A DNA stretch of 64,000 bases from positions 62,001-126,000 of the IMG/VR virus record IMGVR_UViG_3300030099_006646; one strand, written 5' to 3'. Below the pieces are notes generated by a model. The model saw only the letters and a program-made list of their open reading frames with translations. It searched no databases and had not been told where the DNA came from. This document shows positions 1 through 64,000 of this stretch, one piece after another. The stretch is from a virus. A program made the position numbers and the translations under genes. Each line of letters starts with the position of its first letter. Positions within the stretch are counted from its first letter, which is position 1.

Positions 1-2
1 TA

Positions 3-626
3 AAATTTTACACGACAGGCACTTTAGCGGGACAGCTATTAGATTACTATAAAAATGGCGAACTTATACAGTTTTCAGGCGCAGTCCCAGCCAATGACGG
101 AAAATGTGCAGGCACCGTCCTTTACGATCAGGGGATTATCTTACTAACAGGTTCTTGGACCATTTCTGGTCACAGGGAACAGTTTAGGGATGGTGCTACA
201 CAGTACAATACTGCTTGGGTTTACTTCGGAGCGTCAGGGTCTGCTGGTAACAATTACCTTTTGAACTCTAGTTTTACGTTAGATTTTAAAGGAACAGAAA
301 AAATTCCTAATATTACAATGCTTGCCCACGCACCTCAGAACAAACTAAACAACTCAAACAACCCTACATTTCTTGAGACAAGTACAAATGCGAACGCTTA
401 TGTCACCGGCTCAACGATTTATAAAGAATATGACAGTTTAGGTGTTAAAAATATCGTAAAAAGCCCTTATAATAATTATACTGCAAGTTTTCAAAGAGAA
501 ACTTACATTTCAGAAATAGGAATATACGATAAGGACAAAAATCTTATTGCGATTGCAAAGTTAGCTAATCCAATAAAGAAAACAGAAGAAAAAGATTTTA
601 CTTTTAAATTGTCCGTAGACATATAA
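3..626 (+). CDS. Virion-type structural protein, C-terminal part (5' partial)
   Basis: The reading frame is open from base 3 to the TAA at 624-626, so the gene begins before the window. An internal ATG/TTG start would cut a continuous coding frame. The visible part is about 207 residues, rich in Gly, Ser, Thr and Asn, with beta-type stretches such as LLTGSWTISGH. It ends EIGIYDKDKNLIAIAKLANP...FTFKLSVDI, a style I associate with phage virion or fiber-type proteins. No catalytic motif is visible. The downstream gene follows after 9 bases. Function is unknown; the structural call rests on composition and phage context only. Confidence 0.5.
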   Translation, partial: KFYTTGTLAGQLLDYYKNGELIQFSGAVPANDGKCAGTVLYDQGIILLTGSWTISGHREQFRDGATQYNTAWVYFGASGSAGNNYLLNSSFTLDFKGTEKIPNITMLAHAPQNKLNNSNNPTFLETSTNANAYVTGSTIYKEYDSLGVKNIVKSPYNNYTASFQRETYISEIGIYDKDKNLIAIAKLANPIKKTEEKDFTFKLSVDI

Positions 627-635
627 GTTAGATAT

Positions 636-1172
636 TTGATTTTAGCCCTAGACATTTCAACCAGCATTACAGGAGTAACAATACTTGAAAAAGATGGAAC
701 TCTTGTTTATAATGATGCATGGGACACACGAAAATACAAAAACTTTTTCGAAAAGGTAGAGTATGTTGAGAAGAACATTAAAAAGCTTCATAATAACGGC
801 TTCGGAATCAGAAGAGTATATATTGAGCAATCTCTCCAGTCTTTCAGATCTGGATTCTCGTCGGCTAAAACTCTGTCAACTCTCGCTCGTTTTAATGGGG
901 TGGTGTCATGGCTGGTATATCGAATATTGCAGATTGAGCCACAGTACTTAGCTGCGACTTCTGCTCGCAAGCTATGCGGCATTAAAGTTCCACGAGGAAC
1001 AAAAGCAAAACAAGTTGTTATACAGCACATTCTAGATAATGTCCCAGAAATTCAAATAGAGTATACAAAGCAAAACAACATTAAGCCTCATTGTTACGAC
1101 AAGGCAGATAGTTGGGTTATTGCTAAAGCAGGGCTTATACAATGTCAACAGGAAGAAAAACAGCAATCATAA
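636..1172 (+). CDS. RuvC-like Holliday junction resolvase / RNase H-fold endonuclease
   Basis: 178 residues of the RNase H-like superfamily. The N terminus LALDISTSITGV (residues 3-14) is a typical first beta strand with the first catalytic Asp. IEQSL near residue 63 supplies the second acidic residue and DKADSW near 155 the C-terminal acidic cluster. Family members cleave branched DNA during recombination or before packaging. The start is taken as TTG at 636, because the frame is closed by the TAA at 624 and no ATG precedes the first catalytic strand; there is no clear ribosome site. The 3' end overlaps the primase gene by 31 bases, suggesting coupled translation. Confidence 0.72.
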   Translation: MILALDISTSITGVTILEKDGTLVYNDAWDTRKYKNFFEKVEYVEKNIKKLHNNGFGIRRVYIEQSLQSFRSGFSSAKTLSTLARFNGVVSWLVYRILQIEPQYLAATSARKLCGIKVPRGTKAKQVVIQHILDNVPEIQIEYTKQNNIKPHCYDKADSWVIAKAGLIQCQQEEKQQS

Positions 1173-2083
1173 AGGATATCTTTGGGGCTTGTTACGGCTC
1201 CGGTTCCGAAATGCTGTTTCACTGCCCTAAATGTGAACACCACAAGCGCAAACTTTCTATTAACATAGAAAAGGATGCTTGGAAGTGCTGGGTTTGCGAT
1301 TGGTCAGGACGAAACTTAACCAAGATTGTCCGCCGCTATGGCGACCTTTATCACAAGAAGAAATGGTCAGAACTTGTAAATAAAGTCGAACTTGCTTCTT
1401 TTGAAGAAAAGATGTTTGCTATCGAGGAAGAAGAACCAGAACAAAGGGTCGAACTTCCAAAAGAGTTTAAGTCTTTAGCCAACAAAGCCGTTCCTCGTTC
1501 AGCAGGACAAGCCCTTCGTTACTTGCGAGAAAGAGGAATAAAAAAAGACGACATTATAAGATGGAAGATTGGTTATTGTGAAGACGGAGAATTTGCCAAG
1601 CGAATCATCATACCATCCTTTTCCTTAAATGGTCATAGCAACTACTTTATTGCCCGTTCCTACGATGGGCACTGGAAAAGATACCTAAACCCCAAGGCAT
1701 CCCGTAACATCGTTTTTAACCACCTTTTCTTGGACTTTGAGGACGATCTAACAATAGTCGAGGGAGCATTTGACGCAATCGTCGCAGGACCTAATGCAGT
1801 TCCCCTTCTAGGCTCAACCCTTCGTGAAACATCCAAGTTATTCCACGAGATTGTAAGAAACGATACAACAGTCTACATGGCTCTTGACCCTGACGCAAAA
1901 GCAAAAGAACACAAAATAATCGAACTTTTGTTAAAATACGGCGTCCAAGTCTACAAAATAAATCTAAATGATTACGATGATGTAGGAGAAATGACTCCCG
2001 AGGACTTCAAAAAAAGAAAGGAAAACGCTTCTTTTGTAGAGGATAAATTCTATTTACTTATGGAAAAGACGCTTGGTCTTTAG
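1142..2083 (+). CDS. DnaG-type DNA primase (zinc finger plus Toprim)
   Basis: 313 residues. An N-terminal zinc-binding region has CPKC near residue 27 and CWVC near residue 50. A Toprim catalytic core follows, with the glutamate in VEGAFDA near residue 207 and the acidic pair in LDPDAKA near 249. It should make RNA primers for lagging-strand synthesis with the DnaB-type helicase encoded at 50064. It is short compared with bacterial DnaG (about 580 residues) and lacks a helicase domain, resembling T4 gp61-like stand-alone primases. The start overlaps the resolvase gene by 31 bases. Confidence 0.82.
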   Translation: MSTGRKTAIIKDIFGACYGSGSEMLFHCPKCEHHKRKLSINIEKDAWKCWVCDWSGRNLTKIVRRYGDLYHKKKWSELVNKVELASFEEKMFAIEEEEPEQRVELPKEFKSLANKAVPRSAGQALRYLRERGIKKDDIIRWKIGYCEDGEFAKRIIIPSFSLNGHSNYFIARSYDGHWKRYLNPKASRNIVFNHLFLDFEDDLTIVEGAFDAIVAGPNAVPLLGSTLRETSKLFHEIVRNDTTVYMALDPDAKAKEHKIIELLLKYGVQVYKINLNDYDDVGEMTPEDFKKRKENASFVEDKFYLLMEKTLGL

Positions 2084-2100
2084 CAAGGGAGACATTAAAA

Positions 2101-2883
2101 ATGACGAAAGTAGATGGAAACGTCACTATTCGAGGCGATGTAAAGCTTCAGTATAGAAGTGATATTTATTCACCACCACCAGTAACATACTTAAGAATGA
2201 ACGAAGGGACAGGCACAACAGCCGCAGATTCTTCAAACGCAGGTAATGGTTTTGATGGAACGCTAGGAGGCACCGCTTCTTGGTCCACCGAATTCAAGAA
2301 TGGTCCTTACGCTGTTGAGTTTGATGGCGACTCTGATTACATTGATATGGGAAATAATACAGCCCTAGCCCCATCTACTGCTTTCAGTATTTCTTACTGG
2401 GTAAGAGCGAACTCTTTCACAGGATACACCAGAATGGTTTCTAAATACCCAACTGGTGGAAGTTCACCCTCTTACTCTTACGCTATCTTGACAGGAAACG
2501 GCACAGGTCAAGTTAGATTTATTCTTATGCAAGCATCCAACACAGGTTCTGGTACAGTCTTAATGACTAATAGCGCTGAACTATCTGTTGATACTTGGCA
2601 CCATGTTGTATGCACTTATTCAGGTGCTGATAGAAGAATGCGTATTTATGTTGACGGAGCCCTAAAAACTTCCACACTTACAGGAACAGTTCCTACTTCT
2701 ATAAACCAAGGCACAGCAAAGTTGTCTTTGGCGGCAAATCTTGCTGGTTCTGTTGGAGCACGTCAGTATTTTAATGGCTACATGGACGAGTTCTCTATTT
2801 GGGATGTAGAACTAACAGCAGATCAGATTTCTTATGTTTACGGCAACGGCGTCCCACCAGATCTTTCTGTCGGAATTCCATAG
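2101..2883 (+). CDS. LamG/concanavalin-A-like lectin domain protein, copy 1
   Basis: 260 residues forming a single LamG-type jelly roll. Typical signatures are YAVEFDGDSDYIDMG (about 74-88), FSISYWVRA, WHHVVCTYSG and MRIYVDGALK. No signal peptide or membrane segment is seen. A good ribosome site (AAGGGAG) precedes the ATG. Such domains bind carbohydrate or protein surfaces; on a phage the usual place is the virion surface or fiber tip, but nothing here proves it is a virion protein. It is a paralogue of the next gene: the first 50 or so residues and the last 25 are nearly shared while the middle diverges. It sits oddly between replication and repair genes. Confidence 0.8.
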   Translation: MTKVDGNVTIRGDVKLQYRSDIYSPPPVTYLRMNEGTGTTAADSSNAGNGFDGTLGGTASWSTEFKNGPYAVEFDGDSDYIDMGNNTALAPSTAFSISYWVRANSFTGYTRMVSKYPTGGSSPSYSYAILTGNGTGQVRFILMQASNTGSGTVLMTNSAELSVDTWHHVVCTYSGADRRMRIYVDGALKTSTLTGTVPTSINQGTAKLSLAANLAGSVGARQYFNGYMDEFSIWDVELTADQISYVYGNGVPPDLSVGIP

Positions 2884-2898
2884 GAGAAAATAAAAAAA

Positions 2899-3699
2899 AT
2901 GTCTCAAATAGATGGAAATATTCTAGTTCAAGGAAGCACAAGTACTCAATATCAAAGTGATATCTATACACCGCCACCCGTAGTTTATTTAAGAATGAAC
3001 GAAGGATCAGGTACAACAGCCGCAGATTCTTCAAACGCTGGAAATAATCTTGACGGAACTTTAGGAGGAAATGCCTCTTGGACATCTACTAAGTATAAAA
3101 ACGGACCTTATGCCGTAGAATTTGATGGTAACGCCGATTATATTGACTTGGGAACCAGCACCACGCTCAAACCTAATACTGCTATGAGTATATCAGCGTG
3201 GGTATATTCAGAGGATTTTGGTAGTGATTTTAAATATATAATTGCTGCATGGCCAGGACAAGGTGCTGCTTCTAATTATTCTTTTTTCCTTGGTCACGGC
3301 GGCTCAGGCGAGGGGAATGGAAAAATAGGGTGGGGAGTTATGAAGCATCCTGCTGGAGGTACGGGCGTTTGGCTTCAAACTGATGATGTGGTAATCACTT
3401 TAAATCAGTGGCACCACGTTGCAGTAACATATTCTGGTGCAAATAATAGAATGCGTATCTATATCGACGGCGCTTTAAAAGACGCTACTCACTTGAGAAA
3501 TGCTGTTCCCTCACAGATTAGCCAAGGAAGCCATAACGTAGCAATTGGATACAACTATAACGGTTCCCCTTCTTATCCTTATTCTTGGGATGGTGCTATA
3601 GATGAACTTTCAATGTGGGATGTAGAGCTTACAGCGAACCAAGTTTCTTATTTATATGGAAACGGAGTTCCTCCTAATGTTTCTGTTGGAATTCCATAG
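2899..3699 (+). CDS. LamG/concanavalin-A-like lectin domain protein, copy 2
   Basis: 266 residues, the tandem paralogue of the gene just upstream (15-base gap). It shares the N-terminal pattern SDIYxPPPVxYLRMNEG and the C-terminal pattern YGNGVPPxxSVGIP, and the LamG marks YAVEFDGNADYIDLG, WHHVAVTYSG and MRIYIDGALK. The central loops differ in length and sequence, which is what one expects if the binding face is diversifying. The gene has a GGAG ribosome site. It probably binds a surface glycan as a displayed virion protein; the ligand is unknown. Confidence 0.8.
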   Translation: MSQIDGNILVQGSTSTQYQSDIYTPPPVVYLRMNEGSGTTAADSSNAGNNLDGTLGGNASWTSTKYKNGPYAVEFDGNADYIDLGTSTTLKPNTAMSISAWVYSEDFGSDFKYIIAAWPGQGAASNYSFFLGHGGSGEGNGKIGWGVMKHPAGGTGVWLQTDDVVITLNQWHHVAVTYSGANNRMRIYIDGALKDATHLRNAVPSQISQGSHNVAIGYNYNGSPSYPYSWDGAIDELSMWDVELTANQVSYLYGNGVPPNVSVGIP

Positions 3700-3718
3700 G
3701 CTTTTAGAAATAAACTAA

Positions 3719-3726
3719 CTATTTAT
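3719..3726 (+). promoter_or_regulatory. CTATTTAT element, candidate late promoter
   Basis: Exact octamer CTATTTAT, preceded by AA, 26 bases before the ATG at 3745, with a GGAGAG ribosome site between. It is one of seven exact and three near copies found upstream of genes in this window. Confidence 0.5.
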
Positions 3727-3744
3727 AGAATACGGAGAGTTTCT

Positions 3745-3963
3745 ATGAAAATCACAAAGACAAGACTAAAAGAAATCATTAAAGAAGAAGTTCAGAAAAT
3801 CCTTGAAGCAAAGCACAAAGACGAAGAGGTCTCTGGTGTTAAAGTTGTTGAGGAAGAAGAAGAACTTGACGAAATGTCTGCGATGTCAACTGGAGCAGTC
3901 GCAACCTCGTCTAAAAAAGAACCTCTCGAAGAAGAAGACGGTTTTTACGAGCCCCACATTTGA
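3745..3963 (+). CDS. Small acidic tagged protein; possible internal head protein
   Basis: 72 residues. The N terminus MKITKTRLKEIIKEEVQ is an amphipathic Lys/Glu helix that recurs at the start of other proteins in this window (56277, 56590, and more loosely 15174, 58718, 63802). It ends at KILE|A, which fits the T4 prohead-protease consensus (L/I)xE|(A/G/S). The rest is very acidic and low in complexity. The TGA at 3961 is followed, in the same frame, by 28 more coding-like codons ending at TAA 4048-4050. The product may therefore be 101 residues by readthrough or in a strain without the stop. Preceded by a CTATTTAT element, so probably late. Function is inferred from the tag only. Confidence 0.6.
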   Translation: MKITKTRLKEIIKEEVQKILEAKHKDEEVSGVKVVEEEEELDEMSAMSTGAVATSSKKEPLEEEDGFYEPHI

Positions 3964-4050
3964 CCCGACGAACTTAAATGGCCAGGTGGGTCAGAAGTCG
4001 TAAAAAAACAAAAAGCTCGCAAAAAAGCCAATCAGAAAAAACCTGAATAA
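3961..4050 (+). other. Candidate UGA readthrough extension of the 3745 gene
   Basis: After the TGA, the same frame continues as PDELKWPGGSEVV and then a very basic Lys/Arg tail to TAA at 4048. With the stop read as Trp the junction would read EPHIWPDELKW, which looks like natural protein. The base after the stop is C, giving the UGAC context known to be leaky. A recent nonsense mutation (TGG to TGA) or a sequencing error are equally possible. Confidence 0.45.
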
Positions 4051-4058
4051 CTTTATCC

Positions 4059-4086
4059 TTGAATAACTACAAATAGTGTTTATAAT
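4059..4086 (+). promoter_or_regulatory. Sigma70-type promoter for the SbcD-SbcC fusion
   Basis: TTGAAT at 4059-4064, a 16-base spacer and TATAAT at 4081-4086. Transcription should start about 6-7 bases on, at or next to the ATG at 4093. There is no Shine-Dalgarno sequence between, so the transcript may be leaderless. Confidence 0.65.
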
Positions 4087-4092
4087 AAACGA

Positions 4093-7000
4093 ATGAAGAT
4101 TGCACACATTTCTGACATTCACATTCGCAACTATCGCTATCACTATGAATACGAACAGGTCTTTGAGCAACTCTACGCAAAGCTAGAGGAACTAAAGCCT
4201 GATCTTATCGTAAACACAGGCGATACTGCTCATACTAAACTTAACCTTAGCCCGTCTTATTTTGATATGGCGGTTAGAATGTTTGAGAGGCTAGCTGACA
4301 TTGCCCCTTATCATATTATCTTGGGGAACCACGATCTAAACCTTCGTAATCTCTCCAAGATAGATGCCGTTTCCCCCCTTGTTGCGGCATTGGACCACCC
4401 TAACATTCACTTTCACAAATATTCTGCGGAAGTGGACATAGGCAATAACTTTTGTTTTCATGTCCTATCCATTGTAGACGAAGAAAATTGGACACTCCCA
4501 ACAGACATGGATAAAGTACATATCGCTCTTTTTCACGGCTCTGTTGCTGGTGTTCAAACTTCTACTGGCTGGACAATGACTCACGGTGACATTAACTTAG
4601 ATCGCCTTACAGAATACGATTATGCTCTTCTTGGCGATATTCACAAGCCTAATCAACCCTTAGATAAAGAAGGGCGTATTCGCTATGCTGGTTCTCTTGT
4701 GCAACAAAACTTTGGAGAATCAGAAGAAAAAGGATTTCTTCTTTGGGACATTAAAGATGCTGATACTTTTAAAGTAAAACACTACGCATTAGAAAACCCA
4801 AAGCCCTTTGTCACTATCAACCTTACAAAGAAAGGCAAGATACCAGCAAAAGCAAAGATCCCAGAAGGGTGCCGGTTACGTCTTGTAACAGAAGTTAATC
4901 TTCCTATGGACATAATCAAGCGAACGATTGAACTTGCGAAGACAAAGTATAAACCAGAGACAATCAATTTTCATTCTAAAGTTGTCGGCAACAGAAAAGG
5001 AGGAGACGACGCATCTAATACAGTCTTTAAAGACGATTTGCGAAGTGTAGAAGTTCAAGAAGGTCTTATACAAGATTATTTAAAAGACTATGAACTTGAA
5101 GAAGAAACACTGCAACAAATCTTCGCTTTAAACCAGAAGTATAATAAACTCGTTACAGAAGAAGAAGAGGTAAGTCGCAACGTTCACTGGTCTGTGAAGA
5201 GTCTTGAGTGGGACAATCTTTTTAACTATGGAGAAGCAAATACTATTGATTTCAATAATCTAGAAGGAACAGTAGGTATTTTTGGCAAGAATTTTTCTGG
5301 TAAATCTTCTATTGTTGATTCATTCCTTTATACTTTGTTCAACACAACCTCCAAGAATGAAAGGAAAAACCTCAACATTATTAACCAGAATAAAGAAAAC
5401 GGAAGAGGAAGCGTCAGTATTGATATTGGAACTGACACTTATCATGTTGAAAGAACAAGCGAGAAATACGAAAAGAAACTTAAAGGCAACATTACAACAG
5501 AAGCCAAGACAAATATTGAGTTCTACAAGGTAGATAACATTACAGGCGAAGAAACACCTCTTAATGGTGATACAAGAGCGCAAACAGACAAAAACATTCG
5601 TTCTGTCTTTGGTTCAATAGAAGACTTTCTTTTAACTTCTATGGGTTCTCAGTTAGAGTCTCTTGCTTACATTAACGAAGGCTCGACAAAGCGTAAAGAA
5701 ATTCTTGCTAAGTTTCTTGACTTGGAAGTCTTTGAGAAGAAGTTTAAAAAAGCAAAAGACGACGCTGCTGATTTGAGGGTTGCTCTCAAAAAGATGAAGG
5801 ATAGAGATTTTGTAACAGAACTTAAAGAAAAAAGAAAAGAACTTGCTTTAAGCGAAACAAAGATTGATATCAAAAAAAGAGAAAATGAAGACCTTAAAGA
5901 ACTTACATTAGGATTTAGAGAAAACATATTAGCTTTAGAAACAAAGATTAACTCTATACCAGATGAAATAATCGAAATCCAAGAAGTCTTAGAAGAAATA
6001 AAAGAAAAGAAAGAAGAACTTGACAGCATTTCAAACAAAGAAAAAGATTATATGGATGAAATTGCTGAAAAGCTTGAGTTTGTAAAGAAGTTTGAAAACT
6101 TCCAAAAAGTATTTGATATTGATGATGCTTTAAAAAACAAAGAGTTTGGCGAAGATATGATCTCAGAGCTTGATAGTTTTTCAAGAGATATTGAAGTTTT
6201 GGAAATAAAGTTCAACAATCAGTCCAAAAAAGCATCTCTTTTAAATGAAGTCCCTTGTGGTCCAAAATATTCCTCATGCAAGTTTATTAAAGACGCCTAT
6301 AACGCATCTTCTCAACTAGAGAATACCAAGGTGGCTTTAAATGAACTAAAGCTCTCAAAAGGGCAAAAACAAGCCGAATTAGATAACTTAGAACACGATA
6401 AGAATATTGAAAGAATCAACGGATATATAAAGGCAAAAGAGAAAAAGAACAAATATGAAAAACAAGTTAAAGATATTAGATTAGATATTGAACGGAACAA
6501 GATAAAATCCCTACAGATCAATAATGATCTTAATAACTTAATAGAAAAAAGAGAAGAATACGAAGAGAACAAGGATGCTATTGAAAACCTTCAATTTCTT
6601 GTAAAGGAAAAGAAGAAGCTGAAACATATCGTCTCAACAAATGAGATTGCAGTAGAAAAAGCATCAGAAGATCTTCTTGATCTTTACAAAGCAAATGGCT
6701 CTCTAGAACAACAATACAAACAAATTGAACTTGAGCAGAAAGAACATGATACTTTAAACAAGAGCTTTTCAACTTACGACTTGTATATGAAGTGTGTCCA
6801 TTCAAACGGCATTGCATATGACTTAATCAAGCAAAGCCTACCTATTCTTAACCAAGAAATACAAAAGATTTTATCTAATGTGGTTGAGTTTGAGGTTATG
6901 TTTGAGAATGACGACAACAAACTTGACATTTTGATCAAACACCCTAAGTATGAGGCACGACCCATTGAGATGGGCTCAGGCGCAGAGAAGACAATCGCAG

Positions 7001-7245
7001 CAATGGCTATTCGTTTAGCTCTTTTAAATGTTTCTACCTTGCCAAAAGGAGATGTATTTATCCTTGACGAACCAGGAACAGCCCTTGATGAAGAAAATAT
7101 GGAAGGATTTATTCGCATTTTGGATATAATTAAAAGCGAGTTTAAAACAATCTTTCTTATTTCACACTTAGAAGTCTTAAAAGATATTGTAGATAAGCAA
7201 ATAATCATTAACAAAGAAGATGGTTATGCTAAAGTAAACGAATAA
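4093..7245 (+). CDS. SbcD-SbcC (Mre11-Rad50 / gp47-gp46) fusion nuclease-ATPase
   Basis: 1050 residues joining two enzymes that are normally separate. Residues 1-230 are a metallophosphoesterase: HISDIHI, NTGDTAH, LGNHDLN, FHGS and LGDIHKP carry the metal ligands. A linker/capping region runs to about 365. An SbcC/Rad50 ATPase follows: Walker A GKNFSGKS near 398-405, long coiled coil (about 540-870), a ligand-type hinge PCGPKYSSC near 719 where Rad50 would have a CxxC hook, signature region MGSGAEKT, and Walker B VFILDEPG near 985. In T4, gp47 and gp46 (339 and 560 residues) form this complex for recombination-dependent replication and host DNA breakdown. The hook cysteines are six residues apart rather than two. 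Confidence 0.88.
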   Translation: MKIAHISDIHIRNYRYHYEYEQVFEQLYAKLEELKPDLIVNTGDTAHTKLNLSPSYFDMAVRMFERLADIAPYHIILGNHDLNLRNLSKIDAVSPLVAALDHPNIHFHKYSAEVDIGNNFCFHVLSIVDEENWTLPTDMDKVHIALFHGSVAGVQTSTGWTMTHGDINLDRLTEYDYALLGDIHKPNQPLDKEGRIRYAGSLVQQNFGESEEKGFLLWDIKDADTFKVKHYALENPKPFVTINLTKKGKIPAKAKIPEGCRLRLVTEVNLPMDIIKRTIELAKTKYKPETINFHSKVVGNRKGGDDASNTVFKDDLRSVEVQEGLIQDYLKDYELEEETLQQIFALNQKYNKLVTEEEEVSRNVHWSVKSLEWDNLFNYGEANTIDFNNLEGTVGIFGKNFSGKSSIVDSFLYTLFNTTSKNERKNLNIINQNKENGRGSVSIDIGTDTYHVERTSEKYEKKLKGNITTEAKTNIEFYKVDNITGEETPLNGDTRAQTDKNIRSVFGSIEDFLLTSMGSQLESLAYINEGSTKRKEILAKFLDLEVFEKKFKKAKDDAADLRVALKKMKDRDFVTELKEKRKELALSETKIDIKKRENEDLKELTLGFRENILALETKINSIPDEIIEIQEVLEEIKEKKEELDSISNKEKDYMDEIAEKLEFVKKFENFQKVFDIDDALKNKEFGEDMISELDSFSRDIEVLEIKFNNQSKKASLLNEVPCGPKYSSCKFIKDAYNASSQLENTKVALNELKLSKGQKQAELDNLEHDKNIERINGYIKAKEKKNKYEKQVKDIRLDIERNKIKSLQINNDLNNLIEKREEYEENKDAIENLQFLVKEKKKLKHIVSTNEIAVEKASEDLLDLYKANGSLEQQYKQIELEQKEHDTLNKSFSTYDLYMKCVHSNGIAYDLIKQSLPILNQEIQKILSNVVEFEVMFENDDNKLDILIKHPKYEARPIEMGSGAEKTIAAMAIRLALLNVSTLPKGDVFILDEPGTALDEENMEGFIRILDIIKSEFKTIFLISHLEVLKDIVDKQIIINKEDGYAKVNE

Positions 7246-7256
7246 AGGAGAAAAAA

Positions 7257-7451
7257 ATGGAAAAAATCAAAGCAGCTTTAGATAAAGCAGTAGAAAAAGT
7301 AATCAGCCGCAAGTTTCTTGCTTGGCTTACAGCGACAGGACTAGCAGGTTATGGCTTGTTAGAATCAAGTGACTGGGTTGCAGTCACAGTTATGTATATT
7401 GGTTCTCAAGCTCTTGTTGATTTAGCCACACAGTGGAAGCATGGGAAATAA
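7257..7451 (+). CDS. Small two-segment membrane protein, holin-like
   Basis: 64 residues. After a charged N-terminal helix come two hydrophobic stretches, FLAWLTATGLAGYGLL and WVAVTVMYIGSQALV, joined by a short acidic turn, and a basic tail. Strong AAAGGAG ribosome site. Size and topology fit a small class II holin, and the next two genes have spanin-like topologies, but there is no family signature. The end overlaps the next gene by 11 bases. Confidence 0.5.
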   Translation: MEKIKAALDKAVEKVISRKFLAWLTATGLAGYGLLESSDWVAVTVMYIGSQALVDLATQWKHGK

Positions 7452-7842
7452 AACCATGTTAGCTTTAAAAAAAGCTTGGACATGGATAAAAAAGCACTGG
7501 TATGTTCCGGTGCTTTTTGTTTTAGTTATTGTTGGTAGCTTGTTTAGCTTCTCTAGGAACAAGAAATTGATTAAACTACTTGAGATTAATAAAGAAAGCT
7601 ATGAAAAACAAATCAAAGCCATAGAAGAAAGCCACGCAACCGAGCTTAAGAAAAGAGACGAGCTTTACGCTAAATATGTTGAAACAATGAAGAAGCTCAA
7701 CAAAGAGCATGAGATAGATTTAGATAATCTTTCCAAAGAAAAGAAAGAAAAAATGGACAATATGGTTAAGAAATACGAAGGAACACCAGAAGAACTTGCA
7801 AAAGAACTGGCAGAAATGTTTGGAGTTGATTATGTTGAGTAA
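7441..7842 (+). CDS. Membrane-anchored coiled-coil protein, spanin-like topology
   Basis: 133 residues. One N-terminal membrane segment (WYVPVLFVLVIVGSLFSF, about 21-38) is followed by about 80 residues of charged heptad-like coiled coil. This is the topology of an inner-membrane spanin (Rz-like), though many phage proteins share it. The start overlaps the holin-like gene and the end overlaps the next by 11 bases. A codon earlier than ATG 7441 is not needed. Function is inferred from topology alone. Confidence 0.5.
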   Translation: MGNKTMLALKKAWTWIKKHWYVPVLFVLVIVGSLFSFSRNKKLIKLLEINKESYEKQIKAIEESHATELKKRDELYAKYVETMKKLNKEHEIDLDNLSKEKKEKMDNMVKKYEGTPEELAKELAEMFGVDYVE

Positions 7843-8311
7843 ACTTCTATCCGTATTTCTATGTTGCTTATTGGCTTTTATGCCGACTGTCGTAATAGCT
7901 GGTGAGTCAGACCCAGATAACTCTATAAGTTCAAATGGAAGGGTGACTGTAATAGGTCAGGGCGAGAAAACTCCCTATGGGGGTCTTCTTTTTGATTTAA
8001 AGGCTTCTGTCAAACTAAAGTTAGATAAAGAATTTGCTTTAAAGAAATACCAACTAGAGCTAGACTTGCAGAAGAAGCTTATTACTTCTGAGTTTAAGTT
8101 AAAGCTTGATTTGCTTCAAGCAAAGCATGATGGATTAAAAGATAAACATACTGCTTTGTTGAAGATTAAAGATGAAGAGATAAATCGCCTACAAGAGTTA
8201 GTTAAAAAAAGCCCCAACGATTATAATCATTGGTGGTTTGTAGGAGGAATTATAGCAGGGTGTCTTCTTTCTATAGGAGTTTATTACGCTGCTATCAAAA
8301 TCGCAGAATGA
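7832..8311 (+). CDS. Exported coiled-coil protein with C-terminal membrane anchor
   Basis: 159 residues from ATG 7832, preceded by GGAG at 7822-7825; the longer frame from 7796 has no ribosome site and would bury the signal peptide. Residues 1-24 form a signal peptide (LLSVFLCCLLAFMPTVVIAG). The middle is a coiled coil, and the C terminus has one membrane segment (FVGGIIAGCLLSIGVYYA). The order signal, coiled coil, anchor resembles a periplasm-spanning protein, but there is no clean lipobox (FLC rather than a small residue before Cys), so a true u-spanin is not supported. The stop overlaps the next start as ATGA. Confidence 0.5.
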   Translation: MLSKLLSVFLCCLLAFMPTVVIAGESDPDNSISSNGRVTVIGQGEKTPYGGLLFDLKASVKLKLDKEFALKKYQLELDLQKKLITSEFKLKLDLLQAKHDGLKDKHTALLKIKDEEINRLQELVKKSPNDYNHWWFVGGIIAGCLLSIGVYYAAIKIAE

Positions 8312-8706
8312 AAGATAAAGACCCACATTATGTTGTCAAGCTAGAGAAGGCGATTGCCGAGAAATACGGCAAAGAAGCAATCCAAAACCCCAAGTCTGGC
8401 TGGACACCCGAGAAAGAAAAAGAATACATTGAGCAAGTAAAGAAAATAAAAGAAAAGAGAAACCAAAAACAAGACGCCTCAGAAAAGGTTGAAACTAATG
8501 GGTTTTTGATTAATAAAAAACTACTTAATAGAGAACAAAAAAGAAACTGTCCTGTTTGCGAAAGTTATTCGCTAGAAATAAAAGATGATGTCTATATGAC
8601 AAAATTTGATTGTTGTTTTAGATGTTACATACAATATGTAGAAGATAGAGAAGAACGTTGGGAAACAGGATGGCGTCCAAACATAGGAGACAAAAACAAT
8701 GGCTAG
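8308..8706 (+). CDS. Zinc-ribbon protein of unknown function
   Basis: 132 residues from the ATG at 8308 that overlaps the preceding stop (ATGA). The longer frame from 8230 lies wholly inside the upstream gene. The N-terminal half is charged and helical (GWTPEKEKEYIEQVKKI). The C-terminal half has CPVC (about residue 87) and CCFRC (about 107), a four-cysteine zinc-ribbon arrangement. It sits in the run of small genes ahead of the terminase and its end overlaps the next gene by 8 bases. I do not recognise the family. Confidence 0.55.
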   Translation: MKDKDPHYVVKLEKAIAEKYGKEAIQNPKSGWTPEKEKEYIEQVKKIKEKRNQKQDASEKVETNGFLINKKLLNREQKRNCPVCESYSLEIKDDVYMTKFDCCFRCYIQYVEDREERWETGWRPNIGDKNNG

Positions 8707-9223
8707 TAAAGAAGATTTAGAGGTAATCAGAGCAATCGGTCAGGCAGCAGCTAATGCTTATGACGGAGCTTTAAATGAAGAAGGCGAACCTATCGATATT
8801 GGTTTGGACAGAGAAAAAGGAAACCCTACTCTTAATAGTCGAATTGTAGATGGCTTTAAAATCAAGATGCTTGGAAAAAATCTTTGTGTTTCTTATCAGT
8901 CTGATGTGTTTTTAAAAGATGTACATGACAATGGCTTTGAAAATGATTTAGAAAGAAAAATGAATGATATATCCTCTTTTTTGAAAGAAGAGTTCAAAAA
9001 GATTACTAAAAAAGCTCTTAATCTTAAATCTCTTGGCGATGTAGACGCAAAAGTTCAACAAACTTCCCGTGTTAGAACTTTCGTTGTAGCCACTAAGATG
9101 TATGAAGTTGGCAACCTTTCTAGCGTTGATGCCGTGGAGGGAGAGACGAATATGAAAGGACTCAACAAGAGATTGGACGAGAACTTTCGCTCTTTCCTCG
9201 CAGAAGGTGCATGGAAGGCATAG
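8699..9223 (+). CDS. Conserved-looking phage protein upstream of terminase, unknown
   Basis: 174 residues, mixed alpha/beta, no signal peptide or membrane segment. A central helix (NDISSFLKEEFKKITKKAL) is followed by a strand-rich part (VRTFVVATKMYEVG) and a charged end. It lies 19 bases before the terminase large subunit. The position would suit a small terminase, and length is near T4 gp16 (164 residues), but I see no DNA-binding motif or sequence likeness to support that. Confidence 0.5.
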   Translation: MASKEDLEVIRAIGQAAANAYDGALNEEGEPIDIGLDREKGNPTLNSRIVDGFKIKMLGKNLCVSYQSDVFLKDVHDNGFENDLERKMNDISSFLKEEFKKITKKALNLKSLGDVDAKVQQTSRVRTFVVATKMYEVGNLSSVDAVEGETNMKGLNKRLDENFRSFLAEGAWKA

Positions 9224-9242
9224 TAGATAACTTATCTGAATA

Positions 9243-10817
9243 ATGTCTTATAAGCCAACAAAGAAAGAAATATTAGCAGAAATTGTTAAATCAGGGAAGG
9301 ACCCATCTTACTTTATTAACAACTATGCCAAAATCGCGCACCCTATGCGTGGATTGATTCCGTTTAAGTTGTACCCATTCCAGGATCAGCTTCTTTGTGA
9401 TTTTAATGACCACAGGTTTAATGTTATCTTAAAAGCAAGACAGCTCGGTATTTCAACTATTACCGCAGCATATATTGCTTGGATGATGATGTTCCACCGA
9501 GATAAAAATATCCTTGTTATTGCTACAAAGTTTGGGACCGCTGCCAATCTTGTAAAGAAAGTAAAAGCAATCATTAAGTATCTACCTTCTTGGATGAAGA
9601 TTGCCAATATTCATATTGACAATAGAACTTCTTTTGAGCTTTCTAATGGTTCTCAGATTAAAGCGTCTTCTACTTCTTCAGATGCTGGTCGTTCAGAAGC
9701 GCTTTCTCTCCTTGTTATTGACGAGGCAGCGCATGTTGATGGTCTTGACGACCTTTGGACTGGTCTATATTCTACTCTATCGACTGGTGGTCGATGTATT
9801 GCACTTTCAACCCCGAATGGCTGTGGAAACTGGTTTCATCAAACTTATATTGATGCCGCAGCAGAGAACAACGATTTTTTCCCCACAAAGTTAATGTGGG
9901 ACGTCCACCCAGAGCGCAATCAAGAATGGTTTGAAAAAGAAACAAGAAACATGTCTAGACGACAAGTTGCTCAAGAACTTGAATGCAATTTTAATATGTC
10001 TGGTGAGACTGTATTCCACCCTGACGACATGAGTTACATTGAACAAAGTGTAAAGCCTCCAAAATATAAAACTGCCTTTGACAGAAACTTTTGGATCTGG
10101 GAGGAATATCAAGAAGACTCCACTTATCTTATTTCAGCCGATGTCGCAAGAGGCGACGGAAAAGATTATTCTACATTTCATGTTATAAAAATTGAGACAA
10201 ATGAAGTTGTAGGAGAATACCAAGGAAAGTTAACACCAGACATTTTTTCTGGTATACTTTATGATGCTGGTAAGGAATATGGCGACTGCATGATTGTTGT
10301 GGAGAATATGGCTGCTGGACATACGGTATTGGATAAACTTGTGGAAAGAGAATATCCTAACATTTATTACTCTTACAAATCTACTCACGAGTATGTAGAT
10401 CAGGTAACTGCCGAGCATTCTAATAGTGCTATAGCAGGTTTTACAACCTCTAGCAAGACTAGACCTCTAATAATCGCAAAAATGGAAGAATTCATTAGAA
10501 ATAAACTACTTACGATATATTCGACAAGATTACTTGAGGAGATGAAAACATTCATTTGGCACAATGGTCGCCCGCAAGCTATGAGAAAGTATAATGATGA
10601 CTTGGTTATGGCTTGTGCGATAAGTTGCTGGGTGAGAGATACAGCTTTTGAAACAAACAAAAGAGAACTAGAATATAAAAAAGCATTTTTGGATTCTATG
10701 ATGACTACAAAAAAAGAAATCAATACAACAATCCCAGGAATGCAAGGATATAAAGCAATAAAAACACAGAATACGGTTAAACAATACAAAGATTATAATT
10801 GGCTTTTAAAAGGATAG
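9243..10817 (+). CDS. Terminase large subunit (gp17-like)
   Basis: 524 residues with both domains of the packaging motor. The ATPase has a Walker A-like ARQLGIST (65-72), in which the usual Lys of GKS/T is Ile, Walker B LLVIDEAAH near 157, and the coupling motif ALSTPNG. The RNase H-fold nuclease begins with SADVARGDGKDYS near 298 and continues with the acid in VVENMAAG. It packages concatemeric DNA into proheads through the portal encoded 4 bases downstream. Size is somewhat below T4 gp17 (610). Confidence 0.93.
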   Translation: MSYKPTKKEILAEIVKSGKDPSYFINNYAKIAHPMRGLIPFKLYPFQDQLLCDFNDHRFNVILKARQLGISTITAAYIAWMMMFHRDKNILVIATKFGTAANLVKKVKAIIKYLPSWMKIANIHIDNRTSFELSNGSQIKASSTSSDAGRSEALSLLVIDEAAHVDGLDDLWTGLYSTLSTGGRCIALSTPNGCGNWFHQTYIDAAAENNDFFPTKLMWDVHPERNQEWFEKETRNMSRRQVAQELECNFNMSGETVFHPDDMSYIEQSVKPPKYKTAFDRNFWIWEEYQEDSTYLISADVARGDGKDYSTFHVIKIETNEVVGEYQGKLTPDIFSGILYDAGKEYGDCMIVVENMAAGHTVLDKLVEREYPNIYYSYKSTHEYVDQVTAEHSNSAIAGFTTSSKTRPLIIAKMEEFIRNKLLTIYSTRLLEEMKTFIWHNGRPQAMRKYNDDLVMACAISCWVRDTAFETNKRELEYKKAFLDSMMTTKKEINTTIPGMQGYKAIKTQNTVKQYKDYNWLLKG

Positions 10818-10820
10818 TAA

Positions 10821-12752
10821 ATGGCTAGCAAGAAAAACACAAGGAACCCTCAAAGTAACCTCTTTAAACAACTTACCCGTTTATTTTCAGGTCCTATCAC
10901 AGATTACAGAAGGCAAAATCCTAGAAAAGAAAGAAGACGCCAGCTAGACAAATATAGTTTTCAATCTGCCGGTGGATTAGAGTTTAAAAAGAGCGCTTAT
11001 GACCCATACAAAAACCTTGGAGCCAACTTCTTTAACAATCAAAGCCGTATGGAAAGATACCTTGACTTTGACCAAATGGAGTATTCTCCAGAGCTTCACT
11101 CTGCTTTAGATATTTATGCAGATGAAATGACAACTTCTAACGAGTTTAGCCCTCTTTTAGGTATCGCCTGTCCTAACGAAGAAATACGCTTTACTCTTGA
11201 GAACCTTTATCACAACGTCCTAAACATTGATTTTAATCTTTTTGGCTGGTGTCGCACAATGTGCAAGTATGGAGATTATTTCCTTTACCTTGATATTGAC
11301 GACGAACAAGGAATTAAAAACGCCATCGGTCTTCCAGCAAAAGAGATTGAGCGCTTAGAAGGCGAAGACCCAACAAATCCAAACTACGTCCAGTTCCAAT
11401 GGAACTCGGGCGGTCTAACTTTCGAAAACTGGCAAATGGCTCATTTTCGTATCTTAGGCAACGACAAACACGCTCCCTACGGGACATCCGTCCTCGACCC
11501 CGCTCGTCGCATTTGGCGACAACTTACACTCCTTGAAGATGCTATGATGGCTTATCGTATTGTTAGAGCACCAGAAAGAAGAGTTTTTTATATTGATACT
11601 GGTAATATTTCTCCCGAAGATGTCGAACAATACATGCAGAAAGTCATGACCCAAATGAAGCGCAATCAAGTTGTAGATGCCGACACAGGTCGAGTCGATC
11701 TTCGCTACAACCCTATGTCTGTTGAAGAAGACTATTGGGTTCCCGTAAGAGGAGCAACTAACACTCGTATTGAAAACCTTCCAGGTGGAACCTATACAGG
11801 TGACATTGATGACGTTAAGTATTTAAGAGATAAACTATTCAGCGCAATCAAAATCCCTGCATCTTACCTCTCTGCCACCGACGAAGGTGGAGAAGATAAG
11901 ACAACTCTCTCGCAGAAAGACATTCGTTTCGCCAGAACAATTCAGCGGCTTCAAAGAGCTGTTATTTCTGAGCTTGAAAAGATTGGTGTTATCCATCTTT
12001 ATACGCTCGGCTTCAGAGGAGAGGATTTGGTTTCATTTAGCTTGACTTTAAATAATCCTTCTAAAATCGCTGAACTCCAAGAACTTGAACACTGGAGAAC
12101 AAAATTTGAAGTTGCTTCTTCTGCCACAGAAGGCTTCTTTAGCAAACGTTGGATTTTCGAGAATTTATTCAATATGTCACATGAAGATATCAATAGAGTT
12201 CAAAGAGAAAAGTTTTACGATAAAAAATATGATACTGCCTTAGAAGGAACTACAGAAGAAGCTCTTGGAGACACAGCCGGTGGTGCAGGTTTTGATACAG
12301 GCGGGGAGGGTGATCTGTTCGATGATGCCGGTGGAGATGACCTTGAAGCCCCTGATGCCGAAGGTGCCGATCTAGATCTTGAAGAACCCGCTGCTGAAGA
12401 AGCGCCTGCTGAAGAAGAATCTCCAACAGGTGGTCTTATAACAGCTCCTGGCAAAAGAGATGATGAAAATTATAAAGTAACAAAAGTTGATAAAATGGGA
12501 AATAAAAAAGAAACAACTACCGCCTCAAACGGAAAGTGGAATACTCCTGTAAGTCACGATCGCAGAACTTCTTCTGGTCCTCGAAAAAGACAAATAAAAG
12601 CCAAAGGAGATATCCCACAGCCAATGAAAAGCTTAGGTCGTGGTATCACAGAAGAACTTGCTACTACTTATAAGAAGGAAGAAGAACTTTTGTTTCAGAC
12701 AAAGATAGATATTGATAATCTTATAGCTGGCTTGGAGAACAAAATTAAATGA
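10821..12752 (+). CDS. Portal protein (gp20-like)
   Basis: 643 residues, compared with 524 for T4 gp20. The N-terminal region RKERRRQLDKYSFQSAGG, the central YGTSVLDPARRIWRQL and the segment KLFSAIKIPASYL...DKTTLSQKDIRFARTIQRLQ are typical of T4-type portals. The extra length is a C-terminal Asp/Glu/Ala-rich tail (about 475-545) and a basic stretch. It forms the dodecamer at the head vertex where terminase docks. The end overlaps the next gene by 4 bases. Confidence 0.92.
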   Translation: MASKKNTRNPQSNLFKQLTRLFSGPITDYRRQNPRKERRRQLDKYSFQSAGGLEFKKSAYDPYKNLGANFFNNQSRMERYLDFDQMEYSPELHSALDIYADEMTTSNEFSPLLGIACPNEEIRFTLENLYHNVLNIDFNLFGWCRTMCKYGDYFLYLDIDDEQGIKNAIGLPAKEIERLEGEDPTNPNYVQFQWNSGGLTFENWQMAHFRILGNDKHAPYGTSVLDPARRIWRQLTLLEDAMMAYRIVRAPERRVFYIDTGNISPEDVEQYMQKVMTQMKRNQVVDADTGRVDLRYNPMSVEEDYWVPVRGATNTRIENLPGGTYTGDIDDVKYLRDKLFSAIKIPASYLSATDEGGEDKTTLSQKDIRFARTIQRLQRAVISELEKIGVIHLYTLGFRGEDLVSFSLTLNNPSKIAELQELEHWRTKFEVASSATEGFFSKRWIFENLFNMSHEDINRVQREKFYDKKYDTALEGTTEEALGDTAGGAGFDTGGEGDLFDDAGGDDLEAPDAEGADLDLEEPAAEEAPAEEESPTGGLITAPGKRDDENYKVTKVDKMGNKKETTTASNGKWNTPVSHDRRTSSGPRKRQIKAKGDIPQPMKSLGRGITEELATTYKKEEELLFQTKIDIDNLIAGLENKIK

Positions 12753-13567
12753 AATTTAAACATAATAAAAAAAGAAATACCGCTTTTGTATTTGAGAGCT
12801 TAGTGAGAGAAGTTGTAAAGAGCGTTATTTCTGAAGATCTTGATCGCAAAAACAAAATAATCAAAACACTTAAAACATTCTTTAACAAAGAAACTGAACT
12901 TTATAAAGAGTTGCAAATTTATAACTCTATCTTGGAAACAAGAGATATGGATAAAGAGTTAAAAGAAAAGGTTATCAAAGAAGCAAGATTTCAACACTCC
13001 AAGCTTGATAAGGATTCTATTTTTAATTCTCAAACATCTCTTATCAACGAAATCAATAAAAATGTAACAAAAGATCTTTTTAACAATTTTATCCCTAACT
13101 ACAAGAACTTAGCTACGATTTATAACTTTTTAAACTTGGATGTTGCTCCAAAAAAGAAAGTTATTTTAGAAAGCAAGCTTGTAGAGGAACTAAAACAACT
13201 TGAAGAAGAAAAGAAAGTCCCAACAGACCAGCTTACTTTTAATGTTTTTATGAAAAAATATAACAAGCAATATGGCGATGGACTCTTACAGGAACAAAAA
13301 ACACTTCTCAACAAATACATCACGTCTTTCTCCGACAACGGGCTTGGATTAAAAGTCTTCCTTAACGAAGAAGTTGGACGTATCAAGACAAAACTAAAAG
13401 AAACTCTTGAGACAGAGCTTGTAAAAGAAAACGATGGTATTAAAGAAAAAATCCTAAAGGTTACAGAGATTGTAGAATCTTTGAAAAGTCAACCTATCAA
13501 TCAAGATGTTCTCAAAAGTATTCTTAAAATACAAAACTTGTTAAGTGAGATGGAACAAAATGGCTAA
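12749..13567 (+). CDS. Coiled-coil protein of the head operon, unknown
   Basis: 272 residues, highly charged and almost wholly helical, with a basic start MKFKHNKKRNTAFVF and many Lys/Glu heptads. No catalytic motif. It overlaps the portal gene (ATGA) and the following gene by 8 bases, so it belongs to the portal-protease operon. A role in prohead core or portal assembly is plausible from position but not shown by sequence. Confidence 0.55.
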   Translation: MKFKHNKKRNTAFVFESLVREVVKSVISEDLDRKNKIIKTLKTFFNKETELYKELQIYNSILETRDMDKELKEKVIKEARFQHSKLDKDSIFNSQTSLINEINKNVTKDLFNNFIPNYKNLATIYNFLNLDVAPKKKVILESKLVEELKQLEEEKKVPTDQLTFNVFMKKYNKQYGDGLLQEQKTLLNKYITSFSDNGLGLKVFLNEEVGRIKTKLKETLETELVKENDGIKEKILKVTEIVESLKSQPINQDVLKSILKIQNLLSEMEQNG

Positions 13568-14084
13568 AGAAATTAATGTAACAGTAAAATATAAGAAACT
13601 TATTGAAGTTGCCTTGGATGTCAAGAAGTCTTTGGATGGAAATCTCATGATCTTCGACCATAAAGATATTGATATTGTTATCATTACAGAAAGCAAGAAG
13701 GTTGTTACATTCCCAAAAAACGAATATTCCAAGCACGTTTATCCAACGCAAGACAAGTTATTTAATTATTTAAGGCGCGATGGTGTTATTAAATACGACA
13801 GCATTAAAGGTGGAAACATTTTTATGTCTATGGAAGCTATGATTGCAGAATCAGAAGAAGTTAATTCTATTGATGCAACACTCTACTCTATCTCTAAGTT
13901 TATGACTGAAGAAAGAGAAATTTTTAAATACGAAGATGAGATGATGCAGCAGGAGGAAGAAAACCTCACAGATCCTTCACCAGAGGACTCAACAGAACTT
14001 GGAGAGGTCCCACAAGACCCAAGGAAAGGGAGCATCGTTCCAGGCATTAACCCTTATGGTCTACCTGCACAATACAACATGTGA
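13560..14084 (+). CDS. Head-operon protein, unknown
   Basis: 174 residues from ATG 13560, which overlaps the preceding stop; the ORF can be extended to 13545 but without a better ribosome site. The N-terminal half is mixed alpha/beta (VTVKYKKLIEVALDVKKS). The C-terminal part is acidic and then Pro/Gly-rich (GSIVPGINPYGLPAQYNM). No domain recognised. Its place between portal and prohead protease suggests a head-assembly role. Confidence 0.55.
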   Translation: MAKEINVTVKYKKLIEVALDVKKSLDGNLMIFDHKDIDIVIITESKKVVTFPKNEYSKHVYPTQDKLFNYLRRDGVIKYDSIKGGNIFMSMEAMIAESEEVNSIDATLYSISKFMTEEREIFKYEDEMMQQEEENLTDPSPEDSTELGEVPQDPRKGSIVPGINPYGLPAQYNM

Positions 14085-14088
14085 TTGA

Positions 14089-14403
14089 ATGGATTTAGTT
14101 TATTTTATTTTATGTGCCTATGGCATGACGCAGATTATTCTTTATGGTTCTATCTTTAATAAAATTCGACCTTCTAAAGATTGGCTTAAAGGCTTCGGAA
14201 AATTATTTCACTGCGCGATGTGCATGGGCTTTTGGGTAGGAGTTTTTCTTGCTTTTTTAAGTCCTTTTTGTTCTTTGTGGCAGTATGAACTTAGTGCTGC
14301 TAATATTTTTCTTCTAGGGTGTCTATCGTCGGGAGCATCGTATATTTTAAACCGCCTTGTGAATGACGACGGAGTTTCTATCACTTTAAATAAAAATGAA
14401 TGA
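14089..14403 (+). CDS. Small membrane protein, DUF1360-like
   Basis: 104 residues with three hydrophobic segments: the N terminus (LVYFILCAYGMTQIILYG), a middle one (CAMCMGFWVGVFLAFLSPF) and SAANIFLLGCLSSGASYIL. The CxxCxGFWVG motif is like that of DUF1360 membrane proteins; I recall that family from memory and could not search. No ribosome site is obvious before the ATG. Function unknown. Confidence 0.5.
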   Translation: MDLVYFILCAYGMTQIILYGSIFNKIRPSKDWLKGFGKLFHCAMCMGFWVGVFLAFLSPFCSLWQYELSAANIFLLGCLSSGASYILNRLVNDDGVSITLNKNE

Positions 14404-14424
14404 TGCTTTAAGTGCTTAAAGATA

Positions 14425-14432
14425 CTATTTAT
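14425..14432 (+). promoter_or_regulatory. CTATTTAT element, candidate late promoter
   Basis: Exact octamer CTATTTAT preceded by GATA, 39 bases ahead of the mini-ORF at 14464 and 132 bases ahead of the prohead protease. Confidence 0.5.
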
Positions 14433-14463
14433 TGTGGTATTTTATATTTAGGAGTCTAGTAAA

Positions 14464-14529
14464 ATGCAAAGACAAAACACCCCCCGAGTTAGACGCTGTT
14501 GCAGCGGAAGTAATACCAAGCAGGGGTGA
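14464..14529 (+). CDS. 21-residue mini-ORF (basic, di-cysteine) ending in a terminator
   Basis: ATG at 14464 follows a good TTTAGGAG ribosome site. The 21-residue product MQRQNTPRVRRCC... is basic with paired cysteines. Its TGA lies in the loop of the hairpin at 14518-14538, so translation to the stop would open the hairpin. It could be a leader peptide that controls read-through into the prohead protease gene, or it could be a chance frame. Confidence 0.35.
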   Translation: MQRQNTPRVRRCCSGSNTKQG

Positions 14530-14544
14530 GCCCTGCTTCTTTTT
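14518..14544 (+). terminator. Hairpin plus T-run between mini-ORF and prohead protease
   Basis: Perfect 8-bp stem AAGCAGGG (14518-14525) / CCCTGCTT (14531-14538), 5-base loop GTGAG, then CTTTTT. It is 13 bases before the gp21 ATG, so it is either an attenuator or a terminator bypassed by processive late transcription. Confidence 0.65.
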
Positions 14545-14556
14545 AGGAAATAAAAT

Positions 14557-15177
14557 ATGACTAAACAACTTATTAGAGAATTTTATGAACTTTGCCCTGA
14601 TGGTAACTGCGTTATGGACGTGTTGACTGAGGGCGAAAAAACCCGTCGTGATAATGGATCAGTGTTTCTTGTTGGTATTTGCCAAAAAGCAGGCACAAAA
14701 AACGGAAACGGCAGGGTTTATCCTAAAAACGTCTTGGAAAGAGAGATAGAAAACTATCAACAACTTGTTCGCGAAAGACGCGCACTTGGAGAGCTTGACC
14801 ATCCAGACGATTCTGTCATTAATCTTAAAAATGCTTCACACCTTATCACAAAAATGTGGTGGGATGGGGACAGTGTAATGGGAAAGATTGAAGTTTTAGA
14901 CACTCCGTCCGGTAAAATACTTAAAGACCTTTTGAACTCTGGCGTAAAGTTGGGAATTTCCTCCAGAGGTATGGGATCTGTAAAAGAATCTATGGGCGCT
15001 TTAACTGTAGAAGACGATTTTCAACTTATTTGTTTTGATATGGTAGCTGACCCTTCTACTCCTGGTGCTTTTATGAACCTTTCAGAGTCTAAAAAGACAC
15101 CGACCTTTACAAAGGAACTTTCCCAAGTTGATAAAATCAACTTTGCTTTAAATGACATCCTCAAGGAGGCAAAATGA
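14557..15177 (+). CDS. Prohead core protease (gp21-like)
   Basis: 206 residues, close to T4 gp21 (212). The herpesvirus-protease-type fold is marked by GRVYPKNVLEREI, the catalytic His in GELDHP (about residue 82), the Ser in LGISSRGMGS (about 134) and FDMVADPSTPGA. It matures the prohead by cutting scaffold and capsid N termini at (L/I)xE sites. A candidate site is seen in the capsid protein at LKE59|S. The end overlaps the next gene by 4 bases. Confidence 0.9.
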   Translation: MTKQLIREFYELCPDGNCVMDVLTEGEKTRRDNGSVFLVGICQKAGTKNGNGRVYPKNVLEREIENYQQLVRERRALGELDHPDDSVINLKNASHLITKMWWDGDSVMGKIEVLDTPSGKILKDLLNSGVKLGISSRGMGSVKESMGALTVEDDFQLICFDMVADPSTPGAFMNLSESKKTPTFTKELSQVDKINFALNDILKEAK

Positions 15178-15578
15178 AAAAAGCAGAACTAAAAAGAGCT
15201 TTAAAGCCCCTAGTCAAAGAATGCATCAAAGAAGTATTATTTGAAGACGGTGTGTTATCTGGTATTATTGCCGAAGTCGTCACAGGTCTCGGAGCAGGTC
15301 AAGTTGTCATGGAACAAAAAACCCAACAAGTTGACCAAGAAGCTCTTCTTCGCGAAAAGGCAGAGCAAATGGAAGCCGAAAGACAAAGAAGAATAAAAAG
15401 ACTCAATGAAAGTTCTGGATTAGGCAAGAAGGTTAACGTATTTGAAAGCGTTAAACCGATTCAAGAATCCAAGCAAAGCGGTCCTTCCCCGCTTGCTGGA
15501 ACATCTCCAGGCGACAGCGGAGTTGACATCTCAGGCATTATGAATGTCTCGCGCCATAATTGGAAGGACCTCATCTAA
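15174..15578 (+). CDS. Prohead-core-like protein with N-terminal tag
   Basis: 134 residues. The start MKKAELKRALKPLVKECIKEV is a Lys-rich amphipathic helix ending at LFE|D, like the tag family in this window. A short Gly/Val segment is followed by a charged helix (EKAEQMEAERQRRIKRL) and a Pro/Gly/Ser-rich end. It overlaps the protease gene (ATGA), as expected for a core or internal head protein. Exact role unknown. Confidence 0.5.
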   Translation: MKKAELKRALKPLVKECIKEVLFEDGVLSGIIAEVVTGLGAGQVVMEQKTQQVDQEALLREKAEQMEAERQRRIKRLNESSGLGKKVNVFESVKPIQESKQSGPSPLAGTSPGDSGVDISGIMNVSRHNWKDLI

Positions 15579-15587
15579 GGGAAAATA

Positions 15588-15806
15588 ATGGCAAAACCAA
15601 AAAATTTAGAAGTAACTTTGCAGCAATGTAAAGGAGATCAAAACAGACTAATCAAGAGATTTATTAAAAAATTTAAAAAGTCTGGAATAATGGACGAGTT
15701 GAGAGATAGAAGGTTCCATCAAAAGAAATCAGACAAAAGAAGAAGAAAGAAAAACCAAAGAAAGAGAATACTTAAAAAAGAGCAACAAAAAAGAGGAGTT
15801 AAATAA
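15588..15806 (+). CDS. Ribosomal protein bS21-like protein
   Basis: 72 residues, very basic. The pattern LIKRFIKKFKKSGIMDELRDRRF aligns by eye with bacterial S21 ([22 protein letters not shown]), followed by the S21-style run of Lys and Arg (KSDKRRRKKNQRKRIL). Length matches S21 (about 70). S21 sits on the 30S platform near the anti-Shine-Dalgarno and aids initiation. Phage-borne S21 genes are known from other aquatic phages, where replacement of the host protein has been proposed. It lies inside the head operon, and its stop overlaps the next start (TAATG), so it would be co-expressed with structural genes. Confidence 0.78.
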   Translation: MAKPKNLEVTLQQCKGDQNRLIKRFIKKFKKSGIMDELRDRRFHQKKSDKRRRKKNQRKRILKKEQQKRGVK

Positions 15807-16279
15807 TGTCAGTTTTTGAACAATATTCACCAGGGCTTGGAAGCGTAGGAAATTATCAGGTAGCAGGGACACCTTGGCTTACATCGTCAACCATCCCAGC
15901 TTCTGGCAATGTAGCTAATACTTCAAGAAATTCTAGCACGCAACATATCCAGTTTCCTTACGTTACAAAGCAGATTACAATAGAAAACATTGGAACAGGA
16001 GAAATCTGCTTTACTCTTAAGGACGAAGGAAATGCTCTTGGCGATGGCGTTAACGGTGGTCACTCCTTTACTATTCCTCCATCAGGATCAAATGGATCGC
16101 CTCTTAGTAGAGTGACTCTTGACATGAAAACAAAAGAAATTTTTATCTCAAACAAACATAATCAACCTGGAGGCTTTCAGGTTTATGCTTCTTTAACAAG
16201 AATCGACAGAAGACACATGTTTGAACTCACAGGATCTGGTATTAACAGCGAGCCAGGTGATACAACAATCGTACCATAA
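15806..16279 (+). CDS. Small beta-rich structural protein
   Basis: 157 residues, Gly/Ser/Thr/Asn-rich and beta-type (QITIENIGTGEICFTL, GGFQVYASLTRIDRR), with no membrane or signal segment. Its start overlaps the S21-like gene stop. Its place before two fibers and its composition suggest a virion component, perhaps a head decoration or tail accessory protein. No family recognised. Confidence 0.5.
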   Translation: MSVFEQYSPGLGSVGNYQVAGTPWLTSSTIPASGNVANTSRNSSTQHIQFPYVTKQITIENIGTGEICFTLKDEGNALGDGVNGGHSFTIPPSGSNGSPLSRVTLDMKTKEIFISNKHNQPGGFQVYASLTRIDRRHMFELTGSGINSEPGDTTIVP

Positions 16280-16296
16280 CAGCTTAGGGGAAGGAA

Positions 16297-19002
16297 ATGC
16301 CAGTCAGTTTTATTGGAGCAGGAAATTTTAAAGGAACTTGGGACGCTAATGCAAATAGCGGTTCCGCTGATTTTTTAAACACAGGAGAGCCTTTACTAGC
16401 CTCCTCGGCAAGTGCGACTGCCGGATACAATGTTGCTGTAACTCCAGCACAAACTGCCTCTGTAGGCGATTACTGGCAGGTTACAACTGCTGGATCTACA
16501 AACATTGATGGCGAGACTAACTGGCAACTTAACGATTGGTGTCTTTATGTAAGCTCTTCAGACAATGGACTTCACTGGCGAAGATTAAGTGTATCAGATA
16601 CTGTTGCATCTGTCACTATTGGAGAAGCTTCTTCAGAAGGACTAAAGACAGATCTTCTTGCAAGCGCTAGTGCTCAAAGCGGACCTAATAACGCTTATGG
16701 CAAAAATGGAGAGATTTTATTTTGCTCTTCTTCGGATGCCGCAGGTAACAACAAATATTTTGAAGGAAGCAACGCCCTTACTTGGAATTCTAATGGAAGC
16801 GTTCTCAATCTTACAGGAACTCTTAAAGTTTCTGGAACAATCGAAGCAACAACACTGCACACTGTCGAGGTAACCTCTAGTGTATTGTTCGAAGACGGTT
16901 CAACTCGCTTTGGAAATTCAACAGACGATAGTCACGAGTTTAGTGGTTCTGTTTATGTTTTAACTGGTTTAACCTCAAGCGCGGGTATTTCTGGCTCTTA
17001 TCTTATGGGCGATGGTTCCCGACTAACTGGAATTACTGCTGGCTCTACTCTTGGGAATCCTGGCTATGGAAACGCTGCTACTTCTAGAGTTCCTTTCTTT
17101 GGGGTAATCGACGGTGCCAGCAAGCTTGGATTAAGCGGCTCGGCAAATTTTAGCTTCTTTACTGCCTCTAACGATCTTCAGGTTACTGGAAATATCCGCG
17201 CTAGCAATCTTTATGTTGGAGACTTTATTTACCACGAAGGCGATACTGATACGTATGTCCGCTTTCAAAATGGTGGAATCACCACGGCTGCTGATGCTAC
17301 TGTAGGTTCTGTTTTGACGTCCACAGGACTCACGATAAACCCAGGAAATGCAACCGGGTTTGATTTCTTAGTAGAGACTGCGAACTTTACCCGAGGCTTA
17401 CATGTAGATGGTGGAAGCGACAATGTAGGTATACGAACTGCTCCCTCTGGTGTCATCGAGGCTTTAGTAGTATCAGGCTCTACCCTGTTTGGTTCTGCAA
17501 GCGCTAGCACACATAGATTTACAGGCTCTTTGGTTGTCAGCAATGGCATATACACAACCCAAGATATTATTCACTGGGACGATACCAACACAAAAATAAC
17601 TTTTACAGACGATCAGATTGACTTTACAGCAGGAGGCGTCACGCTTTTATCTCTCGATGAGACAACTCAAGATATTGTTATTGTTGGTGACGGCACAGAC
17701 GTAGACTTCCAGGTCAAAGGTTTGAATGATAATCATGCTATATTCCTTGAAGGATCATCAGATAAAGTTGGAATAGGATTTAGCTCCCCCGCAGAGAAAT
17801 TATCAGTATCAGGTTCTACTGTCTTCGGGCGACCAAATGGTGAAGCAGACAAGCACACTTTTTCAGGCTCTGTTTATGTTTCCGATGACATTCATGTTGC
17901 CGACAGGATTTCTCACTTAGATGATTCAAATACTTTCTTCAACTTTAATGCAGACACTATCAACGCTACTGTTGGAGGCATTAGAGCTTTTGAGAACTCC
18001 ACAAATACATTTGAGTTCAATCCCGATGGAGAAACCTTCACTGTAAGTGCCCAAGGATCTTCTATATCTAACACTTTCTATATAAATGGACCAGCAGATA
18101 ACGTTGGAATACGATGCGCTCCTCTCAATTTACCAGAAGCTTTAGCTGTTTCTGGCTCAACCTTGTTCGGATCAGCCAGCGCAAACAGTCACCAGTTTAC
18201 AGGCTCTGTATATGTAAGCAATAACATAGCTTTTGCAGGCAACCTTCAAAACGCCGCAGATGATGATACTTATATCGATTTCCTCACAGATAGAATGCGC
18301 TTCTTTGCAGGTAATATTCAGTTTGCTGATTTCCTTGAATCTGCCACGGGACAAGATGCAATAACTTTCAATGGTAATAGTAGCGACGTTGACCTGATTA
18401 TTAAATCCGACCCAGGTGGAGGAACTGCAACAACTGCACATTCACACACTGTGTTTGTTGAAGCTTCTTCTGCTAGAGTCGGTATAGCGGAATCCTCTCC
18501 TGGAGCCCAGCTTGATGTATCTGGCTCAACTATTATTGGACGAAACGACGGTGCTACTATCTCTAGCAATCAAATCAGAGGTACGCTGTATGTAACAGGA
18601 AATGTTGGAATTAATACGGCAGTTACGGGATATTCCTTAACTCTTCCAAACTCAGATGACTTTTTAGGTCGAGGCATGGCTTATGCTTGGTCTACTTATT
18701 CATCTGCCCGATACAAGCAGAATGTCACACCTTTATCTAATCCAATTGAAACAGCCAAAAAACTACAAGGTGTCGAATTTACGTGGAAAGAATCTGGGCA
18801 TAAAGATTTTGGATTTATTGCAGAGGAAGTTGGAAAGGTCTTACCACAGCTAGTCTCTTATGAACCAGGCGGAAAAAATGCCATTGGAATGGACTACTCT
18901 AAAATCACTTCTCTATTGGTTGAGTGCGTAAAGCAACAACAAGAACAAATAGAAACACAAGAAGACAGAATAAAACAACTAGAAAAAAAATTAAAATCTT
19001 AA
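16297..19002 (+). CDS. Tail fiber/spike with C-terminal S74 chaperone domain
   Basis: 901 residues of repeating beta structure ending in an intramolecular chaperone (peptidase S74) of about 110 residues. The catalytic Ser-Lys pair is in YSSARYKQNV (Ser then Lys five on), where self-cleavage would occur. GFIAEEVGKVLPQLV and the final coiled coil (VKQQQEQIETQEDRIKQLEKKL) are typical. The shaft carries repeats such as VSGSTLFGSASA...HRFTGSLVVSN about every 110-130 residues. Fibers of this sort trimerise and bind the host surface. GGGGAAGG ribosome site. Confidence 0.85.
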   Translation: MPVSFIGAGNFKGTWDANANSGSADFLNTGEPLLASSASATAGYNVAVTPAQTASVGDYWQVTTAGSTNIDGETNWQLNDWCLYVSSSDNGLHWRRLSVSDTVASVTIGEASSEGLKTDLLASASAQSGPNNAYGKNGEILFCSSSDAAGNNKYFEGSNALTWNSNGSVLNLTGTLKVSGTIEATTLHTVEVTSSVLFEDGSTRFGNSTDDSHEFSGSVYVLTGLTSSAGISGSYLMGDGSRLTGITAGSTLGNPGYGNAATSRVPFFGVIDGASKLGLSGSANFSFFTASNDLQVTGNIRASNLYVGDFIYHEGDTDTYVRFQNGGITTAADATVGSVLTSTGLTINPGNATGFDFLVETANFTRGLHVDGGSDNVGIRTAPSGVIEALVVSGSTLFGSASASTHRFTGSLVVSNGIYTTQDIIHWDDTNTKITFTDDQIDFTAGGVTLLSLDETTQDIVIVGDGTDVDFQVKGLNDNHAIFLEGSSDKVGIGFSSPAEKLSVSGSTVFGRPNGEADKHTFSGSVYVSDDIHVADRISHLDDSNTFFNFNADTINATVGGIRAFENSTNTFEFNPDGETFTVSAQGSSISNTFYINGPADNVGIRCAPLNLPEALAVSGSTLFGSASANSHQFTGSVYVSNNIAFAGNLQNAADDDTYIDFLTDRMRFFAGNIQFADFLESATGQDAITFNGNSSDVDLIIKSDPGGGTATTAHSHTVFVEASSARVGIAESSPGAQLDVSGSTIIGRNDGATISSNQIRGTLYVTGNVGINTAVTGYSLTLPNSDDFLGRGMAYAWSTYSSARYKQNVTPLSNPIETAKKLQGVEFTWKESGHKDFGFIAEEVGKVLPQLVSYEPGGKNAIGMDYSKITSLLVECVKQQQEQIETQEDRIKQLEKKLKS

Positions 19003-19017
19003 GTAGTTGTTATCTTT

Positions 19018-19043
19018 AACAAAGCCTCTGCGCCTTGTTTTTT
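19018..19043 (+). terminator. Probable terminator after fiber 1
   Basis: Imperfect stem AACAA-A-GC (19018-19025) / GC-C-TTGTT (19032-19039) with one mismatch and a 6-base loop, then a T-run broken by one C. It is 16 bases after the fiber stop codon. Confidence 0.45.
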
Positions 19044-19078
19044 CTTGATAAAATAAGTATTTTTCCTTATTTTCTTTC

Positions 19079-19086
19079 CTATTTAT
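19079..19086 (+). promoter_or_regulatory. CTATTTAT element, candidate late promoter
   Basis: Exact octamer CTATTTAT, 77 bases before the ATG of the second S74 fiber. It follows the terminator of the first fiber, so the second fiber appears to be its own unit. A hairpin at 19095-19116 (AGGG-A-CAAG / CTTG-CCCT, one bulge, loop TGTAT) would lie in the 5' leader. Confidence 0.5.
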
Positions 19087-19155
19087 TTGCGGTGAGGGAC
19101 AAGTGTATCTTGCCCTTGCCAATAACATAATAACAAACAAGGGAGAAAATTTATT

Positions 19156-21729
19156 ATGGCTGCACCTTTTGATAATAATGCTGTTTCTATTTACGGACAG
19201 TATGCACAATTTGAGCTACTAGCAAGTGGCTCCTCCGCACCTGCTGCCTCCGGGTCCGCAGTGCGCGTCTTCGCTTCCGCGTCCAAACTTTACATGGTAC
19301 GTCCTGGTGAAGATCACAAAGAAATCGCTACCACCTCTGATGGTCTTGATTTCAACTTACAAGACGGCGACGGTATTGCTGATTTCACATTTGATGGATC
19401 TGCAAACGCTACTGTTTCTGTCGACATTCAGAACCTTTCCGCTACAACTACAGTAGCTGACGGCGACCTCGTTATGATTGACGACGGTGCTGGCGGAACA
19501 CTCCGCAAAATGACTCGTGCTCACTTTATCGAGTCTGCACCTCTCGATGCTATCGACATCGATGGCGGTGCTATTGATGGTGCTACCTTGGGTGCTAACG
19601 CTCAAGTAACCATTACTGACGCCGATATGAACGGTGGAACAATCGATGGCGTTGCTATCGGTGCTTCCTCTGCTGCTGCCGGTACATTCACCGATCTTTC
19701 ATCTAGTGGTAACACTGTCCTTGGTAACGCTGCTACAGATCACGTCATGTTCATTGCTGATGTAGCATCTGACTTCACTCCATTTAATGACAACCTTTAC
19801 GATCTTGGAAACGGTAGTGCTCGTTTTGCAGAAGGTCACATTGTTGCCCTTCACGCTGACCAACTCGGTCAGGCACTCGATGCAAACAGCCAAGCAATCA
19901 CAAATATTAACGTTGATTCCGGTGCTATTGATGGTGTAACAATCGGTACAAACTCCGCTGCAACTCAGGTTGTTGCTACACAATTTACCGCTTCTCACAT
20001 GAAAGTTGATAACGACCTTTTGGTTGTTGGTGACCTTCAGGTTCAGGGTAACATTGACAGCGTTTCTGTTACACAGAACTCTTTAGAAGTTTCTGACTTC
20101 CTCATTATTGCTGGTAACTCTGGCTCTGCTGCTAACATGGACGGCGGCGGTCTTCAGTTCGGTGGAACAAAGCTCGGTGGCTCCGCTGCTGCTGCTATTC
20201 TTTACGACCACAGCAATTCCGCTCTAGACTTTAACATTGGTTCTACCACAGAAATGCGTCTACAAGACGGTGTTCTTCGTCCAGAGACTGACAACGATGT
20301 AGACCTTGGTGCTTCTGGTGCTGAGTTTAAAGATCTCTACCTCGATGGTGTTGCTTACATCGACAGCCTCCAAGCTGACCAACTAGGCGCTGCTCTTGAC
20401 GCAAACAGCCAAGCTATCACAAACATTAATGTTGATTCTGGTGCTATTGATGGAGCCGTCATCGGTGCTAACTCCGCTGCTGCTGGTACATTTACAACTC
20501 TCGATTGCAACGACGGTGCTTTCGCAGTTGCTAACCTCGACATCGACGGAGCCACAGACATCGGCGATGCTCTTGTAGATGCTGACTTGATCATGGTTGA
20601 TGACGGTGCTGGTGGAACCAACCGCAAGTCTGCAATGTCTCGTGTCATGACTTACATTGAGTCTGGTCTTGATACTCTTGCAAACAACCTTAGCATGGGT
20701 GACAACAACATCACTAACGTCGGAGATATTAACTGCGACAGCGTTAGCGTAGATGATGCTGCTGTTGGTCTTGACATTCAGTTCGGTGGCAACACTGGCT
20801 TAAACAAAATGTCTTTGACAGACAACTTAGCTTCTGCTCTTTCTATCGCAGAAGCCGGTAACGAGTACATGAGATTTACTACAACTGATTCCCAAGAAGG
20901 AATTGGTTTTGGTAAAATGGCTGCTCCTTTGACTGACGATGCTGTCATGCTTGGTGCCCCAACTTACCGCTGGTCTCAAGGTCACATTAAGGTCCTTCAC
21001 GCTGACTCACTTGGACAGGCACTTGATGCAAATAGCCAAGCTATTACAAACATCAATGTTGACTCCGGTGCAATCGACGGAACAGTAATCGGTGCTAACA
21101 GCGCGGCTGCTGGTACTTTCACAAGCCTTGTTGCTGGTGGAGACGTTGACCTCGGTGATGCTTCAACTGATACTATCACAGCTACAGGTCGTTTTGACTC
21201 TGACTTAGTGCCTTCTTCTGATAGCGCCCGCGCTCTCGGATCTTCCGCACTTCAGTGGTCTACTGCTTATGTTGATGAAGTTGAATCCGCTACTGGTGGA
21301 TTAACACTTACAACTGCTGGTGGTATTTCTGTCGCTGGTACAGCAAATGCTGACGGCTACCTTTTACAGCTTCCAACAACTGGAGACGCTCGTGCTCGTG
21401 CTTGGGTTACTTACTCATCTGCTCGTCACAAGACTAATGTCCAAACAGTTAAGAATCCAATTGATACTGTGAAGTCTCTTCGTGGTGTTACTTACGATTG
21501 GAAAGGAACTGGACAGGCTGACGTCGGGTTTATCGCTGAAGAAGTTGGAGCAATCGTTCCTGAAGTTGTGTCTTTCGGTAAAGACGGACGCGCAGAAGGT
21601 ATTGACTACGGTCGTTTAACTTCTGTCCTCGTTGAAGCTATGAAGCAACAGCAGTCTGAGATTGAAAAGCTACAAAATGTAGTTTTAAATCTTACTTCTG
21701 AGCAACCTAGCCTCTTAGAAGACAAGTAG
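19156..21729 (+). CDS. Repeat-containing fiber with C-terminal S74 chaperone domain
   Basis: 857 residues. A shaft of Asp/Gly/Ala-rich repeats contains the unit LDANSQAITNINVDSGAIDG in three clear copies (DNA at 19858, 20377 and 21001) and partial copies near 19561 and 19636. The end is an S74 domain with YSSARHKTNV (Ser-Lys pair), GFIAEEVGAIVPEVV and a short coiled coil. Its last 110 residues are related to those of the preceding fiber gene. The codons look more C-ending and regular than in its neighbours, which suggests high expression. It has its own promoter-like element and a double terminator. Confidence 0.85.
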   Translation: MAAPFDNNAVSIYGQYAQFELLASGSSAPAASGSAVRVFASASKLYMVRPGEDHKEIATTSDGLDFNLQDGDGIADFTFDGSANATVSVDIQNLSATTTVADGDLVMIDDGAGGTLRKMTRAHFIESAPLDAIDIDGGAIDGATLGANAQVTITDADMNGGTIDGVAIGASSAAAGTFTDLSSSGNTVLGNAATDHVMFIADVASDFTPFNDNLYDLGNGSARFAEGHIVALHADQLGQALDANSQAITNINVDSGAIDGVTIGTNSAATQVVATQFTASHMKVDNDLLVVGDLQVQGNIDSVSVTQNSLEVSDFLIIAGNSGSAANMDGGGLQFGGTKLGGSAAAAILYDHSNSALDFNIGSTTEMRLQDGVLRPETDNDVDLGASGAEFKDLYLDGVAYIDSLQADQLGAALDANSQAITNINVDSGAIDGAVIGANSAAAGTFTTLDCNDGAFAVANLDIDGATDIGDALVDADLIMVDDGAGGTNRKSAMSRVMTYIESGLDTLANNLSMGDNNITNVGDINCDSVSVDDAAVGLDIQFGGNTGLNKMSLTDNLASALSIAEAGNEYMRFTTTDSQEGIGFGKMAAPLTDDAVMLGAPTYRWSQGHIKVLHADSLGQALDANSQAITNINVDSGAIDGTVIGANSAAAGTFTSLVAGGDVDLGDASTDTITATGRFDSDLVPSSDSARALGSSALQWSTAYVDEVESATGGLTLTTAGGISVAGTANADGYLLQLPTTGDARARAWVTYSSARHKTNVQTVKNPIDTVKSLRGVTYDWKGTGQADVGFIAEEVGAIVPEVVSFGKDGRAEGIDYGRLTSVLVEAMKQQQSEIEKLQNVVLNLTSEQPSLLEDK
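19849..21125 (+). repeat. Three long direct repeats in the fiber shaft
   Basis: Related segments of about 100-130 bases at 19849-19963, 20371-20496 and 20989-21125. Each codes for HADxLGQALDANSQAI and then TNINVDSGAIDG plus an IGxNSAA segment, with many synonymous differences. The amino-acid repeat is better kept than the DNA, which argues for selected shaft periodicity rather than recent duplication. Confidence 0.75.
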
Positions 21730-21750
21730 CAATAACTACTATTTTTATTC

Positions 21751-21812
21751 CTGCCGGGGGTTTATCCCCCGGTAGGTTTATGCCGGGAGGAACACCACCT
21801 CCCGGTTTTTTT
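21751..21812 (+). terminator. Double hairpin terminator after fiber 2
   Basis: First hairpin: CTGCCGGGGG (21751-21760) / CCCCCGGTAG (21766-21775), loop TTTAT. Second: CCGGGAGG (21783-21790) / CCTCCCGG (21798-21805), loop AACACCA, followed by seven T (21806-21812). The second is a textbook intrinsic terminator. The two stems are GC-rich in an AT-rich genome, so read-through should be low. Confidence 0.85.
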
Positions 21813-21863
21813 ATGCGACATTTTATAAAATTTTTCATTTAAGTCTTTTAGAACAATGAGATA

Positions 21864-21871
21864 CTATTTAT
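21864..21871 (+). promoter_or_regulatory. CTATTTAT element, candidate late promoter
   Basis: Exact octamer CTATTTAT preceded by GATA, 39 bases before the scaffold ATG, with the GGAGGAG ribosome site between. The spacing and flank match the copy at 14425. Confidence 0.5.
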
Positions 21872-21902
21872 TAGAGACTAATTCTATTCGGAGGAGAACA
21901 AA

Positions 21903-23051
21903 ATGTCATCTATGCTCGAACAAGCCATCATTGATGCTGAAGCCTTAAGAGAAGTTGCTCTTAAGAACGCTGAAGCCGCCGTTATCGAAAAGTATTCTAC
22001 CCAAATTAAAGAAGCAGTAGAAGAGATTTTAAACACAACCACTCTTAACGAAGAAGAGGAAGAAGACGAAAAGCCAACAGACGTACTTGACCAAGTACAA
22101 CACGCAGCCGCAGATGACGACCATGAGCATGATGATGACTGTCCGTGTCCTGACAAGGAAGACAAAGAAGAAGTTGTTCTTGATCTTACAGATCTTCTAG
22201 ATGCCATGAAGAATGAAGAAGAAGACGAAGGTCTAGATGTTTCTGAGATGTTAGACAGAGAAGAAGTCGCGGAAGAAATCGTACCAGAAGATGATGAATC
22301 AATGGATGAAGAAATTGAACTTGATGAAGCTGCTTTGGAATCTCTCCTAGAAACAGAGGAAGAACTCGAAGAAGAATCAAAACCGGATTTTTTAGATCTT
22401 GATAAAGATGGAGATAAAGAAGAGCCGATGAAAAAAGCTGCAAAAGAAAAGGAAGTAAACGAAGAGACAATAGAAGCAGAAGTTGAAATCTCCGAAGATA
22501 ATATTGCTGACATTGTTTCCGAAGTTCTTGCAGATCTTACAGAAGAAGTTACAGTAGACATTGCAGATCCTCTTCCAAAAGCAGGTTGGTCAGAATCTAA
22601 GCCCGCTGAAGCTGGTACAGAAGAGTATCAAGAAACTCTTAGAAAAGAAATTGAAAAAACAAAAGAAGCTACAAATGAGAATAAAGAACTCAAAGCACGA
22701 AATAAAAAACTAAACGAAACACTTAACAAGGTGCATGGAGTTTTGAAAGAAACTGCTACTGCTAATGCACGATTGTTATATACGAACAAGGTTTTAACAA
22801 ACACCTCCTTGAATGAGCGACAAAAGATTAAAATTGTCGAAGCGTTGTCTAAAGCCGGTTCTGTTGAAGAAGCAAAGATTATCTTTGAGACTCTTCAAAG
22901 CGCAGTGGGCACTTCTGCTAATGTAAAACAGCCACAATCACTGAGCGAAGCGGTTACAAAAAGTTCTTCAACTTATTTGCCAAAGACAGAAAAGAAGCAA
23001 GATAAATCTTCTTCTGCTACTGATCGATGGAAAATTTTAGCAGGTCTATAA
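21903..23051 (+). CDS. Prohead core scaffold protein (gp22-like)
   Basis: 382 residues, strongly acidic and helical (runs such as EEEEEDEK, DDEHDDDC), with a helical C terminus (ETTLSKVHGVLKE-type heptads and LNERQKIKIVEAL). Position directly before the major capsid gene, charge and coiled-coil content fit the T4 gp22 scaffold, which is larger than usual here (T4, 269 residues). It would be degraded by the gp21-like protease on maturation. Sequence identity with T4 gp22 is not evident by eye; the call rests on order and composition. Confidence 0.72.
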   Translation: MSSMLEQAIIDAEALREVALKNAEAAVIEKYSTQIKEAVEEILNTTTLNEEEEEDEKPTDVLDQVQHAAADDDHEHDDDCPCPDKEDKEEVVLDLTDLLDAMKNEEEDEGLDVSEMLDREEVAEEIVPEDDESMDEEIELDEAALESLLETEEELEEESKPDFLDLDKDGDKEEPMKKAAKEKEVNEETIEAEVEISEDNIADIVSEVLADLTEEVTVDIADPLPKAGWSESKPAEAGTEEYQETLRKEIEKTKEATNENKELKARNKKLNETLNKVHGVLKETATANARLLYTNKVLTNTSLNERQKIKIVEALSKAGSVEEAKIIFETLQSAVGTSANVKQPQSLSEAVTKSSSTYLPKTEKKQDKSSSATDRWKILAGL

Positions 23052-23084
23052 AAACAAACTAAAATAATAAGGAGAATTTAAATA

Positions 23085-24860
23085 ATGTCTGTTTTACAAA
23101 AACTTACTGAAGGTATTCAAACACGCAACCTTCAGCAAGAAGGAGATGCCCTCCTCGAAAAGTGGGAGCGCACCGGACTTCTTGAAGGAATTACTGACGA
23201 GAATAAGCGTCAAGGAATGGCTCGTCTTCTAGAAAACCAAGCAGCTCAGTTGCTTAAAGAATCCTCTAGCATGGCTGCTGGAGATGTGGAAGGTTTCGCT
23301 TCTGTTGCTTTCCCAATTGTCCGCCGCGTATTCGGTGGTCTTATCGCGAATGATCTTGTATCCGTCCAGCCAATGAGCCTCCCTTCTGGTCTCATTTTCT
23401 TCTTGGACTTTCAAGTTTCCGATGAAACACCTAAGCTTGATTTTGATGCAGGTGACTCCCTCTACGGTGGTGGAGTTGTTGCAAGTCAATTGACAGGTGG
23501 TGTTAACCTTGAAGGCGATAACGCTTCCAAAGGTGCTTACAACTTGAACAATGGCTACGCTTCCCCAACTGGCTCTCACGATATTGCTGGTGGAACTTTA
23601 GTGGTTATTGCTTCTGGTTCTGTTGGTTCTGCTGCTGGAACATTCCCGCATCTAAACCAAGCTGCTCAAGATAAGCTTGACAAGCTCGTTCGTTTCGACC
23701 CTGACTTGTCTGGTTCTTTGGTCGTTGTTGTTGAGACAACAGGTTCTACTGCTGGAAACATGGAACAACTTAATGTTAAAAACCTTGTTCCAATGATTGA
23801 AACTAGACTCGGCACTACGGCAAAGCTTGTTCGTCGTTTGACAACAGTTGCGACAGGATCTTCATCCGACGATCCTTCCACATCAAACTTCAGACTTCAG
23901 CTTACCTTTGCTCAGGCTGCTGGCACCACTCCGTTCGATAATGGAGCAGGCACCTCTCTTATGGGTAACTTAACTGGTGCAGCAACACTTGTAGGGCTTC
24001 AGTACAACATTGATGACAACTTCACTGCTAGTACAGCAATTGGTTCTGTTGTCGGTGCTACTGCTTGGGAACTCGAAGCTAATACTGGTATTCCAGAGAT
24101 TGACATCAAAGTTGACTCTGTTGCCGTTACAGCAATGACCAAGAAGCTCAAAGCTAAGTGGACACCAGAATTAGGTCAAGACTTGAATGCTTACCACAAC
24201 CTCGATGCTGAAGTTGAACTTACAAGCATTCTTTCTGAGCAGGTTGCTCTTGAAATCGATCAAGAGATCCTCGAAGACCTCGTTAAGGGTGCCAAAGCTG
24301 GTACTTACTACTGGAGCCGCTCCCCCGGTCTCTTCGTTAATCGCACAACTGGTGCTGAAATTGGAGCTTCTGCTGCTGCTCCTGACTTCACTGGTACAGT
24401 TAGCGAATGGTACGAGACACTTCTCGAAACCATCAATGACGTAAGTGCTCAGATTCACCGTAAGACACTTCGCGGTGGCGCAAACTTTGTTGTTTGTGGA
24501 CCAGAAGTTGCTAACGTGATGGAGTTCACAGCCGGCTTCCGCGCTACAGTGACTGCTGATGATGCCAAAGGCACAATCGGCGCTGTTAAGACAGGTACTC
24601 TAAATAACAAGTGGGATGTCCATGTTGACCCATACTTCCCACGTAACGTTGTTCTTGTTGGTCGCAGAGGTTCTGGATTCCTCGAATCTGGATATGTCTA
24701 CGCTCCATATGTACCTCTCCAGGTAACACCAACTATCTTCGGTACGGAAGACTTCGTACCACGTAAGGGTGTCATGACCCGTTACGCGAAGAAGATGGTA
24801 CGTCCTGATATGTACGGTCTTGTTATTGTACGTGGTCTCCTTGGTGAGTCCGGTAGCTAA
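23085..24860 (+). CDS. Major capsid protein (gp23-like)
   Basis: 591 residues (T4 gp23 has 521). The N terminus is a helical pro-region with a candidate protease site LLKE59|SSSM. The mature start SMAAGDVEGFASVAFPIVRR and the block GLIANDLVSVQPMSLPSGLIF are typical of T4-type capsid proteins. The C-terminal part has GANFVVCGPEVANVME and the closing YGLVIVRGLLG. Good AAGGAG ribosome site. Codon use is regular, consistent with high expression. A strong terminator follows. Confidence 0.95.
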   Translation: MSVLQKLTEGIQTRNLQQEGDALLEKWERTGLLEGITDENKRQGMARLLENQAAQLLKESSSMAAGDVEGFASVAFPIVRRVFGGLIANDLVSVQPMSLPSGLIFFLDFQVSDETPKLDFDAGDSLYGGGVVASQLTGGVNLEGDNASKGAYNLNNGYASPTGSHDIAGGTLVVIASGSVGSAAGTFPHLNQAAQDKLDKLVRFDPDLSGSLVVVVETTGSTAGNMEQLNVKNLVPMIETRLGTTAKLVRRLTTVATGSSSDDPSTSNFRLQLTFAQAAGTTPFDNGAGTSLMGNLTGAATLVGLQYNIDDNFTASTAIGSVVGATAWELEANTGIPEIDIKVDSVAVTAMTKKLKAKWTPELGQDLNAYHNLDAEVELTSILSEQVALEIDQEILEDLVKGAKAGTYYWSRSPGLFVNRTTGAEIGASAAAPDFTGTVSEWYETLLETINDVSAQIHRKTLRGGANFVVCGPEVANVMEFTAGFRATVTADDAKGTIGAVKTGTLNNKWDVHVDPYFPRNVVLVGRRGSGFLESGYVYAPYVPLQVTPTIFGTEDFVPRKGVMTRYAKKMVRPDMYGLVIVRGLLGESGS

Positions 24861-24885
24861 GACTTAGCGTTTCGTTAAAAAAGAG

Positions 24886-24916
24886 CCTCGGTGGTGAATT
24901 CCACCGGGGTTTTTTT
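24886..24916 (+). terminator. Intrinsic terminator after the capsid gene
   Basis: Stem CCTCGGTGG (24886-24894) / CCACCGGGG (24901-24909) with one G-T pair, loop TGAATT, then seven T (24910-24916). Confidence 0.88.
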
Positions 24917-25018
24917 ATGTTTGAAGATTAAAGAAACTACTTACATCGTAGGGAAAACCTACACCATATAGTTTTTGATATGATTATAAATGGTATAACC
25001 AAGGGAGGATTTTAAACT

Positions 25019-25489
25019 ATGGGAACCAAAAGAATAGGACTTGCGAGAACGCAAGCATTAATTGAAAATTTGAAAAGAGAACTTCAAATGAACCAAGCAG
25101 TCATTGTTGGGGATGCACACAAAGTGATCACAATCACCGCAACAACTCAAGTTCTTACAGCAGACGACTCTGGAGCCGTTGTTTTTCTTGGAGGCGGTTC
25201 AGCAGCTACTGCAACTTTACCAGCAGTTCAGTCTGGTTTGAAGTTTACTTTTATTGTGACTTCTGCACAACAACACATTATTAACGGCGGTGCCACTGTG
25301 CTGAAAGGCATGGTCACCGCAGTTAGAGAAGCTGGACCTGCTGTTAGCCAGCAAAAAAACAGCGCCGGGACACAGATTAAATTTAACGCTTCTGCAATCC
25401 CTGGCGACCGTGTTGATGTTGTCTGCGATGGAACCAACTGGTATGCTTCAGGTATGACTGAAAGCCCAGTACAGTTTGCTCCAACTTGA
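25019..25489 (+). CDS. Small beta-rich head-type protein, unknown
   Basis: 156 residues. A short basic helical start (TKRIGLARTQALIENLKREL) precedes a beta-rich, Gly/Ala/Thr-rich domain (GAVVFLGGGSAATATLPAV, RVDVVCDGTNWYASGM). It is a single-gene unit between the capsid terminator and its own terminator. Upstream lie a small hairpin (GTAGG 24948-24952 / CCTAC 24958-24962) and TATAAATG at 24985, one base from the T4 late-promoter core. Such features suit an abundant virion protein such as a head decoration, but no family is recognised. Confidence 0.55.
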   Translation: MGTKRIGLARTQALIENLKRELQMNQAVIVGDAHKVITITATTQVLTADDSGAVVFLGGGSAATATLPAVQSGLKFTFIVTSAQQHIINGGATVLKGMVTAVREAGPAVSQQKNSAGTQIKFNASAIPGDRVDVVCDGTNWYASGMTESPVQFAPT

Positions 25490-25513
25490 TTCTTGCTTGT
25501 CTCTTGTCAAAAG

Positions 25514-25540
25514 CCCTCTTCTTCGGAAGGGGGTTTTTTT
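25514..25540 (+). terminator. UUCG-tetraloop terminator
   Basis: Stem CCCTCTTC (25514-25521) / GAAGGGGG (25526-25533) closed by the very stable C(UUCG)G loop, then seven T (25534-25540). Confidence 0.9.
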
Positions 25541-25562
25541 ATGTTTTTTGGTTTATTTACAA

Positions 25563-25570
25563 CTATTTAT
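25563..25570 (+). promoter_or_regulatory. CTATTTAT element, candidate late promoter
   Basis: Exact octamer CTATTTAT preceded by AA, 28 bases before the ATG at 25591, with an AAGGAG site between. It lies right after a terminator, so this gene needs its own promoter. Confidence 0.55.
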
Positions 25571-25590
25571 AACATCCAAGGAGATTTATA

Positions 25591-25872
25591 ATGGGTAAGA
25601 AAAGAAAACAAATGTTTAACCCCAAATATGCCGGTCATCCACGAAGCCGCCTTAATCAAGTAGAAGAAATTACAGCAGAAGCTCCTACTCCAAAACCAGT
25701 AGAAGCCAAAAAGCCTACTCCAAAACCAGTAGAAGCAAAGAAGCCAGAGCTAAAGCCTGCTCCAAAACCAGTAGCAGCTAAAAAGGCTGCTCCCAAGGCA
25801 GAAAAGAAAAAGCCTGCTCTTAAGCCCGTATCAAAAGAAGCTTTGAAACCTGCTAAGAAAAAGAAAAAGTAA
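25591..25872 (+). CDS. Lys/Pro/Ala-rich histone-H1-like basic protein
   Basis: 93 residues, very basic. After a start MGKKRKQMFNPKYAGHPRSR, the rest is a degenerate repeat of PKPVEAKK/KPAPKP, with an almost perfect DNA repeat (CCTACTCCAAAACCAGTAGA, twice, 25684-25734). The composition resembles the C-terminal tails of H1-type and AlgP-like proteins that neutralise DNA. In this head-gene setting, binding of packaged DNA is a reasonable guess; an RNA-binding or structural tail is also possible. Confidence 0.6.
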   Translation: MGKKRKQMFNPKYAGHPRSRLNQVEEITAEAPTPKPVEAKKPTPKPVEAKKPELKPAPKPVAAKKAAPKAEKKKPALKPVSKEALKPAKKKKK

Positions 25873-25919
25873 GTTGGTTAGTTAAAAGGGTGTTTTTTAC
25901 CATTATGTGTTTTTCTATA

Positions 25920-25927
25920 CTATTTAC
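25920..25927 (+). promoter_or_regulatory. CTATTTAC, near copy of the late-promoter-like element
   Basis: CTATTTAC preceded by ATA, 31 bases before the gp13-like ATG, with a TAGGAG site between. One mismatch (last base) from the exact element. Confidence 0.4.
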
Positions 25928-25950
25928 TCTGATATAGGAGAATAATATTA

Positions 25951-27240
25951 ATGGCGTCCCCTACACTTACTCCCGCTAGCCAAATGTCAAAGGTAATATT
26001 ACCTGCGACTGGCAACACTGATACTGCCGCATCAGGCTCTTTATATGCTTTAGGAGTGTATGTTGATAACACTTCTGATCTTTATGACGTTAGCTTTATT
26101 TCAGGTGCTTCAGACCAAGTAACTTACACTTACAGAAAACTCGGTGGAGCAGTATTAGATATTGAACTCACAGAGGAAGATGTCTATTCTCACTATGAAG
26201 ACGCTGTTTTGGAATATTCTTATTTGGTGAATATCCATCAAGCTAAGAATTCTTTACCTAATGCCCTTGGAGCCGCCACAGGAACTTTTGATCAAGACGG
26301 ACAACAAACGTCAGATTCCGCTCTGTTTGGCATTACAGCCTCTCTACAGTATCCTGAGTTTTCTTTTGACTATGCCCTTAGAGTAGGCAAGAAAACGTCT
26401 ACAGAGGTCGGAATCGGGGGGGATTTGCCAATTTATTCTGCTTCCTTCGACGTCGTAACAGATCAACAAGATTACGATCTTCAAAATCTTATCTCTTCTT
26501 CCGCTGCAACAGATACAGATGCTCTTTATTTTGATAAAGTTGGCAATAAAAGAGTGACCATTAGAAAAGTTTATTATAAAACACCATATGCTCAGTGGAG
26601 ATTTTACAGCTACTACGGTGGATTAAATACCATCGGCAACATGTCTACTTATGGTCAGTTCGCAGACGATTCACAATTTGAAGTAGTTCCAACATGGCAG
26701 AATAAACTTCAAGCAATGGCTTACGAAGATGCAATCTATACAAGAACATCACAATATTCTTTTGAAATTAAGAACAATCGATTAAGAATATTCCCTCCAC
26801 CAGAGACTGAAAATTTCCCAGAAAGGTTTTGGATTGAGTTTACGGTTAAATACGACCCTTGGACTGAAGATGACACCGCAGATAGTGGCTTAACAGGCGT
26901 TAATAACATGAACACGCTTCCTTTCTCCAACCTTCCATATAACAGTATCAACTCTATAGGTAAACAATGGATTAGAAGATTTGCTCTTGCAATATCTAAA
27001 GAAACTCTTGGACAAGTCCGAGGGAAGTTCGGCTCTATACCCATCCCAGGTAATGATGTCACTCTAAATGCGTCTGATCTTTTATCTCAGGCTCAATCAG
27101 AGAAAGAAACACTCAGAGAAGAACTCAAGACAGTTCTAGATGAGCTTACATACGAAAAGCTCAGTGAGAAACAAAACAATATTACAACAACTGCACTAGA
27201 AACAATGCAGAAGATACCTGTCGGTATTTTCCAAGGATAG
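25951..27240 (+). CDS. Neck protein (gp13-like)
   Basis: 429 residues (T4 gp13 has 309). It opens the neck/tail operon and precedes gp14- and gp15-like genes, the T4 order. Recognisable stretches are VLDIELTEEDVYSHYEDAVLEYS near 70-92, IRKVYYKTPYAQWRFY, and FWIEFTVKYDPW. The C terminus is a charged helix. It should form the connector ring that closes the head. Sequence is divergent, so the assignment depends partly on gene order. Confidence 0.72.
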   Translation: MASPTLTPASQMSKVILPATGNTDTAASGSLYALGVYVDNTSDLYDVSFISGASDQVTYTYRKLGGAVLDIELTEEDVYSHYEDAVLEYSYLVNIHQAKNSLPNALGAATGTFDQDGQQTSDSALFGITASLQYPEFSFDYALRVGKKTSTEVGIGGDLPIYSASFDVVTDQQDYDLQNLISSSAATDTDALYFDKVGNKRVTIRKVYYKTPYAQWRFYSYYGGLNTIGNMSTYGQFADDSQFEVVPTWQNKLQAMAYEDAIYTRTSQYSFEIKNNRLRIFPPPETENFPERFWIEFTVKYDPWTEDDTADSGLTGVNNMNTLPFSNLPYNSINSIGKQWIRRFALAISKETLGQVRGKFGSIPIPGNDVTLNASDLLSQAQSEKETLREELKTVLDELTYEKLSEKQNNITTTALETMQKIPVGIFQG

Positions 27241-27251
27241 GAGGATGATTT

Positions 27252-27740
27252 GTGCCTAAAGATAAATGGACCCAGCCAGATCAGCCACCTCCTCCACTTT
27301 TTCTAGGAGAAAAAGAGCGAGATCTTGTAAAGCAAGTTAATGATGAGCTTATTGAGCGAGTCATTGGACAACAAATTCTTTATTATCCTATAAGCCAAGA
27401 ACATACAAACTACCATCCTATCTACGGCGAGGCAATAAATAAAAATTTCTTATCTCCTATTAGAGTGTATGCACTGGTTGAGTTTGGTGGCGTCGAGACA
27501 ACAACTGAAAAGCATGGCTTAGATAAAGTTTACTCAATCACAGTCCATTTCCACAAAAGAAGACTAACAGACGACCAAGATTTATATGTTCGTGAAGGCG
27601 ATTTTGTCCTTTACGATGATGATTATTACGAGATTGCAACCCTGTCCGAGCCAAGAGAGATTTTCGGTCAAGCAGGAAAGAGCTTGGAAGTTTCCGCAGC
27701 TTGTATTAAGTCCAGAAGAGGTTTATTCGATGCCCAGTAA
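27252..27740 (+). CDS. Neck/head-closure protein (gp14-like)
   Basis: 162 residues. GTG start at 27252, supported by GGAGGA at 27239-27244; no in-frame ATG precedes the conserved part. The segment LIERVIGQQILYYPIS and the beta-rich second half (VREGDFVLYDDDYYEIATL) resemble head-completion proteins of T4-type phages. T4 gp14 is longer (256). Gene order (gp13, gp14, gp15, gp18) supports it. The end overlaps the next gene by 11 bases. Confidence 0.62.
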   Translation: MPKDKWTQPDQPPPPLFLGEKERDLVKQVNDELIERVIGQQILYYPISQEHTNYHPIYGEAINKNFLSPIRVYALVEFGGVETTTEKHGLDKVYSITVHFHKRRLTDDQDLYVREGDFVLYDDDYYEIATLSEPREIFGQAGKSLEVSAACIKSRRGLFDAQ

Positions 27741-28578
27741 AGATCCAAACGTTAGAGAAGAATTGTTAATGCCTTCTACAATAGAAGACATCGATGCAGC
27801 TATGCTTGATTATCTTAACAATACTCTTGATATCCACACAGAAACTAACAAAGGTTTCAAAAAAGTCCCTGTTATCTGGGTCGCAGCAGAAAGAGCCGCT
27901 CAAATTAAACAACATAAAGATTTGCGTGATGACAATGGGGCTATTATTTATCCTTTAATGACCTTGGAAAGAAACTCTATTACAAAAGATTTGACACAAA
28001 AAGGCTCTATATATGCAAATATACCTCCGGTTAACGATGAAAAAAAAGGATCTATAACCGTTGCAAGAAGAATAAATCACAAGAAAACTTCAGAATTTGC
28101 AAATGCAGATGCCAAGAGAAGATTTAATCAAGTAAACTTTAAAACAAAGAAGCAAAATGAAAAGATTGTCTATGAAACTTATACAGTACCCCTTCCTGTA
28201 TATATAACTGTTAACTATACTGTTTCAATCACAACAGAGTATCAACAGCAAATGAATGATATTATGACACCGTTTATAACAACCCCAGGCGGAATAAATT
28301 ATTTCCAACTTAAAAGAAACGACCACATGTACGAAGGGTTTATAGAGTCTGATTTCGCCGCAAACAACTCAGTAAGCGATCTACAAGATCAAGAAAGAAA
28401 GTTCATGACCGATATTAACATTAGAATATTAGGTTATTTAATAGGTGAAGATAAAAACCAAGAGACACCTAAAATAGTGAAAAGACAAAGTGCAGTCGAA
28501 GTACGTTTCCCCAGAGAACACGTTATTTTTGGAGATATTCCCGAGCCACTTGGCGACGACGGATTTTATAAACCTTAA
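27730..28578 (+). CDS. Tail sheath stabiliser/completion protein (gp15-like)
   Basis: 282 residues from ATG 27730, which overlaps the previous stop; the longer frame from 27586 would run 150 bases inside that gene. Length matches T4 gp15 (272). The pattern KVPVIWVAAERAAQIKQHK, then LERNSITKD, then LPVYITVNYTVSITTEYQQQM is like the gp15-type fold. It caps the tail and joins it to the neck. It is followed by a promoter-like element and the sheath gene. Confidence 0.68.
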   Translation: MPSKDPNVREELLMPSTIEDIDAAMLDYLNNTLDIHTETNKGFKKVPVIWVAAERAAQIKQHKDLRDDNGAIIYPLMTLERNSITKDLTQKGSIYANIPPVNDEKKGSITVARRINHKKTSEFANADAKRRFNQVNFKTKKQNEKIVYETYTVPLPVYITVNYTVSITTEYQQQMNDIMTPFITTPGGINYFQLKRNDHMYEGFIESDFAANNSVSDLQDQERKFMTDINIRILGYLIGEDKNQETPKIVKRQSAVEVRFPREHVIFGDIPEPLGDDGFYKP

Positions 28579-28602
28579 AAAGTATTTTGGCGTTTTCACT
28601 AA

Positions 28603-28610
28603 CTATTTAT
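28603..28610 (+). promoter_or_regulatory. CTATTTAT element, candidate late promoter
   Basis: Exact octamer CTATTTAT preceded by AA, 60 bases before the tail-sheath ATG, in the only sizable gap (84 bases) between gp15- and gp18-like genes. Confidence 0.5.
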
Positions 28611-28662
28611 AAGAGAATGAAATTATATTCACCCTAAATCTAGAGTAATAGGAGAATAAAGG

Positions 28663-31600
28663 ATGTCAGTTAAAAAGTATAAATTTGTTTCCCCCGGAGT
28701 TTTTGTCTCTGAAATCGACAACTCTCAAATAACAGAAGCACCAGCCGACCCAGGTCCAGTCCTCATTGGACGCGCACAAAGAGGTCCTGGTCTCCGCCCA
28801 GTACAAGTAGATTCTTTTTCCGAATTTATTAACATTTTTGGAAACCCTACAGCAGTAGGAACACAAACAGATGCATGGCGAGCAGGAGATAGCTCTGCTC
28901 CACTTTATGCTGTTTATGCAGCACAAGCTTGGCTAAGAAACAATAGCCCTATTACTTTTGTTCGTCTCCTTGGTGATGAGCACCCTAAAAAAACCTCTGG
29001 TGGCGAAGCTGGTTGGTATACTAGAGACACAGACGGTACCTTCAACGGAATGGCTCAGGACGGCGGTGGCGCATATGGTCTTTTCATTTTCCCCTCCGGT
29101 AATGTAGCTCACATCGCAGCAGTCCACGCCGATTCCCGTAATAATTATACTGGATCTCTTGCAGCTATTTTCTATTGTAACTCGGGATACATTGGTCTTT
29201 CCGGTTCTATTGCTGGTTTTGATCCCACCTCAACAGACGTAGCCCACAACACATCTAGTGCAGGTGCTCTTATTGCTAGCCTTTCTGGTGAAAAGGCATT
29301 TACCGCTGAAATTTTCAACTCTTCACAAGAAGTTGTTGATAAACTCACATTCTCTTTGGATAAAAACTCCGACAAGTACATTAGAAACGTTTTTAATACA
29401 TCTCCTTCTAAGTCTTGGACTCGCGTCACAGACAATAGCGTGACTTATTTCCTTGGAGAGACTTTTGAAAGACACTCTGCTGAAGCATTTAAGTCGAATG
29501 GAGTAAAGCAAGCCTCCTCGGTTGGAGCTTATGGAGCAATTGTTCCGCTGAAGCTTCAAAATTCTGCCACTTCAATTGAACAGGGAGACCACAGGAAAGC
29601 TTCTCAAGCCGCTCAAACAGGCTGGTTCTTTTCGCAGGACTTAAATACTATCAATGGTTCTACTCTTGCTGCTCCTGTCGCAAACAACTACAGCCCTCAA
29701 AAGCAGCAAAAGCTTTTCAAGATTCATGCTCTTGACACAGGCGCATGGGATACAAAGAACCTTAAGGTATCTATTTCAAGCGTAAGAGCCTCTTCTAATG
29801 ACTCTAATCCATATGGAACATTTACCGTTGAACTAAGAAGAATCGACGATTTAGACTCGGCAGTTCAGATTATTGAACAGTTCAATAACTGTAACTTAAA
29901 CCCCGACTCCCCTGATTATGTTGCAAAGAAAATCGGTGACAGATATCAAACGTGGGATACAACAAATAATCGGTACACTGAATATGGCGACTACGCCAAT
30001 CAATCTAGGTTCATTCGCGTAGAAATTAATCCCGATGTCAACAACAAGACAACTGATGAAAGACTACTGCCGTTTGGTGTATATGGACCACCTCGACATC
30101 AAACTATTCAGTTTACTAGTGGTTCTCACTTGACAGCTATTAACAGCTTCACGCAGGAAACGGTCGCATCTGCTCCACGAATGGCTTATCCTGCTTCTGG
30201 TGCTTCTTACCCAGGTGGTAGAAACGCTCTCAATAGAGACACTGGATTTCTTTATTTCCCACTCACCTGCACCAACGGCAGTTCGACATTATCTTACGCA
30301 TTTACTGCTTCGTTGGAATTCCCAAGAACTTACTTGAGAATTAGTAGCTCTGACGGAAGAGTTCAATCTCCTAAGAGTGCTTATTTCGGAGTAGATACAT
30401 CACTGGGTGCTGACGGGTTTAGTACTTATAACTTTGGTACTCAAGATGTATTACAACCTAAAGCAAAAGATATTGATGACTTCTCTGTTTCAAATAACGG
30501 TGCCACAGCTTACAGTTGGATCTTCTCTCTTGATGATATCTCTCGTCAGGGCGGCACAGGAACTGGCGGTGACATCACACCAGACGCCTTGTACGTTTCT
30601 GGCTCAAGAGCAGCAGGAAACTCTATTACAGCTATTTCTAGCTCATATACTTCTGTACTTGATGAAGGTTTCAACTCTTTCACAACCGTCCTACACGGCG
30701 GAAATGATGGTCTTGATATTTATGAAAAAGAGCCATTTAACAATACAGATGCTCTTAGTGGAGATGCAACAGAAACATCAAGCTATGCTTATTACAGTGT
30801 AAAGAAGGCTGTTGATTCTATCTCTGACGCAGAAGTTGTAGAGTATAACTTAGCAGCAATGCCCGGTATCACTAACACTGCTCTAAACGACTACTTGATC
30901 AGTGTCTGTGAAGACAGAGGCGACTCATTGGCAGTTATTGATATACCTAGCGCATATGTACCAGCGGTCGATGGAGGATCTGCGAACTCTTACGCAGCTC
31001 GACGTTATACAGCAAAAAATGCAATCGATGCACTCAAGACAAGAGGACTTAACTCAAGCTATGCTTGTACTTACTTCCCTTGGGTTCAAATGAGAGACAC
31101 GGTTAATGATAGAATTTTATGGGCACCACCTTCTATTGCAGCTTTGGGAACTTTCTCTAGCTCTGAAAGCGCAACAAGACTTTGGTTTGCTCCTGCTGGA
31201 TTCAATCGCGGCGGTCTTACAGAAGGCTCCGCTGGTATCCCTATCATTGGAGTAAGAGACAAGCTTACATCTAAACAAAGAGATGATCTTTACGAAGCGA
31301 ACATCAATCCTATTGCTTCTTTCCCAGCAGAAGGGATCGTTATTTTCGGTCAAAAGACACTTCAGGTGACTCGTTCTGCTCTTGATAGAATCAATGTTAG
31401 AAGGCTCATGATTTTCGTTAAAAAGCAAATCTCTAGAATTTCTAATGGTCTTCTTTTTGACCAGAACGTTCCTGCAACATGGGATCGTTTCTTAGCTCAG
31501 GTTGATCCTTTCTTAGAAGGTATTAAAACTGACTTTGGCTTGACTGATTTTAAAGTTGTACTTGATGAAACTACAACAACGCCAGATTTGATTGATAGAA

Positions 31601-31701
31601 ATATCATGTATGCTAAAATCTTCCTCAAGCCAGCCCGCGCCATCGAGTATATTGCGATTGACTTTAATATCACAAATACAGGCGCATCTTTTGAGGACTA
31701 A
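28663..31701 (+). CDS. Tail sheath protein (gp18-like)
   Basis: 1012 residues, much longer than T4 gp18 (659). The N terminus SPGVFVSEIDNSQI...VLIGRAQRGP and the C-terminal half (NRGGLTEGSAGIPIIGVRD, NPIASFPAEGIVIFGQKTL, INVRRLMIFVKKQI, KPARAIEYIAIDFNI) are classic sheath features. The extra 350 or so residues lie in the middle (about 100-600), where surface-exposed sheath domains are inserted in other phages. It forms the contractile tube around gp19. Confidence 0.94.
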   Translation: MSVKKYKFVSPGVFVSEIDNSQITEAPADPGPVLIGRAQRGPGLRPVQVDSFSEFINIFGNPTAVGTQTDAWRAGDSSAPLYAVYAAQAWLRNNSPITFVRLLGDEHPKKTSGGEAGWYTRDTDGTFNGMAQDGGGAYGLFIFPSGNVAHIAAVHADSRNNYTGSLAAIFYCNSGYIGLSGSIAGFDPTSTDVAHNTSSAGALIASLSGEKAFTAEIFNSSQEVVDKLTFSLDKNSDKYIRNVFNTSPSKSWTRVTDNSVTYFLGETFERHSAEAFKSNGVKQASSVGAYGAIVPLKLQNSATSIEQGDHRKASQAAQTGWFFSQDLNTINGSTLAAPVANNYSPQKQQKLFKIHALDTGAWDTKNLKVSISSVRASSNDSNPYGTFTVELRRIDDLDSAVQIIEQFNNCNLNPDSPDYVAKKIGDRYQTWDTTNNRYTEYGDYANQSRFIRVEINPDVNNKTTDERLLPFGVYGPPRHQTIQFTSGSHLTAINSFTQETVASAPRMAYPASGASYPGGRNALNRDTGFLYFPLTCTNGSSTLSYAFTASLEFPRTYLRISSSDGRVQSPKSAYFGVDTSLGADGFSTYNFGTQDVLQPKAKDIDDFSVSNNGATAYSWIFSLDDISRQGGTGTGGDITPDALYVSGSRAAGNSITAISSSYTSVLDEGFNSFTTVLHGGNDGLDIYEKEPFNNTDALSGDATETSSYAYYSVKKAVDSISDAEVVEYNLAAMPGITNTALNDYLISVCEDRGDSLAVIDIPSAYVPAVDGGSANSYAARRYTAKNAIDALKTRGLNSSYACTYFPWVQMRDTVNDRILWAPPSIAALGTFSSSESATRLWFAPAGFNRGGLTEGSAGIPIIGVRDKLTSKQRDDLYEANINPIASFPAEGIVIFGQKTLQVTRSALDRINVRRLMIFVKKQISRISNGLLFDQNVPATWDRFLAQVDPFLEGIKTDFGLTDFKVVLDETTTTPDLIDRNIMYAKIFLKPARAIEYIAIDFNITNTGASFED

Positions 31702-31715
31702 AAAACACTTAATAC

Positions 31716-31723
31716 CTATTTAA
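31716..31723 (+). promoter_or_regulatory. CTATTTAA, near copy of the late-promoter-like element
   Basis: CTATTTAA preceded by TAC, 28 bases before the tail-tube ATG, with AAAGGAG between. One mismatch at the last base. Confidence 0.38.
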
Positions 31724-31743
31724 TATAAAGGAGAAAACATAAC

Positions 31744-32337
31744 ATGGCAGCGAAAGGATTTTGGGGTGGACAAGGAGGAGCTATAGTTGATCCAAAAAGA
31801 TCATTTAGATGGCTCGTTTCTTTTGGAAACAACGTACAACAACAAAACGGTCAAAACGTAGTAGGATTGCAGGAATGGTATGCTAAATCCGCAAATAAGC
31901 CAAGCTTTGAAATTACGGAAACCCCACATAACTTTATTAATCATACCTTTTATTACCCTGGTCGTGTTCAATGGCAAACTATTGACATTACATTAGTTGA
32001 CCCTTCTTACCCAAATGATGCTTCTCAAGCTCTTGTTAAGGCTTTGCAAAACTCTGGTTATTACTTACCTACAGATGTTCGCTCTGCTTCTAATACAATC
32101 ATGAAGTCTAGTGCTGTCAGCGCTCTTGGTGGACAGGTTAAACTTAAGCAACTTGGACAAGATAACAGCGATATTTTAGAAACTTGGACCTTGATTAATC
32201 CTTGGATTAAGAATGTTACCTTCGGTGATTTAGCTTATGACACAGAAGACATGGTAGAAATTACTTTAACAGTTAGATATGATTATGCTACTATCGATGT
32301 TAAAGGAGACAAATCTCCTACTTCCAAACCACAATAG
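31744..32337 (+). CDS. Tail tube protein (gp19-like)
   Basis: 197 residues (T4 gp19 has 163). It follows the sheath gene. Typical tube stretches are SFEITETPHNFINHTFYYPGRVQWQTIDITLVDP and VKLKQLGQDNSDILETW...NPWIKNVTFGDLAYDTEDMVEITLTVRYDYA, here quoted by their key segments. It forms the rigid inner tube through which DNA passes. Confidence 0.92.
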   Translation: MAAKGFWGGQGGAIVDPKRSFRWLVSFGNNVQQQNGQNVVGLQEWYAKSANKPSFEITETPHNFINHTFYYPGRVQWQTIDITLVDPSYPNDASQALVKALQNSGYYLPTDVRSASNTIMKSSAVSALGGQVKLKQLGQDNSDILETWTLINPWIKNVTFGDLAYDTEDMVEITLTVRYDYATIDVKGDKSPTSKPQ

Positions 32338-32345
32338 AGGTATAA

Positions 32346-33233
32346 ATGTCTAGAAATAATTCTGATCGTCTCGGGTTGGACGATAATACAACCCCTGACG
32401 GCGGCGCAGACGCCCCTGTAGCTGCCGTTGAAGGAGGATCACAAGGGTTATCCTTCTCTATGCCTACGGAACACGTAGAGCTGCCTTCAGGGGGGCGATA
32501 CTACTCTGAAAACCATCCTTTATACAATCAAGAAACGATTGAAATTAAATACATGACTGCAAAGGAAGAAGACATTCTAACTTCTCCTTCTCTTGTCAAA
32601 AAAGGACTTACAGTTGAAAGGCTTTTAAGAAGCATTATCATCGATAAAACAATCGATCCACAACATCTTCTTATCGGAGATAGAAATGCTATTATTATTG
32701 CATCCAGAGTTACTGGGTATGGTCCTGAATACAAGGCTCAAACTGTATGCCCTGCTTGCATGGCTCAAGACAAGTGGGAGGTTGATCTTTCTAACTTGAA
32801 TATCAATCCAGGTGGCGTTGCTTCCGCTAATGGATATGAAGTTGCTGAAGGAAAAAACGATGGCGAGTATGATATTATTGTACCCAAGACAAAAGTAACA
32901 GTAACTGTTAAGCTCTTGACAGGTCGCGACGAACTTTCTATTGCTCAAAGAACAAAGAAAAGAAAAAAACACACACAAGAAGAAACAAGCTTGGTAACAC
33001 AAATGAAGTCTATGATTGTAGCCGTTAACGGAAGCCGCAAGGAATCAGATATTGAAAGACTTATTGAATTTTTACCTGCTTTAGATTCTCGCTACATTCG
33101 TAATGCTTATTCAAATATCAATCCAAACTTGGACATGAAATATCCTTTTGAATGTCAAAACTGTGGACATGAGGACACACTGGAGGTCCCGCTGACTGCG
33201 GAGTTTTTTTGGCCTAAGGGAAGAACAAGCTGA
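32346..33233 (+). CDS. gp26-like baseplate hub/tail assembly protein with zinc ribbon
   Basis: 295 residues. LPSGGRYYSENHPL (about 47-60), the motif IKYMTAKEEDILTSPSL, then LLIGDRNAIIIASRV are typical of T4-type gp26-like proteins. A split zinc ribbon is formed by CPAC near residue 134 and CQNC near 270. It ends just after the run of seven T at 33204-33210, where a shift of frame would fuse it to the following ORF without a start codon. In this place, ahead of the tape measure, it may act as a tail assembly chaperone. Confidence 0.75.
   Translation: MSRNNSDRLGLDDNTTPDGGADAPVAAVEGGSQGLSFSMPTEHVELPSGGRYYSENHPLYNQETIEIKYMTAKEEDILTSPSLVKKGLTVERLLRSIIIDKTIDPQHLLIGDRNAIIIASRVTGYGPEYKAQTVCPACMAQDKWEVDLSNLNINPGGVASANGYEVAEGKNDGEYDIIVPKTKVTVTVKLLTGRDELSIAQRTKKRKKHTQEETSLVTQMKSMIVAVNGSRKESDIERLIEFLPALDSRYIRNAYSNINPNLDMKYPFECQNCGHEDTLEVPLTAEFFWPKGRTS
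33204..33210 (+). promoter_or_regulatory. Candidate +1/-2 programmed frameshift site (TTTTTTT)
   Basis: In the gp26-like frame the site reads GAG TTT TTT TGG. Moving +1 (or -2) continues as GGC CTA AGG and opens a 62-residue ORF that has no start codon and is closed upstream by TGA at 33193. A -1 shift meets a TAA at once. Seven T in a row is a usual slippery sequence. Confidence 0.6.
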
Positions 33234-33399
33234 ACTGGTGTATGAAGAGATTTTTAATCTTAAATACCACGGAGGGTGGAGCTTTATCGAGGCATACAAC
33301 CTTCCTGTAGTTCTAAGAAAATGGTTCTTGGCTCGCCTTAACAAACAATTCCTCAAAGAAAAAGAAGATATTGAAAAGGCTAGAAAAAAGAATAGATAA
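33211..33399 (+). CDS. Frameshift extension ORF, gp51/GT-like tail chaperone part
   Basis: The + strand frame open from 33196 to TAA 33397-33399 has no ATG and only a poorly placed GTG at 33238. From the frameshift site it codes for GLREEQAELVYEEIFNLKYH, then GGWSFIEAYNLPVVLRKWFL and a Lys/Glu-rich helix: clearly protein-like. By +1 or -2 shifting it would extend the 288-residue gp26-like part to about 350 residues. The layout (upstream protein, shifted extension, then tape measure) mirrors the G/GT tail chaperones of many phages. Independent initiation at an unusual codon is the alternative. Confidence 0.65.
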   Translation, partial: GLREEQAELVYEEIFNLKYHGGWSFIEAYNLPVVLRKWFLARLNKQFLKEKEDIEKARKKNR

Positions 33400-33406
33400 A
33401 TCTATA

Positions 33407-33440
33407 AATGCTCTCTTGTTTTCAAGAGAGCATTATTTTT
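33407..33440 (+). terminator. Intrinsic terminator before the 33482 gene
   Basis: Perfect 12-bp stem AATGCTCTCTTG (33407-33418) / CAAGAGAGCATT (33423-33434), loop TTTT, then ATTTTTA. It would cut transcription after the tail chaperone pair. Confidence 0.85.
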
Positions 33441-33481
33441 ATTAAAACACTAATTACTAATAATCATAGGGATTCCATATC

Positions 33482-33817
33482 ATGAAAGAAGAAAATGAAC
33501 TTGCAACACAAATCATTGATCTAGGAGCCAAGCGCAAAGGCGAGCTTAACGAAACAATCCTTGCAGCTTTTGGTGAATGGATAAAGACTATCATGAAATG
33601 GACATTTGGAGAAAATGTATTCTTTCCTTCCAAAGTAAGAGGAACTCAGTCTGAGGTTAATTCCTTTATGAGCGCTTTGAAAAATGAAAGAAGGTATATG
33701 AATGCATACAAGAATCATGGTCTTGGAGACAAGAGAACCTATGATAGCAAATACAAGCTAGACGCTGCCGTAAAGAAGTTTGAGCAAACAACAGGTTTAA
33801 AGTGGCCGTTTAAATAA
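33482..33817 (+). CDS. Small tail-operon protein, unknown
   Basis: 111 residues, basic C-terminal half. N-terminal helix with FGEWIKTIMKWTFGENVFFPSKVRGTQSEV-type pattern suggests a small folded helical protein. It lies just before the tape measure gene (11-base gap) and after a terminator, so a promoter should be in 33441-33481, where I see none of the two promoter types. No family recognised. Confidence 0.5.
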   Translation: MKEENELATQIIDLGAKRKGELNETILAAFGEWIKTIMKWTFGENVFFPSKVRGTQSEVNSFMSALKNERRYMNAYKNHGLGDKRTYDSKYKLDAAVKKFEQTTGLKWPFK

Positions 33818-33828
33818 GGAGAGTTTAA

Positions 33829-36282
33829 ATGGCTGAAGAAACAGATGTAGAAAGTGTGGTCCAGAGAGTCGCTGCTCTTCAAAAAGAAAAAGCTTTGCTG
33901 GATACCATTAGAGATGCTTATAACGATATAGCTGGCAAGAAGTCAGAAATAACAGAAGCACAGCGAAACGATTTAGACAAGCTTCAAGAAGAGTATGATG
34001 TTCAAAAGCAGCTTTTTGATGAATCAGCTAAACAGGTCAAACTCCTCACAGAAAAAGTAGATCTCGGAAAAGAACTCACAGAAGATGAGCAGGACCGCTT
34101 AAAAGCAGCGGAGAAGATTGCTGAAGGAGCCGCAAAAGAGCTTGGCACCAAAAAAGCTTTGCTTAAGATAGGTCAAAAACAAAACGACGCAATGGAAGAC
34201 TTGCAAGACGGCTTTTCTTCTCTTCTTCTTAGAGTGACTGGCGTTGGTGATGCCTGGAAAAGAGGTATTATTGGACAATTCCTAAAAGCTAAGAAAGAAG
34301 GCTTATCTCTAGGAGATATGTTCAAAAAACTGGGCGAAACATTCAAAAAGCAGTTCACCATTGGAAATATAGTTGGTTCTTTAGCTGCTAGTATGGCTCA
34401 AATAACAGCCCAGGCTATTTTCTCTATCGATCAAGCTCAAGCAGATTTTGTTAAGACTGTCGGAACTTCAATGACGTCAGAAGACAAAAAAGTTGTCGCG
34501 GAGATCTCAGAAGAACAACACAAGTTTGGGATGACCATTGAAGAAAACACTGCTAATCTTGGCAAGTTAAGAAGTCAAATCTCTGGTTTTAGAAACCTTA
34601 CTATGGAAACTCAAGCGGAAGTTTTGAAAGCGACAAATCAATTTGAAGCTCTTGGCATTGCAACAGAAAACTCAGCACAGTTTATTGATTTTGCTACAAA
34701 AGCAATGGGGAAATCCGCTACAGGTGCTATTGACATGCAAAAGCAGCTTTTTGGTCTTTCTCAGATAGTGTCTGCTTCTGGCGACCAGCTTATGCAACAA
34801 ATGCAACAAATGGGCGGCGATTTAGCACAGTTTGGAGACAACATGGGTCAAGAGTTTACAAACTTGGCTTTATTGGCAGACAAGACAGGTGTCTCGATGG
34901 ACAAACTGGTCGGCATCGCTAAAAAGTTTGACACTTTCCGAGGCGCAGCTTCAGCAGTTGGTCGTTTGAACACTCTTCTTGGTCGAAATCTTATTGACAT
35001 GAAAAAGATTGTAGGATTAGATTTTGCAGATAAAATTAAATATCTCTCCGAACAGCTTAATAAATCTGGTCAAAGTTTTGAGACAATGGGTCGCCACAGA
35101 AAACAAGCTTTTGCAGCAGCCTTAGAAACAGATGTCGCTACAATGATGCAGGTTGTAACAGGAGCAGCAGATGCACAGGAAAAGAAGTTTGAAGAACTTG
35201 GCGTAACTAACGAAGAAATGGCAGAAGCTGCAAAATCAGCAACACCTATCATGAGAATGCTCAAGGCATCTTTGCAAAAGCTTCTTGTGGCTGCTCAACC
35301 AATTATAGAAATGTTCAGGAGCATTGTCGAAGCTTTTGCTTCTATGTCTCCTGAGACAAAGAAAATGATTGGATATGTTATAGGGGTTATTGCAGCCCTT
35401 AAAGGACTTACAATGCTCGGCGGGCTTCTTGCTCCTTTGTTTACTCTAATGAAAGCAGGCTTTGCAGCTTTGTCCGTTTCCGCACCTGCCGCTGGTGCAG
35501 GTATTGCTACAATGATTAAAACGGTAGGAACTGCGGCTGTAGCTGCCGGTAAAGGCATTCTTGTTTTCGGAGGTTTTGCCCTTGCCCTCGGAGGCGTAGC
35601 TGCCGCAGTATTTCTTTTAGGAAAAGCTTTTGCCGAGCTTATAACCATAGATATGGGAGATTTTGTTTCCGTAATTGGAGCACTTGTTACTTCTATGCTT
35701 GGTTTTGCCGTAGCGGGAGTTTCGGCTTTGATCGGCTTGGCGGCATTTTCTATTGGGCTGGGTCTTTTGGGTATCGCGCTACTTACTGTCAAGACCGAAG
35801 ATCTTAGAGCGATGGCTGATCTGTTCATGGCAGTTGCAAAAATGCCAAATCCACCCTGGCAGTCCTGGACAGAAGGTCTTGATAAATTCTCTGATGCAGT
35901 AGAAAATAATATCGGAAAGATTTTACCAGGATTAACTTCTTTAATGCTGGCTATGGGCTTGATTGATATCTTAGGTAAAGGCGAAGGCATGGAAGCCACT
36001 GTCAAACTAGTGACTGCGATGGGAGAAATAGATGAATCTTCAGTAGAAGGCTTGGAGGCAACAACTACACTTGTAAAAGAGCTAAGACTCGCAGCAGAGG
36101 CAGATACGGCGGAAGCAATGGAAAAGCTTCTTAAAGCGGTAGACACAGCATTTAAGAAAAAACAGGAAATGGCACCCATTATTGTAAAAATTGGAGAGTA
36201 CGAGTTATTTAAACTCATGGACAAGAAAGCAAGCAAGTCAATAAACCCAGGTATGTCTGGTTACTTTCAATCATTAAAATAG
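33829..36282 (+). CDS. Tape measure protein
   Basis: 817 residues. Long N-terminal coiled coil (about 1-110), a helical Ala/Gln-rich middle (QLMQQMQQMGGDLAQFG), and a cluster of very hydrophobic segments at about 505-640 (VIGVIAALKGLTMLGGLLAPL, GLAAFSIGLGLLGIALL) as in tape measure proteins, which can pass into the host membrane. The position after the tail chaperone pair supports it. T4's gp29 is 590 residues; tail length should scale with this protein, so a somewhat longer tail is expected. Confidence 0.85.
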   Translation: MAEETDVESVVQRVAALQKEKALLDTIRDAYNDIAGKKSEITEAQRNDLDKLQEEYDVQKQLFDESAKQVKLLTEKVDLGKELTEDEQDRLKAAEKIAEGAAKELGTKKALLKIGQKQNDAMEDLQDGFSSLLLRVTGVGDAWKRGIIGQFLKAKKEGLSLGDMFKKLGETFKKQFTIGNIVGSLAASMAQITAQAIFSIDQAQADFVKTVGTSMTSEDKKVVAEISEEQHKFGMTIEENTANLGKLRSQISGFRNLTMETQAEVLKATNQFEALGIATENSAQFIDFATKAMGKSATGAIDMQKQLFGLSQIVSASGDQLMQQMQQMGGDLAQFGDNMGQEFTNLALLADKTGVSMDKLVGIAKKFDTFRGAASAVGRLNTLLGRNLIDMKKIVGLDFADKIKYLSEQLNKSGQSFETMGRHRKQAFAAALETDVATMMQVVTGAADAQEKKFEELGVTNEEMAEAAKSATPIMRMLKASLQKLLVAAQPIIEMFRSIVEAFASMSPETKKMIGYVIGVIAALKGLTMLGGLLAPLFTLMKAGFAALSVSAPAAGAGIATMIKTVGTAAVAAGKGILVFGGFALALGGVAAAVFLLGKAFAELITIDMGDFVSVIGALVTSMLGFAVAGVSALIGLAAFSIGLGLLGIALLTVKTEDLRAMADLFMAVAKMPNPPWQSWTEGLDKFSDAVENNIGKILPGLTSLMLAMGLIDILGKGEGMEATVKLVTAMGEIDESSVEGLEATTTLVKELRLAAEADTAEAMEKLLKAVDTAFKKKQEMAPIIVKIGEYELFKLMDKKASKSINPGMSGYFQSLK

Positions 36283-36295
36283 AGGACATTGACAA

Positions 36296-37231
36296 ATGGC
36301 AGATTTTAAAAATTTTACAACAAATTTCAATGATCCGAGTACTTCTTTTGCAAATCAGAAAAAAGGATTGACTCTTCGTCTATGGTCTATAACTTATATG
36401 AAAAAAGCTTCAGAGGAAATAGTTTTTAAAGCTTTCCTTACGGACTTTTCTGATGAATATACATCAAACTGGACAGAAGATGTAGTCTATGGAAGAATGG
36501 ACCCTCTCTCTGTTTTCCAAAACACTCAAAGAGTGGCTAATGTTGCTTTAGACATTCCAGCCTCTAGCGAAGCAGAAGCTAAAAGTAATTTGATAAAAGT
36601 TCAAAACCTAGTAAAAGGAGTTTATCCTGTTTATGAATCGATTACTGGAGTTCCAGTTCTTCAAGGAGCACCATTATGGAAAGTCAAACTTAGTAATCTA
36701 TTGACTTCAAGCCCTTCTGTTAATTCTACAGCCAAGTCGGGTGGATTAACTTGCAGACTAGGAGGCGTCACATTTCTTCCAGATTTTGAGCCTGGAATGT
36801 TTATAGATAATGGTAAAATGTATCCAAAAAATATAAAATTAAGTCTTAGTTTTTATATATTTCATGATCATACTGTTGGTTTTGATTCTAACAAGCGCTT
36901 TCAATCAAAGAATAGCTTGAACTTTCCATATGCCGCTGGCGCTCTTAATACATACGACGAAAGTAAAGTTGATGGCGGCGCAACCATTGTCGTTGACGGC
37001 GCTCCTATGTCAGGAGATCCAAATGATCCAAATTTCAGTACATCTGGATTTAGCTCTGCTGATCCAAATGCTGGACTTACTCCTGATGGAGAACAAGAGC
37101 AACCATCTCCAACTTCTAAGCCTGCTTCGCTTGAGCCCGAAGACGGCACAAATCCTCAAAATGGCAAATCAAAGGGAATAAAGAACAAAGTAAGCAAAAA
37201 TAAAGTCAAAAGCATGACAAGTGGAGGTTAA
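36296..37231 (+). CDS. Tail tube/baseplate initiator protein (gp54/gp48-like)
   Basis: 311 residues, close to T4 gp54 (320). Beta-rich core (EIVFKAFLTDFSDEYTSNW, EDVVYGRMDPLSVFQNTQR, KMYPKNIKLSLSFYIF) resembles tube-like domains of tail-tube initiators. The C-terminal 90 residues are Pro/Asp/Ser-rich and then basic, probably disordered. It follows the tape measure gene, where tube-initiator proteins are usual. Gp48 is an equally good match. Confidence 0.6.
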   Translation: MADFKNFTTNFNDPSTSFANQKKGLTLRLWSITYMKKASEEIVFKAFLTDFSDEYTSNWTEDVVYGRMDPLSVFQNTQRVANVALDIPASSEAEAKSNLIKVQNLVKGVYPVYESITGVPVLQGAPLWKVKLSNLLTSSPSVNSTAKSGGLTCRLGGVTFLPDFEPGMFIDNGKMYPKNIKLSLSFYIFHDHTVGFDSNKRFQSKNSLNFPYAAGALNTYDESKVDGGATIVVDGAPMSGDPNDPNFSTSGFSSADPNAGLTPDGEQEQPSPTSKPASLEPEDGTNPQNGKSKGIKNKVSKNKVKSMTSGG

Positions 37232-37233
37232 AA

Positions 37234-37569
37234 ATGAGAAATAACTCAAGAGATGCATTTTTCAATGCAACAGAGGAATATGAAAATATTCTTTCTAAGA
37301 GAAATCTAAAAAAAATATTACAATACGACACTCCTACAATTTCAACCTTAAGCGAAGATGATTATGATTTTATAACATTCGTGGAGCATACCTGGAAAAC
37401 CGGAGATAGATTTTACAAGTTGGCAAATATCTATTATAATGAACCAAAATACTGGTGGTTGATTGCGCTTGTAAACGAAAAGCCAACAGAAGCTCACTGC
37501 AAAGCAGGTGATTTAATCATGATTCCAACTCCGCTAACAGAAGTATTATCATTAATAGAGTATAGTTAA
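37234..37569 (+). CDS. Baseplate wedge protein with LysM-like fold (gp53-like)
   Basis: 111 residues. After an N-terminal helix comes WKTGDRFYKLANIYYNEPKYW...VNEKPTEAHCKAGDLIMIPTP, a LysM-like pattern (GDxxxxIA...PGDxLxIP). T4 gp53 is a baseplate wedge protein with a LysM domain, 196 residues long; here only the LysM part seems to be present. Two-base gap on both sides. Confidence 0.68.
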   Translation: MRNNSRDAFFNATEEYENILSKRNLKKILQYDTPTISTLSEDDYDFITFVEHTWKTGDRFYKLANIYYNEPKYWWLIALVNEKPTEAHCKAGDLIMIPTPLTEVLSLIEYS

Positions 37570-37570
37570 A

Positions 37571-40500
37571 ATGTCACTTAAAGATCCCTCAAAATTTTTC
37601 AGCAACGACAAAGAGTTCAGAGACTGGACTTTTTTTAGTGTTCGCGGAACTGGCGGCAAAACAAACGGAGTCACTATAGGACCAGAAGGTAAAGTGGGCG
37701 CTTGTACTGGGATAACTTTCGAACAAATGAAAAAAATGTATGATGCATTTGGCGATATTGATTTGACAAAATGCATTTCATGGTCTTATAAGCTTCTCTG
37801 GGAAGCCGTGGAAAGACAAGTGAAACAATTTCCCAACTCTCCCATGTCAAAGGCGGGAAACAGCGGCTATATTTCATACTGGAACAAAATGGAGTGGTGG
37901 GATGGAATGGCGCACTTTGAACCCACCGAACGCGAGTGGAATCAAGAAGAGATCATCGATGAAATATTTGGGGTAAATGGCATGGGAGCTGCTAATGAAC
38001 TAACTGGTCGATTGAGCGTAGTGAGCGACGGCGGCAGTCAAATAAAGATACCCGGCTTATATGGTAATCTAAACTCTGGCGAGCAAAAACTTGTACGAAT
38101 AATGGAAAGTCTGGGCGGCGGGGAGACTTACCCTTCAGCAATGGCGAAACTCACAAGCGACCATCCCGGCTTGGCAAAGATGGTTCGCAACGACAAGATG
38201 GGAACGCTTGCCACCTACGGACTGTGGACCCGTAAAGCAGAGAATTTCCCATACAGAACATTTGTTTTTACTCCAATTCGCCGTCATAATGATGAAGCTT
38301 TCGGAGGTAGACCTTCTTTTGATAGACCTAAATGTCCTAAATGGCTTGATGCCTGGTGTCTAAAATATGTAGAAAAGGATTACTATTTTTGGTGGCATAG
38401 CTCACCAGTCGCAGGCGAACAGCATGGCTGGAGAGGTGCTCCATACAGAAAAGAAGCAAAAGGGGAAATTAAAGATTGGACACCTCGTAGTTATTCTCAA
38501 AGAAAAAGGAACATGGACCCTCTTGTTCAGCAGACTTTTGAATTTCACAGAGGCTGGGAGACACTTGATAACCTGACGGGGCATGGCAAAACTGGGGTTA
38601 AGGACACTTTTGCAACCAAGACGGATAAGTATAAAACTCATTATTCTGCTTACAATCCTTTTACGGACGATAATGGAGCCCCTTATTCGTCGAAAGAAGC
38701 ATGGAATCTCGCAAACGAGACAACAGGTGGGAATCCAAAATTTGAACAATGGGCAGGTGGCACTTGGAATGGCGGTGATTCCAACATTCTCTTATGGTAC
38801 GAAAATAAGATTACTAACGGCGAAAGCATGCTTAATATTGCCGAGTTTACAAGGGGTGCGGACGACCTTAAAGCAGCTTGGTATCCTGGCGGTTATCAAA
38901 AACATGATATTGAAACCATAATTCACACATTAAGGCATGGTCCAGGATTCGCCGGAGGCAGTCTGGAAAATAAAACTAAGCTTAAGCAATGGGTCGATGA
39001 TATTTTTGCAAGACAACTTGGCATGGGAAGAAACCCAAGTGATTTTGGCACCCGCGATGGTGAAATACCTGTTGAGAACGAAAAAATTAACATACTCCAG
39101 AAAGGCAAATCTTACCAAAATCTTCGATGGTATCTTTTAGATCCTGTCTACAAAGTTCAAGTTAATAGACCTTGGATGATGTGGTCAATGAGATTGGTTC
39201 TGTATATCATTGATTGCGTTAATAACGGAGTCTTTAAAAATCTACCAAAAGATGCAAAGCCGTTTTCAAAAGACTCAAAGTGGGGAAAATATTTCCTTAA
39301 GTTTCTTATTAATATTATTTGGCAAATGTTCGAGAAGTTCGCCAAGATTAAGAAAGCAGTTGATAATGCTCAAAAAGAGAATGATAAAGTAGATGCCAAA
39401 TCATCTGGAGTAGCTAAAAGCAAAAATGTTGCCAAACAAATAAGAAAAAACATGCAATGTTTCATGTTGAACTTGATTGATGAGTTTGAAAACTATCACC
39501 ATTCTTTTGGCTCTAAAGATATAAAAAATTATGAATTTCTAAGGATAACAGGTCCAAACACAAATATTTTTAATCTGATAGGCTACAAACCTAGAACTAT
39601 CAATAGGATGCTGAATATCCAGCCACATCAATTGGCGATGATGCAACCTAGAATCAAACTTTATAAAGAAAGAAAAACTAGAAAAGCTAACTCGAAAATG
39701 TTTGAAACTTATACAGTAGAAGTTGAAGGTCCATTTAGCACCCACACAAACACATCTACATTACAAACCATGCTCCAAGCGGGAGGTGGTCGTTCTATGG
39801 GGGCTGGTATTAAAGAAATTGTCTACAAAGCACACAGTGGAGATAAAGACTTTGATACCCCGCATACAACTGAAGTAGAAATTACTTTTATATTCAATAC
39901 ATTACAGGAGATATTTTTAAACTTTCCTTCTTTCGATCCGAAAGGAAAGGTGTCTTTTCCTTATGGAGTTGACCCTAAATATGCCTCGCTGGCTGGCTCT
40001 AATGACAAAGAAAAATTAAAAAGAATACCTGCTTCTTACGCAGAACTAGTATTTCCTATTAATACTAAAAATACTGATTTTCTTCAAGTTATATCCATGT
40101 CAGAAGAATCTGCCAATGTTATTCTTGAGGTTGGATGGACAACCCCCGAAGATATCAAAAAACTTAACGAACAAGATTCAAAGTTTTTTAAAAACTTAAA
40201 TGAACAATCTTTATTTAAATCTTATGTTTTGAATCCTTATGATTCTGAGTTTAATTTCACAAATGAAGGTCAAGTAGAGTTAATAGCAAGATATTACGGC
40301 ATAGAAAGGTCTTTAGAGGTAAATCCAAAAAATAAACTTTTTCCTGCCGCTGGTCAAGCTCAAATAGCAGGCAAAGAATCTTTAGATCAAAACCAGACAC
40401 TAAAGACCAACGTGGAAAAACTTCGCAAGTTAGAGCAACTGCAAAACTCTGGTAAAGTATTGACCAGAAGACAAACCTCAGATCTTGCCAATTTTAAAGA

Positions 40501-42292
40501 AATTATAAAAAGGGAAGTTTTGTATGCTAAAGCAAATCAGTATGATGATTACGTGCGTCATCAACTTTCTGACTTTCTATCATCAATTTTTGACGAGGAC
40601 AGAAATATTTATACTTGCGCCGTTCCCAAGGCATTTCTCGGAGCCCGCTCCGATGGAAATGTTTTAAAATGGTCTCCAACAAGAGATATTAATATGCTTA
40701 GAGACTCGCCCAGGACTGTTCAAAGAGGCGTCGGCTCGAAAGCAACAACTTTGAGCAAAGTCAAAGGAGGTATTAGCAAAGGAGTCAAAGAAAACAACGC
40801 AAATGTAGACGAAGAACAACTTAAACTTAAGATTGGTCAACTGAGGATAAAGTTAACACTTGAAAAAAAGACCGAAGAGGAAATAAAAAAAGAAATTCAA
40901 AAGTTAAGAGATGAGTTTGAAAAGTCTAAAAAAGTATCGAAAATGAGCAGTACAATCAAAAAGAACGCCACTGAAGCTTTGAAAAGCCACGGCGCAGGCT
41001 TTGATACTTCAAAAGATGTTTGGCCAATTCATTTTGTTTATTTTGGAGATCTTGTACAGGCAGTGTTTAGAGAGTCTTTTAAATCATATAAGTTTTTTGC
41101 TGGAAACATCGGTGTTGAGGACGATCTGGGACCCACTGAAAAACTCAACTATATCTTAGGAACTGTTCTTGTTCCTATCGTCAAAGGAGAAAATCAAGTT
41201 CTCTATTCTATAAACATTGCTGATATTCCATTGACTTTATCTCATTTTTCAAATTATATTGTAGAAAAGCTAGTCTCCCCACAGGCGTATAAAATGACTA
41301 GATACAACTTTATTCAAGGTCTTTTAAAAAGCATCTTAAGAGATTATTTCAACTCAGATTGTTTTGTAGGGCAAGTAGATATACAAAGAACTACTCCTCA
41401 AACTGTATTGTTCAGTATGCCTTCTTTTAGTAAAAAAGATAAAAAGGGAGATGGTACTGGAGGAATATGGAAACTGTCTGGTTTCAAGGGTAAGAAACGC
41501 GACCTTGGCAGGTCATATACAAAAAATACCTTCAAAGCTAGAATGCAACAGTTTGAAACAAATATCAAGGCTAACTCTAAAGATATAAGCAAGAGACCGC
41601 ATTATAAATATGTCTTTTTAGGATCTAGAGGTCTAACTAGACAATCTTACGACAGAAAATCTGATCTTCAAGATAACATACATCATTTTTATTTTGGAGC
41701 AGGAAAAGGATTGGTTAAAAATGTATCTTTCAAATCAGAAGAATTGCCACATCAAACCGAAGCTCTGCTTTTAGAAGGAATTTCAGCAGTGAATCCACAA
41801 GCAACGGCTTTTATCCCTCGATTGTTTAACTGTTCTTTAACAATGATAGGAAACTCGCTGTTCGATCCAGGTCATACTTTTTTTGTTGATCCCACAATGG
41901 GAACCATGATTGGTCAAACTGGCAGGAAAAAAGACAATGCAGGTATAAATGTTATTAAGGATACAGGACTCGGCGGCTATTTTTATGTTGCTTCTGTAGA
42001 AACCAGAATTGGACCAGGAGTATATGAGACTGTCCTTGAGGGCATCAAGACAGGTGTTGCCAAGAAAGGGGACAATAAACGACCGTTCTATCCAGCTCCA
42101 ACAGAAGAGATAAAAGACAAAGGGGTGCCGTATACTTCTCCTGAAAATGCTAGGGACAAAAAGCTAGGCGCAGGAAAAGGTAAAAAACCAAAACCTACGC
42201 CAGAACAAGCAGCAGCAGCAGCAGCTCAACAAGCTATGGAAGGGATATCAGGCATCGGAAAAGCGACGTCAGCCTGGACAGAACTCTTTTAG
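37571..42292 (+). CDS. Giant baseplate-region virion protein, unknown
   Basis: 1573 residues, the largest in the window. The first 600 residues are rich in Trp, Gly and Tyr and look globular. Later parts are mixed alpha/beta with a coiled coil (KLKIGQLRIKLTLEKKTEEE, about 1075-1120). The C-terminal region has ETVLEGIKTGVA and a low-complexity end with a poly-Ala run from a GCA repeat near 42211. It lies between gp53-like and another unknown, where T4-type phages keep baseplate wedge proteins. No catalytic motif was recognised. Confidence 0.6.
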   Translation: MSLKDPSKFFSNDKEFRDWTFFSVRGTGGKTNGVTIGPEGKVGACTGITFEQMKKMYDAFGDIDLTKCISWSYKLLWEAVERQVKQFPNSPMSKAGNSGYISYWNKMEWWDGMAHFEPTEREWNQEEIIDEIFGVNGMGAANELTGRLSVVSDGGSQIKIPGLYGNLNSGEQKLVRIMESLGGGETYPSAMAKLTSDHPGLAKMVRNDKMGTLATYGLWTRKAENFPYRTFVFTPIRRHNDEAFGGRPSFDRPKCPKWLDAWCLKYVEKDYYFWWHSSPVAGEQHGWRGAPYRKEAKGEIKDWTPRSYSQRKRNMDPLVQQTFEFHRGWETLDNLTGHGKTGVKDTFATKTDKYKTHYSAYNPFTDDNGAPYSSKEAWNLANETTGGNPKFEQWAGGTWNGGDSNILLWYENKITNGESMLNIAEFTRGADDLKAAWYPGGYQKHDIETIIHTLRHGPGFAGGSLENKTKLKQWVDDIFARQLGMGRNPSDFGTRDGEIPVENEKINILQKGKSYQNLRWYLLDPVYKVQVNRPWMMWSMRLVLYIIDCVNNGVFKNLPKDAKPFSKDSKWGKYFLKFLINIIWQMFEKFAKIKKAVDNAQKENDKVDAKSSGVAKSKNVAKQIRKNMQCFMLNLIDEFENYHHSFGSKDIKNYEFLRITGPNTNIFNLIGYKPRTINRMLNIQPHQLAMMQPRIKLYKERKTRKANSKMFETYTVEVEGPFSTHTNTSTLQTMLQAGGGRSMGAGIKEIVYKAHSGDKDFDTPHTTEVEITFIFNTLQEIFLNFPSFDPKGKVSFPYGVDPKYASLAGSNDKEKLKRIPASYAELVFPINTKNTDFLQVISMSEESANVILEVGWTTPEDIKKLNEQDSKFFKNLNEQSLFKSYVLNPYDSEFNFTNEGQVELIARYYGIERSLEVNPKNKLFPAAGQAQIAGKESLDQNQTLKTNVEKLRKLEQLQNSGKVLTRRQTSDLANFKEIIKREVLYAKANQYDDYVRHQLSDFLSSIFDEDRNIYTCAVPKAFLGARSDGNVLKWSPTRDINMLRDSPRTVQRGVGSKATTLSKVKGGISKGVKENNANVDEEQLKLKIGQLRIKLTLEKKTEEEIKKEIQKLRDEFEKSKKVSKMSSTIKKNATEALKSHGAGFDTSKDVWPIHFVYFGDLVQAVFRESFKSYKFFAGNIGVEDDLGPTEKLNYILGTVLVPIVKGENQVLYSINIADIPLTLSHFSNYIVEKLVSPQAYKMTRYNFIQGLLKSILRDYFNSDCFVGQVDIQRTTPQTVLFSMPSFSKKDKKGDGTGGIWKLSGFKGKKRDLGRSYTKNTFKARMQQFETNIKANSKDISKRPHYKYVFLGSRGLTRQSYDRKSDLQDNIHHFYFGAGKGLVKNVSFKSEELPHQTEALLLEGISAVNPQATAFIPRLFNCSLTMIGNSLFDPGHTFFVDPTMGTMIGQTGRKKDNAGINVIKDTGLGGYFYVASVETRIGPGVYETVLEGIKTGVAKKGDNKRPFYPAPTEEIKDKGVPYTSPENARDKKLGAGKGKKPKPTPEQAAAAAAQQAMEGISGIGKATSAWTELF

Positions 42293-42303
42293 GTATTTAA
42301 ACA

Positions 42304-43638
42304 ATGGTTGAAGAATATTATGCAAAAAACAACTTAGATCCGAAAATGGCTTTTAATGAAAGGGCAATGTATAAAGAATTTGCCATGCAGGCATACGACG
42401 ATTTAAACTTGACAGACTTTCTTTATGGCAATCCTTTTTATGGAAAAATAGACAGAGAAGGATATGCTGTTATTCTTGATGAGTCTCATTTAAAGCAGTA
42501 CGAAACAGATACTACTTTATTTGGTTTAAATTTTGTTGTTGACGCTTTCGAAGATTTTAAGGTTAAGTTTATATATGAAGTAACAGAGAAACTAGGAATC
42601 GCTAACTACAGCACAAGATTCATGAAATTTCTACCTAAAAGAGCCTGGATTAGCGCACATCAAGAGTATCATCAGTATCAGAAAGACATATACTCTATTA
42701 TATATCAAACAATGTTCGGAAATAAAACCTTGCGAAAGAAGTATTGCAATTTTAAAAAGTTTCTAGATTTTTATTTTACTTCTATGGCTGGTGTAGCTAG
42801 GAACAGTCCAGTAACAAAGACAGCTTTTATGAAAAGCAACCTTTCTTCTCCTGGGGTTAGCGGATTAACTATAGACCTGTTTTCGAAGATTCGCGCAGAT
42901 GACGATTTAAAGAAAAAAGATTTTTTGGAAGATAAGTTCTTAGATTTTTTTATTAGAACAGCGATTGAGCATGGTCTGTCATTAGATGTTAATGTTCCTT
43001 GGCGACTCGTTGCTCGTTTAGACTCTCCGCATATGAAAAAATATATGAGACAAAGAAATCTAACAATTGAAAATGTCTTTGATAATGCTTATAATAGGGT
43101 ATACAAAACAGAATACGATGATTTTAAGCTTACAGCAAGAGAATATTACAATGGCATCGTTACTAATTTTTCTGAAGAAAGTTTCCCTGATTATAATAAA
43201 AAAGGAAAGATGTTTATAAACTCTATAAAAAGAGAATACGTTTCAGAAATTGATGTTGAAAATATGCCTGAAATGTTCTGGCTTGAAAAATATTTCCTTA
43301 TAAGAAATATAGAGAATGGAAAAACTATGTCAAGAAAAGAGCAAAAAGAAACAAACAAGAAGATTGGAAATTTCTATAGGAAATATGGCTTGAGCAAAAC
43401 TTTAGATATGGTAGAGAAAAGACTTATTAAACTTGACCCAACAGCCATTCCAAAAAACAGAAAAGAAAAGTTTAACTATGGAAAGCTAAATCCTAGCACC
43501 AACATCTACTCTGGAAAGCCAGAGAAAGTCATGGAAAAGAAAAAGAAAGATAAAGACACTTTCTCTACCACCACTAACATCCATACAGGACAAATCACTG
43601 GCGGCTCAACCAGCGGCGGTGGTTCTAGCTCGTACTAA
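42304..43638 (+). CDS. Virion protein of the baseplate region, unknown
   Basis: 444 residues, basic, rich in Phe, Tyr and Lys. No membrane segment. The motif KSNLSSPGVSGLTIDLFSK (about 180-198) and the region DVNVPWRLVARLDSPHMKKY look like conserved blocks. The last 50 residues are Lys- then Gly/Ser-rich and probably disordered. It follows the 1573-residue gene after 11 bases and ends the tail operon. Function unknown. Confidence 0.55.
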   Translation: MVEEYYAKNNLDPKMAFNERAMYKEFAMQAYDDLNLTDFLYGNPFYGKIDREGYAVILDESHLKQYETDTTLFGLNFVVDAFEDFKVKFIYEVTEKLGIANYSTRFMKFLPKRAWISAHQEYHQYQKDIYSIIYQTMFGNKTLRKKYCNFKKFLDFYFTSMAGVARNSPVTKTAFMKSNLSSPGVSGLTIDLFSKIRADDDLKKKDFLEDKFLDFFIRTAIEHGLSLDVNVPWRLVARLDSPHMKKYMRQRNLTIENVFDNAYNRVYKTEYDDFKLTAREYYNGIVTNFSEESFPDYNKKGKMFINSIKREYVSEIDVENMPEMFWLEKYFLIRNIENGKTMSRKEQKETNKKIGNFYRKYGLSKTLDMVEKRLIKLDPTAIPKNRKEKFNYGKLNPSTNIYSGKPEKVMEKKKKDKDTFSTTTNIHTGQITGGSTSGGGSSSY

Positions 43639-43646
43639 GAGGATAA

Positions 43647-44831
43647 ATGCTATTTCAAGTATTAGATGACAAAGAGGAGTGCGTATCTGTATGCCTCAAC
43701 GGCAAGATTGTGCGCGACCCTTCGTTCGACAATCTTACCAAAACTTGGCGCTGGTTGCCTTCTATTGGCGATGCTGACGTGGAATGCGCTTTTCTTTATG
43801 CGAACGGCAAGAGCCTAAACGACCTTTGCCCCGAGGATTTAAAAGAAGAGTGGAGCGCTCTATTAAAGAAGTTCGCCGCATTCAACACTGCATTCAAGCA
43901 AGCTAGGATTGAAACTAGGGATGTTTGCCGGGACCTTCTTATACCCGACAGGTACTTCAAAGAACTTTGCTTCTTTAAAGATAAAATTTCAGAACACGTC
44001 TTTGAAAACTACGAGAAGCCATCCAACTATGACTTTCTTTATAATCTAACCAAAATCCTTGAAGAAATCAAAACACAGAAACTTAATATTGTTCCTTATG
44101 GCTTAGAAGACCGAATGTCTGCCATAAAGACGCGCAACTTCGCTCGAAAGTTAAAGCATCTTCAGCCCTATATCAACTATGATATCTTTGGAACAATCAC
44201 AGGACGCCTTACCACAAAAAGAAATAGCTTCCCTATTCTTACCCTCGACAAAGATCATCGTCAAGTAATTCACCCTAACAACGATGACTTCATCGAACTA
44301 GACTTTAACGCAGCCGAGATAAGGGTGTTTTTAGCCCTTGCAGGCGTTTCACAACCAAAAGAAGATATTCATACCTGGATAAATGAAAACGTCTTTAAGG
44401 GGCAAAAAACTAGGGAAGAAACGAAAAAGGCTGTTTTTGCTTGGCTATACAATCCAAAAGCATCCAACAAAAAACTTGAAGAACTATTTAAAAGAGACGA
44501 TGTAATTGCCAAGCATTACGATGGCACGCACGTTCATACGCCTTTCGGTCGCAAGATAGAAGTACAAACAGACAAGGCACTAAACTACATTATCCAATCA
44601 ACTTCTTCAGACCTTTTCTTGCGAAGAATGATTGAGATTCACAAGAAACTTAAAGGAAAAAAGACAAAGATTGCTTTTTGTATTCACGATTCGCTTGTTT
44701 TAGATTATAATAGGCAAGACAGAAAAGTGCTAGAAGAAGTAATCAACACATTCGAAGAAACAGACCTTGGAGATTTTAAAGTAAATGTCTCCACAGGCAA
44801 GAACTTCGGCAGATTAAGAAAGATTTTATAG
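43647..44831 (+). CDS. Family A DNA polymerase, polymerase module only
   Basis: 394 residues. Motif A is LDFNAAEIRVFLALAG (Asp near 219), motif B is REETKKAVFAWLYN (RxxxKxxxFxxxY, near 255), and motif C is FCIHDSLVLD (near 347), where HDS stands for the usual HDE. There is no room for a 3'-5' exonuclease domain, and no 5' nuclease; the latter is a separate gene at 49048. It may fill gaps or process Okazaki fragments rather than act as the main replicase, since a DnaE-type enzyme is encoded at 59322. Confidence 0.82.
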   Translation: MLFQVLDDKEECVSVCLNGKIVRDPSFDNLTKTWRWLPSIGDADVECAFLYANGKSLNDLCPEDLKEEWSALLKKFAAFNTAFKQARIETRDVCRDLLIPDRYFKELCFFKDKISEHVFENYEKPSNYDFLYNLTKILEEIKTQKLNIVPYGLEDRMSAIKTRNFARKLKHLQPYINYDIFGTITGRLTTKRNSFPILTLDKDHRQVIHPNNDDFIELDFNAAEIRVFLALAGVSQPKEDIHTWINENVFKGQKTREETKKAVFAWLYNPKASNKKLEELFKRDDVIAKHYDGTHVHTPFGRKIEVQTDKALNYIIQSTSSDLFLRRMIEIHKKLKGKKTKIAFCIHDSLVLDYNRQDRKVLEEVINTFEETDLGDFKVNVSTGKNFGRLRKIL

Positions 44832-44837
44832 GTATAA

Positions 44838-45674
44838 ATGGAAACTATCATAGGATTAGGCAACGCAGGTTGCAACATAACAAAATTCTTCTCACAATAC
44901 CCTCAGTATGACTGTTATTACATTGATTCAGAGGCAAGAAAAGAAGATAACTTCCTTAAAATACCTAAGCGCACCACACACGAGAAATACGAAAGCTCAT
45001 TTCCAGTAAGGAAGGCAGAAGAGTTTCTTAAAAAAGCAAAATCACCCACCCTTTTGGTGATTGGTGGCTCTGGAACCATTTCTGGCTGTTCTTTGAGGCT
45101 ATTAGAGCTTCTAAAAAAGAAAAAGCCCCACGTTCTTTACATAAAGCCTGATTTAACCACGCTTTCAGCCGATAGAAAGCTACAAGAAAGAGCAGTATAC
45201 GGTATTTTACAGGAATATGCCCGGTCAGGTCTTTTAGAACGCATGTTCATCGTAGATAACACAAAGTTAGAAGAAGTATTAGGTGATGTTCCCATTATGA
45301 ACTACTATAACAACCTAAACCACTTGCTTGTATCTACAATCCACATGACAAACATTTATTCTAACACGAAGCCCTTGGAAACTAACTTCTTTGGGCTTCA
45401 CCCAACAAGCCGCATAGCCACATTTGGTATGCTAGACCTTGAAACATCGCAAGAGAACCTATTTTTTGACTTGGAGAACCCAAGAGACAAGACAATTTTC
45501 TATGCGATCAACAAAGAAAGTTTAGAGAAGGACGGAAGCCTTTTCAGAAAGATTAAGCAGCAAGTAAACCAGTTTTCAGACGAGAACACAAGTGTTTCTT
45601 ATAAAATCTTTCCTACAAATTACGACGATGATTATGTCTATTCATTGTCCTACGCTTCTTTTATTCAAAAATAA
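44838..45674 (+). CDS. FtsZ/tubulin-like protein
   Basis: 278 residues. The N terminus IIGLGNAGCNITKFF matches the FtsZ start (VIGVGGGGGNAV). GGSGTISGCSLRLLELLK (from about residue 76) stands where FtsZ has GGGTGTGAAPVVA. The block ERAVYGILQEYARSG...FIVDNTKLEEVLGD...NYYNNLNHLL follows the FtsZ core (IPNDKLLxVxG...AFxxANDVL). The catalytic T7 loop NxDxxD appears as TNFFGLH, lacking both Asp, so it may bind nucleotide but hydrolyse it poorly. Alignment is by eye. Tubulin-like proteins in large phages centre DNA in the cell. Confidence 0.62.
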   Translation: METIIGLGNAGCNITKFFSQYPQYDCYYIDSEARKEDNFLKIPKRTTHEKYESSFPVRKAEEFLKKAKSPTLLVIGGSGTISGCSLRLLELLKKKKPHVLYIKPDLTTLSADRKLQERAVYGILQEYARSGLLERMFIVDNTKLEEVLGDVPIMNYYNNLNHLLVSTIHMTNIYSNTKPLETNFFGLHPTSRIATFGMLDLETSQENLFFDLENPRDKTIFYAINKESLEKDGSLFRKIKQQVNQFSDENTSVSYKIFPTNYDDDYVYSLSYASFIQK

Positions 45675-45683
45675 ACTTTCTAC

Positions 45684-45711
45684 TTGAAACCTAGCTTTTA
45701 GGGATTATAAT
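45684..45711 (+). promoter_or_regulatory. Sigma70-type promoter for gp32 operon
   Basis: TTGAAA (45684-45689), 16-base spacer, TATAAT (45706-45711). Start point expected near 45718, about 95 bases ahead of the gp32-like gene. Confidence 0.75.
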
Positions 45712-45720
45712 ACTACTGTG

Positions 45721-45813
45721 ATGTTGATTCACGACAGAAGATCTTACGAAGAATATAGAGATTCAATCTTATTTTTAGTAAATTTAATAAATAAAATTTT
45801 TAGGAGAATATAA
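45721..45813 (+). CDS. Candidate 30-residue leader peptide of gp32
   Basis: ATG at 45721, right at the predicted transcript start, opens a 30-residue frame (MLIHDRRSYEEYRD...INKIFRRI) whose TAA overlaps the gp32 ATG as TAATG. This would couple gp32 translation to the leader. There is no ribosome site, so it would start as a leaderless message. It may be a chance frame. Confidence 0.35.
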   Translation: MLIHDRRSYEEYRDSILFLVNLINKIFRRI

Positions 45814-46547
45814 TGGCAATTGATATGAAAAAAATGAAAGCAAAGTATGCTGCTTTGCAAAATCGCGGTCGCGGTGGTGGCAATAAGAGTATGTGGTTCC
45901 GTCCTCAAGACGGCGAACAGGTTATTCGTATTGTGCCTACTGCTGATGGCGATCCTTTTAAGGAGTTTTGGCTCCATTACGGCGTTGGAAAGAACCCTGC
46001 TTTCCTTAGCCTGAAGCGTAACTATGGACAGGATGACCCGCTTGACGATTTCGTTCGCGCCCTTTATAACGAAGGAGACGAGGAGAGCATTAAGATGGCT
46101 AAAAGCCTCTCTGCTAAACAACGTTTCTTTTCACCTGTTCTTGTTCGAGGAGAGGAAGATAAAGGCGTGCGTATCTGGGGATACGGCAAGCAAGTCTATG
46201 AGCAACTGCTCAATCTTGTTCTAAATCCTGAATACGGGGACATTACCGATGTTGATTCGGGAACTGATCTTACACTTCAGTATGGCAAGCCTGCGGGAGC
46301 ACAATTCCCACAGACAAACCTAACTCCACGCCGCAAGTCTTCAAAGCTTGCTAAGACTACTGATGAAACTTCAACTCTTCTTGAGTCAATCCCTGATATT
46401 GAAGGTTCTTTTGACAAGAAGACGTTTGAACAAGTCCAAACTATTTTGGATGAGTTCATGGATCTCGAAGGCGATAACGATTCTGAAGGAACCAGCCAGT
46501 ATGGTTCCAACGCTATTGACAACGCGCTCGCAGATCTTGAAGGTTAA
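45813..46547 (+). CDS. Single-stranded DNA-binding protein (gp32-like)
   Basis: 244 residues, below T4 gp32 (301). The basic start with GRGGGNKSMWFRPQDGEQVIRIVP and the block DPFKEFWLHYGVG...FLSLKRNYG are typical of T4-type gp32; an acidic C-terminal tail (DLEGDNDSEG) matches the usual protein-contact tail. It coats ssDNA in replication and recombination and would load UvsX. It heads an operon with the FKBP and UvsX genes and has its own strong promoter and TAGGAG ribosome site. Confidence 0.85.
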   Translation: MAIDMKKMKAKYAALQNRGRGGGNKSMWFRPQDGEQVIRIVPTADGDPFKEFWLHYGVGKNPAFLSLKRNYGQDDPLDDFVRALYNEGDEESIKMAKSLSAKQRFFSPVLVRGEEDKGVRIWGYGKQVYEQLLNLVLNPEYGDITDVDSGTDLTLQYGKPAGAQFPQTNLTPRRKSSKLAKTTDETSTLLESIPDIEGSFDKKTFEQVQTILDEFMDLEGDNDSEGTSQYGSNAIDNALADLEG

Positions 46548-46563
46548 ATAGTCTGTCCGCAGG

Positions 46564-46587
46564 GAGGCACGGGGTTACAGGTGCCTC
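46564..46587 (+). other. Intercistronic hairpin 1 (gp32 / 46614)
   Basis: Stem GAGGCAC (46564-46570) / GTGCCTC (46581-46587), loop GGGGTTACAG, then ATTTTTC. It is preceded by CCGCAGG. A second copy lies at 47112-47134 with compensating stem changes. Could be a weak terminator or an RNA processing/stability element. Confidence 0.6.
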
Positions 46588-46613
46588 ATTTTTCACACAC
46601 AAAAAGGAATAAA

Positions 46614-47096
46614 ATGACTTTAAAAGATAATCTAACAAAACTAAATGTAAATGAAGAAACTATGGTTACTTTTACCTTTGAAGAAGGTACAGATGTGTTT
46701 CATTTTAATGAAACGCATGTAGAGACTGCACTTGAAGAAACAAATGTAGTTGATAAATTAGCAGAAGCTATTACTTCTGGACTTGAAGTGACAACTGAAT
46801 ACGGACATAATCCTCTAACTCAATTGCGAGATTCAGAGCTTCTTAACGGCTATGAAAGAGGCACAGGTCAGTTTACAGATTTTGTTAGCTCAACAATTAA
46901 AGAAAACTTTTGGGATGCTGACCTTGTTTCGGAAAGCACGGAACGTTTTGACCACAAGCGAGGGTGGACTACCCTCTCAACAACACTTACAGCACCAGCA
47001 AAAGAGGTTCTTAATAACTCTGCTTATGAAACTGCTTTTGCTGGATGGACAGCGCAAGTTAATGTAAACGGTGGAACGTTTTCTTTTACTGTTTAA
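46614..47096 (+). CDS. Unknown protein between gp32 and FKBP
   Basis: 160 residues from ATG 46614, which has an AAAGGAA site at the right distance; the longer frame from 46581 would overlap the hairpin. Acidic, mixed alpha/beta (ETMVTFTFEEGTDVFHFN, TAPAKEVLNNSAYETAFAG). It is bracketed by two related hairpins. No family recognised. Confidence 0.55.
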   Translation: MTLKDNLTKLNVNEETMVTFTFEEGTDVFHFNETHVETALEETNVVDKLAEAITSGLEVTTEYGHNPLTQLRDSELLNGYERGTGQFTDFVSSTIKENFWDADLVSESTERFDHKRGWTTLSTTLTAPAKEVLNNSAYETAFAGWTAQVNVNGGTFSFTV

Positions 47097-47111
47097 ATAA
47101 AACCCGCAGGT

Positions 47112-47134
47112 AGGCATGGGGTATACAGATGCCT
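47112..47134 (+). other. Intercistronic hairpin 2 (46614 / FKBP)
   Basis: Stem AGGCAT (47112-47117) / ATGCCT (47129-47134), loop GGGGTATACAG, then TATTTT. Also preceded by CCGCAGG. Relative to hairpin 1 the closing C-G pair is T-A, a compensating change that keeps pairing, while the loop is nearly kept. Confidence 0.6.
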
Positions 47135-47160
47135 TATTTTAACACACAAGGAATAAAAAA

Positions 47161-47592
47161 ATGAGTACAGTTGAAAAAGGTACAAAGATTAAAGTCCACT
47201 ATAAAGGGACTTTGGAAGATGGAACAGAATTTGATAACTCTAAAAATAGAGGCTCTACCCTTGACTTTGAGGTTGGAGCAGGTCTAATGATTAAGGGATT
47301 TGATGAAAATGTAGTTGGTATGGGCGAAGGTGAGGTTAGAACCTTTACTCTAGCACCAGAAGAAGCATATGGACCTATTCACGAAGAAGCTTTTCGTCTT
47401 TTCCCAAAAGATGTTTTTGGAGACAACGACATTGAAGTCGGTGGCTTTGTCGAAGGCAACAATGGACAGGGACAGCCAATGATGGCTCGCATCGCAGATA
47501 TTTCAGATGAAGGGATTCTTCTAGATCTAAATCATCCACTAGCAGGAAAAAATCTTACATTTGAAGTAGAACTTATTGAAATTGAAGCATAA
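47161..47592 (+). CDS. FKBP/SlyD-type peptidyl-prolyl isomerase
   Basis: 143 residues. IKVHYKGTLEDGTEFDNSKNRG (key part VHYKGTLEDGTEFD), FEVGAGLMIKGFDENVVGMGEG and LDLNHPLAGKNLTFEVELIEI are the FKBP core with the SlyD-type inserted flap (about 70-120). It should catalyse proline isomerisation and aid folding. No signal peptide, so cytoplasmic. It sits between gp32 and UvsX genes; a link to replication proteins or to capsid assembly is possible but unproven. Confidence 0.88.
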   Translation: MSTVEKGTKIKVHYKGTLEDGTEFDNSKNRGSTLDFEVGAGLMIKGFDENVVGMGEGEVRTFTLAPEEAYGPIHEEAFRLFPKDVFGDNDIEVGGFVEGNNGQGQPMMARIADISDEGILLDLNHPLAGKNLTFEVELIEIEA

Positions 47593-47603
47593 AGGAGGTA
47601 TAA

Positions 47604-48698
47604 ATGTCAGTAGGTAAAATGTCGCCAGACGACATAAGAAGACTTTTAAATAAAACTGCTGGACAGCAAATCTCCCATAATCTTAATAAAGATAACCCTA
47701 CAAATGTAACAGAATGGATTCCAACTGGCTCACGCTGGTTGGATTCTATTGTTTGTAGAGGGAAACTTGCAGGCATTCCAGTAGGTAAAGTAACAGAGAT
47801 TGCTGGTCTAGAATCAACTGGTAAATCTTATATGGCTGCTCAGGTAGCAGCAAACGCTCAGAAGATGGGTATTCAGGTTGTTTACTTTGATTCTGAGTCT
47901 GCGCTTGATTCTACTTTCTTGGAAAGATCAGGCTGTAATGTAGACGATATTGTTTATACTCAAGCAGTCTCAGTAGAGAAGGTCTTGGAAATGATCGAGA
48001 TGCTTATGGTAAACAACGAACAAAAAATGTTGTTTATCTGGGATTCTCTGGCTCTTACTCCAACGGAAAAGACTATCGAAGGAGACTTTAATCCTCAGTC
48101 TTCTATGGCAGTAAAAGCAAGAGTTTTGTCGAAAGGAATGCAGAAACTTACAGTTCCTATTGCCAATACTCAAAGCACCATGCTTGTTCTTAATCAGCTT
48201 AAGACCAACATTACCAACAACATTGCGGAGACTTTGACTACTCCCTATGTAACACCAGGAGGCAAGACTCTTCCCTACACTTATTCGCTAAGGGTTTGGC
48301 TGACTTCTCGTAAAGCAAAGAATTCTTTTGTTACCGATAGCAAAGGCTTCAGGATTGGTTCAGAAGTCAAGTGTACGCTAAAGAAAAGCCGCTTTGGAAC
48401 TCAAGGTCGTCAATGTACATTCAAAATCTTGTGGGGCGAGAACATCGGCGTCCAAGATGAAGAAAGTTGGTTTGAAGCCGTCAAAGGAGCACCACAGATT
48501 GAATCTAAGGGTGCTTGGTATACTTTAACTTACAAAGACGGCAAGACTGAAAAGTTTCAAGCAGCTAAATGGATGGACAAACTTAAGAATGAAAAGTTTA
48601 AAAACCGCATCCTTGAAATTATGGATGAAGAGGTTATAATGAAGTTTGACACCAGAGAAGGCAATGCATCAGATTTTTACGAAATAGACGAAGAATAA
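47604..48698 (+). CDS. UvsX/RecA-type recombinase
   Basis: 364 residues (T4 UvsX 391). TEIAGLESTGKSYMAAQVA (Walker A GLESTGKS, near 67-75), YFDSESALD (near 93), and FIWDSLALTP (Walker B) are typical RecA-family features. It drives strand exchange in recombination-dependent replication with gp32, and the SbcD-SbcC fusion would produce its substrates. Very good AAAGGAGG ribosome site. Confidence 0.9.
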   Translation: MSVGKMSPDDIRRLLNKTAGQQISHNLNKDNPTNVTEWIPTGSRWLDSIVCRGKLAGIPVGKVTEIAGLESTGKSYMAAQVAANAQKMGIQVVYFDSESALDSTFLERSGCNVDDIVYTQAVSVEKVLEMIEMLMVNNEQKMLFIWDSLALTPTEKTIEGDFNPQSSMAVKARVLSKGMQKLTVPIANTQSTMLVLNQLKTNITNNIAETLTTPYVTPGGKTLPYTYSLRVWLTSRKAKNSFVTDSKGFRIGSEVKCTLKKSRFGTQGRQCTFKILWGENIGVQDEESWFEAVKGAPQIESKGAWYTLTYKDGKTEKFQAAKWMDKLKNEKFKNRILEIMDEEVIMKFDTREGNASDFYEIDEE

Positions 48699-48699
48699 A

Positions 48700-48707
48700 C
48701 TATTTAT
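48700..48707 (+). promoter_or_regulatory. CTATTTAT element, 12 bases before a start
   Basis: Exact octamer CTATTTAT only 12 bases before ATG 48712. There is no ribosome site, so if it acts as a -10 element the transcript would be leaderless. Confidence 0.4.
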
Positions 48708-48711
48708 ACTT

Positions 48712-49035
48712 ATGGATCATATCGTAGAAAAAGTGTATAGACGGATAGTAGAAGCAACCGAGGAAGATCTAATGAAGTTGGATGCTCAACTTATTATTAG
48801 CACCAACTATCAGATCTCCGACATTCTAACTACTATTCGTGCCTTCTCCGGGGTTGTTATTGTAACGCCAGGAGGAGATTCTAGAAAAATGGGAGAACTT
48901 AAAGAAAAGTCCTCTCTTAAGATGAAGATCTTACCTCCTGCTGATTTAAAATCGTATGTCGAGGCGCTAAGAGAGAAAATCAACTCTGTACCAGGAGTTC
49001 TTTCTTTCAAGATGCGCCCAGCACGCGACAAATAA
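48712..49035 (+). CDS. Small protein of unknown function, ferredoxin-like pattern
   Basis: 107 residues. The first 25 residues form a charged helix (VEKVYRRIVEATEEDLMK). The rest has a beta-alpha-beta pattern (FSGVVIVTPG, LKMKILPPADLKSYVEALRE, VLSFKMRPA) like a ferredoxin or ACT-type fold. It lies between UvsX and the 5' exonuclease. No function known. Confidence 0.5.
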   Translation: MDHIVEKVYRRIVEATEEDLMKLDAQLIISTNYQISDILTTIRAFSGVVIVTPGGDSRKMGELKEKSSLKMKILPPADLKSYVEALREKINSVPGVLSFKMRPARDK

Positions 49036-49047
49036 AAAGAGGTAAAA

Positions 49048-50031
49048 ATGTCTGATAAACGAGTGATTGTTCTCGACATGAACAATTTGTTTCTGCGGTC
49101 GTATATTATGGACCCAACCATATCTCTCAATGGACCTCCGATTGGAGGCATAAGAGGTTTTTTTCGTTCCCTTCAAAAGATTTGTAGAGAGTTAAACCCA
49201 ACAAAGATTGTTGCTTGTTGGGATGGTGAAGGTGGTTCCCAAAAACGTCGCAAGATAACGAAAGAATATAAAGAAGGTCGCAAGCCTTTAAAGCTTAATA
49301 GGTCTGTCCAAGCTTTGACCCCAAACCAAGTCCAGCAAAATCAAGTATGGCAAAACATGCGGGTAATGGAGTACATGAACGAGACACCCATTATTCAACT
49401 TGGTTTCCCAGGAGTAGAAGCTGATGATGTTATATCAAAGGTAGTTCAGTCTACCAACCTTGAAGACTATAAAAAGATTATTGTGTCGGCTGATAAAGAC
49501 TTTTGGCAACTTATTACAGACGACACGATTGTTTATCGCCCTATTGGCTCAGAAACCATAACAAAAGAAATTGTTTTAGAAAAAGAAAACATTCATCCTA
49601 CTAATTTTGTTTTGGCTAGATCTATCGCGGGTGACAAAAGCGACAACTTAGATGGAATCCCAGGAGCAGGATTAAAGACCATTGCTAAAAGATTTCCATT
49701 TCTAAAAGAAGAAAAAGAATACTCAATCAGCGACTTATTAGAATATTCTGACAAAATGTTGAATGAGACAAAACTGAAGTTCTATCCCTCTGTTATAGAG
49801 GGTCGCCAAGTTATTCTGCGAAACTATAAAATGATGCAACTTAAAACCCCCATGTTAAGTGCTCAAGCAGCGATAGCAGTTAGGCGCACTCTTGCAGAAT
49901 CAGAATACAAGTTTAATAGAACTGCATTTAGGGCGCATATGATGAAAGACGGATTTGACATGGAGAGAAATAATTTCTCTGAACTCTTTGCTTTCTTCAA
50001 TAATATATGCCTTGAAAATCGCTCTAAATGA
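49048..50031 (+). CDS. 5'-3' exonuclease / RNase H (flap nuclease family)
   Basis: 327 residues (T4 Rnh 305). Acidic metal ligands are visible in VIVLDMNNLFLRS (near 10), GVEADDVISK (near 121), SADKDFWQL (near 147) and GDKSDNLDGIPGAG (near 195). The last is the helix-hairpin-helix DNA-binding part. It should remove RNA primers and flaps. With the family A polymerase module it re-creates the work of bacterial Pol I from two genes. Confidence 0.88.
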   Translation: MSDKRVIVLDMNNLFLRSYIMDPTISLNGPPIGGIRGFFRSLQKICRELNPTKIVACWDGEGGSQKRRKITKEYKEGRKPLKLNRSVQALTPNQVQQNQVWQNMRVMEYMNETPIIQLGFPGVEADDVISKVVQSTNLEDYKKIIVSADKDFWQLITDDTIVYRPIGSETITKEIVLEKENIHPTNFVLARSIAGDKSDNLDGIPGAGLKTIAKRFPFLKEEKEYSISDLLEYSDKMLNETKLKFYPSVIEGRQVILRNYKMMQLKTPMLSAQAAIAVRRTLAESEYKFNRTAFRAHMMKDGFDMERNNFSELFAFFNNICLENRSK

Positions 50032-50040
50032 GCTTATAAT
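50012..50040 (+). promoter_or_regulatory. Sigma70-type promoter for the helicase gene
   Basis: TTGAAA (50012-50017), 17-base spacer, TATAAT (50035-50040); it overlaps the end of the exonuclease gene. The helicase ATG is at 50064 after an AAAGGAA site. Confidence 0.7.
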
Positions 50041-50063
50041 ATACCTTACAAAAGGAAAGCAAT

Positions 50064-51419
50064 ATGAAAGAAGATGTAACCTTTTCCAACTATGGAAAAG
50101 CATTCCAAGAAACCCTGTCGCAGTTAATATTTGAAGACCGTGCTTTTTCCGAGCAAATGGAAGAGGTTCTCGATATTAACTTTTTTGAGTTAAAATATTT
50201 ACAAGAATTTGTTCGTCTAGTGTTTGGATACCGCCACAAGTATGGAGTCCATCCGTCAGAAGACATAATGTCTTCCATACTCAGAACTGAGATTGATGAA
50301 GAAAGTGATTTAATCAAAAAACAACTGAGAGATTATTTTGCTCGCTCTATTGCCACAAAAGTCAAAGATGTTGATTATATTAAAGAAACTGCCCTTGACT
50401 TTTGTAAAAAGCAAAAGCTCAAAGAGGCGATGATTAAATCAGTAGCCTTACTCCAGCGCTCTTCTTTTGGCGAGATTAAGACCATTATCGATGAAGCTTT
50501 AAAACTAGGGACCGATAACAAATTTGGTCATGACTATAAAAAAGATTTTGAGTTTAGATATATTGATCGCCCAAGACACCCAGTATCCACTGGCTGGATT
50601 GAAATGGATAAGATTACCAAAGGCGGTCTCGGAAAAGGCGAACTTGGCGTAGGTATTGCCGCTACAGGAGCAGGAAAGTCTATGGCTCTTGTTCATCTAG
50701 GAGCAGCAGCACTCAAAGCAGGTAAAAACGTTGTTCATTACACGCTAGAGCTTACAGAACCTGTAGTTGGTCTGAGATATGACAGTTGTTTAAGCGGTGT
50801 TCCTATCGGAGATCTAAAAGCATACAAAGACCATGTGTTTGAAACTTGCTCTGATGTGGAAGGAAATCTTATTATTAAAGAATACCCAACAAAGACAGCC
50901 TCAACCAATACAATCCGCGCTCACTTGGACAAACTTAAGAAAAGAAATCATCAAATTGACTTGATAATCGTCGATTACGGTGACCTTCTTAAGCCTGTTT
51001 CAAACTTTAAAGAAAAAAGAAATGAACTAGAGTCTATTTACGAAGAACTGCGAGGAATCGCCCAAGAACAAGAGTGTCCTTTATGGACAGTCTCACAAAC
51101 TAATAGGTCGGGATTGAACACAGAAGTAATCACAATGGAATCCATTTCAGAAGCATTTAGCAAGTGCTTTGTAGCAGATTTTATCTTCTCTCTTTCCCGT
51201 ACAATCAAGCATAAAAATGAAAATACAGGGCGAGTTTTTATTGCCAAGAACAGAAATGGTCCAGACGGTTTAGTTTATCCAATCTTTATGGATACATCTA
51301 ATGTAAGAATAAATGTTCTTCCTCAAGACCATGAAACAATCGAAAGCTTAAATCAAAAATCCTTACAGGACGAGAAGAATAACTTAAAAGAGAAGTATAA
51401 GAATTTTAGAAAAAAATAA
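50064..51419 (+). CDS. DnaB-type replicative helicase (gp41-like)
   Basis: 451 residues. Walker A GIAATGAGKSMALVHLG (near 200), then VVHYTLELTEPVVGLRYDS, Walker B LIIVDYGDLLKP and the sensor region WTVSQTNRSG are typical of DnaB/gp41. The N-terminal 150 residues are helical, like the collar. It unwinds DNA at the fork with the primase at 1142. It has its own promoter. Confidence 0.9.
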   Translation: MKEDVTFSNYGKAFQETLSQLIFEDRAFSEQMEEVLDINFFELKYLQEFVRLVFGYRHKYGVHPSEDIMSSILRTEIDEESDLIKKQLRDYFARSIATKVKDVDYIKETALDFCKKQKLKEAMIKSVALLQRSSFGEIKTIIDEALKLGTDNKFGHDYKKDFEFRYIDRPRHPVSTGWIEMDKITKGGLGKGELGVGIAATGAGKSMALVHLGAAALKAGKNVVHYTLELTEPVVGLRYDSCLSGVPIGDLKAYKDHVFETCSDVEGNLIIKEYPTKTASTNTIRAHLDKLKKRNHQIDLIIVDYGDLLKPVSNFKEKRNELESIYEELRGIAQEQECPLWTVSQTNRSGLNTEVITMESISEAFSKCFVADFIFSLSRTIKHKNENTGRVFIAKNRNGPDGLVYPIFMDTSNVRINVLPQDHETIESLNQKSLQDEKNNLKEKYKNFRKK

Positions 51420-51430
51420 AGGATTTAACA

Positions 51431-53287
51431 ATGGACATAACTAAACAGATTTTATCAGATATCACAGTGCATATGAAGTATGCGCGTTATTTGCCCAAGA
51501 AAGAAAGAAGAGAAACTTGGAAAGAACTTGTTACCAGAAACAAGAAGATGCACTTAAAAAAATATCCTGATTTGAAGGAAGAAATAAATCGGGCGTATAA
51601 ATACGTCTATGATAAAAAAGTTCTCCCTTCTATGCGCTCTATGCAATTTGGCGGTAAACCCATTGAGGTTGCTCCTAACCGTATTTATAATTGTTGTTTT
51701 TTGCCTATTGACGATTGGCGTTCTTTTTCAGAGACTATGTTTCTACTTCTTGGGGGAACAGGAGTGGGATACTCCGTTCAAAAGCACCATGTTGAGAAAC
51801 TACCAGAAATTCAAAAGCCTAATTCGAAAAGAACCCGACGATTCTTAATCGCAGATTCTATTGAAGGATGGGCTGATTCTGTTAAAGCTCTTATGCGAAC
51901 TTACTTTCAAGGCGGATCAAAACTACGCTTTGATTTCTCTGATATTCGCCCTAAAGGCTCTCGCCTTCTTACATCAGGCGGAAAGGCTCCAGGAGCACAG
52001 CCTCTTAAAGAGTGTCTTTTGAAAGTAGAAGGTATTTTAAGTGAGAAAGAAGATGGCGAGCAGCTTTCAACGATTGAAGTCCATGATATTGTTTGTCATA
52101 TTGCTGACGCTGTACTTGCCGGCGGCATTCGTCGCGCTGCTCTTATCTCACTTTTTAGTGCCGATGATGATGAAATGCTCGCCGCCAAAACAGGTAATTG
52201 GTGGGAAAAGAACCCACAAAGAGGACGAGCAAACAACTCTGTTGTCTTAATGAGGCACAGGATAACAAAAGATTATTTTATTGACCTATGGAACCGCGTA
52301 AAAGCGTCTGGCGCAGGAGAACCAGGGTTTTATTTCACCAATGATAAAGACTGGGGAACTAACCCTTGCTGTGAAATCGCTCTCCGCCCTTATCAGTTCT
52401 GCAACCTTTGCGAAGTAAACGTCAGCGACATTGAAACCCAAGAAGAATATGAAGCCAGAGTGACCGCAGCGGCATTTATTGGCACCCTACAGGCAGGCTA
52501 CACCGACTTCCATTACTTGCGTGACGTTTGGCGTAGAAATACCGAGAAGGACGCATTAATTGGCGTTTCCATGACTGGCATCGCCTCGGGTAAAGTTTTA
52601 GAACTTGATATGAAAAAAGCAGCCCAGGCAGTAAAAAAAGAAAATAAAAGAGTTGCTGCTCTTATAGGCATCAAGCCAGCAAATCGCACCACCTGCGTAA
52701 AACCTGCTGGAACCACGTCGCTTACATTGGGCACATCCAGCGGTATTCACGCTTGGCACAACGATTTCTACATTAGACGCCTTAGAGTTGGAAAGAATGA
52801 GCCAATTTATACTTATCTTACGATAAACCATGAAAACTTAATTGAAGATGAGTATTTCAGACCTCACGATACAGCGGTCATATCAATCCCTCAGAAAGCC
52901 CCAGAAAGCGCTATTACACGCACTGAGAGCGCTCTTCAGCTCTTACGAAGGGTAAAGGGCGTAAGCGAGGAGTGGGTTCGAAATGGACACGTTAGAGGGC
53001 AGAATACGCACAATGTCTCTGCCACCATCTCTATCAAAGAAGCAGAGTGGATTGATGTAGGTGAGTGGATGTGGGAGAATAGAACCTCCTATAATGGTTT
53101 ATCAGTCCTTCCTCATGATGGAGGAACTTATGTTCAAGCACCATTTGAAGATTGCTCTAAGGAGCGATATGAAGCACTTTTGGAAGATTTAAAAAATATT
53201 GACTTAACAAAAGTGGTCGAAATGGAGGATAATACTGATCTCAAAGGCGAACAAGCATGTTCCGCTGGCGGCTGTGAAGTTATTTAA
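51431..53287 (+). CDS. Class II (B12-dependent) ribonucleotide reductase
   Basis: 618 residues, length and pattern of the monomeric NrdJ type. GGTGVGYSVQ near 108, the active-site block NPCCEIALRPYQFCN near 311 (with the catalytic Cys, Glu and Asn), and the C-terminal redox tail CSAGGCEVI. It converts ribonucleotides to deoxyribonucleotides using adenosylcobalamin, without oxygen or a second subunit. The phage relies on host cobalamin. It follows the helicase gene and is a common metabolic gene in aquatic phages. Confidence 0.88.
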   Translation: MDITKQILSDITVHMKYARYLPKKERRETWKELVTRNKKMHLKKYPDLKEEINRAYKYVYDKKVLPSMRSMQFGGKPIEVAPNRIYNCCFLPIDDWRSFSETMFLLLGGTGVGYSVQKHHVEKLPEIQKPNSKRTRRFLIADSIEGWADSVKALMRTYFQGGSKLRFDFSDIRPKGSRLLTSGGKAPGAQPLKECLLKVEGILSEKEDGEQLSTIEVHDIVCHIADAVLAGGIRRAALISLFSADDDEMLAAKTGNWWEKNPQRGRANNSVVLMRHRITKDYFIDLWNRVKASGAGEPGFYFTNDKDWGTNPCCEIALRPYQFCNLCEVNVSDIETQEEYEARVTAAAFIGTLQAGYTDFHYLRDVWRRNTEKDALIGVSMTGIASGKVLELDMKKAAQAVKKENKRVAALIGIKPANRTTCVKPAGTTSLTLGTSSGIHAWHNDFYIRRLRVGKNEPIYTYLTINHENLIEDEYFRPHDTAVISIPQKAPESAITRTESALQLLRRVKGVSEEWVRNGHVRGQNTHNVSATISIKEAEWIDVGEWMWENRTSYNGLSVLPHDGGTYVQAPFEDCSKERYEALLEDLKNIDLTKVVEMEDNTDLKGEQACSAGGCEVI

Positions 53288-53290
53288 CAC

Positions 53291-53318
53291 TTGAACTATT
53301 AAAAACAGTGCTTATATT
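53291..53318 (+). promoter_or_regulatory. Sigma70-type promoter for the 53348 operon
   Basis: TTGAAC (53291-53296), 16-base spacer, TATATT (53313-53318). ATG at 53348 follows a CAGGAG site. Confidence 0.65.
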
Positions 53319-53347
53319 AAAGGTATCAAATTAAACAGGAGAGACTA

Positions 53348-53602
53348 ATGTCCGATCAAGATAAAACAAAAGAAGAATATGTAGTTGATTTCATCAAGGC
53401 ATTCGACGAGAATGAACGAGCGATGGAACCTTTCAAAGAGCACCGACGAGATCTTCGCAAGAACTATGTCGAGAACGGCTGGCTGTCGAAAGATGAAATG
53501 AAACAAGCTGTTCGTGCTTACCGAATGCTTCAAAAAGATGAAGACTTCAATACACTACAGGATATCTATGACCGTCTTAGGAAGACCTTGGGGGTATTCT
53601 AA
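53348..53602 (+). CDS. Small helical protein, perhaps GapR-like
   Basis: 84 residues, all-helical and charged (EEYVVDFIKAFDENERAM, WLSKDEMKQAVRAYRML). The helix pattern faintly resembles GapR/DUF2312 DNA-binding proteins, but I see no decisive motif. The TAA/ATG overlap (TAATG) couples it to the next gene, the co-chaperonin. Confidence 0.5.
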   Translation: MSDQDKTKEEYVVDFIKAFDENERAMEPFKEHRRDLRKNYVENGWLSKDEMKQAVRAYRMLQKDEDFNTLQDIYDRLRKTLGVF

Positions 53603-53865
53603 TGAAGCCTTTCAACAGACACTTGTTGATTCAGCCTATAGCGAAGGAGACAGAACAAGAAAGCTTTGTGCTAGTTCCAGATAACTATAAGCCAGTTTCA
53701 CCATATATCAGTGCAAAAGTTCTAGATTTTGCCGATGATTGCAAATTAAATGTAAAAAAAGACCAAACAATCATCATTGACAATTCTATGGTTCAACAAG
53801 TTGAAATCAATAGAGAAACAAAGTTTCTTATTCTTGAAAACTATGTTATGGGAGCGCTCGATTAA
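53602..53865 (+). CDS. GroES-like co-chaperonin (gp31-like)
   Basis: 87 residues, close to GroES (97). The N terminus FNRHLLIQPIAKETEQE matches the GroES pattern (RPLHDRVIVKRKEVE). It is followed by a hydrophobic mobile-loop segment (SFVLVPDNYK) and strands SAKVLDFADD and KDQTIIIDNS, then the closing LENYVMGALD. In T4, gp31 replaces GroES to let GroEL fold gp23. The pattern is by eye. Confidence 0.72.
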   Translation: MKPFNRHLLIQPIAKETEQESFVLVPDNYKPVSPYISAKVLDFADDCKLNVKKDQTIIIDNSMVQQVEINRETKFLILENYVMGALD

Positions 53866-53907
53866 GCTCAAAACGGGATTTTCCTCAAGGAATATTCTAG
53901 TTATGAG

Positions 53908-53913
53908 TATAAT
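53908..53913 (+). promoter_or_regulatory. -10-like TATAAT next to the transglycosylase start
   Basis: TATAAT at 53908-53913, 6 bases before ATG 53920. The -35 region is poor (CAAGGA). If active it would give a leaderless transcript, as at 4093. Confidence 0.35.
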
Positions 53914-53919
53914 ATTCTT

Positions 53920-54510
53920 ATGAATGCTTTACTTACAGCGCTGATTTCTTCAGCAATAATGGGGGGTTATCCTCAAGATAACAATATCCCACAAGATATT
54001 TATGATGATTATGCTAGCATCGTAGACCAGGCAACTTATAAGTGCCCTTACGCTAAACCTGAAAAGGTTAACGTAAAATTATTATGGGATCTAGTCAAGA
54101 TTGAAGCAAAACATAATCCACCTCCCGAGCTACAAGGTATGCTTTTGGCTGCTGCTTGTCACGAATCAGGGTACAACCCTAAAGCTCTTGGCGACTACAC
54201 CAAGAAGACTCGCTATCCTCGTGCCCAAGGAATACTACAGCAGTGGGTTTGGGTTAAGAAATACGGCGTTGACCGCTTCAATCCCCACCAAGCTGCTGAG
54301 TTTTGGATGAAGCATGTTGTAAGACAATTGAAGAAAGTGAAGAAACAATGTCGCTTTCGTTCACAAAAGAAACTATGGATAGCGGCTTGGGTTACCTCTA
54401 TTAGGTATCCTAAACCTTCGGGACGATGCTACGAAAGACCCTTACATTTAAGGATTTTAAAGAAATGGCAAAGGAATATAAAGAGGAAGACGAAACTCAC
54501 CGGCTGCTAA
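53920..54510 (+). CDS. Lytic transglycosylase-like (SLT) protein, candidate endolysin
   Basis: 196 residues. The SLT catalytic Glu is in LLAAACHESGYNPKALGD (Glu82), followed by AQGILQQWVWVKKYG and FNPHQAAEFWMKHVV, as in Slt-type muramidases. The short hydrophobic start (ALLTALISSAIMGG) is not a clear signal peptide. The tail is basic and cysteine-bearing. It would cleave peptidoglycan at lysis or during entry. Only one ribosome-site-free start is available. The last 85 bases overlap the next ORF if that starts at 54426. Confidence 0.7.
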   Translation: MNALLTALISSAIMGGYPQDNNIPQDIYDDYASIVDQATYKCPYAKPEKVNVKLLWDLVKIEAKHNPPPELQGMLLAAACHESGYNPKALGDYTKKTRYPRAQGILQQWVWVKKYGVDRFNPHQAAEFWMKHVVRQLKKVKKQCRFRSQKKLWIAAWVTSIRYPKPSGRCYERPLHLRILKKWQRNIKRKTKLTGC

Positions 54511-55325
54511 AAAATCACCTCTTCCATTGGAAAGAGATAGTTATAGGAGGCAACTTAAATGCTCACATCTACGCAAATGAAAAAAGTTCTTATATCATCA
54601 ATAATACTCTGGACAGCGTTTTTACTTTCGACGCCACCAGCTTTGGTTATGATCTGGGGATAGGCGAACCCTTTCCCGAGGGTTCCAAGAAGATTGATTT
54701 GTTTGATGCGTTAGCGTATAAGCTATCCTTCCAGGGATTAAACCCGTTCGCTGATAAAGTTTCTTCTATTCGCTTAGAAGAAAACAATACGCTTAAGATA
54801 GCAACCAAGAATGCTCGCGTCTTTCGCGTATCATACGATAAACTACGCATCTTTGACACAACAAATGTCCATGATTTACCCTTTGAGGCAGAAAAAGTCA
54901 CAAAGGGTTTTCGTGTTTATGATTGGTTTGATGTAAATAAAGGCGCTCAACACGATGTGGATTTGATTGAAGATGATAATTCCAGCTTGGTTAGAAAAAT
55001 AACATTCTATCCAAACGAAAGAGACCCAGGAAACAATAATAATAAAGATCTTGTGGCTGAATCTTTTCTTACAGAAGAACAACTCTACGACCCTGAATAT
55101 TCTGACACATATGCCCGTTTAAAAGTTCTTTCAATGATGAAGCAAAGCGGCATAAAAGGTCCCTTAAATGGAACAGACAGAAATGGTAAAGTAGTATACA
55201 GACCTTTAAAGATCGAACTTAATAGAAGAGAAATTATTCCAGTCACAGAAATAAAAAGCATGGAATGTGGAGATATTGTAGTTGACGGTAGAAGTACAGA
55301 AGAGATCCTCGAATCAGGGACCTAA
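54426..55325 (+). CDS. Unknown protein upstream of nucleotidyltransferase
   Basis: 299 residues from ATG 54426, inside the end of the transglycosylase gene. ATG 54465 is the alternative start; neither has a good ribosome site. Mixed alpha/beta, acidic, with no recognised motif; VDWFDVNKG, LNGTDRNGKVVYRP and CGDIVVDGRSTEEI are the more striking segments. It overlaps the next gene by 44 bases, suggesting joint action. Confidence 0.5.
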   Translation: MLRKTLTFKDFKEMAKEYKEEDETHRLLKNHLFHWKEIVIGGNLNAHIYANEKSSYIINNTLDSVFTFDATSFGYDLGIGEPFPEGSKKIDLFDALAYKLSFQGLNPFADKVSSIRLEENNTLKIATKNARVFRVSYDKLRIFDTTNVHDLPFEAEKVTKGFRVYDWFDVNKGAQHDVDLIEDDNSSLVRKITFYPNERDPGNNNNKDLVAESFLTEEQLYDPEYSDTYARLKVLSMMKQSGIKGPLNGTDRNGKVVYRPLKIELNRREIIPVTEIKSMECGDIVVDGRSTEEILESGT

Positions 55326-56136
55326 CTTCCATTTAGCGGGAGTTATCCCGGCTTCACATCCACCGCTTGATTTCAATATGCCTTGGTCGGATGTTATGAT
55401 GCCCATAGCCCCTAACTATTTAGCCGTAGAACGATCCGTAATGGAATGTGCGTATGCTGGGTGCGAAACAATATGGATTGTTTGTAGCGACGACATAGAG
55501 CCTCTTATAAGGAAGCGGCTTGGAGATTACGTCCAAGATCCTGTTATGCTTTATCGCCATTTTGATGACTTTCTCTACGACAAAACCCTTCGTCAAAAGC
55601 CTATTCCTATCTATTATGTCCCTATTTCTGTCCATGATAGAAATCATAAAGACTCAATGGGCTGGGCTTCCCTCCACGGGGCTTTTACCTGTCATAAAAT
55701 CACAAGAAACATTAGTCGCTGGTTAAAGCCAGACATGTTTTATTTCGCTTTTCCCTTTGGAATCTATAACATAGGATTTTTGCGAGAACACAGAAGATTA
55801 ATTTCTTCAAAAAAGAACTTTTTTTTGGAGTTTGAGGGTGAGACTGTACTAAATAATAAGCCTTGGGCGTTTACCTTGTCCTGGGAGCAGGTAAAAGAAG
55901 TAAGACATCAATGTCTCTCGAATATTCCTTCTATCAGGGATGCTTCCTTGGAACAAATCTTTGGATATTTGGAACTTGGTGATTATAATAAAGCAGACAT
56001 TCCCGAGGCACAAGAAATAAAAGATTGGGAATCATATTGCGATGTTATAAATGGTGTCGCTAAAAAAATCAAAAGACCAAGTGAAAGACTACTTAAATAT
56101 AGAGAATTTGAGGGCATACCGAAATCAGAAGACTAA
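55282..56136 (+). CDS. Nucleotidyltransferase-like protein (GlmU/RmlA-type fold)
   Basis: 284 residues from TTG 55282, chosen because GGAG at 55269-55272 is correctly placed and no ATG comes before the conserved part. HLAGVIPASHPPLDF...MPWSDVMMPIAPNYLAVERSV...GCETIWIVCSDD matches the nucleotide-sugar transferase fold (IxPAAGxxxRxxP...xxExxxxxxxxGxxxxxxVxxD), although the usual G-x-G-T-R loop is replaced. A sugar-nucleotide role in DNA or surface modification is possible; substrate unknown. Confidence 0.58.
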   Translation: MTVEVQKRSSNQGPNFHLAGVIPASHPPLDFNMPWSDVMMPIAPNYLAVERSVMECAYAGCETIWIVCSDDIEPLIRKRLGDYVQDPVMLYRHFDDFLYDKTLRQKPIPIYYVPISVHDRNHKDSMGWASLHGAFTCHKITRNISRWLKPDMFYFAFPFGIYNIGFLREHRRLISSKKNFFLEFEGETVLNNKPWAFTLSWEQVKEVRHQCLSNIPSIRDASLEQIFGYLELGDYNKADIPEAQEIKDWESYCDVINGVAKKIKRPSERLLKYREFEGIPKSED

Positions 56137-56163
56137 TTAGTGTGTCCTCGGGAGGATAATAAA

Positions 56164-56265
56164 ATGAAGAAGTTTCTACGCAGACTAAGAAATCTATTTA
56201 GCGAGTACTGCTGTCACTGTTGCGAGAAAGCTTGCAAGGCAGGAGAAAAGCGCGCTTGCTGCTAA
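56164..56265 (+). CDS. 33-residue cysteine-rich peptide
   Basis: ATG 56164 has a strong GGGAGGA site. The 33 residues start basic (KKFLRRLRNLFSEY) and carry eight cysteines in CCHCCEKAC and a final CC. The pattern suggests metal binding. The real downstream gene starts at 56277, so the frame is not a shadow. It lies 1.6 kb ahead of a cysteine synthase gene. Confidence 0.55.
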   Translation: MKKFLRRLRNLFSEYCCHCCEKACKAGEKRACC

Positions 56266-56276
56266 AAGGAAGTAAA

Positions 56277-56603
56277 ATGAAAATCACAAAATCTAGACTT
56301 AAAGAAATCATTAAAGAAGAAGTTGAGAAAGTTCTCAAAGAAGGCTTGGAAGATTCTGAAGCAGGCTCTCGCCACTACCAGAATGTAAAAAGAAAAGAAC
56401 GCATACTTAAAAAAGCTATTAAAGATGGGTTGACTTTTGATCAAGTCCAAGACAAATACACAGAGTTCTATGATTTAGATCCAGAATACTATAAACATTT
56501 AAAAACAGAGAAGCCAGACGAAGCGCTTGAAGAAGAAGTAGACGAGACAATGGACTCGGGATACTTACCAGAACCTAAAAATAAAAAAGATGAAGATAAG
56601 TAA
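56277..56603 (+). CDS. Tagged small protein, possible internal head protein
   Basis: 108 residues from ATG 56277 (AAAGGAAG site); the longer frame from 56220 overlaps the Cys-rich gene. The start MKITKSRLKEIIKEEVEKVL is nearly the same as the 3745 gene and is followed by LKE|G, a gp21-type cleavage site. The rest is charged, with a helical DQVQDKYTEFYDLDPEYYKHL part and acidic tail. The last 14 bases overlap the next gene. Confidence 0.6.
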   Translation: MKITKSRLKEIIKEEVEKVLKEGLEDSEAGSRHYQNVKRKERILKKAIKDGLTFDQVQDKYTEFYDLDPEYYKHLKTEKPDEALEEEVDETMDSGYLPEPKNKKDEDK

Positions 56604-57831
56604 AGAACATCTAAACAAGATTATCACCGAAGAAGTCCAAAGAGCTTTATCAGAGATTACTGATGATGAGCTTGATCGCCTTCTTGCTATGGGACGCGAA
56701 AAGCAAAGCCCCAAAGAGAAAATAACTCAGGTTATTGGTGACAATCCCGAAGAAGCAACCGATGCTATGTTTAACATTCTGGGTGCCGATGGGATTAAAG
56801 ATATTATGATTGCCTTGGCTCACGCTTCTGGTGACGAAGAACTATTAAACTACACCAAAACAATGAACGAGCAGGAAGGTGTTGAGAATAAAGGTGATAA
56901 ATCTTTTACTTTAAAATTGCCGAAGTTTAGAATTTCTGAAGAATGGGGAAGACCCGGCTCTGATGATAGAAAGATTATTGAAATGTTCACCTCTAAGATT
57001 AAAGGGGGCACTTTGGCAGAAAAAATAAGCTCTTTGAATAGCTTTGTAGCCGAGTGTGACGCAGCTTGCGCTTCTACAAAAGACGTAGCAGAAATTTTAG
57101 CTAATTTGGTTTTTCTAGATTCTTTAGCCACTGTGGTTTATGATTTTAACCCTATGACCGGGGGGTTTCTTTTTGAATCTCTAATGGCTGCTTTGCTTGG
57201 TGGAGATGCGAAACAAATTGACACCAAAGGAGGCATCGACCAAGATGTTACAGATATTATGGACCACAATGGTCGCCCCATGAGCCTAAAATTTTTCTTT
57301 GAAACCGGCTCTCAATACATTAAAGCCTCGTATAACAACCTTTTGGCTAGCATAGAAAGACACAAGCAGCCTATGATTTACTTGATAGGTATAAAAAACA
57401 GAGAGTTTGAAACTGGTAAAGTTTTAGCTATTGATTTTTATGAGTTTTCTGTTGGGAATGGGGAAGACATCCCAGGAGACTACAGCGCGAGTGATTTAGG
57501 ATCTGATAATGGCTTGCCGACAAGCTGGATTATTGGGGGAAAAAGAAGAGGACGTGCTCCAAAAGGGCAGGAAAACGTACCAAATGTTAGAATGAAAAAA
57601 ACCAACTATTATCTAGGGACTCTTAATTTTGGCAACAGAGATGAAATGGTTCAAATTGCTCAAAATTATGTAACACGTCTCGGGTCTGTATTGGTAGAAA
57701 TTTACCAACAAATAGACGCTTTGTCTAATAACGTAAACGAGTATTTCCTTGGCGCACCCGATGCTAAAGGTTCCGCATTGGCAGCGCAACAAAATGCCCT
57801 TACCTTAAAGGCAGACACCGAAGCACTATAA
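56590..57831 (+). CDS. Tagged protein with nuclease-like core, unknown
   Basis: 413 residues. The N-terminal tag is MKISKEHLNKIITEEVQRALSE. A helical stretch follows, then a globular domain with GGFLFESLMAALLGGDAKQ (about 195-213), GIDQDVTDIMD (about 215-225) and PMSLKFFFETGSQYIKAS (from about 229). E...D...S-L-K resembles a PD-(D/E)xK nuclease core, with Ser in the place of the usual acid. If the tag is a packaging signal, this protein could travel in the head and act on DNA in the new host. Nothing else is known. Confidence 0.55.
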   Translation: MKISKEHLNKIITEEVQRALSEITDDELDRLLAMGREKQSPKEKITQVIGDNPEEATDAMFNILGADGIKDIMIALAHASGDEELLNYTKTMNEQEGVENKGDKSFTLKLPKFRISEEWGRPGSDDRKIIEMFTSKIKGGTLAEKISSLNSFVAECDAACASTKDVAEILANLVFLDSLATVVYDFNPMTGGFLFESLMAALLGGDAKQIDTKGGIDQDVTDIMDHNGRPMSLKFFFETGSQYIKASYNNLLASIERHKQPMIYLIGIKNREFETGKVLAIDFYEFSVGNGEDIPGDYSASDLGSDNGLPTSWIIGGKRRGRAPKGQENVPNVRMKKTNYYLGTLNFGNRDEMVQIAQNYVTRLGSVLVEIYQQIDALSNNVNEYFLGAPDAKGSALAAQQNALTLKADTEAL

Positions 57832-57841
57832 AAGGAATAAA

Positions 57842-58690
57842 ATGAACCTTGTAGGAAACACGCCTCTTGTAAAGTTGGGCGATAAACTTTACGCTAAGTT
57901 CGAAGCATACAACCCATCCGGCTCTATCAAAGACAGGATGGCTGCTTACATTCTCCAAAAAGCCGAAGAGAACGGCGATTTAAGAGAAGGCTATACTATT
58001 GTAGAAGCTTCATCAGGAAACACAGGTATAGCCTTTGCTATGCTCGCAGCAGCCAAAGGATACGGCTGTATTATTGTTATGCCTCGTAACATGAGTGAAG
58101 AGCGCAAGCAAATGATGCGCTCCTTCGGTGCTCGTATTATTGAAGTAGGCGACAATGCTTTTAAAGATGCGATTGAGCAGAGAGATCAACTAGTCCACAA
58201 CTTTGGAACTTATTGGTCTCCACGGCAGTTTAGCAATATTCATAACATTGAATGTCACGAGAAAACCACAGCAGCAGAAATCGCACAAGCCGTTTTGGAT
58301 ATGCCCGCCCGTCTTTCTGCCCTTGTATCAGGAGCAGGCACAGGCGGAACTATTATGGGCTGTCAGCGAAGATTGAGCAAGCTATGGAGTGATGCCCGCT
58401 TTCTGCTTACAACGCCCTTAGAGGACGCAGCAAGCCACGGCATACAAGGCATTAACGATGGCGCAGACTTTTTGGTTGATAAAACTCTTATTGATGAAGA
58501 ACTTGTTGTTTCCACACAAGAAGCAAAAGAAAGAGCTTGTCGTTTAGCAAAAGAAAATGGCTTGCTTGTAGGCATTAGTTCTGGTGCCAATGTGCTCGCA
58601 GCAGAGCGATGGATAGAAAAAAATAACCCCACCGGAGTGGTGGTAACCTTTCTTTGTGACAGAGGAGAAAGGTATTTGAGTTGTATGTAA
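57842..58690 (+). CDS. Cysteine synthase (CysK/CysM-type, PLP-dependent)
   Basis: 282 residues, slightly shorter than CysK (323). The PLP lysine is K30 in NPSGSIKDRMA. EASSGNTGIAFA (from about 56), the phosphate loop SGAGTGGTIMG and GLLVGISSGANV complete the active site. The substrate loop differs: HGIQGINDGADFLV for the usual HKIQGIGAGFIP. It makes cysteine from O-acetylserine (or a like donor) and sulfide. It is a metabolic gene in a phage, with an AAAAGGAA ribosome site. Confidence 0.88.
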   Translation: MNLVGNTPLVKLGDKLYAKFEAYNPSGSIKDRMAAYILQKAEENGDLREGYTIVEASSGNTGIAFAMLAAAKGYGCIIVMPRNMSEERKQMMRSFGARIIEVGDNAFKDAIEQRDQLVHNFGTYWSPRQFSNIHNIECHEKTTAAEIAQAVLDMPARLSALVSGAGTGGTIMGCQRRLSKLWSDARFLLTTPLEDAASHGIQGINDGADFLVDKTLIDEELVVSTQEAKERACRLAKENGLLVGISSGANVLAAERWIEKNNPTGVVVTFLCDRGERYLSCM

Positions 58691-58698
58691 CTATTTAA
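58691..58698 (+). promoter_or_regulatory. CTATTTAA, near copy of the late-promoter-like element
   Basis: CTATTTAA starts right after the cysteine synthase stop, 27 bases before ATG 58718, with a CGGAG site between. Confidence 0.4.
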
Positions 58699-58717
58699 TA
58701 AAGACGGAGATTTAAAA

Positions 58718-59155
58718 ATGAAACTTAACGAACTACGAAACTTAATAAAAGAAGTTATCAAAGAACAGCAAGAGTCTGATTTCAGTAATCACCCAAATAG
58801 AAGCGTTGCTTCATATTTTAGAGCAATGCTTAGGCAACCACCGTCTAGGCACCAAAATCTAGCTGATTTGTACGACATCATGATTAGCGCTCCCGACAGC
58901 GCCCTAGACCGAGCAGAAGAGATGGGCTTTACTCGTGGCTTAGTTAAATTCCATCTAAGAGGATTAAAGGACGCTTCTGGCTTACCGGCTGGACAAGAGT
59001 TGTTTGCCGCAGCACAAGCAGCAGCACAAGCCCGAAGAGACGCAGAGGAAAAAGCCCGCGCAGAGCGAGAAGCAAATCCACCGCCGCCAAAAGATATGGC
59101 AGACCTAGTTTACCCAAGAGATTCTCGTGGAAAGATCATCGGTCGTGCTGATTAA
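58718..59155 (+). CDS. Tagged small protein, Ala-rich, unknown
   Basis: 145 residues. The start MKLNELRNLIKEVIKEQQES is a loose form of the amphipathic tag. A helical core follows (YFRAMLRQPPSRHQNLAD, SALDRAEEMGFTRGLVKFHL), then a long Ala/Glu/Arg helix and a Pro-rich tail. Preceded by a CTATTTAA element like other late genes. Possibly an internal head protein. Confidence 0.5.
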   Translation: MKLNELRNLIKEVIKEQQESDFSNHPNRSVASYFRAMLRQPPSRHQNLADLYDIMISAPDSALDRAEEMGFTRGLVKFHLRGLKDASGLPAGQELFAAAQAAAQARRDAEEKARAEREANPPPPKDMADLVYPRDSRGKIIGRAD

Positions 59156-59170
59156 AAAGGAAACCATCTC

Positions 59171-59260
59171 ATGAGCCTATTGGCAGGATTAGGAATGTTC
59201 GTTGTTATGAGCCTCTTCATCCTGCTTGTTTTGGTTGATGATGAAAAGAAAGAGAAATAA
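59171..59260 (+). CDS. 29-residue membrane peptide
   Basis: ATG 59171 opens 29 codons: a hydrophobic stretch (LLAGLGMFVVMSLFILLVL) followed by an acidic/basic tail. The preceding AAAGGAAA is a modest ribosome site. One membrane segment; function unknown. Confidence 0.4.
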   Translation: MSLLAGLGMFVVMSLFILLVLVDDEKKEK

Positions 59261-59270
59261 ATCTTTTACC

Positions 59271-59298
59271 TTGAAAACACTCTAATCACGCTTATAAT
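59271..59298 (+). promoter_or_regulatory. Sigma70-type promoter for dnaE
   Basis: TTGAAA (59271-59276), 16-base spacer, TATAAT (59293-59298). ATG 59322 has an AAAAGGAG site. Confidence 0.75.
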
Positions 59299-59321
59299 AT
59301 AGGCATTAAAAGGAGTATATT

Positions 59322-62300
59322 ATGAGTAGGAAGACGCCTTCCATTCCGTTCGTCAATTTGCACGGACATTCAACGTTTAGCATCAATGATGGCTTTGGGT
59401 TCCCACAAGAACACATGGACTTTGCTTACAACAACGGCTGCGATGCCTTGGCTCTTACTGACCACGGTCACGCCAATGGTATGAGTTACCAACTTCTTCA
59501 CGCAAAGAAGATGAAAGCAGAAGGCAAAGACTTCAAGCCAATCTTTGGCGTTGAAGCATACTTCCTGCCATCTATTGAAGACTGGCTTGCAGAAGTTGAA
59601 GAACTCAAAGAAGACAAGAAAGCTGCCAGAAAGCTAAAGAAGCACACTGGCACTATGGAGTCTGAAGATGAAGGCGAAACAAAAGACAGCAAACGTGTGC
59701 GTAACCGCAGACGTCATTTAATTCTTCTTGCTCAAAGTCAAAAAGGATTGAGCAACATATTTAAACTTATTTCGGAAAGTTTCACAAACGACAACTTTTA
59801 TCGCTTTCCGAGAATCGACTACAAACTATTGGAGAAATACAATGAAGGGGTTATGGCTTCGTCTGCTTGCCTTGGTGGTGTTTACGCAGGTGACTATTGG
59901 GCTAATCGTGACAGCGGCAGCGATGCTGTTTTAGATGCTATGCGCCGAACAACAACCAAGATGCAATCCATCTTTGGTGATCGTTGGTTCGGTGAGGTGC
60001 AGTGGAACAACATTCCAGAACAGCATGAACTAAACAAATACATTCTACAAATCAAAGACGAGTTTAATCTTAAAGTTATTTCCACAGCAGACAGTCATTA
60101 CCCGACTGACACTGCTTGGAAAGATAGAGAACTATACAAGCGTCTTGGTTTTCTTAATCGTCCAACAAAGCCTGAATGGCTTTCGGACCATCTACCAGAA
60201 GACATCGAAGAAATTGGTTACGAGCTTTATCCAAAGAACGGCGACCAAATGTTCGAGGCTTACAAGAAGTATTCTGCTGAATGCGGTGTAGAGTACGACG
60301 ATGAAGAAGTAAAAGAAACTATCTCTTATACTTATCACATCGCACATGAAGTTATTGAAGACTTTATGCCGGATGATTCAATCAAGCTTCCTGACTTTGT
60401 TATTCCAGATGGAATGGAAGCAGAGACGGTTCTAGAAGAATACGCTCTTCTAGCTTTAAAAGAGAAAGAACTTCACCTAGATAAAGAATACTCTGACCGA
60501 TTGAAGCATGAGCTTGAGGTAATCAACGGTCAGGGCTTTGCTAAATACTTTCTTACAATGAAGGCTATTGCTGATAAAGCAAACGAAGGTTGGCTTACAG
60601 GTCTAGGTCGAGGCTCTGCTGCTTCGTCTCTTGTGTCTTATGTCTTGGGCATTACGCAGATTGACCCTATCAAGTACAATCTAATCTTCTCGCGCTTTAT
60701 GTCTGAGAACCAAGCACAGATTGGTATGCCTGATATTGATTACGATGTAAGTGATCGTATGGCTCTTACAGAAAAACTAATTGAAGATTGGGGTGAGACA
60801 TCTGTTGTCCCTATCTCTAACTATAATACCCTGCAACTTCGCTCTCTAATCAAAGATATCTCCAAGTTTTATGAGATTCCTTTCATAGAAGTAAATAAAG
60901 TTACAGGTGCTATGATTAATGAAGCTATGCCCCACGCCAAAGCAAAGCACGGCATTAAAGCAGGCGTCTATAATCCTACCTTTGAAGAAGTAAAAGAGTT
61001 CTCTTCAAGCCTTCAGGCGTTCTTTCGTAAGTATCCTCATGTTGCTACGCACGTCGATGGTATCTACGGCTCTATTCGCGCTGTATCCCGTCACGCTGGT
61101 GGTGTTGTGATTGGTCAAGAGCTAGACAAGCACATGCCACTTATCTCTTCTGGTGGAGTGCGACAAACTCCCTGGTCAGAAGGAATGAATGTTCGTCACT
61201 TGGAGCCACTAGGCTTTATTAAGTTTGACTTGCTTGGTCTTTCTACGCTGGCTATGATGGAGAATGCTATTAAAGCAATCTTAAAGCGTCATCACAATGT
61301 AGAGAACCCAACATTCAAAGACATTAAAAAGTATTACGACAAAACTCTTCACCCAGATGTTATTGACTTTGATGACCAGAAGGTGTACAAGAATGTATTC
61401 CACAAAGGTAAGTTTGTAGGTACATTCCAGTTTACACAAGCAGGCGTCCAAAACTTCTGCAAACGAGCCAAGCCTACTTGTCTTGATGACCTTTCGGCTA
61501 TTACATCTATCTATCGTCCAGGTCCTCTCAGCGCCAAAGTAGATAGGCTATACACCAAAGCCAAGAATAACAAAGATAGTGTAAATTATCTTCACCCTCT
61601 TATCGAAGAAGAGACGAGAGAGACATTCGGCTTTGTTCTTTACCAGGAGCAGATTGCTACAATCACTCACAAGATTGGTAAAAACATTACGCTTGACGAA
61701 GGAAACATTATTCGTAAGCTCTTAACCAAGCGAGGAACAGGTAAAGAAAAACAACTTAAAAAGTTCCACGACAGGTTTATCCAAGGAGCTTTGGAAAAGA
61801 AGATTGATAAAACTACAGCACAGGAAATCTGGCAGACCCTAGAAAACTTCGCTAAGTATGGGTTCAACAAAGCTCACTCAACTTCTTATGCTGCTATTTC
61901 TTATCAGTGTGCTTGGCTCTACACTTACTATCCAGCAGAGTGGATGGCTGCTTTCTTGGACAAAGAGCCCGAGGCAAGAAAAGAAAAAGCAATCAATATT
62001 GCAAAATCTTTCGGTTTTAACATTCGAGGGCTTGATGTAAATCTTTCAGGAATTGAATGGGAGATTGACCCTGACGATGATAAAACTCTTATCCAGCCGC
62101 TTAACTCTCTTAAAGGACTAGGAGATAAAGCTATTGAGCAGATTCTCAATCATCGACCTTTTAGTTCAGTTGAAGATTTAATCTTTAACGAAGAGATTGT
62201 ATATTCTAAACTTAACAAAAAGGCTCTAAATGTTTTAGCATTGAGTGGAGCTTTGGATTGTCTTAAAGACGACAGGTTTAAAGGAATGAAACACTTCTGG

Positions 62301-62777
62301 TCTTCTGTTGTTGTTGATAGACCAAAGAATAAGAAGAAGTTAGATGAAAATATTCAAGCATATCAAGAAGAAGCTGAATTTTCGATTGATGAAAAGATTG
62401 CTAATCTTTCTGATCTTACCGGCATCTTTCCTCTTGATCTTGTTATTAATGATTCTCTACACCAGCGCTTTCGTGACCGCGCTATTCCCCCTTTAGGAGA
62501 CGAGGATAATCGCTTCTCTTATCAAGTAAACGATGGCTATATTACTTGGTGTATCCCACGAGAAGTAATTAAAAAGAAAACCAGAAATAAAAAGGATTTT
62601 TGGATAGTTAGAGTAACGGACGAAACCTGCGTTGATAGCAAGATTAAATGCTGGGGCGTAAACTCAGATAAAGACAATCTTTACTTGAATCGTCCTTATA
62701 TTGTAAAAGTAAACTTTAGCGACCAGTGGGGGTTCTCTACCAAGAGAGGCACTTCTAACTGGAAATTGATGGGATAA
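59322..62777 (+). CDS. DNA polymerase III alpha subunit (DnaE-type, C family)
   Basis: 1151 residues, close to E. coli DnaE (1160). N-terminal PHP domain: LHGHSTFSIND (residues 13-23) and ALTDHGHANG. Polymerase core: GLGRGSAASSLV (near 430), the catalytic pair in GMPDIDYDVSD (near 469) and FDLLGLSTLAM (third acid). RPGPLSA and FVLYQEQIA lie in the fingers part. C-terminal region ends without a clear tau-binding tail. It is the likely main replicase, with own sigma70 promoter, in place of the T4 family B enzyme. Confidence 0.93.
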   Translation: MSRKTPSIPFVNLHGHSTFSINDGFGFPQEHMDFAYNNGCDALALTDHGHANGMSYQLLHAKKMKAEGKDFKPIFGVEAYFLPSIEDWLAEVEELKEDKKAARKLKKHTGTMESEDEGETKDSKRVRNRRRHLILLAQSQKGLSNIFKLISESFTNDNFYRFPRIDYKLLEKYNEGVMASSACLGGVYAGDYWANRDSGSDAVLDAMRRTTTKMQSIFGDRWFGEVQWNNIPEQHELNKYILQIKDEFNLKVISTADSHYPTDTAWKDRELYKRLGFLNRPTKPEWLSDHLPEDIEEIGYELYPKNGDQMFEAYKKYSAECGVEYDDEEVKETISYTYHIAHEVIEDFMPDDSIKLPDFVIPDGMEAETVLEEYALLALKEKELHLDKEYSDRLKHELEVINGQGFAKYFLTMKAIADKANEGWLTGLGRGSAASSLVSYVLGITQIDPIKYNLIFSRFMSENQAQIGMPDIDYDVSDRMALTEKLIEDWGETSVVPISNYNTLQLRSLIKDISKFYEIPFIEVNKVTGAMINEAMPHAKAKHGIKAGVYNPTFEEVKEFSSSLQAFFRKYPHVATHVDGIYGSIRAVSRHAGGVVIGQELDKHMPLISSGGVRQTPWSEGMNVRHLEPLGFIKFDLLGLSTLAMMENAIKAILKRHHNVENPTFKDIKKYYDKTLHPDVIDFDDQKVYKNVFHKGKFVGTFQFTQAGVQNFCKRAKPTCLDDLSAITSIYRPGPLSAKVDRLYTKAKNNKDSVNYLHPLIEEETRETFGFVLYQEQIATITHKIGKNITLDEGNIIRKLLTKRGTGKEKQLKKFHDRFIQGALEKKIDKTTAQEIWQTLENFAKYGFNKAHSTSYAAISYQCAWLYTYYPAEWMAAFLDKEPEARKEKAINIAKSFGFNIRGLDVNLSGIEWEIDPDDDKTLIQPLNSLKGLGDKAIEQILNHRPFSSVEDLIFNEEIVYSKLNKKALNVLALSGALDCLKDDRFKGMKHFWSSVVVDRPKNKKKLDENIQAYQEEAEFSIDEKIANLSDLTGIFPLDLVINDSLHQRFRDRAIPPLGDEDNRFSYQVNDGYITWCIPREVIKKKTRNKKDFWIVRVTDETCVDSKIKCWGVNSDKDNLYLNRPYIVKVNFSDQWGFSTKRGTSNWKLMG

Positions 62778-62779
62778 TA

Positions 62780-62884
62780 ATGAGCGACTTCGAGATTATA
62801 GGAATATTCTTTGGATTTTTGACAGGGCTAGTATTAGCTCCTGGTATCATCCTTAAGATTAAAGAATATTTGGACAGAAAATGA
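62780..62884 (+). CDS. 34-residue membrane peptide
   Basis: ATG 62780 follows the dnaE stop; the segment IIGIFFGFLTGLVLAPGIIL is a membrane helix. The stop overlaps the next start (ATGA). Function unknown; too short for family assignment. Confidence 0.45.
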   Translation: MSDFEIIGIFFGFLTGLVLAPGIILKIKEYLDRK

Positions 62885-63003
62885 AATGGGAAACCAAAGA
62901 TAAACTAAGAAAAGGAGGATTTGTTCTTTTTCTTATATTGTGGGGGCTAGCGATCGGCTATTTCTTTACAAACTGTCAAGATACACCTATAATAATGTTC
63001 TAG
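62881..63003 (+). CDS. 40-residue membrane peptide
   Basis: ATG 62881 overlaps the previous stop. Basic N terminus (WETKDKLRKGG) and one membrane segment (FVLFLILWGLAIGYFF), then a short tail with a single Cys. ATGA coupling to the gene before supports that it is real. Confidence 0.45.
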   Translation: MKWETKDKLRKGGFVLFLILWGLAIGYFFTNCQDTPIIMF

Positions 63004-63010
63004 GAGAACC

Positions 63011-63805
63011 ATGAAATCACCTTTAAGATATCCAGGCGGTAAATCAAGAGGCGCTAAATACATCACAACCTTTGTTCCAAACGATGCAGAAGAGTTCTGC
63101 TCTCCTTTTATCGGAGGAGGCTCAGTAGAGTTGATGATTGCAGCCAGAGGCACAAAGGTTTATGGTTATGATATATTCCAGCCTTTGACTTGCTTCTGGA
63201 AACATCTTCTTAAGTCCCCTATGGCTCTTGCCACGCTCTCTGATACATATCGCACTCCGCTTGATGGAAACAGAGGACTCACAAGGCAAGACTTTCTGCG
63301 ATTTAAGAAAGATCTTTGTGAAGAGCCTGCGACTACTTTGACACACGCAGCAAAATTCTATGCACTCAATCGCAGTTCATTCTCAGGCGCTACACTTTCA
63401 GGCGGCTACTCAAAGCAAGCAGCCTATAAGCGCTTCACAACTAGCTCTATTGAGCGCGTAAGGAAGTTTCAAGAGCCTAACCTAGAGGTGGATTGCCTAG
63501 ACTTTAAAGAGTCCATATCTAAGCATCCTGATGCGTTCTTGTATTGTGACCCTCCCTACATGCTAGAGAAGAACAACAATCTTTATGGAAAGAATGGCGA
63601 TACCCACTCAGGCTTTGACCACGAAGGACTATTTAATCTATTGAATAAAAGAAAAGGATGGTTATTATCTTATAATAATACTCCTGAAATCAGAGAGATG
63701 TATAAGGATTACGAAATCTTTGATGCACACTGGGCTTATGGCATGAAAAATGTTTCAACAAAAACGATGGGTTCCAGTTCTGAAATACTAATTATAGGGC
63801 AATGA
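63011..63805 (+). CDS. DNA adenine methylase (Dam-type)
   Basis: 264 residues. The AdoMet site has RYPGGKS (residues 6-12) and FIGGGSVEL (about 33-41). The catalytic motif is DPPY (about residue 179), with the final STKTMGSSSEILI typical of Dam/MTaseD12 enzymes. It methylates adenine in DNA, possibly to guard against host restriction. Good TAGGAG site. The end overlaps the next gene (ATGA). Confidence 0.88.
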   Translation: MKSPLRYPGGKSRGAKYITTFVPNDAEEFCSPFIGGGSVELMIAARGTKVYGYDIFQPLTCFWKHLLKSPMALATLSDTYRTPLDGNRGLTRQDFLRFKKDLCEEPATTLTHAAKFYALNRSSFSGATLSGGYSKQAAYKRFTTSSIERVRKFQEPNLEVDCLDFKESISKHPDAFLYCDPPYMLEKNNNLYGKNGDTHSGFDHEGLFNLLNKRKGWLLSYNNTPEIREMYKDYEIFDAHWAYGMKNVSTKTMGSSSEILIIGQ

Positions 63806-64000
63806 ACATGAACAAAGATCTTAGAAAGCTTGTAGTATCTGTAGTGAAAGAGGAAGTAGAAAACTTCAAGGTTCCTCCTGAGATGAAAAAGAGCCTAGAT
63901 GGTCCTATGCCCAGCCCGCAAGATAGTGAAGAAAGAAATCTTCAGAAAGCGATTAGGGCTATTGAAGCAGAGGGGTACGATTACGAGATTCGCGGAAAAA
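63802..64000 (+). CDS. Tagged protein, 3' partial, unknown
   Basis: ATG 63802 overlaps the methylase stop (ATG 63808 is the alternative). The start MNMNKDLRKLVVSVVKEEVE is a loose form of the tag seen in other genes here. The frame is open to the window end, and a helical QKAIRAIEAEGYDYEIRGK part is visible. Function unknown. Confidence 0.5.
   Translation, partial: MNMNKDLRKLVVSVVKEEVENFKVPPEMKKSLDGPMPSPQDSEERNLQKAIRAIEAEGYDYEIRGK

What the first reader, a model, noticed from the sequence alone, without database searches (positions are those of the whole stretch)
3745..4050. In-frame UGA with a coding-like extension: readthrough or recent nonsense mutation
Frame continues past TGA 3961 for 28 codons (PDELKWPGGSEVV and a basic tail). 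The context UGAC is leaky, and reading the stop as Trp gives natural-looking protein. A C-terminal basic tail on an acidic putative head protein would matter for DNA binding.
Basis: partly seen in the sequence, partly recalled or inferred. Interest (0 to 1): 0.7.

Follow-up and report, generated by a model that had tools for sequence, protein, structure and literature searches.

The report
Conserved UGA readthrough cassette in phages
In a group of uncultured T4-like phages a UGA 'stop' codon inside a short protein module is kept in seven relatives, the protein sequence after it is under selection and an RNA hairpin follows it, so ribosomes most likely read through this stop on purpose; which amino acid they insert is unknown.

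Summary
The frame of ORF 3745-3963 stays open for 28 codons after TGA 3961-3963. It is not a recent nonsense mutation. Searches of 2.9 million viral contigs that left the codon free found six other loci with the same module, G[WF][YD]EP(HI/HV/IS)-TGA-PD[ED]L[KD]WPG[GR]SE-basic tail. All carry TGA; none has TGG, TGC or another codon. They fall into about four lineages and two gene contexts. In three loci the ORF before the TGA is only 13-22 codons and the tail runs in frame into the next gene. The tail shows a protein-coding substitution pattern, also beyond the hairpin. A scan of 63 comparable gene ends found no other start-less coding-like extension. UGA is an ordinary stop elsewhere in this phage. 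A 34-nt hairpin follows the UGA; codons inside it are fixed at synonymous sites. Best explanation: a portable programmed UGA-redefinition cassette making a basic C-terminal extension, probably with Trp by near-cognate decoding. Selenocysteine is not excluded: the hairpin fits the bacterial SECIS model in most members, but so do 16% of ordinary stops, and neither SelB nor tRNA-Sec was found in these records. No translation data exist. Programmed readthrough is a known kind; this cassette in tailed phages was not found in the literature searched.

The parts
3734..3737 (+). GGAG, Shine-Dalgarno-like, 7 nt before the ATG
   Evidence: sequence
3745..3960 (+). 72-codon ORF before the UGA: MKITKTRLKEIIKEEVQKILE N-terminus (recurrent in this phage), acidic linker, GFYEPHI
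   Evidence: N-terminus repeated at G000 118277 (window 56277) and 140538
3961..3963 (+). in-frame UGA, kept in all 7 loci
3964..4047 (+). 28-codon extension PDELKWPGGSEVVKKQKARKKANQKKPE, coding-like substitution pattern
3968..4001 (+). predicted RNA hairpin: lower stem 3968-3975/3995-4001, upper stem UGGCC 3979-3983 / GGUCA 3989-3993, apical loop AGGUG 3984-3988; 20 nt between UGA and loop
4048..4050 (+). TAA ending the extended frame

Best explanation
A portable, programmed UGA-redefinition cassette. Ribosomes translating the short ORF reach UGA 3961; instead of always terminating, a fraction insert an amino acid and continue 28 codons to TAA 4048, adding PDELKWPGG..KKQKARKKANQKKPE. Shown computationally: UGA and frame conserved, downstream frame evolving as coding sequence, RNA-level constraint on the hairpin codons. 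Inferred: that readthrough happens in infected cells; that the hairpin (and perhaps the C after UGA) favours it over release by RF2; that the inserted residue is mostly Trp from near-cognate tRNA-Trp; that the extended form is a virion- or DNA-associated protein with a basic C-terminal helix. Split of belief if UGA is recoded: Trp or another near-cognate residue about two thirds to three quarters, selenocysteine about a quarter.
For: Seven loci, about four lineages, all TGA, although three scans left that codon open. Two gene contexts: before SbcCD (window, L001-L003), and between a Cys-rich gene and an RRKSFRARHNC-type gene (L015, L071, L072). In the second context the ORF before UGA is 13 or 22 codons, hardly a product on its own, and the tail has no stop before the next gene. 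Tail pS 0.24-0.71 vs pN 0.02-0.28 for all pairs that differ; conservation beyond the hairpin P<0.0005, synonymous P=0.0045. No in-frame ATG, GTG or TTG near the tail's beginning is shared by all. Window and L001 are identical over UGA and tail although the adjacent SbcCD gene differs at 63 of 200 third positions. Third positions of CCA GGT RGG TCA GAA are fixed in four representative lineages while most others vary (product of codon-usage probabilities about 1e-6, assuming saturation). Nested hairpin: 96% of cells paired, two pairs with changes on both sides, covariation score reached by 33/500 shuffles. UGA ends 23 of 104 ORFs of 150 aa or more, so the code is standard; no UCA-anticodon tRNA in G000-G004.
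Against: No proteomics, ribosome profiling or reporter data. Only about four independent lineages; all uncultured; no match in cultured phages or bacterial genomes. Hairpin stability is not exceptional against synonymous recodings and the lower stem is partly broken in L015, L071 and L072. The cassette may spread by recombination, so conservation between close relatives overstates the evidence. No source for the amino acid could be shown.
Confidence: 0.8

Rival explanations
1. Selenocysteine: the UGA is a Sec codon, the hairpin is a bacterial SECIS recognised by the host's SelB, and the module is a phage selenopeptide. A sub-case of recoding.
For: Hairpin matches the published bSECIS model (loop 5 nt, stem 5-6 bp, G in the first two loop bases, 20 nt from UGA, element -9.4 to -10.4 kcal/mol) in window, L001-L003, L071, L072 (model in PMC13188914). 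E. coli fdhF and fdnG give loops at 18-19 nt in the same script. The apical stem-loop is nearly invariant in sequence while the lower stem varies, as for a protein-bound element. UGA never replaced; a 13-codon pre-UGA ORF makes a short/long product ratio unlikely to be the purpose.
Against: 16% (18/112) of ordinary TGA stops in these phages and 10-33% of synonymous recodings also meet the criteria; L015's conserved hairpin is not its qualifying element. No Cys-containing homolog and no redox motif. No SelB in seven records; tRNA-Sec hits are all below cut-off and coincide with ordinary tRNAs. The host could supply the machinery, but it is unknown.
Confidence: 0.2
2. The UGA is a real stop; the downstream conservation reflects only an RNA or regulatory element, for example translational coupling to the next gene.
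For: Strong synonymous-site constraint in the hairpin; in L015, L071 and L072 the tail ends at the next gene's start codon.
Against: Coding signature continues beyond the hairpin; the same frame is open in all seven without stops while other frames hold stops in most; amino acids conserved across two gene contexts; in the window SbcCD starts 42 nt after the TAA, so tight coupling is not general.
Confidence: 0.12
3. Recent nonsense mutation, or sequencing error, of a Trp codon.
For: The frame reads naturally with W.
Against: Seven assemblies have TGA, none TGG.
Confidence: 0.01
4. The tail is reached another way: frameshift, stop-hop, or internal start.
For: ATT TGA C resembles the prfB +1 frameshift site in part; a stop-hop would give a product lacking one or a few residues.
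Against: The same frame is conserved on both sides of the UGA; +1 products are not conserved and stop early in L015; no shared in-frame start codon in the tail. A stop-hop cannot be told from readthrough by sequence.
Confidence: 0.05

Closest known systems
Q-beta A1: UGA readthrough of the coat gene in an RNA coliphage
   Same: Phage, in-frame UGA, C-terminally extended product; described as where stop-codon readthrough was first found (PMC8310308)
   Different: ssRNA phage and long extension; here a dsDNA tailed phage, a 28-codon tail, a conserved hairpin, and a module that changes gene context
Bacterial selenoprotein genes with bSECIS (E. coli fdhF, fdnG)
   Same: In-frame UGA followed by a hairpin with a G-containing loop about 20 nt away
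   Different: No Cys homolog, redox motif or phage Sec machinery found; weaker hairpin; host unknown
Retroviral gag-pol readthrough with a 3' structure (MuLV)
   Same: In-frame stop plus downstream RNA structure (PMC5009743)
   Different: UAG and a pseudoknot; the pseudoknot hypothesis failed here
MbtH-like proteins (PF03621)
   Same: With Trp at the UGA, 24 residues align weakly to the profile (E 0.006-0.009)
   Different: 16 bits against a cut-off of 27; about half of the profile absent; not a member

Membership tests
Programmed stop-codon readthrough (UGA) | stop codon conserved in the same place across divergent homologs | tested here: met
   7 of 7
Programmed stop-codon readthrough (UGA) | downstream frame under protein-level selection | tested here: met
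Programmed stop-codon readthrough (UGA) | 3' stimulatory RNA element | tested here: inconclusive
   conserved hairpin and fixed synonymous sites, but stability not exceptional
Programmed stop-codon readthrough (UGA) | extended protein made in vivo | not testable with these tools
   no proteomic data
Bacterial selenoprotein gene | bSECIS model satisfied | tested here: inconclusive
   met in 6 of 7 loci by the conserved hairpin, but 16% of ordinary TGA stops meet it too
Bacterial selenoprotein gene | Cys-containing homologs | tested here: not met
   codon-free scans found none
Bacterial selenoprotein gene | Sec machinery in the decoding cell | tested here: inconclusive
   none in the phage records; host unknown
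Genome-wide UGA reassignment | UGA not used as a stop; UGA in many genes | tested here: not met
   UGA ends 23 of 104 large ORFs in G000
MbtH-like (PF03621) | score above the curated cut-off | tested here: not met
   16.5 bits against 27

The most novel reading that the evidence does not exclude
A mobile phage selenocysteine cassette: a roughly 36-codon module with its own SECIS that inserts Sec into putative virion-associated proteins using the host's SelB, which would be the first such system I know of in tailed phages.
Probability: 0.2. Interest if true: 0.9.

Novelty: new variant of a known kind. Interest (0 to 1): 0.72.

Why it matters
Conserved stop-codon redefinition is well documented in RNA viruses, but I found no paper in the library searched describing it in tailed dsDNA phages. 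A small transferable cassette that makes a stop codon readable would be testable in a reporter, would show that phage gene callers truncate such proteins, and could be either a readthrough signal or a phage selenoprotein element.

Tried and rejected
An H-type pseudoknot starting at the UGA looked supported by L003 but fails in L071 and L072; the nested hairpin fits better. Recent nonsense mutation: contradicted. Recoded genome: UGA is a normal stop. Suppressor tRNA: none with UCA anticodon in G000-G004 or in the stretches of G007/G008 scanned. Rfam: nothing above threshold. +1 frameshift: no conserved +1 product. Internal start: no shared in-frame start. Hits L018, L062-L070 and L073-L080 were inspected at the match and are unrelated; L057-L061 came from a pattern with a wrong spacing and were not analysed. 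Pfam MbtH and the PDB hits are weak. AlphaFold of the W reading: N-terminal helix 5-27 and C-terminal helix 83-97, mean pLDDT 65.5, no globular fold; no fold search was run.

Full report
The window is bases 62001-126000 of an uncultured virus record of 158,608 bases. It carries a gp23-type major capsid protein, a head maturation protease and a terminase whose closest cultured relatives are about 44% identical (Flavobacterium phages, Microcystis phage Mel-JY01). The finding lies between a LamG-like protein (name by eye) and a fused SbcC/SbcD-like gene.

ORF 3745-3963 ends in TGA 3961-3963 and the frame stays open for 28 codons to TAA 4048-4050.

The TGA is conserved. Protein-based and pattern searches of IMG/VR gave six more loci with the module: L001, L002 and L003 before SbcCD as in the window, and L015, L071 and L072 in another neighbourhood. 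Three of the pattern scans left the UGA codon free and still returned only TGA. The first version of one pattern had a spacing error and was repeated. No match was found in cultured phages or in bacterial and archaeal species genomes. The patterns used would have missed the L071/L072 type; would not.

The loci are not all independent. Window, L001 and L002 are one lineage, L071 and L072 another, with L003 and L015 alone, so about four lineages. The module also appears to recombine: window and L001 are identical over the UGA and tail while SbcCD is 83% identical with 63 of 200 third positions changed in its first 600 nt; window and L002 differ at several tail sites although SbcCD is 98.2% identical.

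The second context is informative. In L071 and L072 the ORF before UGA is 13 codons (MKD[SN]KQGWYEPHI), in L015 22 codons; its start overlaps the end of a Cys-rich gene, and the tail continues without a stop into a gene ending in RRKSFRARHNC..SCKAW or a close variant. A 13-residue product is unlikely to be the purpose of the module.

The tail evolves as protein-coding sequence. Every pair that differs has pS above pN (0.24-0.71 against 0.02-0.28). Its conservation score exceeds all 2000 column shuffles, also when only codons beyond the hairpin are used, and the synonymous excess has P=0.0035 and 0.0045. Column shuffling does not model relatedness, so these values are guides. A scan of homologous gene ends among related records (63 comparable extensions) found that all others with a clearly low pN/pS ratio run into a next gene that starts in the same frame.

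There is also RNA-level constraint. In four representative lineages the third positions of five consecutive codons (CCA GGT RGG TCA GAA) are unchanged, including rare GGG and AGG, while most other third positions vary; the product of codon-usage probabilities is about 1e-6 if sites were saturated. L071, not among the four, has TCG. The codons lie in a predicted hairpin at nt 8-41 counted from the U of UGA, with apical stem UGGCC/GGUCA and loop AGGUG. On six sequences 96% of cells pair, two pairs change on both sides and the covariation score is reached by 33 of 500 shuffles. The upper stem never varies in that alignment, so it gives no covariation evidence. Folding energy is not exceptional against synonymous recodings (6-30% as stable), and an early pseudoknot idea was dropped because L071 and L072 break it. 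The structure is therefore suggestive, not established.

Code and tRNAs. UGA ends 23 of 104 ORFs of 150 aa or more in G000. No tRNA with anticodon UCA was found in G000-G004. tRNA-Sec model hits are all below the gathering score, and they coincide with ordinary Met, Leu, Ser, Arg and Ile tRNAs. No SelB was found in seven records.

Selenocysteine. The bSECIS model in PMC13188914 asks for a 3-9 nt loop, a 4-16 bp upper stem, a G in the first two loop positions, 16-37 nt from UGA and an energy of -7.5 kcal/mol or lower. My implementation finds E. coli fdhF and fdnG (-14.2 and -13.8 kcal/mol, loops at 18 and 19 nt) and the conserved hairpin in six of seven loci (-9.4 to -10.4, loop at 20 nt). In L015 the best qualifying element is a different hairpin. 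The criteria are loose: 18 of 112 ordinary TGA stops meet them. No Cys homolog was found in the collections searched. Sec is therefore possible but not favoured.

Tryptophan. Near-cognate decoding of UGA by tRNA-Trp is general knowledge. With W at the site the module has a weak resemblance to the MbtH profile (E 0.006-0.009, below cut-off; weaker or absent with Cys). This is a faint hint only.

Function. The window protein has an N-terminus shared with other ORFs of this phage, an acidic linker, and a basic C-terminal helix in a moderate-confidence model. By analogy with T4 internal head proteins, whose N-terminal sequences target them to the prohead, it may be a virion-internal protein; this is inference from memory, not a test.

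Conclusion. A conserved UGA-redefinition cassette is the best explanation (0.8). The inserted residue and the mechanism are open. Papers searched did not describe such a system in tailed phages, but the library lacks most subscription journals.

Noticed in passing
window 4093-7245: SbcD-like and SbcC-like parts are fused in one 1050-aa ORF.
   Followed up: no
window 2101-2883 and 2899-3699: Tandem paralogous LamG-like proteins ending in the same GNGVPP..SVGIP motif, suggesting a duplication.
   Followed up: no
window 3745, 56277, 56590; G000 140538: Recurrent N-terminus MKI(T/S)K..L..II.EE(V) on otherwise different ORFs, possibly a shared prohead-targeting sequence.
   Followed up: partly
L089, L072 and L015, gene before the cassette: Long modular Cys- and Lys-rich protein overlapping the start of the cassette ORF.
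   Followed up: partly
window 3961-4050 vs L001: UGA and tail identical between window and L001 although flanking genes differ, suggesting recombination or strong nucleotide constraint on the cassette.
   Followed up: partly
window 57842-58690: ORF reading like a cysteine synthase, possibly a host-derived metabolic gene; recognised by eye only.
   Followed up: no

What the first reader, a model, noticed from the sequence alone, without database searches (positions are those of the whole stretch)
4093..7245. Mre11-Rad50 type nuclease and ATPase fused in one protein
Metallophosphoesterase motifs and both Walker motifs are in one 1050-residue frame, with no stop between. T4 has gp47 and gp46 as separate proteins. 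Fusion fixes the stoichiometry. The hinge shows C-x6-C instead of the CxxC zinc hook.
Basis: partly seen in the sequence, partly recalled or inferred. Interest (0 to 1): 0.7.

Follow-up and report, generated by a model that had tools for sequence, protein, structure and literature searches.

The report
Phage Mre11-Rad50 fusion with swappable hook
A marine virus of bacteria carries the two halves of a universal DNA-break-processing machine joined in one protein, a type of fusion described in 2011; what looks new is that the tip where two copies link up comes in two cysteine designs that closely related viruses have repeatedly exchanged.

Summary
Window 4093-7245 is one 1050-residue frame with a complete Mre11-type nuclease followed by a complete Rad50-type ATPase. 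It is not an assembly error: about 80 other IMG/VR contigs carry the same single-frame fusion (47-100% identity), under strong purifying selection, in a conserved gene order (primase, fusion, TerL, portal) of Far-T4-like phages. Eleven long related records and the window's own record hold only the fused copy.

The fusion is a known kind. Yoshida, Claverie and Ogata (2011) described Mre11/Rad50 fusions for Mimivirus R555 and its marine metagenomic homologs, which they assigned mainly to aquatic phages, with Asp replacing the metal-ligand His206; the window shares that Asp. Cultured phages have it too (Mel-JY01, pT24, PTm1, PAU, MA9V-1).

The hinge remark is the more interesting part. C722-x6-C729 lies exactly at the predicted coiled-coil apex and is strongly conserved. 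Among 137 non-identical relatives, 103 have C-x6/7-C and 34 have CxxC. The two types switched at least nine times on a tree built without the arms, including between proteins with 96-99% identical heads. The hook therefore behaves as an exchangeable cassette. Metal binding is unproven.

The parts
4093..7245 (+). Fused Mre11-Rad50 gene, 1050 aa (whole)
   Evidence: One ORF; single frame in 80 relatives; dN/dS 0.074 against L002
4093..4812 (+). Mre11-type nuclease domain, residues 1-240, all five motifs
   Evidence: Pfam Metallophos, PHROG 100, motif conservation, Mre11/SbcD structures matched in the PDB fold search
4633..4644 (+). Motif V GDIH, residues 181-184: Asp where most Mre11 have His
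   Evidence: GDxH in 142 of 143 non-identical fused proteins; GHxH in the split phage and E. coli homologs examined; the same change reported for Mimivirus R555 (PMC3175470)
4813..4992 (+). Capping-domain region, residues 241-300 (boundaries approximate)
   Evidence: Strand-helix-strand elements in the AF2 model
5038..5163 (+). Helix-loop-helix (Rad50-binding) region, residues 316-357
   Evidence: Helices 319-329 and 337-357 in the AF2 model; assignment by position and by analogy to PMC3175470
5164..5187 (+). Linker of about 8 residues, 358-365, between the HLH helix and the first Rad50 strand
   Evidence: AF2 secondary structure; E358, R362 and N363 invariant
5188..5727 (+). Rad50 N-lobe, residues 366-545, with Walker A at 5284-5310
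   Evidence: Motifs, PHROG 77, AF2
5728..6249 (+). Ascending coiled-coil arm, residues 546-719
   Evidence: AF2 helices 545-719
6256..6279 (+). Hook C722-x6-C729 at the apex
   Evidence: Non-helical turn 720-732 between helices 676-719 and 733-765; column entropy 1.31 bits against 2.4 in the arms
6289..6798 (+). Descending coiled-coil arm, residues 733-902
   Evidence: AF2 helices 733-902
6799..7242 (+). Rad50 C-lobe, residues 903-1050: signature SGAEK, Walker B ILDEP, D-loop, SH switch
   Evidence: Motifs; matches PDB Rad50 C-lobes by sequence, E=3.7e-10
1142..2083 (+). DNA primase-like gene upstream, conserved neighbour
   Evidence: PHROG 47 E=2.4e-37; found before the fusion in 88 of 102 loci
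9243..10817 (+). Large terminase downstream, conserved neighbour
   Evidence: PHROG 2; present downstream in 59 loci
47604..48698 (+). UvsX-like recombinase, expected user of the resected ends
   Evidence: PHROG 97 E=2.9e-55

Best explanation
This is a single-chain Mre11-Rad50 (SbcD-SbcC, T4 gp47-gp46) DNA-end-processing nuclease of a Far-T4-like myophage. Two copies are expected to pair at the nuclease domains and ATPase heads and, through the hook cysteines at the far end of about 170-residue coiled-coil arms, to form the usual two-headed ring. ATP binding closes the heads over DNA; hydrolysis opens them and gives the nuclease access, producing 3' single-stranded ends for the phage's UvsX recombinase, hence recombination-dependent replication, and probably host DNA breakdown. 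Shown here: the single frame, all motifs, purifying selection, apex position and conservation of the cysteine pair, absence of a separate copy, and hook-type switching. Inferred: activity, dimerisation, metal binding and role in replication.
For: Complete motif sets of both enzymes in one frame. In trees of the Mre11 half and of the Rad50 heads, one supported branch separates the 38 fused from the 10 split homologs (100/97 and 97/95), as expected if the halves travelled together. dN/dS 0.03-0.13 in every part where it could be computed, including the HLH plus linker. AF2 model (pLDDT 78) with nuclease, HLH, head, two arms and an apex turn at 720-732. PDB fold matches are Mre11-Rad50 complexes and Mre11 among other SMC proteins; top BFVD matches are giant-virus and phage repair exonucleases aligned over about the full length. 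No other match to either half in the record. UvsX, SSB, DnaB-like helicase and an exonuclease in the same genome; primase next door.
Against: No biochemistry. Motif V has Asp for a metal-ligand His, so nuclease output may differ from T4 or E. coli. Low pTM (0.46), so domain packing is not established, and no dimer could be predicted with the tools. The gene lies near late packaging genes and not in the UvsX/helicase block. The nearest cultured relative by terminase, Flavobacterium phage immuto, has no detectable copy, so the function is dispensable or replaceable in some relatives.
Confidence: 0.82

Rival explanations
1. The fusion is a sequencing or assembly artefact that joined two genes.
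For: The window is from an uncultured, assembled virus record.
Against: 80 of 80 returned IMG/VR relatives are fused in one frame; 11 long records each hold one fused copy; cultured Mel-JY01, pT24, PTm1, MA9V-1 and PAU are also fused; the linker is conserved.
Confidence: 0.01
2. The Asp-for-His change in motif V has weakened or altered catalysis, so the protein mainly tethers DNA ends or cuts only as an endonuclease, and another phage exonuclease does the resection.
For: GDxH in 142 of 143 fused proteins against GHxH in split homologs; a separate exonuclease gene at 49048-50031.
Against: All other metal ligands are invariant; Asp can ligate Mn2+ (general knowledge); purifying selection on the nuclease half is among the strongest in the gene.
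Confidence: 0.2
3. The C-x6/7-C pair does not bind zinc: it forms a disulfide, or the apex dimerises by packing alone.
Against: Interchanged with CxxC at the same site among close relatives; a cytoplasmic protein, where disulfides are unlikely (general knowledge); the Cys are among the most conserved arm residues.
Confidence: 0.2
4. The hook types arose repeatedly by point mutation and small insertions or deletions, not by exchange of a cassette between lineages.
For: No donor sequence or sharp breakpoint identified; the arms evolve fast.
Against: The same CxxC cassette (YDPxCxxCxxNxFV) recurs in separate backgrounds with nearly identical heads.
Confidence: 0.25

Closest known systems
Mre11/Rad50 fusion proteins: Mimivirus R555 and marine metagenomic homologs (Yoshida, Claverie, Ogata 2011, PMC3175470)
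   Same: Order Mre11-HLH-short linker-Rad50 in one protein; Asp replacing the His206-equivalent; marine phage setting with phage-type primase genes on the same scaffolds.
   Different: Window protein is shorter (1050 against 1351 aa). That paper had only partial phage sequences and does not mention the hook. A direct sequence tree with R555 was not made here.
Phage T4 gp47/gp46
   Same: Same two enzymes, same expected role; T4-like capsid and terminase relatives.
   Different: Separate genes with two ORFs between them; GHFH motif V and CPTC hook.
Fused proteins of cultured phages Mel-JY01, Tenacibaculum pT24 and PTm1, Chryseobacterium MA9V-1, Sphingomonas PAU
   Same: Single-frame fusions; all but PAU share GDxH.
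   Different: All have CxxC hooks; the jumbo-phage ones are longer (1301-1326 aa) and distant.
SbcC of Moorella phage MTATph1
   Same: Rad50-type protein with a C-x7-C hook of similar sequence (VPCNDKLKPSC).
   Different: Not fused; so the long hook is not tied to the fusion.
Canonical Rad50 zinc hook
   Same: Cys pair in a short turn at the coiled-coil apex.
   Different: Six residues between the Cys instead of two; metal binding untested.

Membership tests
Mre11/Rad50 (SbcD/SbcC) fusion proteins | Both enzymes in one uninterrupted frame, nuclease first | tested here: met
Mre11/Rad50 (SbcD/SbcC) fusion proteins | Mre11 phosphoesterase motifs DxH, GD, GNHD, H, and H/D-x-H | tested here: met
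   motif V is GDIH as reported for R555
Mre11/Rad50 (SbcD/SbcC) fusion proteins | Rad50 Walker A, signature, Walker B, D-loop | tested here: met
Mre11/Rad50 (SbcD/SbcC) fusion proteins | Capping and HLH regions plus a short linker before Rad50 | tested here: met
   AF2 secondary structure, linker about 8 residues; domain names by position only
R555-like subgroup | Grouping with Mimivirus R555 in a sequence tree | not tested
   R555 sequence not in the collections used; giant-virus repair exonucleases are the top BFVD fold matches
Rad50 zinc hook (CxxC) | CxxC at the coiled-coil apex | tested here: not met
   C-x6-C at the apex; CxxC at the same site in some close relatives
Rad50 zinc hook (CxxC) | Zn2+ shared between two protomers | not testable with these tools
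   Needs metal analysis
T4 gp46/gp47 system | Two separate genes | tested here: not met
   Single frame, no second copy
Far-T4 phages | Gp23-, gp20- and gp17-type virion genes nearest to RM378/immuto-type phages | tested here: inconclusive
   Best terminase and capsid matches are immuto, Mel-JY01 and, for the capsid, RM378, ahead of T4 and cyanophages; no capsid tree with Far-T4 references was made
Mre11/Rad50 nuclease | ATP-dependent nuclease and end tethering | not testable with these tools
   Needs purified protein

The most novel reading that the evidence does not exclude
The apex hook of these fused Mre11-Rad50 proteins is an exchangeable dimerisation cassette with two alleles (C-x6/7-C and CxxC) that do not pair well with each other, kept in circulation by recombination so that the repair complexes of co-infecting relatives do not mix. 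Hook switching itself is observed; the incompatibility and the selective reason are conjecture.
Probability: 0.15. Interest if true: 0.65.

Novelty: new variant of a known kind. Interest (0 to 1): 0.42.

Why it matters
The fusion gives a compact one-gene Mre11-Rad50 that could simplify structural and single-molecule work, and is a full-length phage form of a very abundant marine gene reported in 2011. The natural switching between two hook chemistries is a ready-made test of what the Rad50 hook must do: laboratory swaps (SMC hinge for hook) suggested it is simply a dimerisation module (PMC6969161), and here nature seems to have done a comparable experiment many times.

Tried and rejected
Assembly error: rejected. 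A second, unfused gp46/gp47 in the record: none found. Fused relatives in bacterial genomes: only three matches, in metagenome bins, probably phage DNA. Relatives of the split MTATph1 SbcC with a C-x7-C hook: viral scan found none, so how common long hooks are in split SbcC is open. Group I intron in the interrupted copy of the 484-kb phage: no Rfam match. Paper searches found no description of C-x6-C Rad50 hooks or of natural hook switching; the library is open-access only, so this is weak evidence of novelty. Pfam's own Rad50 models miss this protein at their cut-offs, so PHROGs, PDB sequences and the AF2 model were used.

Full report
Observation. The frame 4093-7245 encodes 1050 residues without a stop. 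The N-terminal part carries the Mre11 phosphoesterase motifs and the C-terminal part the full Rad50 ATPase set; PHROGs assign residues 1-359 to an SbcD-like and 312-1050 to an SbcC-like family. Rad50 C-lobes of solved structures match residues 906-1048 at E=3.7e-10. The hinge reads VPCGPKYSSCKFI, i.e. C722-x6-C729.

Not an artefact. A viral-contig scan found 377 related stretches; the best 80 were fetched and all 80 are single frames with both motif sets. Eleven long related records and the window's own 158.6-kb record hold exactly one copy, fused, and neither half matches any other ORF of the own record. dN/dS is 0.074 over the gene against L002, and 0.035 in the HLH-plus-linker region. Gene order primase - fusion - small ORFs - terminase - portal is conserved.

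Which phage. Terminase and capsid are nearest to Flavobacterium phage immuto, Microcystis phage Mel-JY01 and, for the capsid, Rhodothermus phage RM378. This points to the group called Far-T4 (PMC4360716), for which Bacteroidetes hosts have been proposed (PMC7198788). Immuto itself has no detectable Mre11-Rad50.

Known kind. Yoshida et al. 2011 described Mre11/Rad50 fusions for Mimivirus R555 and found abundant marine homologs, most likely of phages, with phage-type primases on the same scaffolds and, in R555, Asp replacing His206 (PMC3175470). The window protein shows the same order, the same Asp (D182; 142 of 143 fused proteins) and a primase next door. Top matches of the AF2 model among viral structures are giant-virus repair exonucleases. 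Cultured phages with the fusion include Mel-JY01 (1066 aa), pT24, PTm1, MA9V-1 and PAU. The fusion is therefore not new. In trees of either half, one branch separates the 38 fused from the 10 split proteins sampled (100/97 and 97/95); this fits a single old fusion in this sample, but the trees are unrooted, have long branches and lack R555, and the 2011 paper inferred several fusions.

Structure. AF2 (53 sequences, pLDDT 78.4, pTM 0.46) gives nuclease, HLH helices 319-329 and 337-357, about eight linker residues, Rad50 head from 365, arm helices 545-719, a non-helical turn 720-732 holding both cysteines, and return helices 733-902. Domain packing is not reliable at this pTM. Arm length of about 170 residues (roughly 25 nm as helix, my arithmetic) is intermediate between T4 gp46 (560 aa in all) and E. 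coli SbcC (1048 aa).

The hook. Arms are variable (2.4 bits per column) but the hinge is conserved (1.31 bits; C729, L717, F731, A735 invariant). In 137 non-identical relatives 103 have the long form (this includes L215 and L216, which carry an extra Cys, PCDC) and 34 have CxxC. On a tree of the heads alone the type changes at least nine times, unchanged when branches below 80, 90 or 95 SH-aLRT are collapsed; shuffled labels give about 30. One of the nine is the deep split from the Mel-JY01-like group; the rest lie among closer relatives of the window. The clearest pair is L213 (C-x6-C) and L179 (CxxC): heads 96 and 99% identical, hinge 46%; DNA identity is mostly 80-99% in the heads, falls through 61-87% in the arm to 39% in the hinge block, and recovers, while two CxxC relatives (L179, L191) keep 73% there. 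The same CxxC motif appears in separate backgrounds. This favours exchange of a short cassette, though no donor or sharp breakpoint was identified and the arms also evolve fast. A split SbcC (Moorella phage MTATph1) has C-x7-C, so the long hook is not a consequence of fusion. Laboratory replacement of the Rad50 hook by an SMC hinge works in yeast (PMC6969161), which makes natural hook exchange plausible. That both types bind zinc is inferred.

Mechanism. By established knowledge of Mre11-Rad50 and of T4 gp46/gp47, the complex processes DNA ends for recombination-dependent replication. The window carries UvsX-like recombinase, single-strand binding protein, DnaB-like helicase and an exonuclease, the partners such a pathway needs. 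The order of events (head closure on ATP, nuclease access on hydrolysis, apex tethering) is inferred from homologs, not shown here.

Verdict.

Noticed in passing
L085:1483-5705 (484-kb phage LR756508): The fused gene is interrupted just after motif V (residue 188) and resumes at residue 198; the roughly 0.9-kb insert holds a 304-aa ORF with a TnsA-like endonuclease N-terminal domain (PF08722, E=5.8e-6). No Rfam intron match.
   Followed up: partly
L112:3007-8049 (CP070664.1, WOR-3 bacterium MAG chromosome): A 54%-identical start of the fused protein next to a DnaG-type primase ORF, then masked bases: probably phage DNA binned or scaffolded into the MAG.
   Followed up: partly
window 42304-44831: A 394-aa ORF matches only a C-terminal part of a phage DNA polymerase A family; immuto also has two separately annotated PolA genes. 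Possible split polymerase.
   Followed up: no
window 2101-3699: Two adjacent, related ORFs matching the same virion-structural PHROG (8510), present in few relatives; look like duplicated lectin-like genes.
   Followed up: no
window 7257-8311: Three small ORFs between the fusion and TerL, conserved in position; membrane-segment and coiled-coil look suggests a lysis or spanin-like cassette, no convincing family match.
   Followed up: no
L083:4995-8075 (Bacillus phage 278BB001): SbcD and SbcC genes are adjacent and in the same frame, separated by only about 100 bases with stops: what a pre-fusion state could look like.
   Followed up: partly
L215, L216 hinge (EPCDCFEHLPxCQY): Long hook with an extra Cys (C-x-C...C), a third hook form.
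   Followed up: no

What the first reader, a model, noticed from the sequence alone, without database searches (positions are those of the whole stretch)
33196..33399. Candidate +1/-2 programmed frameshift ahead of the tape measure gene
Seven T at 33204-33210 lie near the gp26-like stop. A +1 or -2 shift opens a 62-residue ORF without a start codon whose sequence is strongly protein-like. A -1 shift meets TAA. The arrangement parallels the G/GT tail assembly chaperones, where frameshifting is known, but in a gp26/gp51-like setting.
Basis: partly seen in the sequence, partly recalled or inferred. Interest (0 to 1): 0.85.

Follow-up and report, generated by a model that had tools for sequence, protein, structure and literature searches.

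The report
+1 frameshift makes phage tail chaperone
In this T4-like virus and about a hundred relatives, ribosomes appear to skip one base at a conserved run of Ts, so that one gene yields a short and a long tail-building chaperone; T4 itself makes the two versions from separate genes.

Summary
Confirmed. Seven Ts (33204-33210) end a gp26-like gene (PF12322) just upstream of the tape measure gene. The +1 frame then encodes a 62-residue helical domain, giving a 350-residue fusion. In 98 distinct relatives the site reads TTY-YTT-T(GG)-CC and the same domain follows in the same frame. Codon two is TTT (90) or CTT (8), never TTC, although 20% of this family's Phe codons are TTC; CTT needs at least five changes on a gene tree. 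Codon one can be TTC (11 sites), breaking the T run. This fits +1 P-site slippage UUU/CUU to UUU (as at prfB) and argues against -2 and transcriptional slippage. Two features were not in the finding: a hairpin just upstream (41% of sites, 11% in synonymous shuffles), and no T before TTT-TTT (0 of 79, about 36 expected), as if the -1 heptamer were avoided. One clade lost the slippery codon and gained a separate ATG. The best solved match of the gp26-like model is HK97's tail assembly chaperone (weak, E 0.14). So this is a T4-like tail assembly chaperone made by +1 frameshifting; T4 uses two genes, gp26 and gp51. Frameshifting chaperones are known; this signal and its direction here look new. 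Nothing was tested at the bench.

The parts
32346..33233 (+). Short form (TAC-N): gp26-like protein, 295 aa, PF12322 T4_baseplate / phrog_150
   Evidence: AlphaFold2 model pLDDT 88.5, best solved match HK97 tail assembly chaperone 2OB9; only PF12322 gene in the 158.6-kb record
33189..33201 (+). Upstream RNA hairpin CCGC-UGACU-GCGG, 2 nt before the slippery site
   Evidence: -7.0 kcal/mol against -1.8 in synonymous shuffles, 0 of 100 as low; family-wide excess
33204..33210 (+). Slippery site UUU_UUU_U(GG): inferred P-site codon 33207-33209 re-pairs at 33208-33210 (+1)
   Evidence: 98 relatives: codon 2 TTT 90 / CTT 8 / TTC 0, next base always T; tree
33211..33399 (+). Long-form extension (TAC-C domain) in the +1 frame, 62 aa plus stop; fusion with codons 1-288 gives 350 aa
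   Evidence: translations; homologous domain in all frameshifting relatives; three-helix model pLDDT 91.9; DUF6760 and gp51-family similarity
33407..33434 (+). Intrinsic-terminator-like hairpin with T-rich tail between the chaperone gene and the genes that follow
   Evidence: one found against 1.6 expected in shuffles, so weak
33829..36282 (+). Tape measure protein, 817 aa
   Evidence: phrog_167, E 1.2e-12
31744..32337 (+). Tail tube protein (gp19-like), just upstream of the chaperone gene
   Evidence: phrog_4542, E 8e-24

Best explanation
32346-33399 is one tail assembly chaperone (TAC) gene of a T4-like contractile-tailed phage. Most ribosomes stop at 33231 and make the 295-aa short form. 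With UUU (33207-33209) in the P site and UGG waiting in the A site, some ribosomes slip forward one base, tRNA-Phe re-pairing from UUU to UUU; they then read GGC CUA AGG and make a 350-aa long form with a three-helix C-terminal domain. A hairpin that re-forms behind the ribosome next to the E site probably stimulates the +1 move and blocks -1. By analogy with lambda gpG/gpGT, the short form coats the tape measure protein and the few long forms recruit tail tube protein. Shown by comparison: conserved site, frame, domain and hairpin excess, and absence of a second long-form gene in the record. Inferred: that the shift happens, its efficiency, the hairpin's role, and the chaperone function.
For: Site and frame kept in 98 distinct relatives. 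Codon-position conservation switches register at the site. Codon 2 never TTC (naive P 1e-9); CTT is the only Leu codon seen there and needs at least 5 changes on the tree. No in-frame ATG/GTG/TTG up to residue 12 of the domain in 35 of 81 relatives, nor up to residue 30 in 19. A single PF12322 gene and a single copy of the small domain in the record, and single PF12322 genes in 7 of 8 relatives' records. Clade L121/L125 loses the slippery site where the domain has its own ATG. Upstream hairpin excess over synonymous null, little or none in control windows; such hairpins stimulate +1 shifting on 70S ribosomes (PMC6321510). 0 of 79 TTT-TTT sites preceded by T, 36.5 expected. HK97 TAC is the best solved structural match. 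Fusion profile collinear with gp51, P 1e-4.
Against: No protein or reporter data. The HK97 match is weak by E-value (0.14), and the small domain alone gives no significant hit to solved structures or to a gp51 profile. The hairpin is clear in only about half of the sites, and synonymous T-depletion occurs at some nearby control codons too. In Huang et al. the hairpin effect was seen at a stop codon without RF2, not at a UGG sense codon. Phylogenetic non-independence makes the naive P values too small.
Confidence: 0.9

Rival explanations
1. -2 ribosomal frameshift at the T run, as in phage Mu, giving one extra residue.
For: Same destination frame; -2 is used by Mu tail genes (PMC5009743); T7 would allow re-pairing at the 79 sites that keep TTT-TTT.
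Against: Eleven sites (at least 4 changes on the tree) read TTC-TTT-TGG, where -2 would put tRNA-Phe on UCU with a mid-codon mismatch; +1 fits every site. Listeria phage LIS04 (TTT TTT AGT) is the one relative where -2, or +1 one codon earlier, fits better.
Confidence: 0.05
2. Transcriptional slippage: RNA polymerase drops one U in the T run, perhaps helped by the hairpin.
For: Hairpin plus T run resembles an intrinsic terminator; from my own knowledge, stem-loop-aided slippage that removes one base is known in a Roseiflexus IS element.
Against: 19 of 98 sites interrupt the run (TTTCTTT, TTCTTTT) and keep the frame; constraint is by codon phase, with third base of codon 2 invariant while third base of codon 1 and first base of codon 2 vary.
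Confidence: 0.03
3. The small domain is a separate protein with its own start (GTG 33238 or a non-standard codon), coupled to the upstream stop.
For: GTG at 33238; a separate ATG-started gene exists in L121 and L125, and separate small ORFs are annotated in some phages.
Against: No start of any usual kind at a conserved place in relatives; the first conserved residues (GL..EY) lie directly after the slip site; the slippery codon is conserved except where an ATG exists.
Confidence: 0.02
4. Assembly or sequencing error in a homopolymer splits one ordinary gene.
For: Homopolymer runs are error-prone (general knowledge).
Against: About 98 distinct sites in independent contigs, cultured phages included, with non-homopolymer variants, keep both the stop and the shifted frame.
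Confidence: 0.005

Closest known systems
T4 gp26 / gp51 tail assembly chaperones (Vladimirov, Gautam and Davidson 2022, Virology 566:9-15; known here from its title and from papers that cite it, text not available)
   Same: Short form is in the same Pfam family (PF12322); long form is collinear with gp51
   Different: T4 has two separate genes (26 and 51); here one gene and a frameshift
Lambda gpG/gpGT and other G/GT chaperones (-1 frameshift)
   Same: Short and long form from one gene by a shift near the 3' end, next to the tape measure gene; C-terminal add-on domain
   Different: +1 instead of -1; different slippery site; T4-type N-terminal protein with CxxC zinc-ribbon-like motifs
-1 frameshifting TACs of Vandenendeviridae and Andersonviridae (GTTTTT motif, PMC12846349)
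   Same: Poly-T site at the end of a myovirus TAC-N gene, downstream frame open in all members
   Different: -1 there, +1 here; base before TTT-TTT is never T here
prfB (release factor 2) +1 site CUU_UGA
   Same: P-site CUU or UUU followed by U, re-pairing on UUU; upstream duplex next to the E site
   Different: A-site is a Trp codon, not a stop; RNA hairpin instead of a Shine-Dalgarno duplex
HSTV-2 haloarchaeal myovirus tail genes (PMC5009743: very likely +1)
   Same: +1 shift in a myovirus tail chaperone gene
   Different: Unrelated archaeal virus; site and homology not compared here

Membership tests
Tail assembly chaperone (G/GT type) | Gene lies between tail tube and tape measure genes | tested here: met
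   gp19-like tube 31744-32337 and tape measure 33829-36282
Tail assembly chaperone (G/GT type) | Fold related to a known tail assembly chaperone | tested here: inconclusive
   2OB9 is the top solved match, probability 0.85, but E 0.14 and TM 0.47 to target
Tail assembly chaperone (G/GT type) | Two products sharing an N-terminus by a programmed frameshift near the 3' end | tested here: inconclusive
   Comparative signature strong; products not observed
Tail assembly chaperone (G/GT type) | Both forms bind tape measure protein and are absent from virions | not testable with these tools
   Needs proteomics or pull-down
T4 gp26 family (PF12322) | Match above Pfam gathering score | tested here: met
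   53.1 bits against 24.5; 52 of 55 relatives match at E 0.1
T4 gp26/gp51 two-gene arrangement | Separate gene for the long form | tested here: not met
   [quoted passage not shown] the record may be incomplete
prfB-like +1 slippage | P-site NUU followed by U with tRNA able to re-pair on UUU | tested here: met
   98 of 98 sites
prfB-like +1 slippage | Shine-Dalgarno duplex a few nt upstream | tested here: not met
   No enrichment over gp26 controls; a hairpin is found instead

The most novel reading that the evidence does not exclude
A previously undescribed class of bacterial-ribosome +1 signal: UUU/CUU_U-GG in a sense context, driven by a small RNA hairpin next to the E site rather than by a Shine-Dalgarno duplex or stop codon, with selection against the overlapping -1 heptamer, used across a large group of T4-like phages (Bacteroidota-linked and others). 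Other T4-like lineages appear to use -1 shifts or separate genes for the same pair, so the direction of frameshifting has switched during evolution.
Probability: 0.5. Interest if true: 0.75.

Novelty: new variant of a known kind. Interest (0 to 1): 0.64.

Why it matters
T4 is the standing exception to the rule that long-tailed phages make their tail chaperone pair by frameshifting (PMC5009743). Relatives of T4's own gp26 that frameshift suggest the exception may be derived, and they supply the intermediates: +1 sites, -1 sites, and a clade that swapped the slip site for a start codon. The signal is short, needs no stop codon and has a testable hairpin, so it may serve as a bench model for +1 recoding. 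Standard annotation misses the domain or calls it a separate hypothetical gene.

Tried and rejected
Shine-Dalgarno stimulator: no enrichment. Downstream RNA structure: z about -1.3 against pooled synonymous shuffles, but this null was not locus-specific and regions further downstream gave about -0.55, so not claimed. Scan of genome contigs with the small domain alone: nothing; with the fusion alignment: eight MAG contigs, those with a named group all Bacteroidota. Solved-structure sequence search with the fusion profile: no hit. Small-domain fold against PDB: no hit. Direct T4 gp51 comparisons with a single sequence: uninformative; a nine-member gp51 profile gave a collinear alignment with the fusion but not a significant one with the small domain alone. 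Scans with SP-15, RAS14 and Atu_ph07 gp26 found only self or nothing. Terminator reading of hairpin plus T run: the scan did not flag it and it does not explain codon-phase constraint. I could not read Vladimirov et al. 2022; PMC12846349 cites it for poly-T -1 signals in T4-like TAC-N genes, so it may already describe some frameshifting T4-like members.

Full report
What is there. The window is part of a 158.6-kb virus record. Its genes mark a T4-like phage: terminase, portal, major head protein, sheath, tube and tape measure all match phage families, several of them T4-type. The gp26-like gene 32346-33233 (PF12322, E 4e-14; phrog_150, E 5e-18) sits between tube and tape measure genes. It ends TTT TTT TGG CCT AAG GGA AGA ACA AGC TGA. 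From the base after the T run, the +1 frame reads GLREEQAELVYEEIFNLKYHGGWSFIEAYNLPVVLRKWFLARLNKQFLKEKEDIEKARKKNR, then TAA. The fused product would be 350 aa.

Relatives. A scan of viral contigs gave 80 relatives, and named phages and MAG contigs gave more. After removing duplicates, 98 distinct sites share the junction: TTTTTTTGGCCT 71, TTCTTTTGGCCT 11, TTTCTTTGGCCT 8, TTTTTTTACCCT 3, TTTTTTTGGCCA 3, and two others. In the first set the short frame stops 3 to 8 codons after the two slip codons and, where the contig is long enough, a domain of about 60-97 residues follows in the +1 frame. Conservation by codon position changes register at the site: second positions of frame 0 upstream, second positions of frame +1 downstream.

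Direction of the shift. For +1 slippage in the P site, codon 2 must let its tRNA re-pair on the overlapping UUU. Codon 2 is TTT (90) or CTT (8), and the next base is always T. TTC never occurs there, although 20% of Phe codons in these genes are TTC (naive P 1e-9). All eight Leu cases are CTT, though CTT is only 22% of Leu codons. CTT needs at least five changes on the gp26 tree, and TTC at codon 1 at least four, so these are repeated experiments of nature. TTC at codon 1 would ruin -2 re-pairing but does not matter for +1. Both variants break the T run, which argues against polymerase slippage. Codon 1 would be the E-site codon; weak E-site pairing favours +1 shifting (PMC6321510), which fits the excess of TTT there.

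Avoidance of -1. T TTT TTT would be a -1 slippery heptamer. At the 79 TTT-TTT sites the base before is never T, with 36.5 expected from codon usage; at TTC-TTT sites, where T is harmless, it is T in 4 of 11. Some control codons nearby are also short of T, so part of this may reflect the G+C-rich hairpin, but none is empty. In 68 of 98 sites the -1 frame stops after one codon. Two distant relatives that carry the domain in the -1 frame do have T before the run: Atu_ph07 CAT TTT TTC and RAS14 AGT TTT TTT.

Upstream hairpin. The 36-42 nt before the site fold better than synonymous shuffles made with each locus's own codons (mean z about -1.5), while windows further upstream stay between 0 and about -0.3. 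A strong stem whose 3' arm ends 1-6 nt before the site occurs in 41% of loci against 11% in shuffles; six control windows show little or no excess. In this window it is CCGC-UGACU-GCGG at 33189-33201, -7.0 against -1.8 kcal/mol. Huang et al. 2018 showed on 70S ribosomes that a hairpin next to the E site stimulates +1 and attenuates -1 shifting (PMC6321510), though at a stop codon without RF2.

A natural control. In L121 and L125 (one clade, support 100/99) the site reads TTC-TTG-TAT or TTC-CTT-TGG-CCA, the +1 frame closes within about 11 codons, and the domain has its own ATG 29 nt downstream in another frame. Their sister rows still carry TTT-CTT-TGG. How that clade makes a long form is unknown.

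What it does. AlphaFold2 models are confident for the short form (pLDDT 88.5) and the domain (91.9). The short form's best solved match is the HK97 tail assembly chaperone, 2OB9 (probability 0.85, E 0.14), and many viral models annotated as baseplate hub or hub assembly protein match. The fusion profile aligns end to end with a gp51 profile (P 1.3e-4), the domain falling on gp51's C-terminus; six domain members hit the gp51 PHROG weakly. [quoted passage not shown] The chaperone role is by homology and position only.

Prior knowledge. Atkins et al. 2016 state that this frameshift is widely conserved in long-tailed phages except T4, that -1, -2 and +1 are all used in different phages, and that HSTV-2 is very likely +1 (PMC5009743). 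Vladimirov et al. 2022 assign the T4-like chaperone genes and, by title, propose a mechanism other than frameshifting. Phage Adele's family and the Andersonviridae are reported to use -1 at GTTTTT (PMC12846349). I found no paper that describes this +1 site; the library lacks most subscription journals.

Noticed in passing
window 4093-7245: A 1050-aa ORF matches the SbcD-like nuclease family in its first third and the SbcC-like family in the rest, as if T4 gp47 and gp46 were fused.
   Followed up: no
L121 and L125, 3' end of the gp26-like gene: A clade where the slip site has decayed and the C-terminal domain starts at its own ATG with a new N-terminal extension.
   Followed up: partly
L088 (Atu_ph07), L089 (RAS14), L091 (LR756511): Distant relatives carry the domain-like sequence in the -1 frame, at T_TTT_TTC or T_TTT_TTT in the first two.
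   Followed up: partly
L083 4001-4747: Huge-phage relative with TTT-CTA-TTC-CCT: domain in +1 frame but no obvious slippery codon.
   Followed up: no
window 33482-33817: A 111-aa ORF of unknown function lies between the chaperone and tape measure genes; no convincing family match.
   Followed up: no
window 16297-19002 and 19156-21729: Two adjacent large tail-fibre-like genes whose C-terminal regions match the same families.
   Followed up: no
window 37571-42292: A 1573-aa ORF in the baseplate region without any PHROG match.
   Followed up: no
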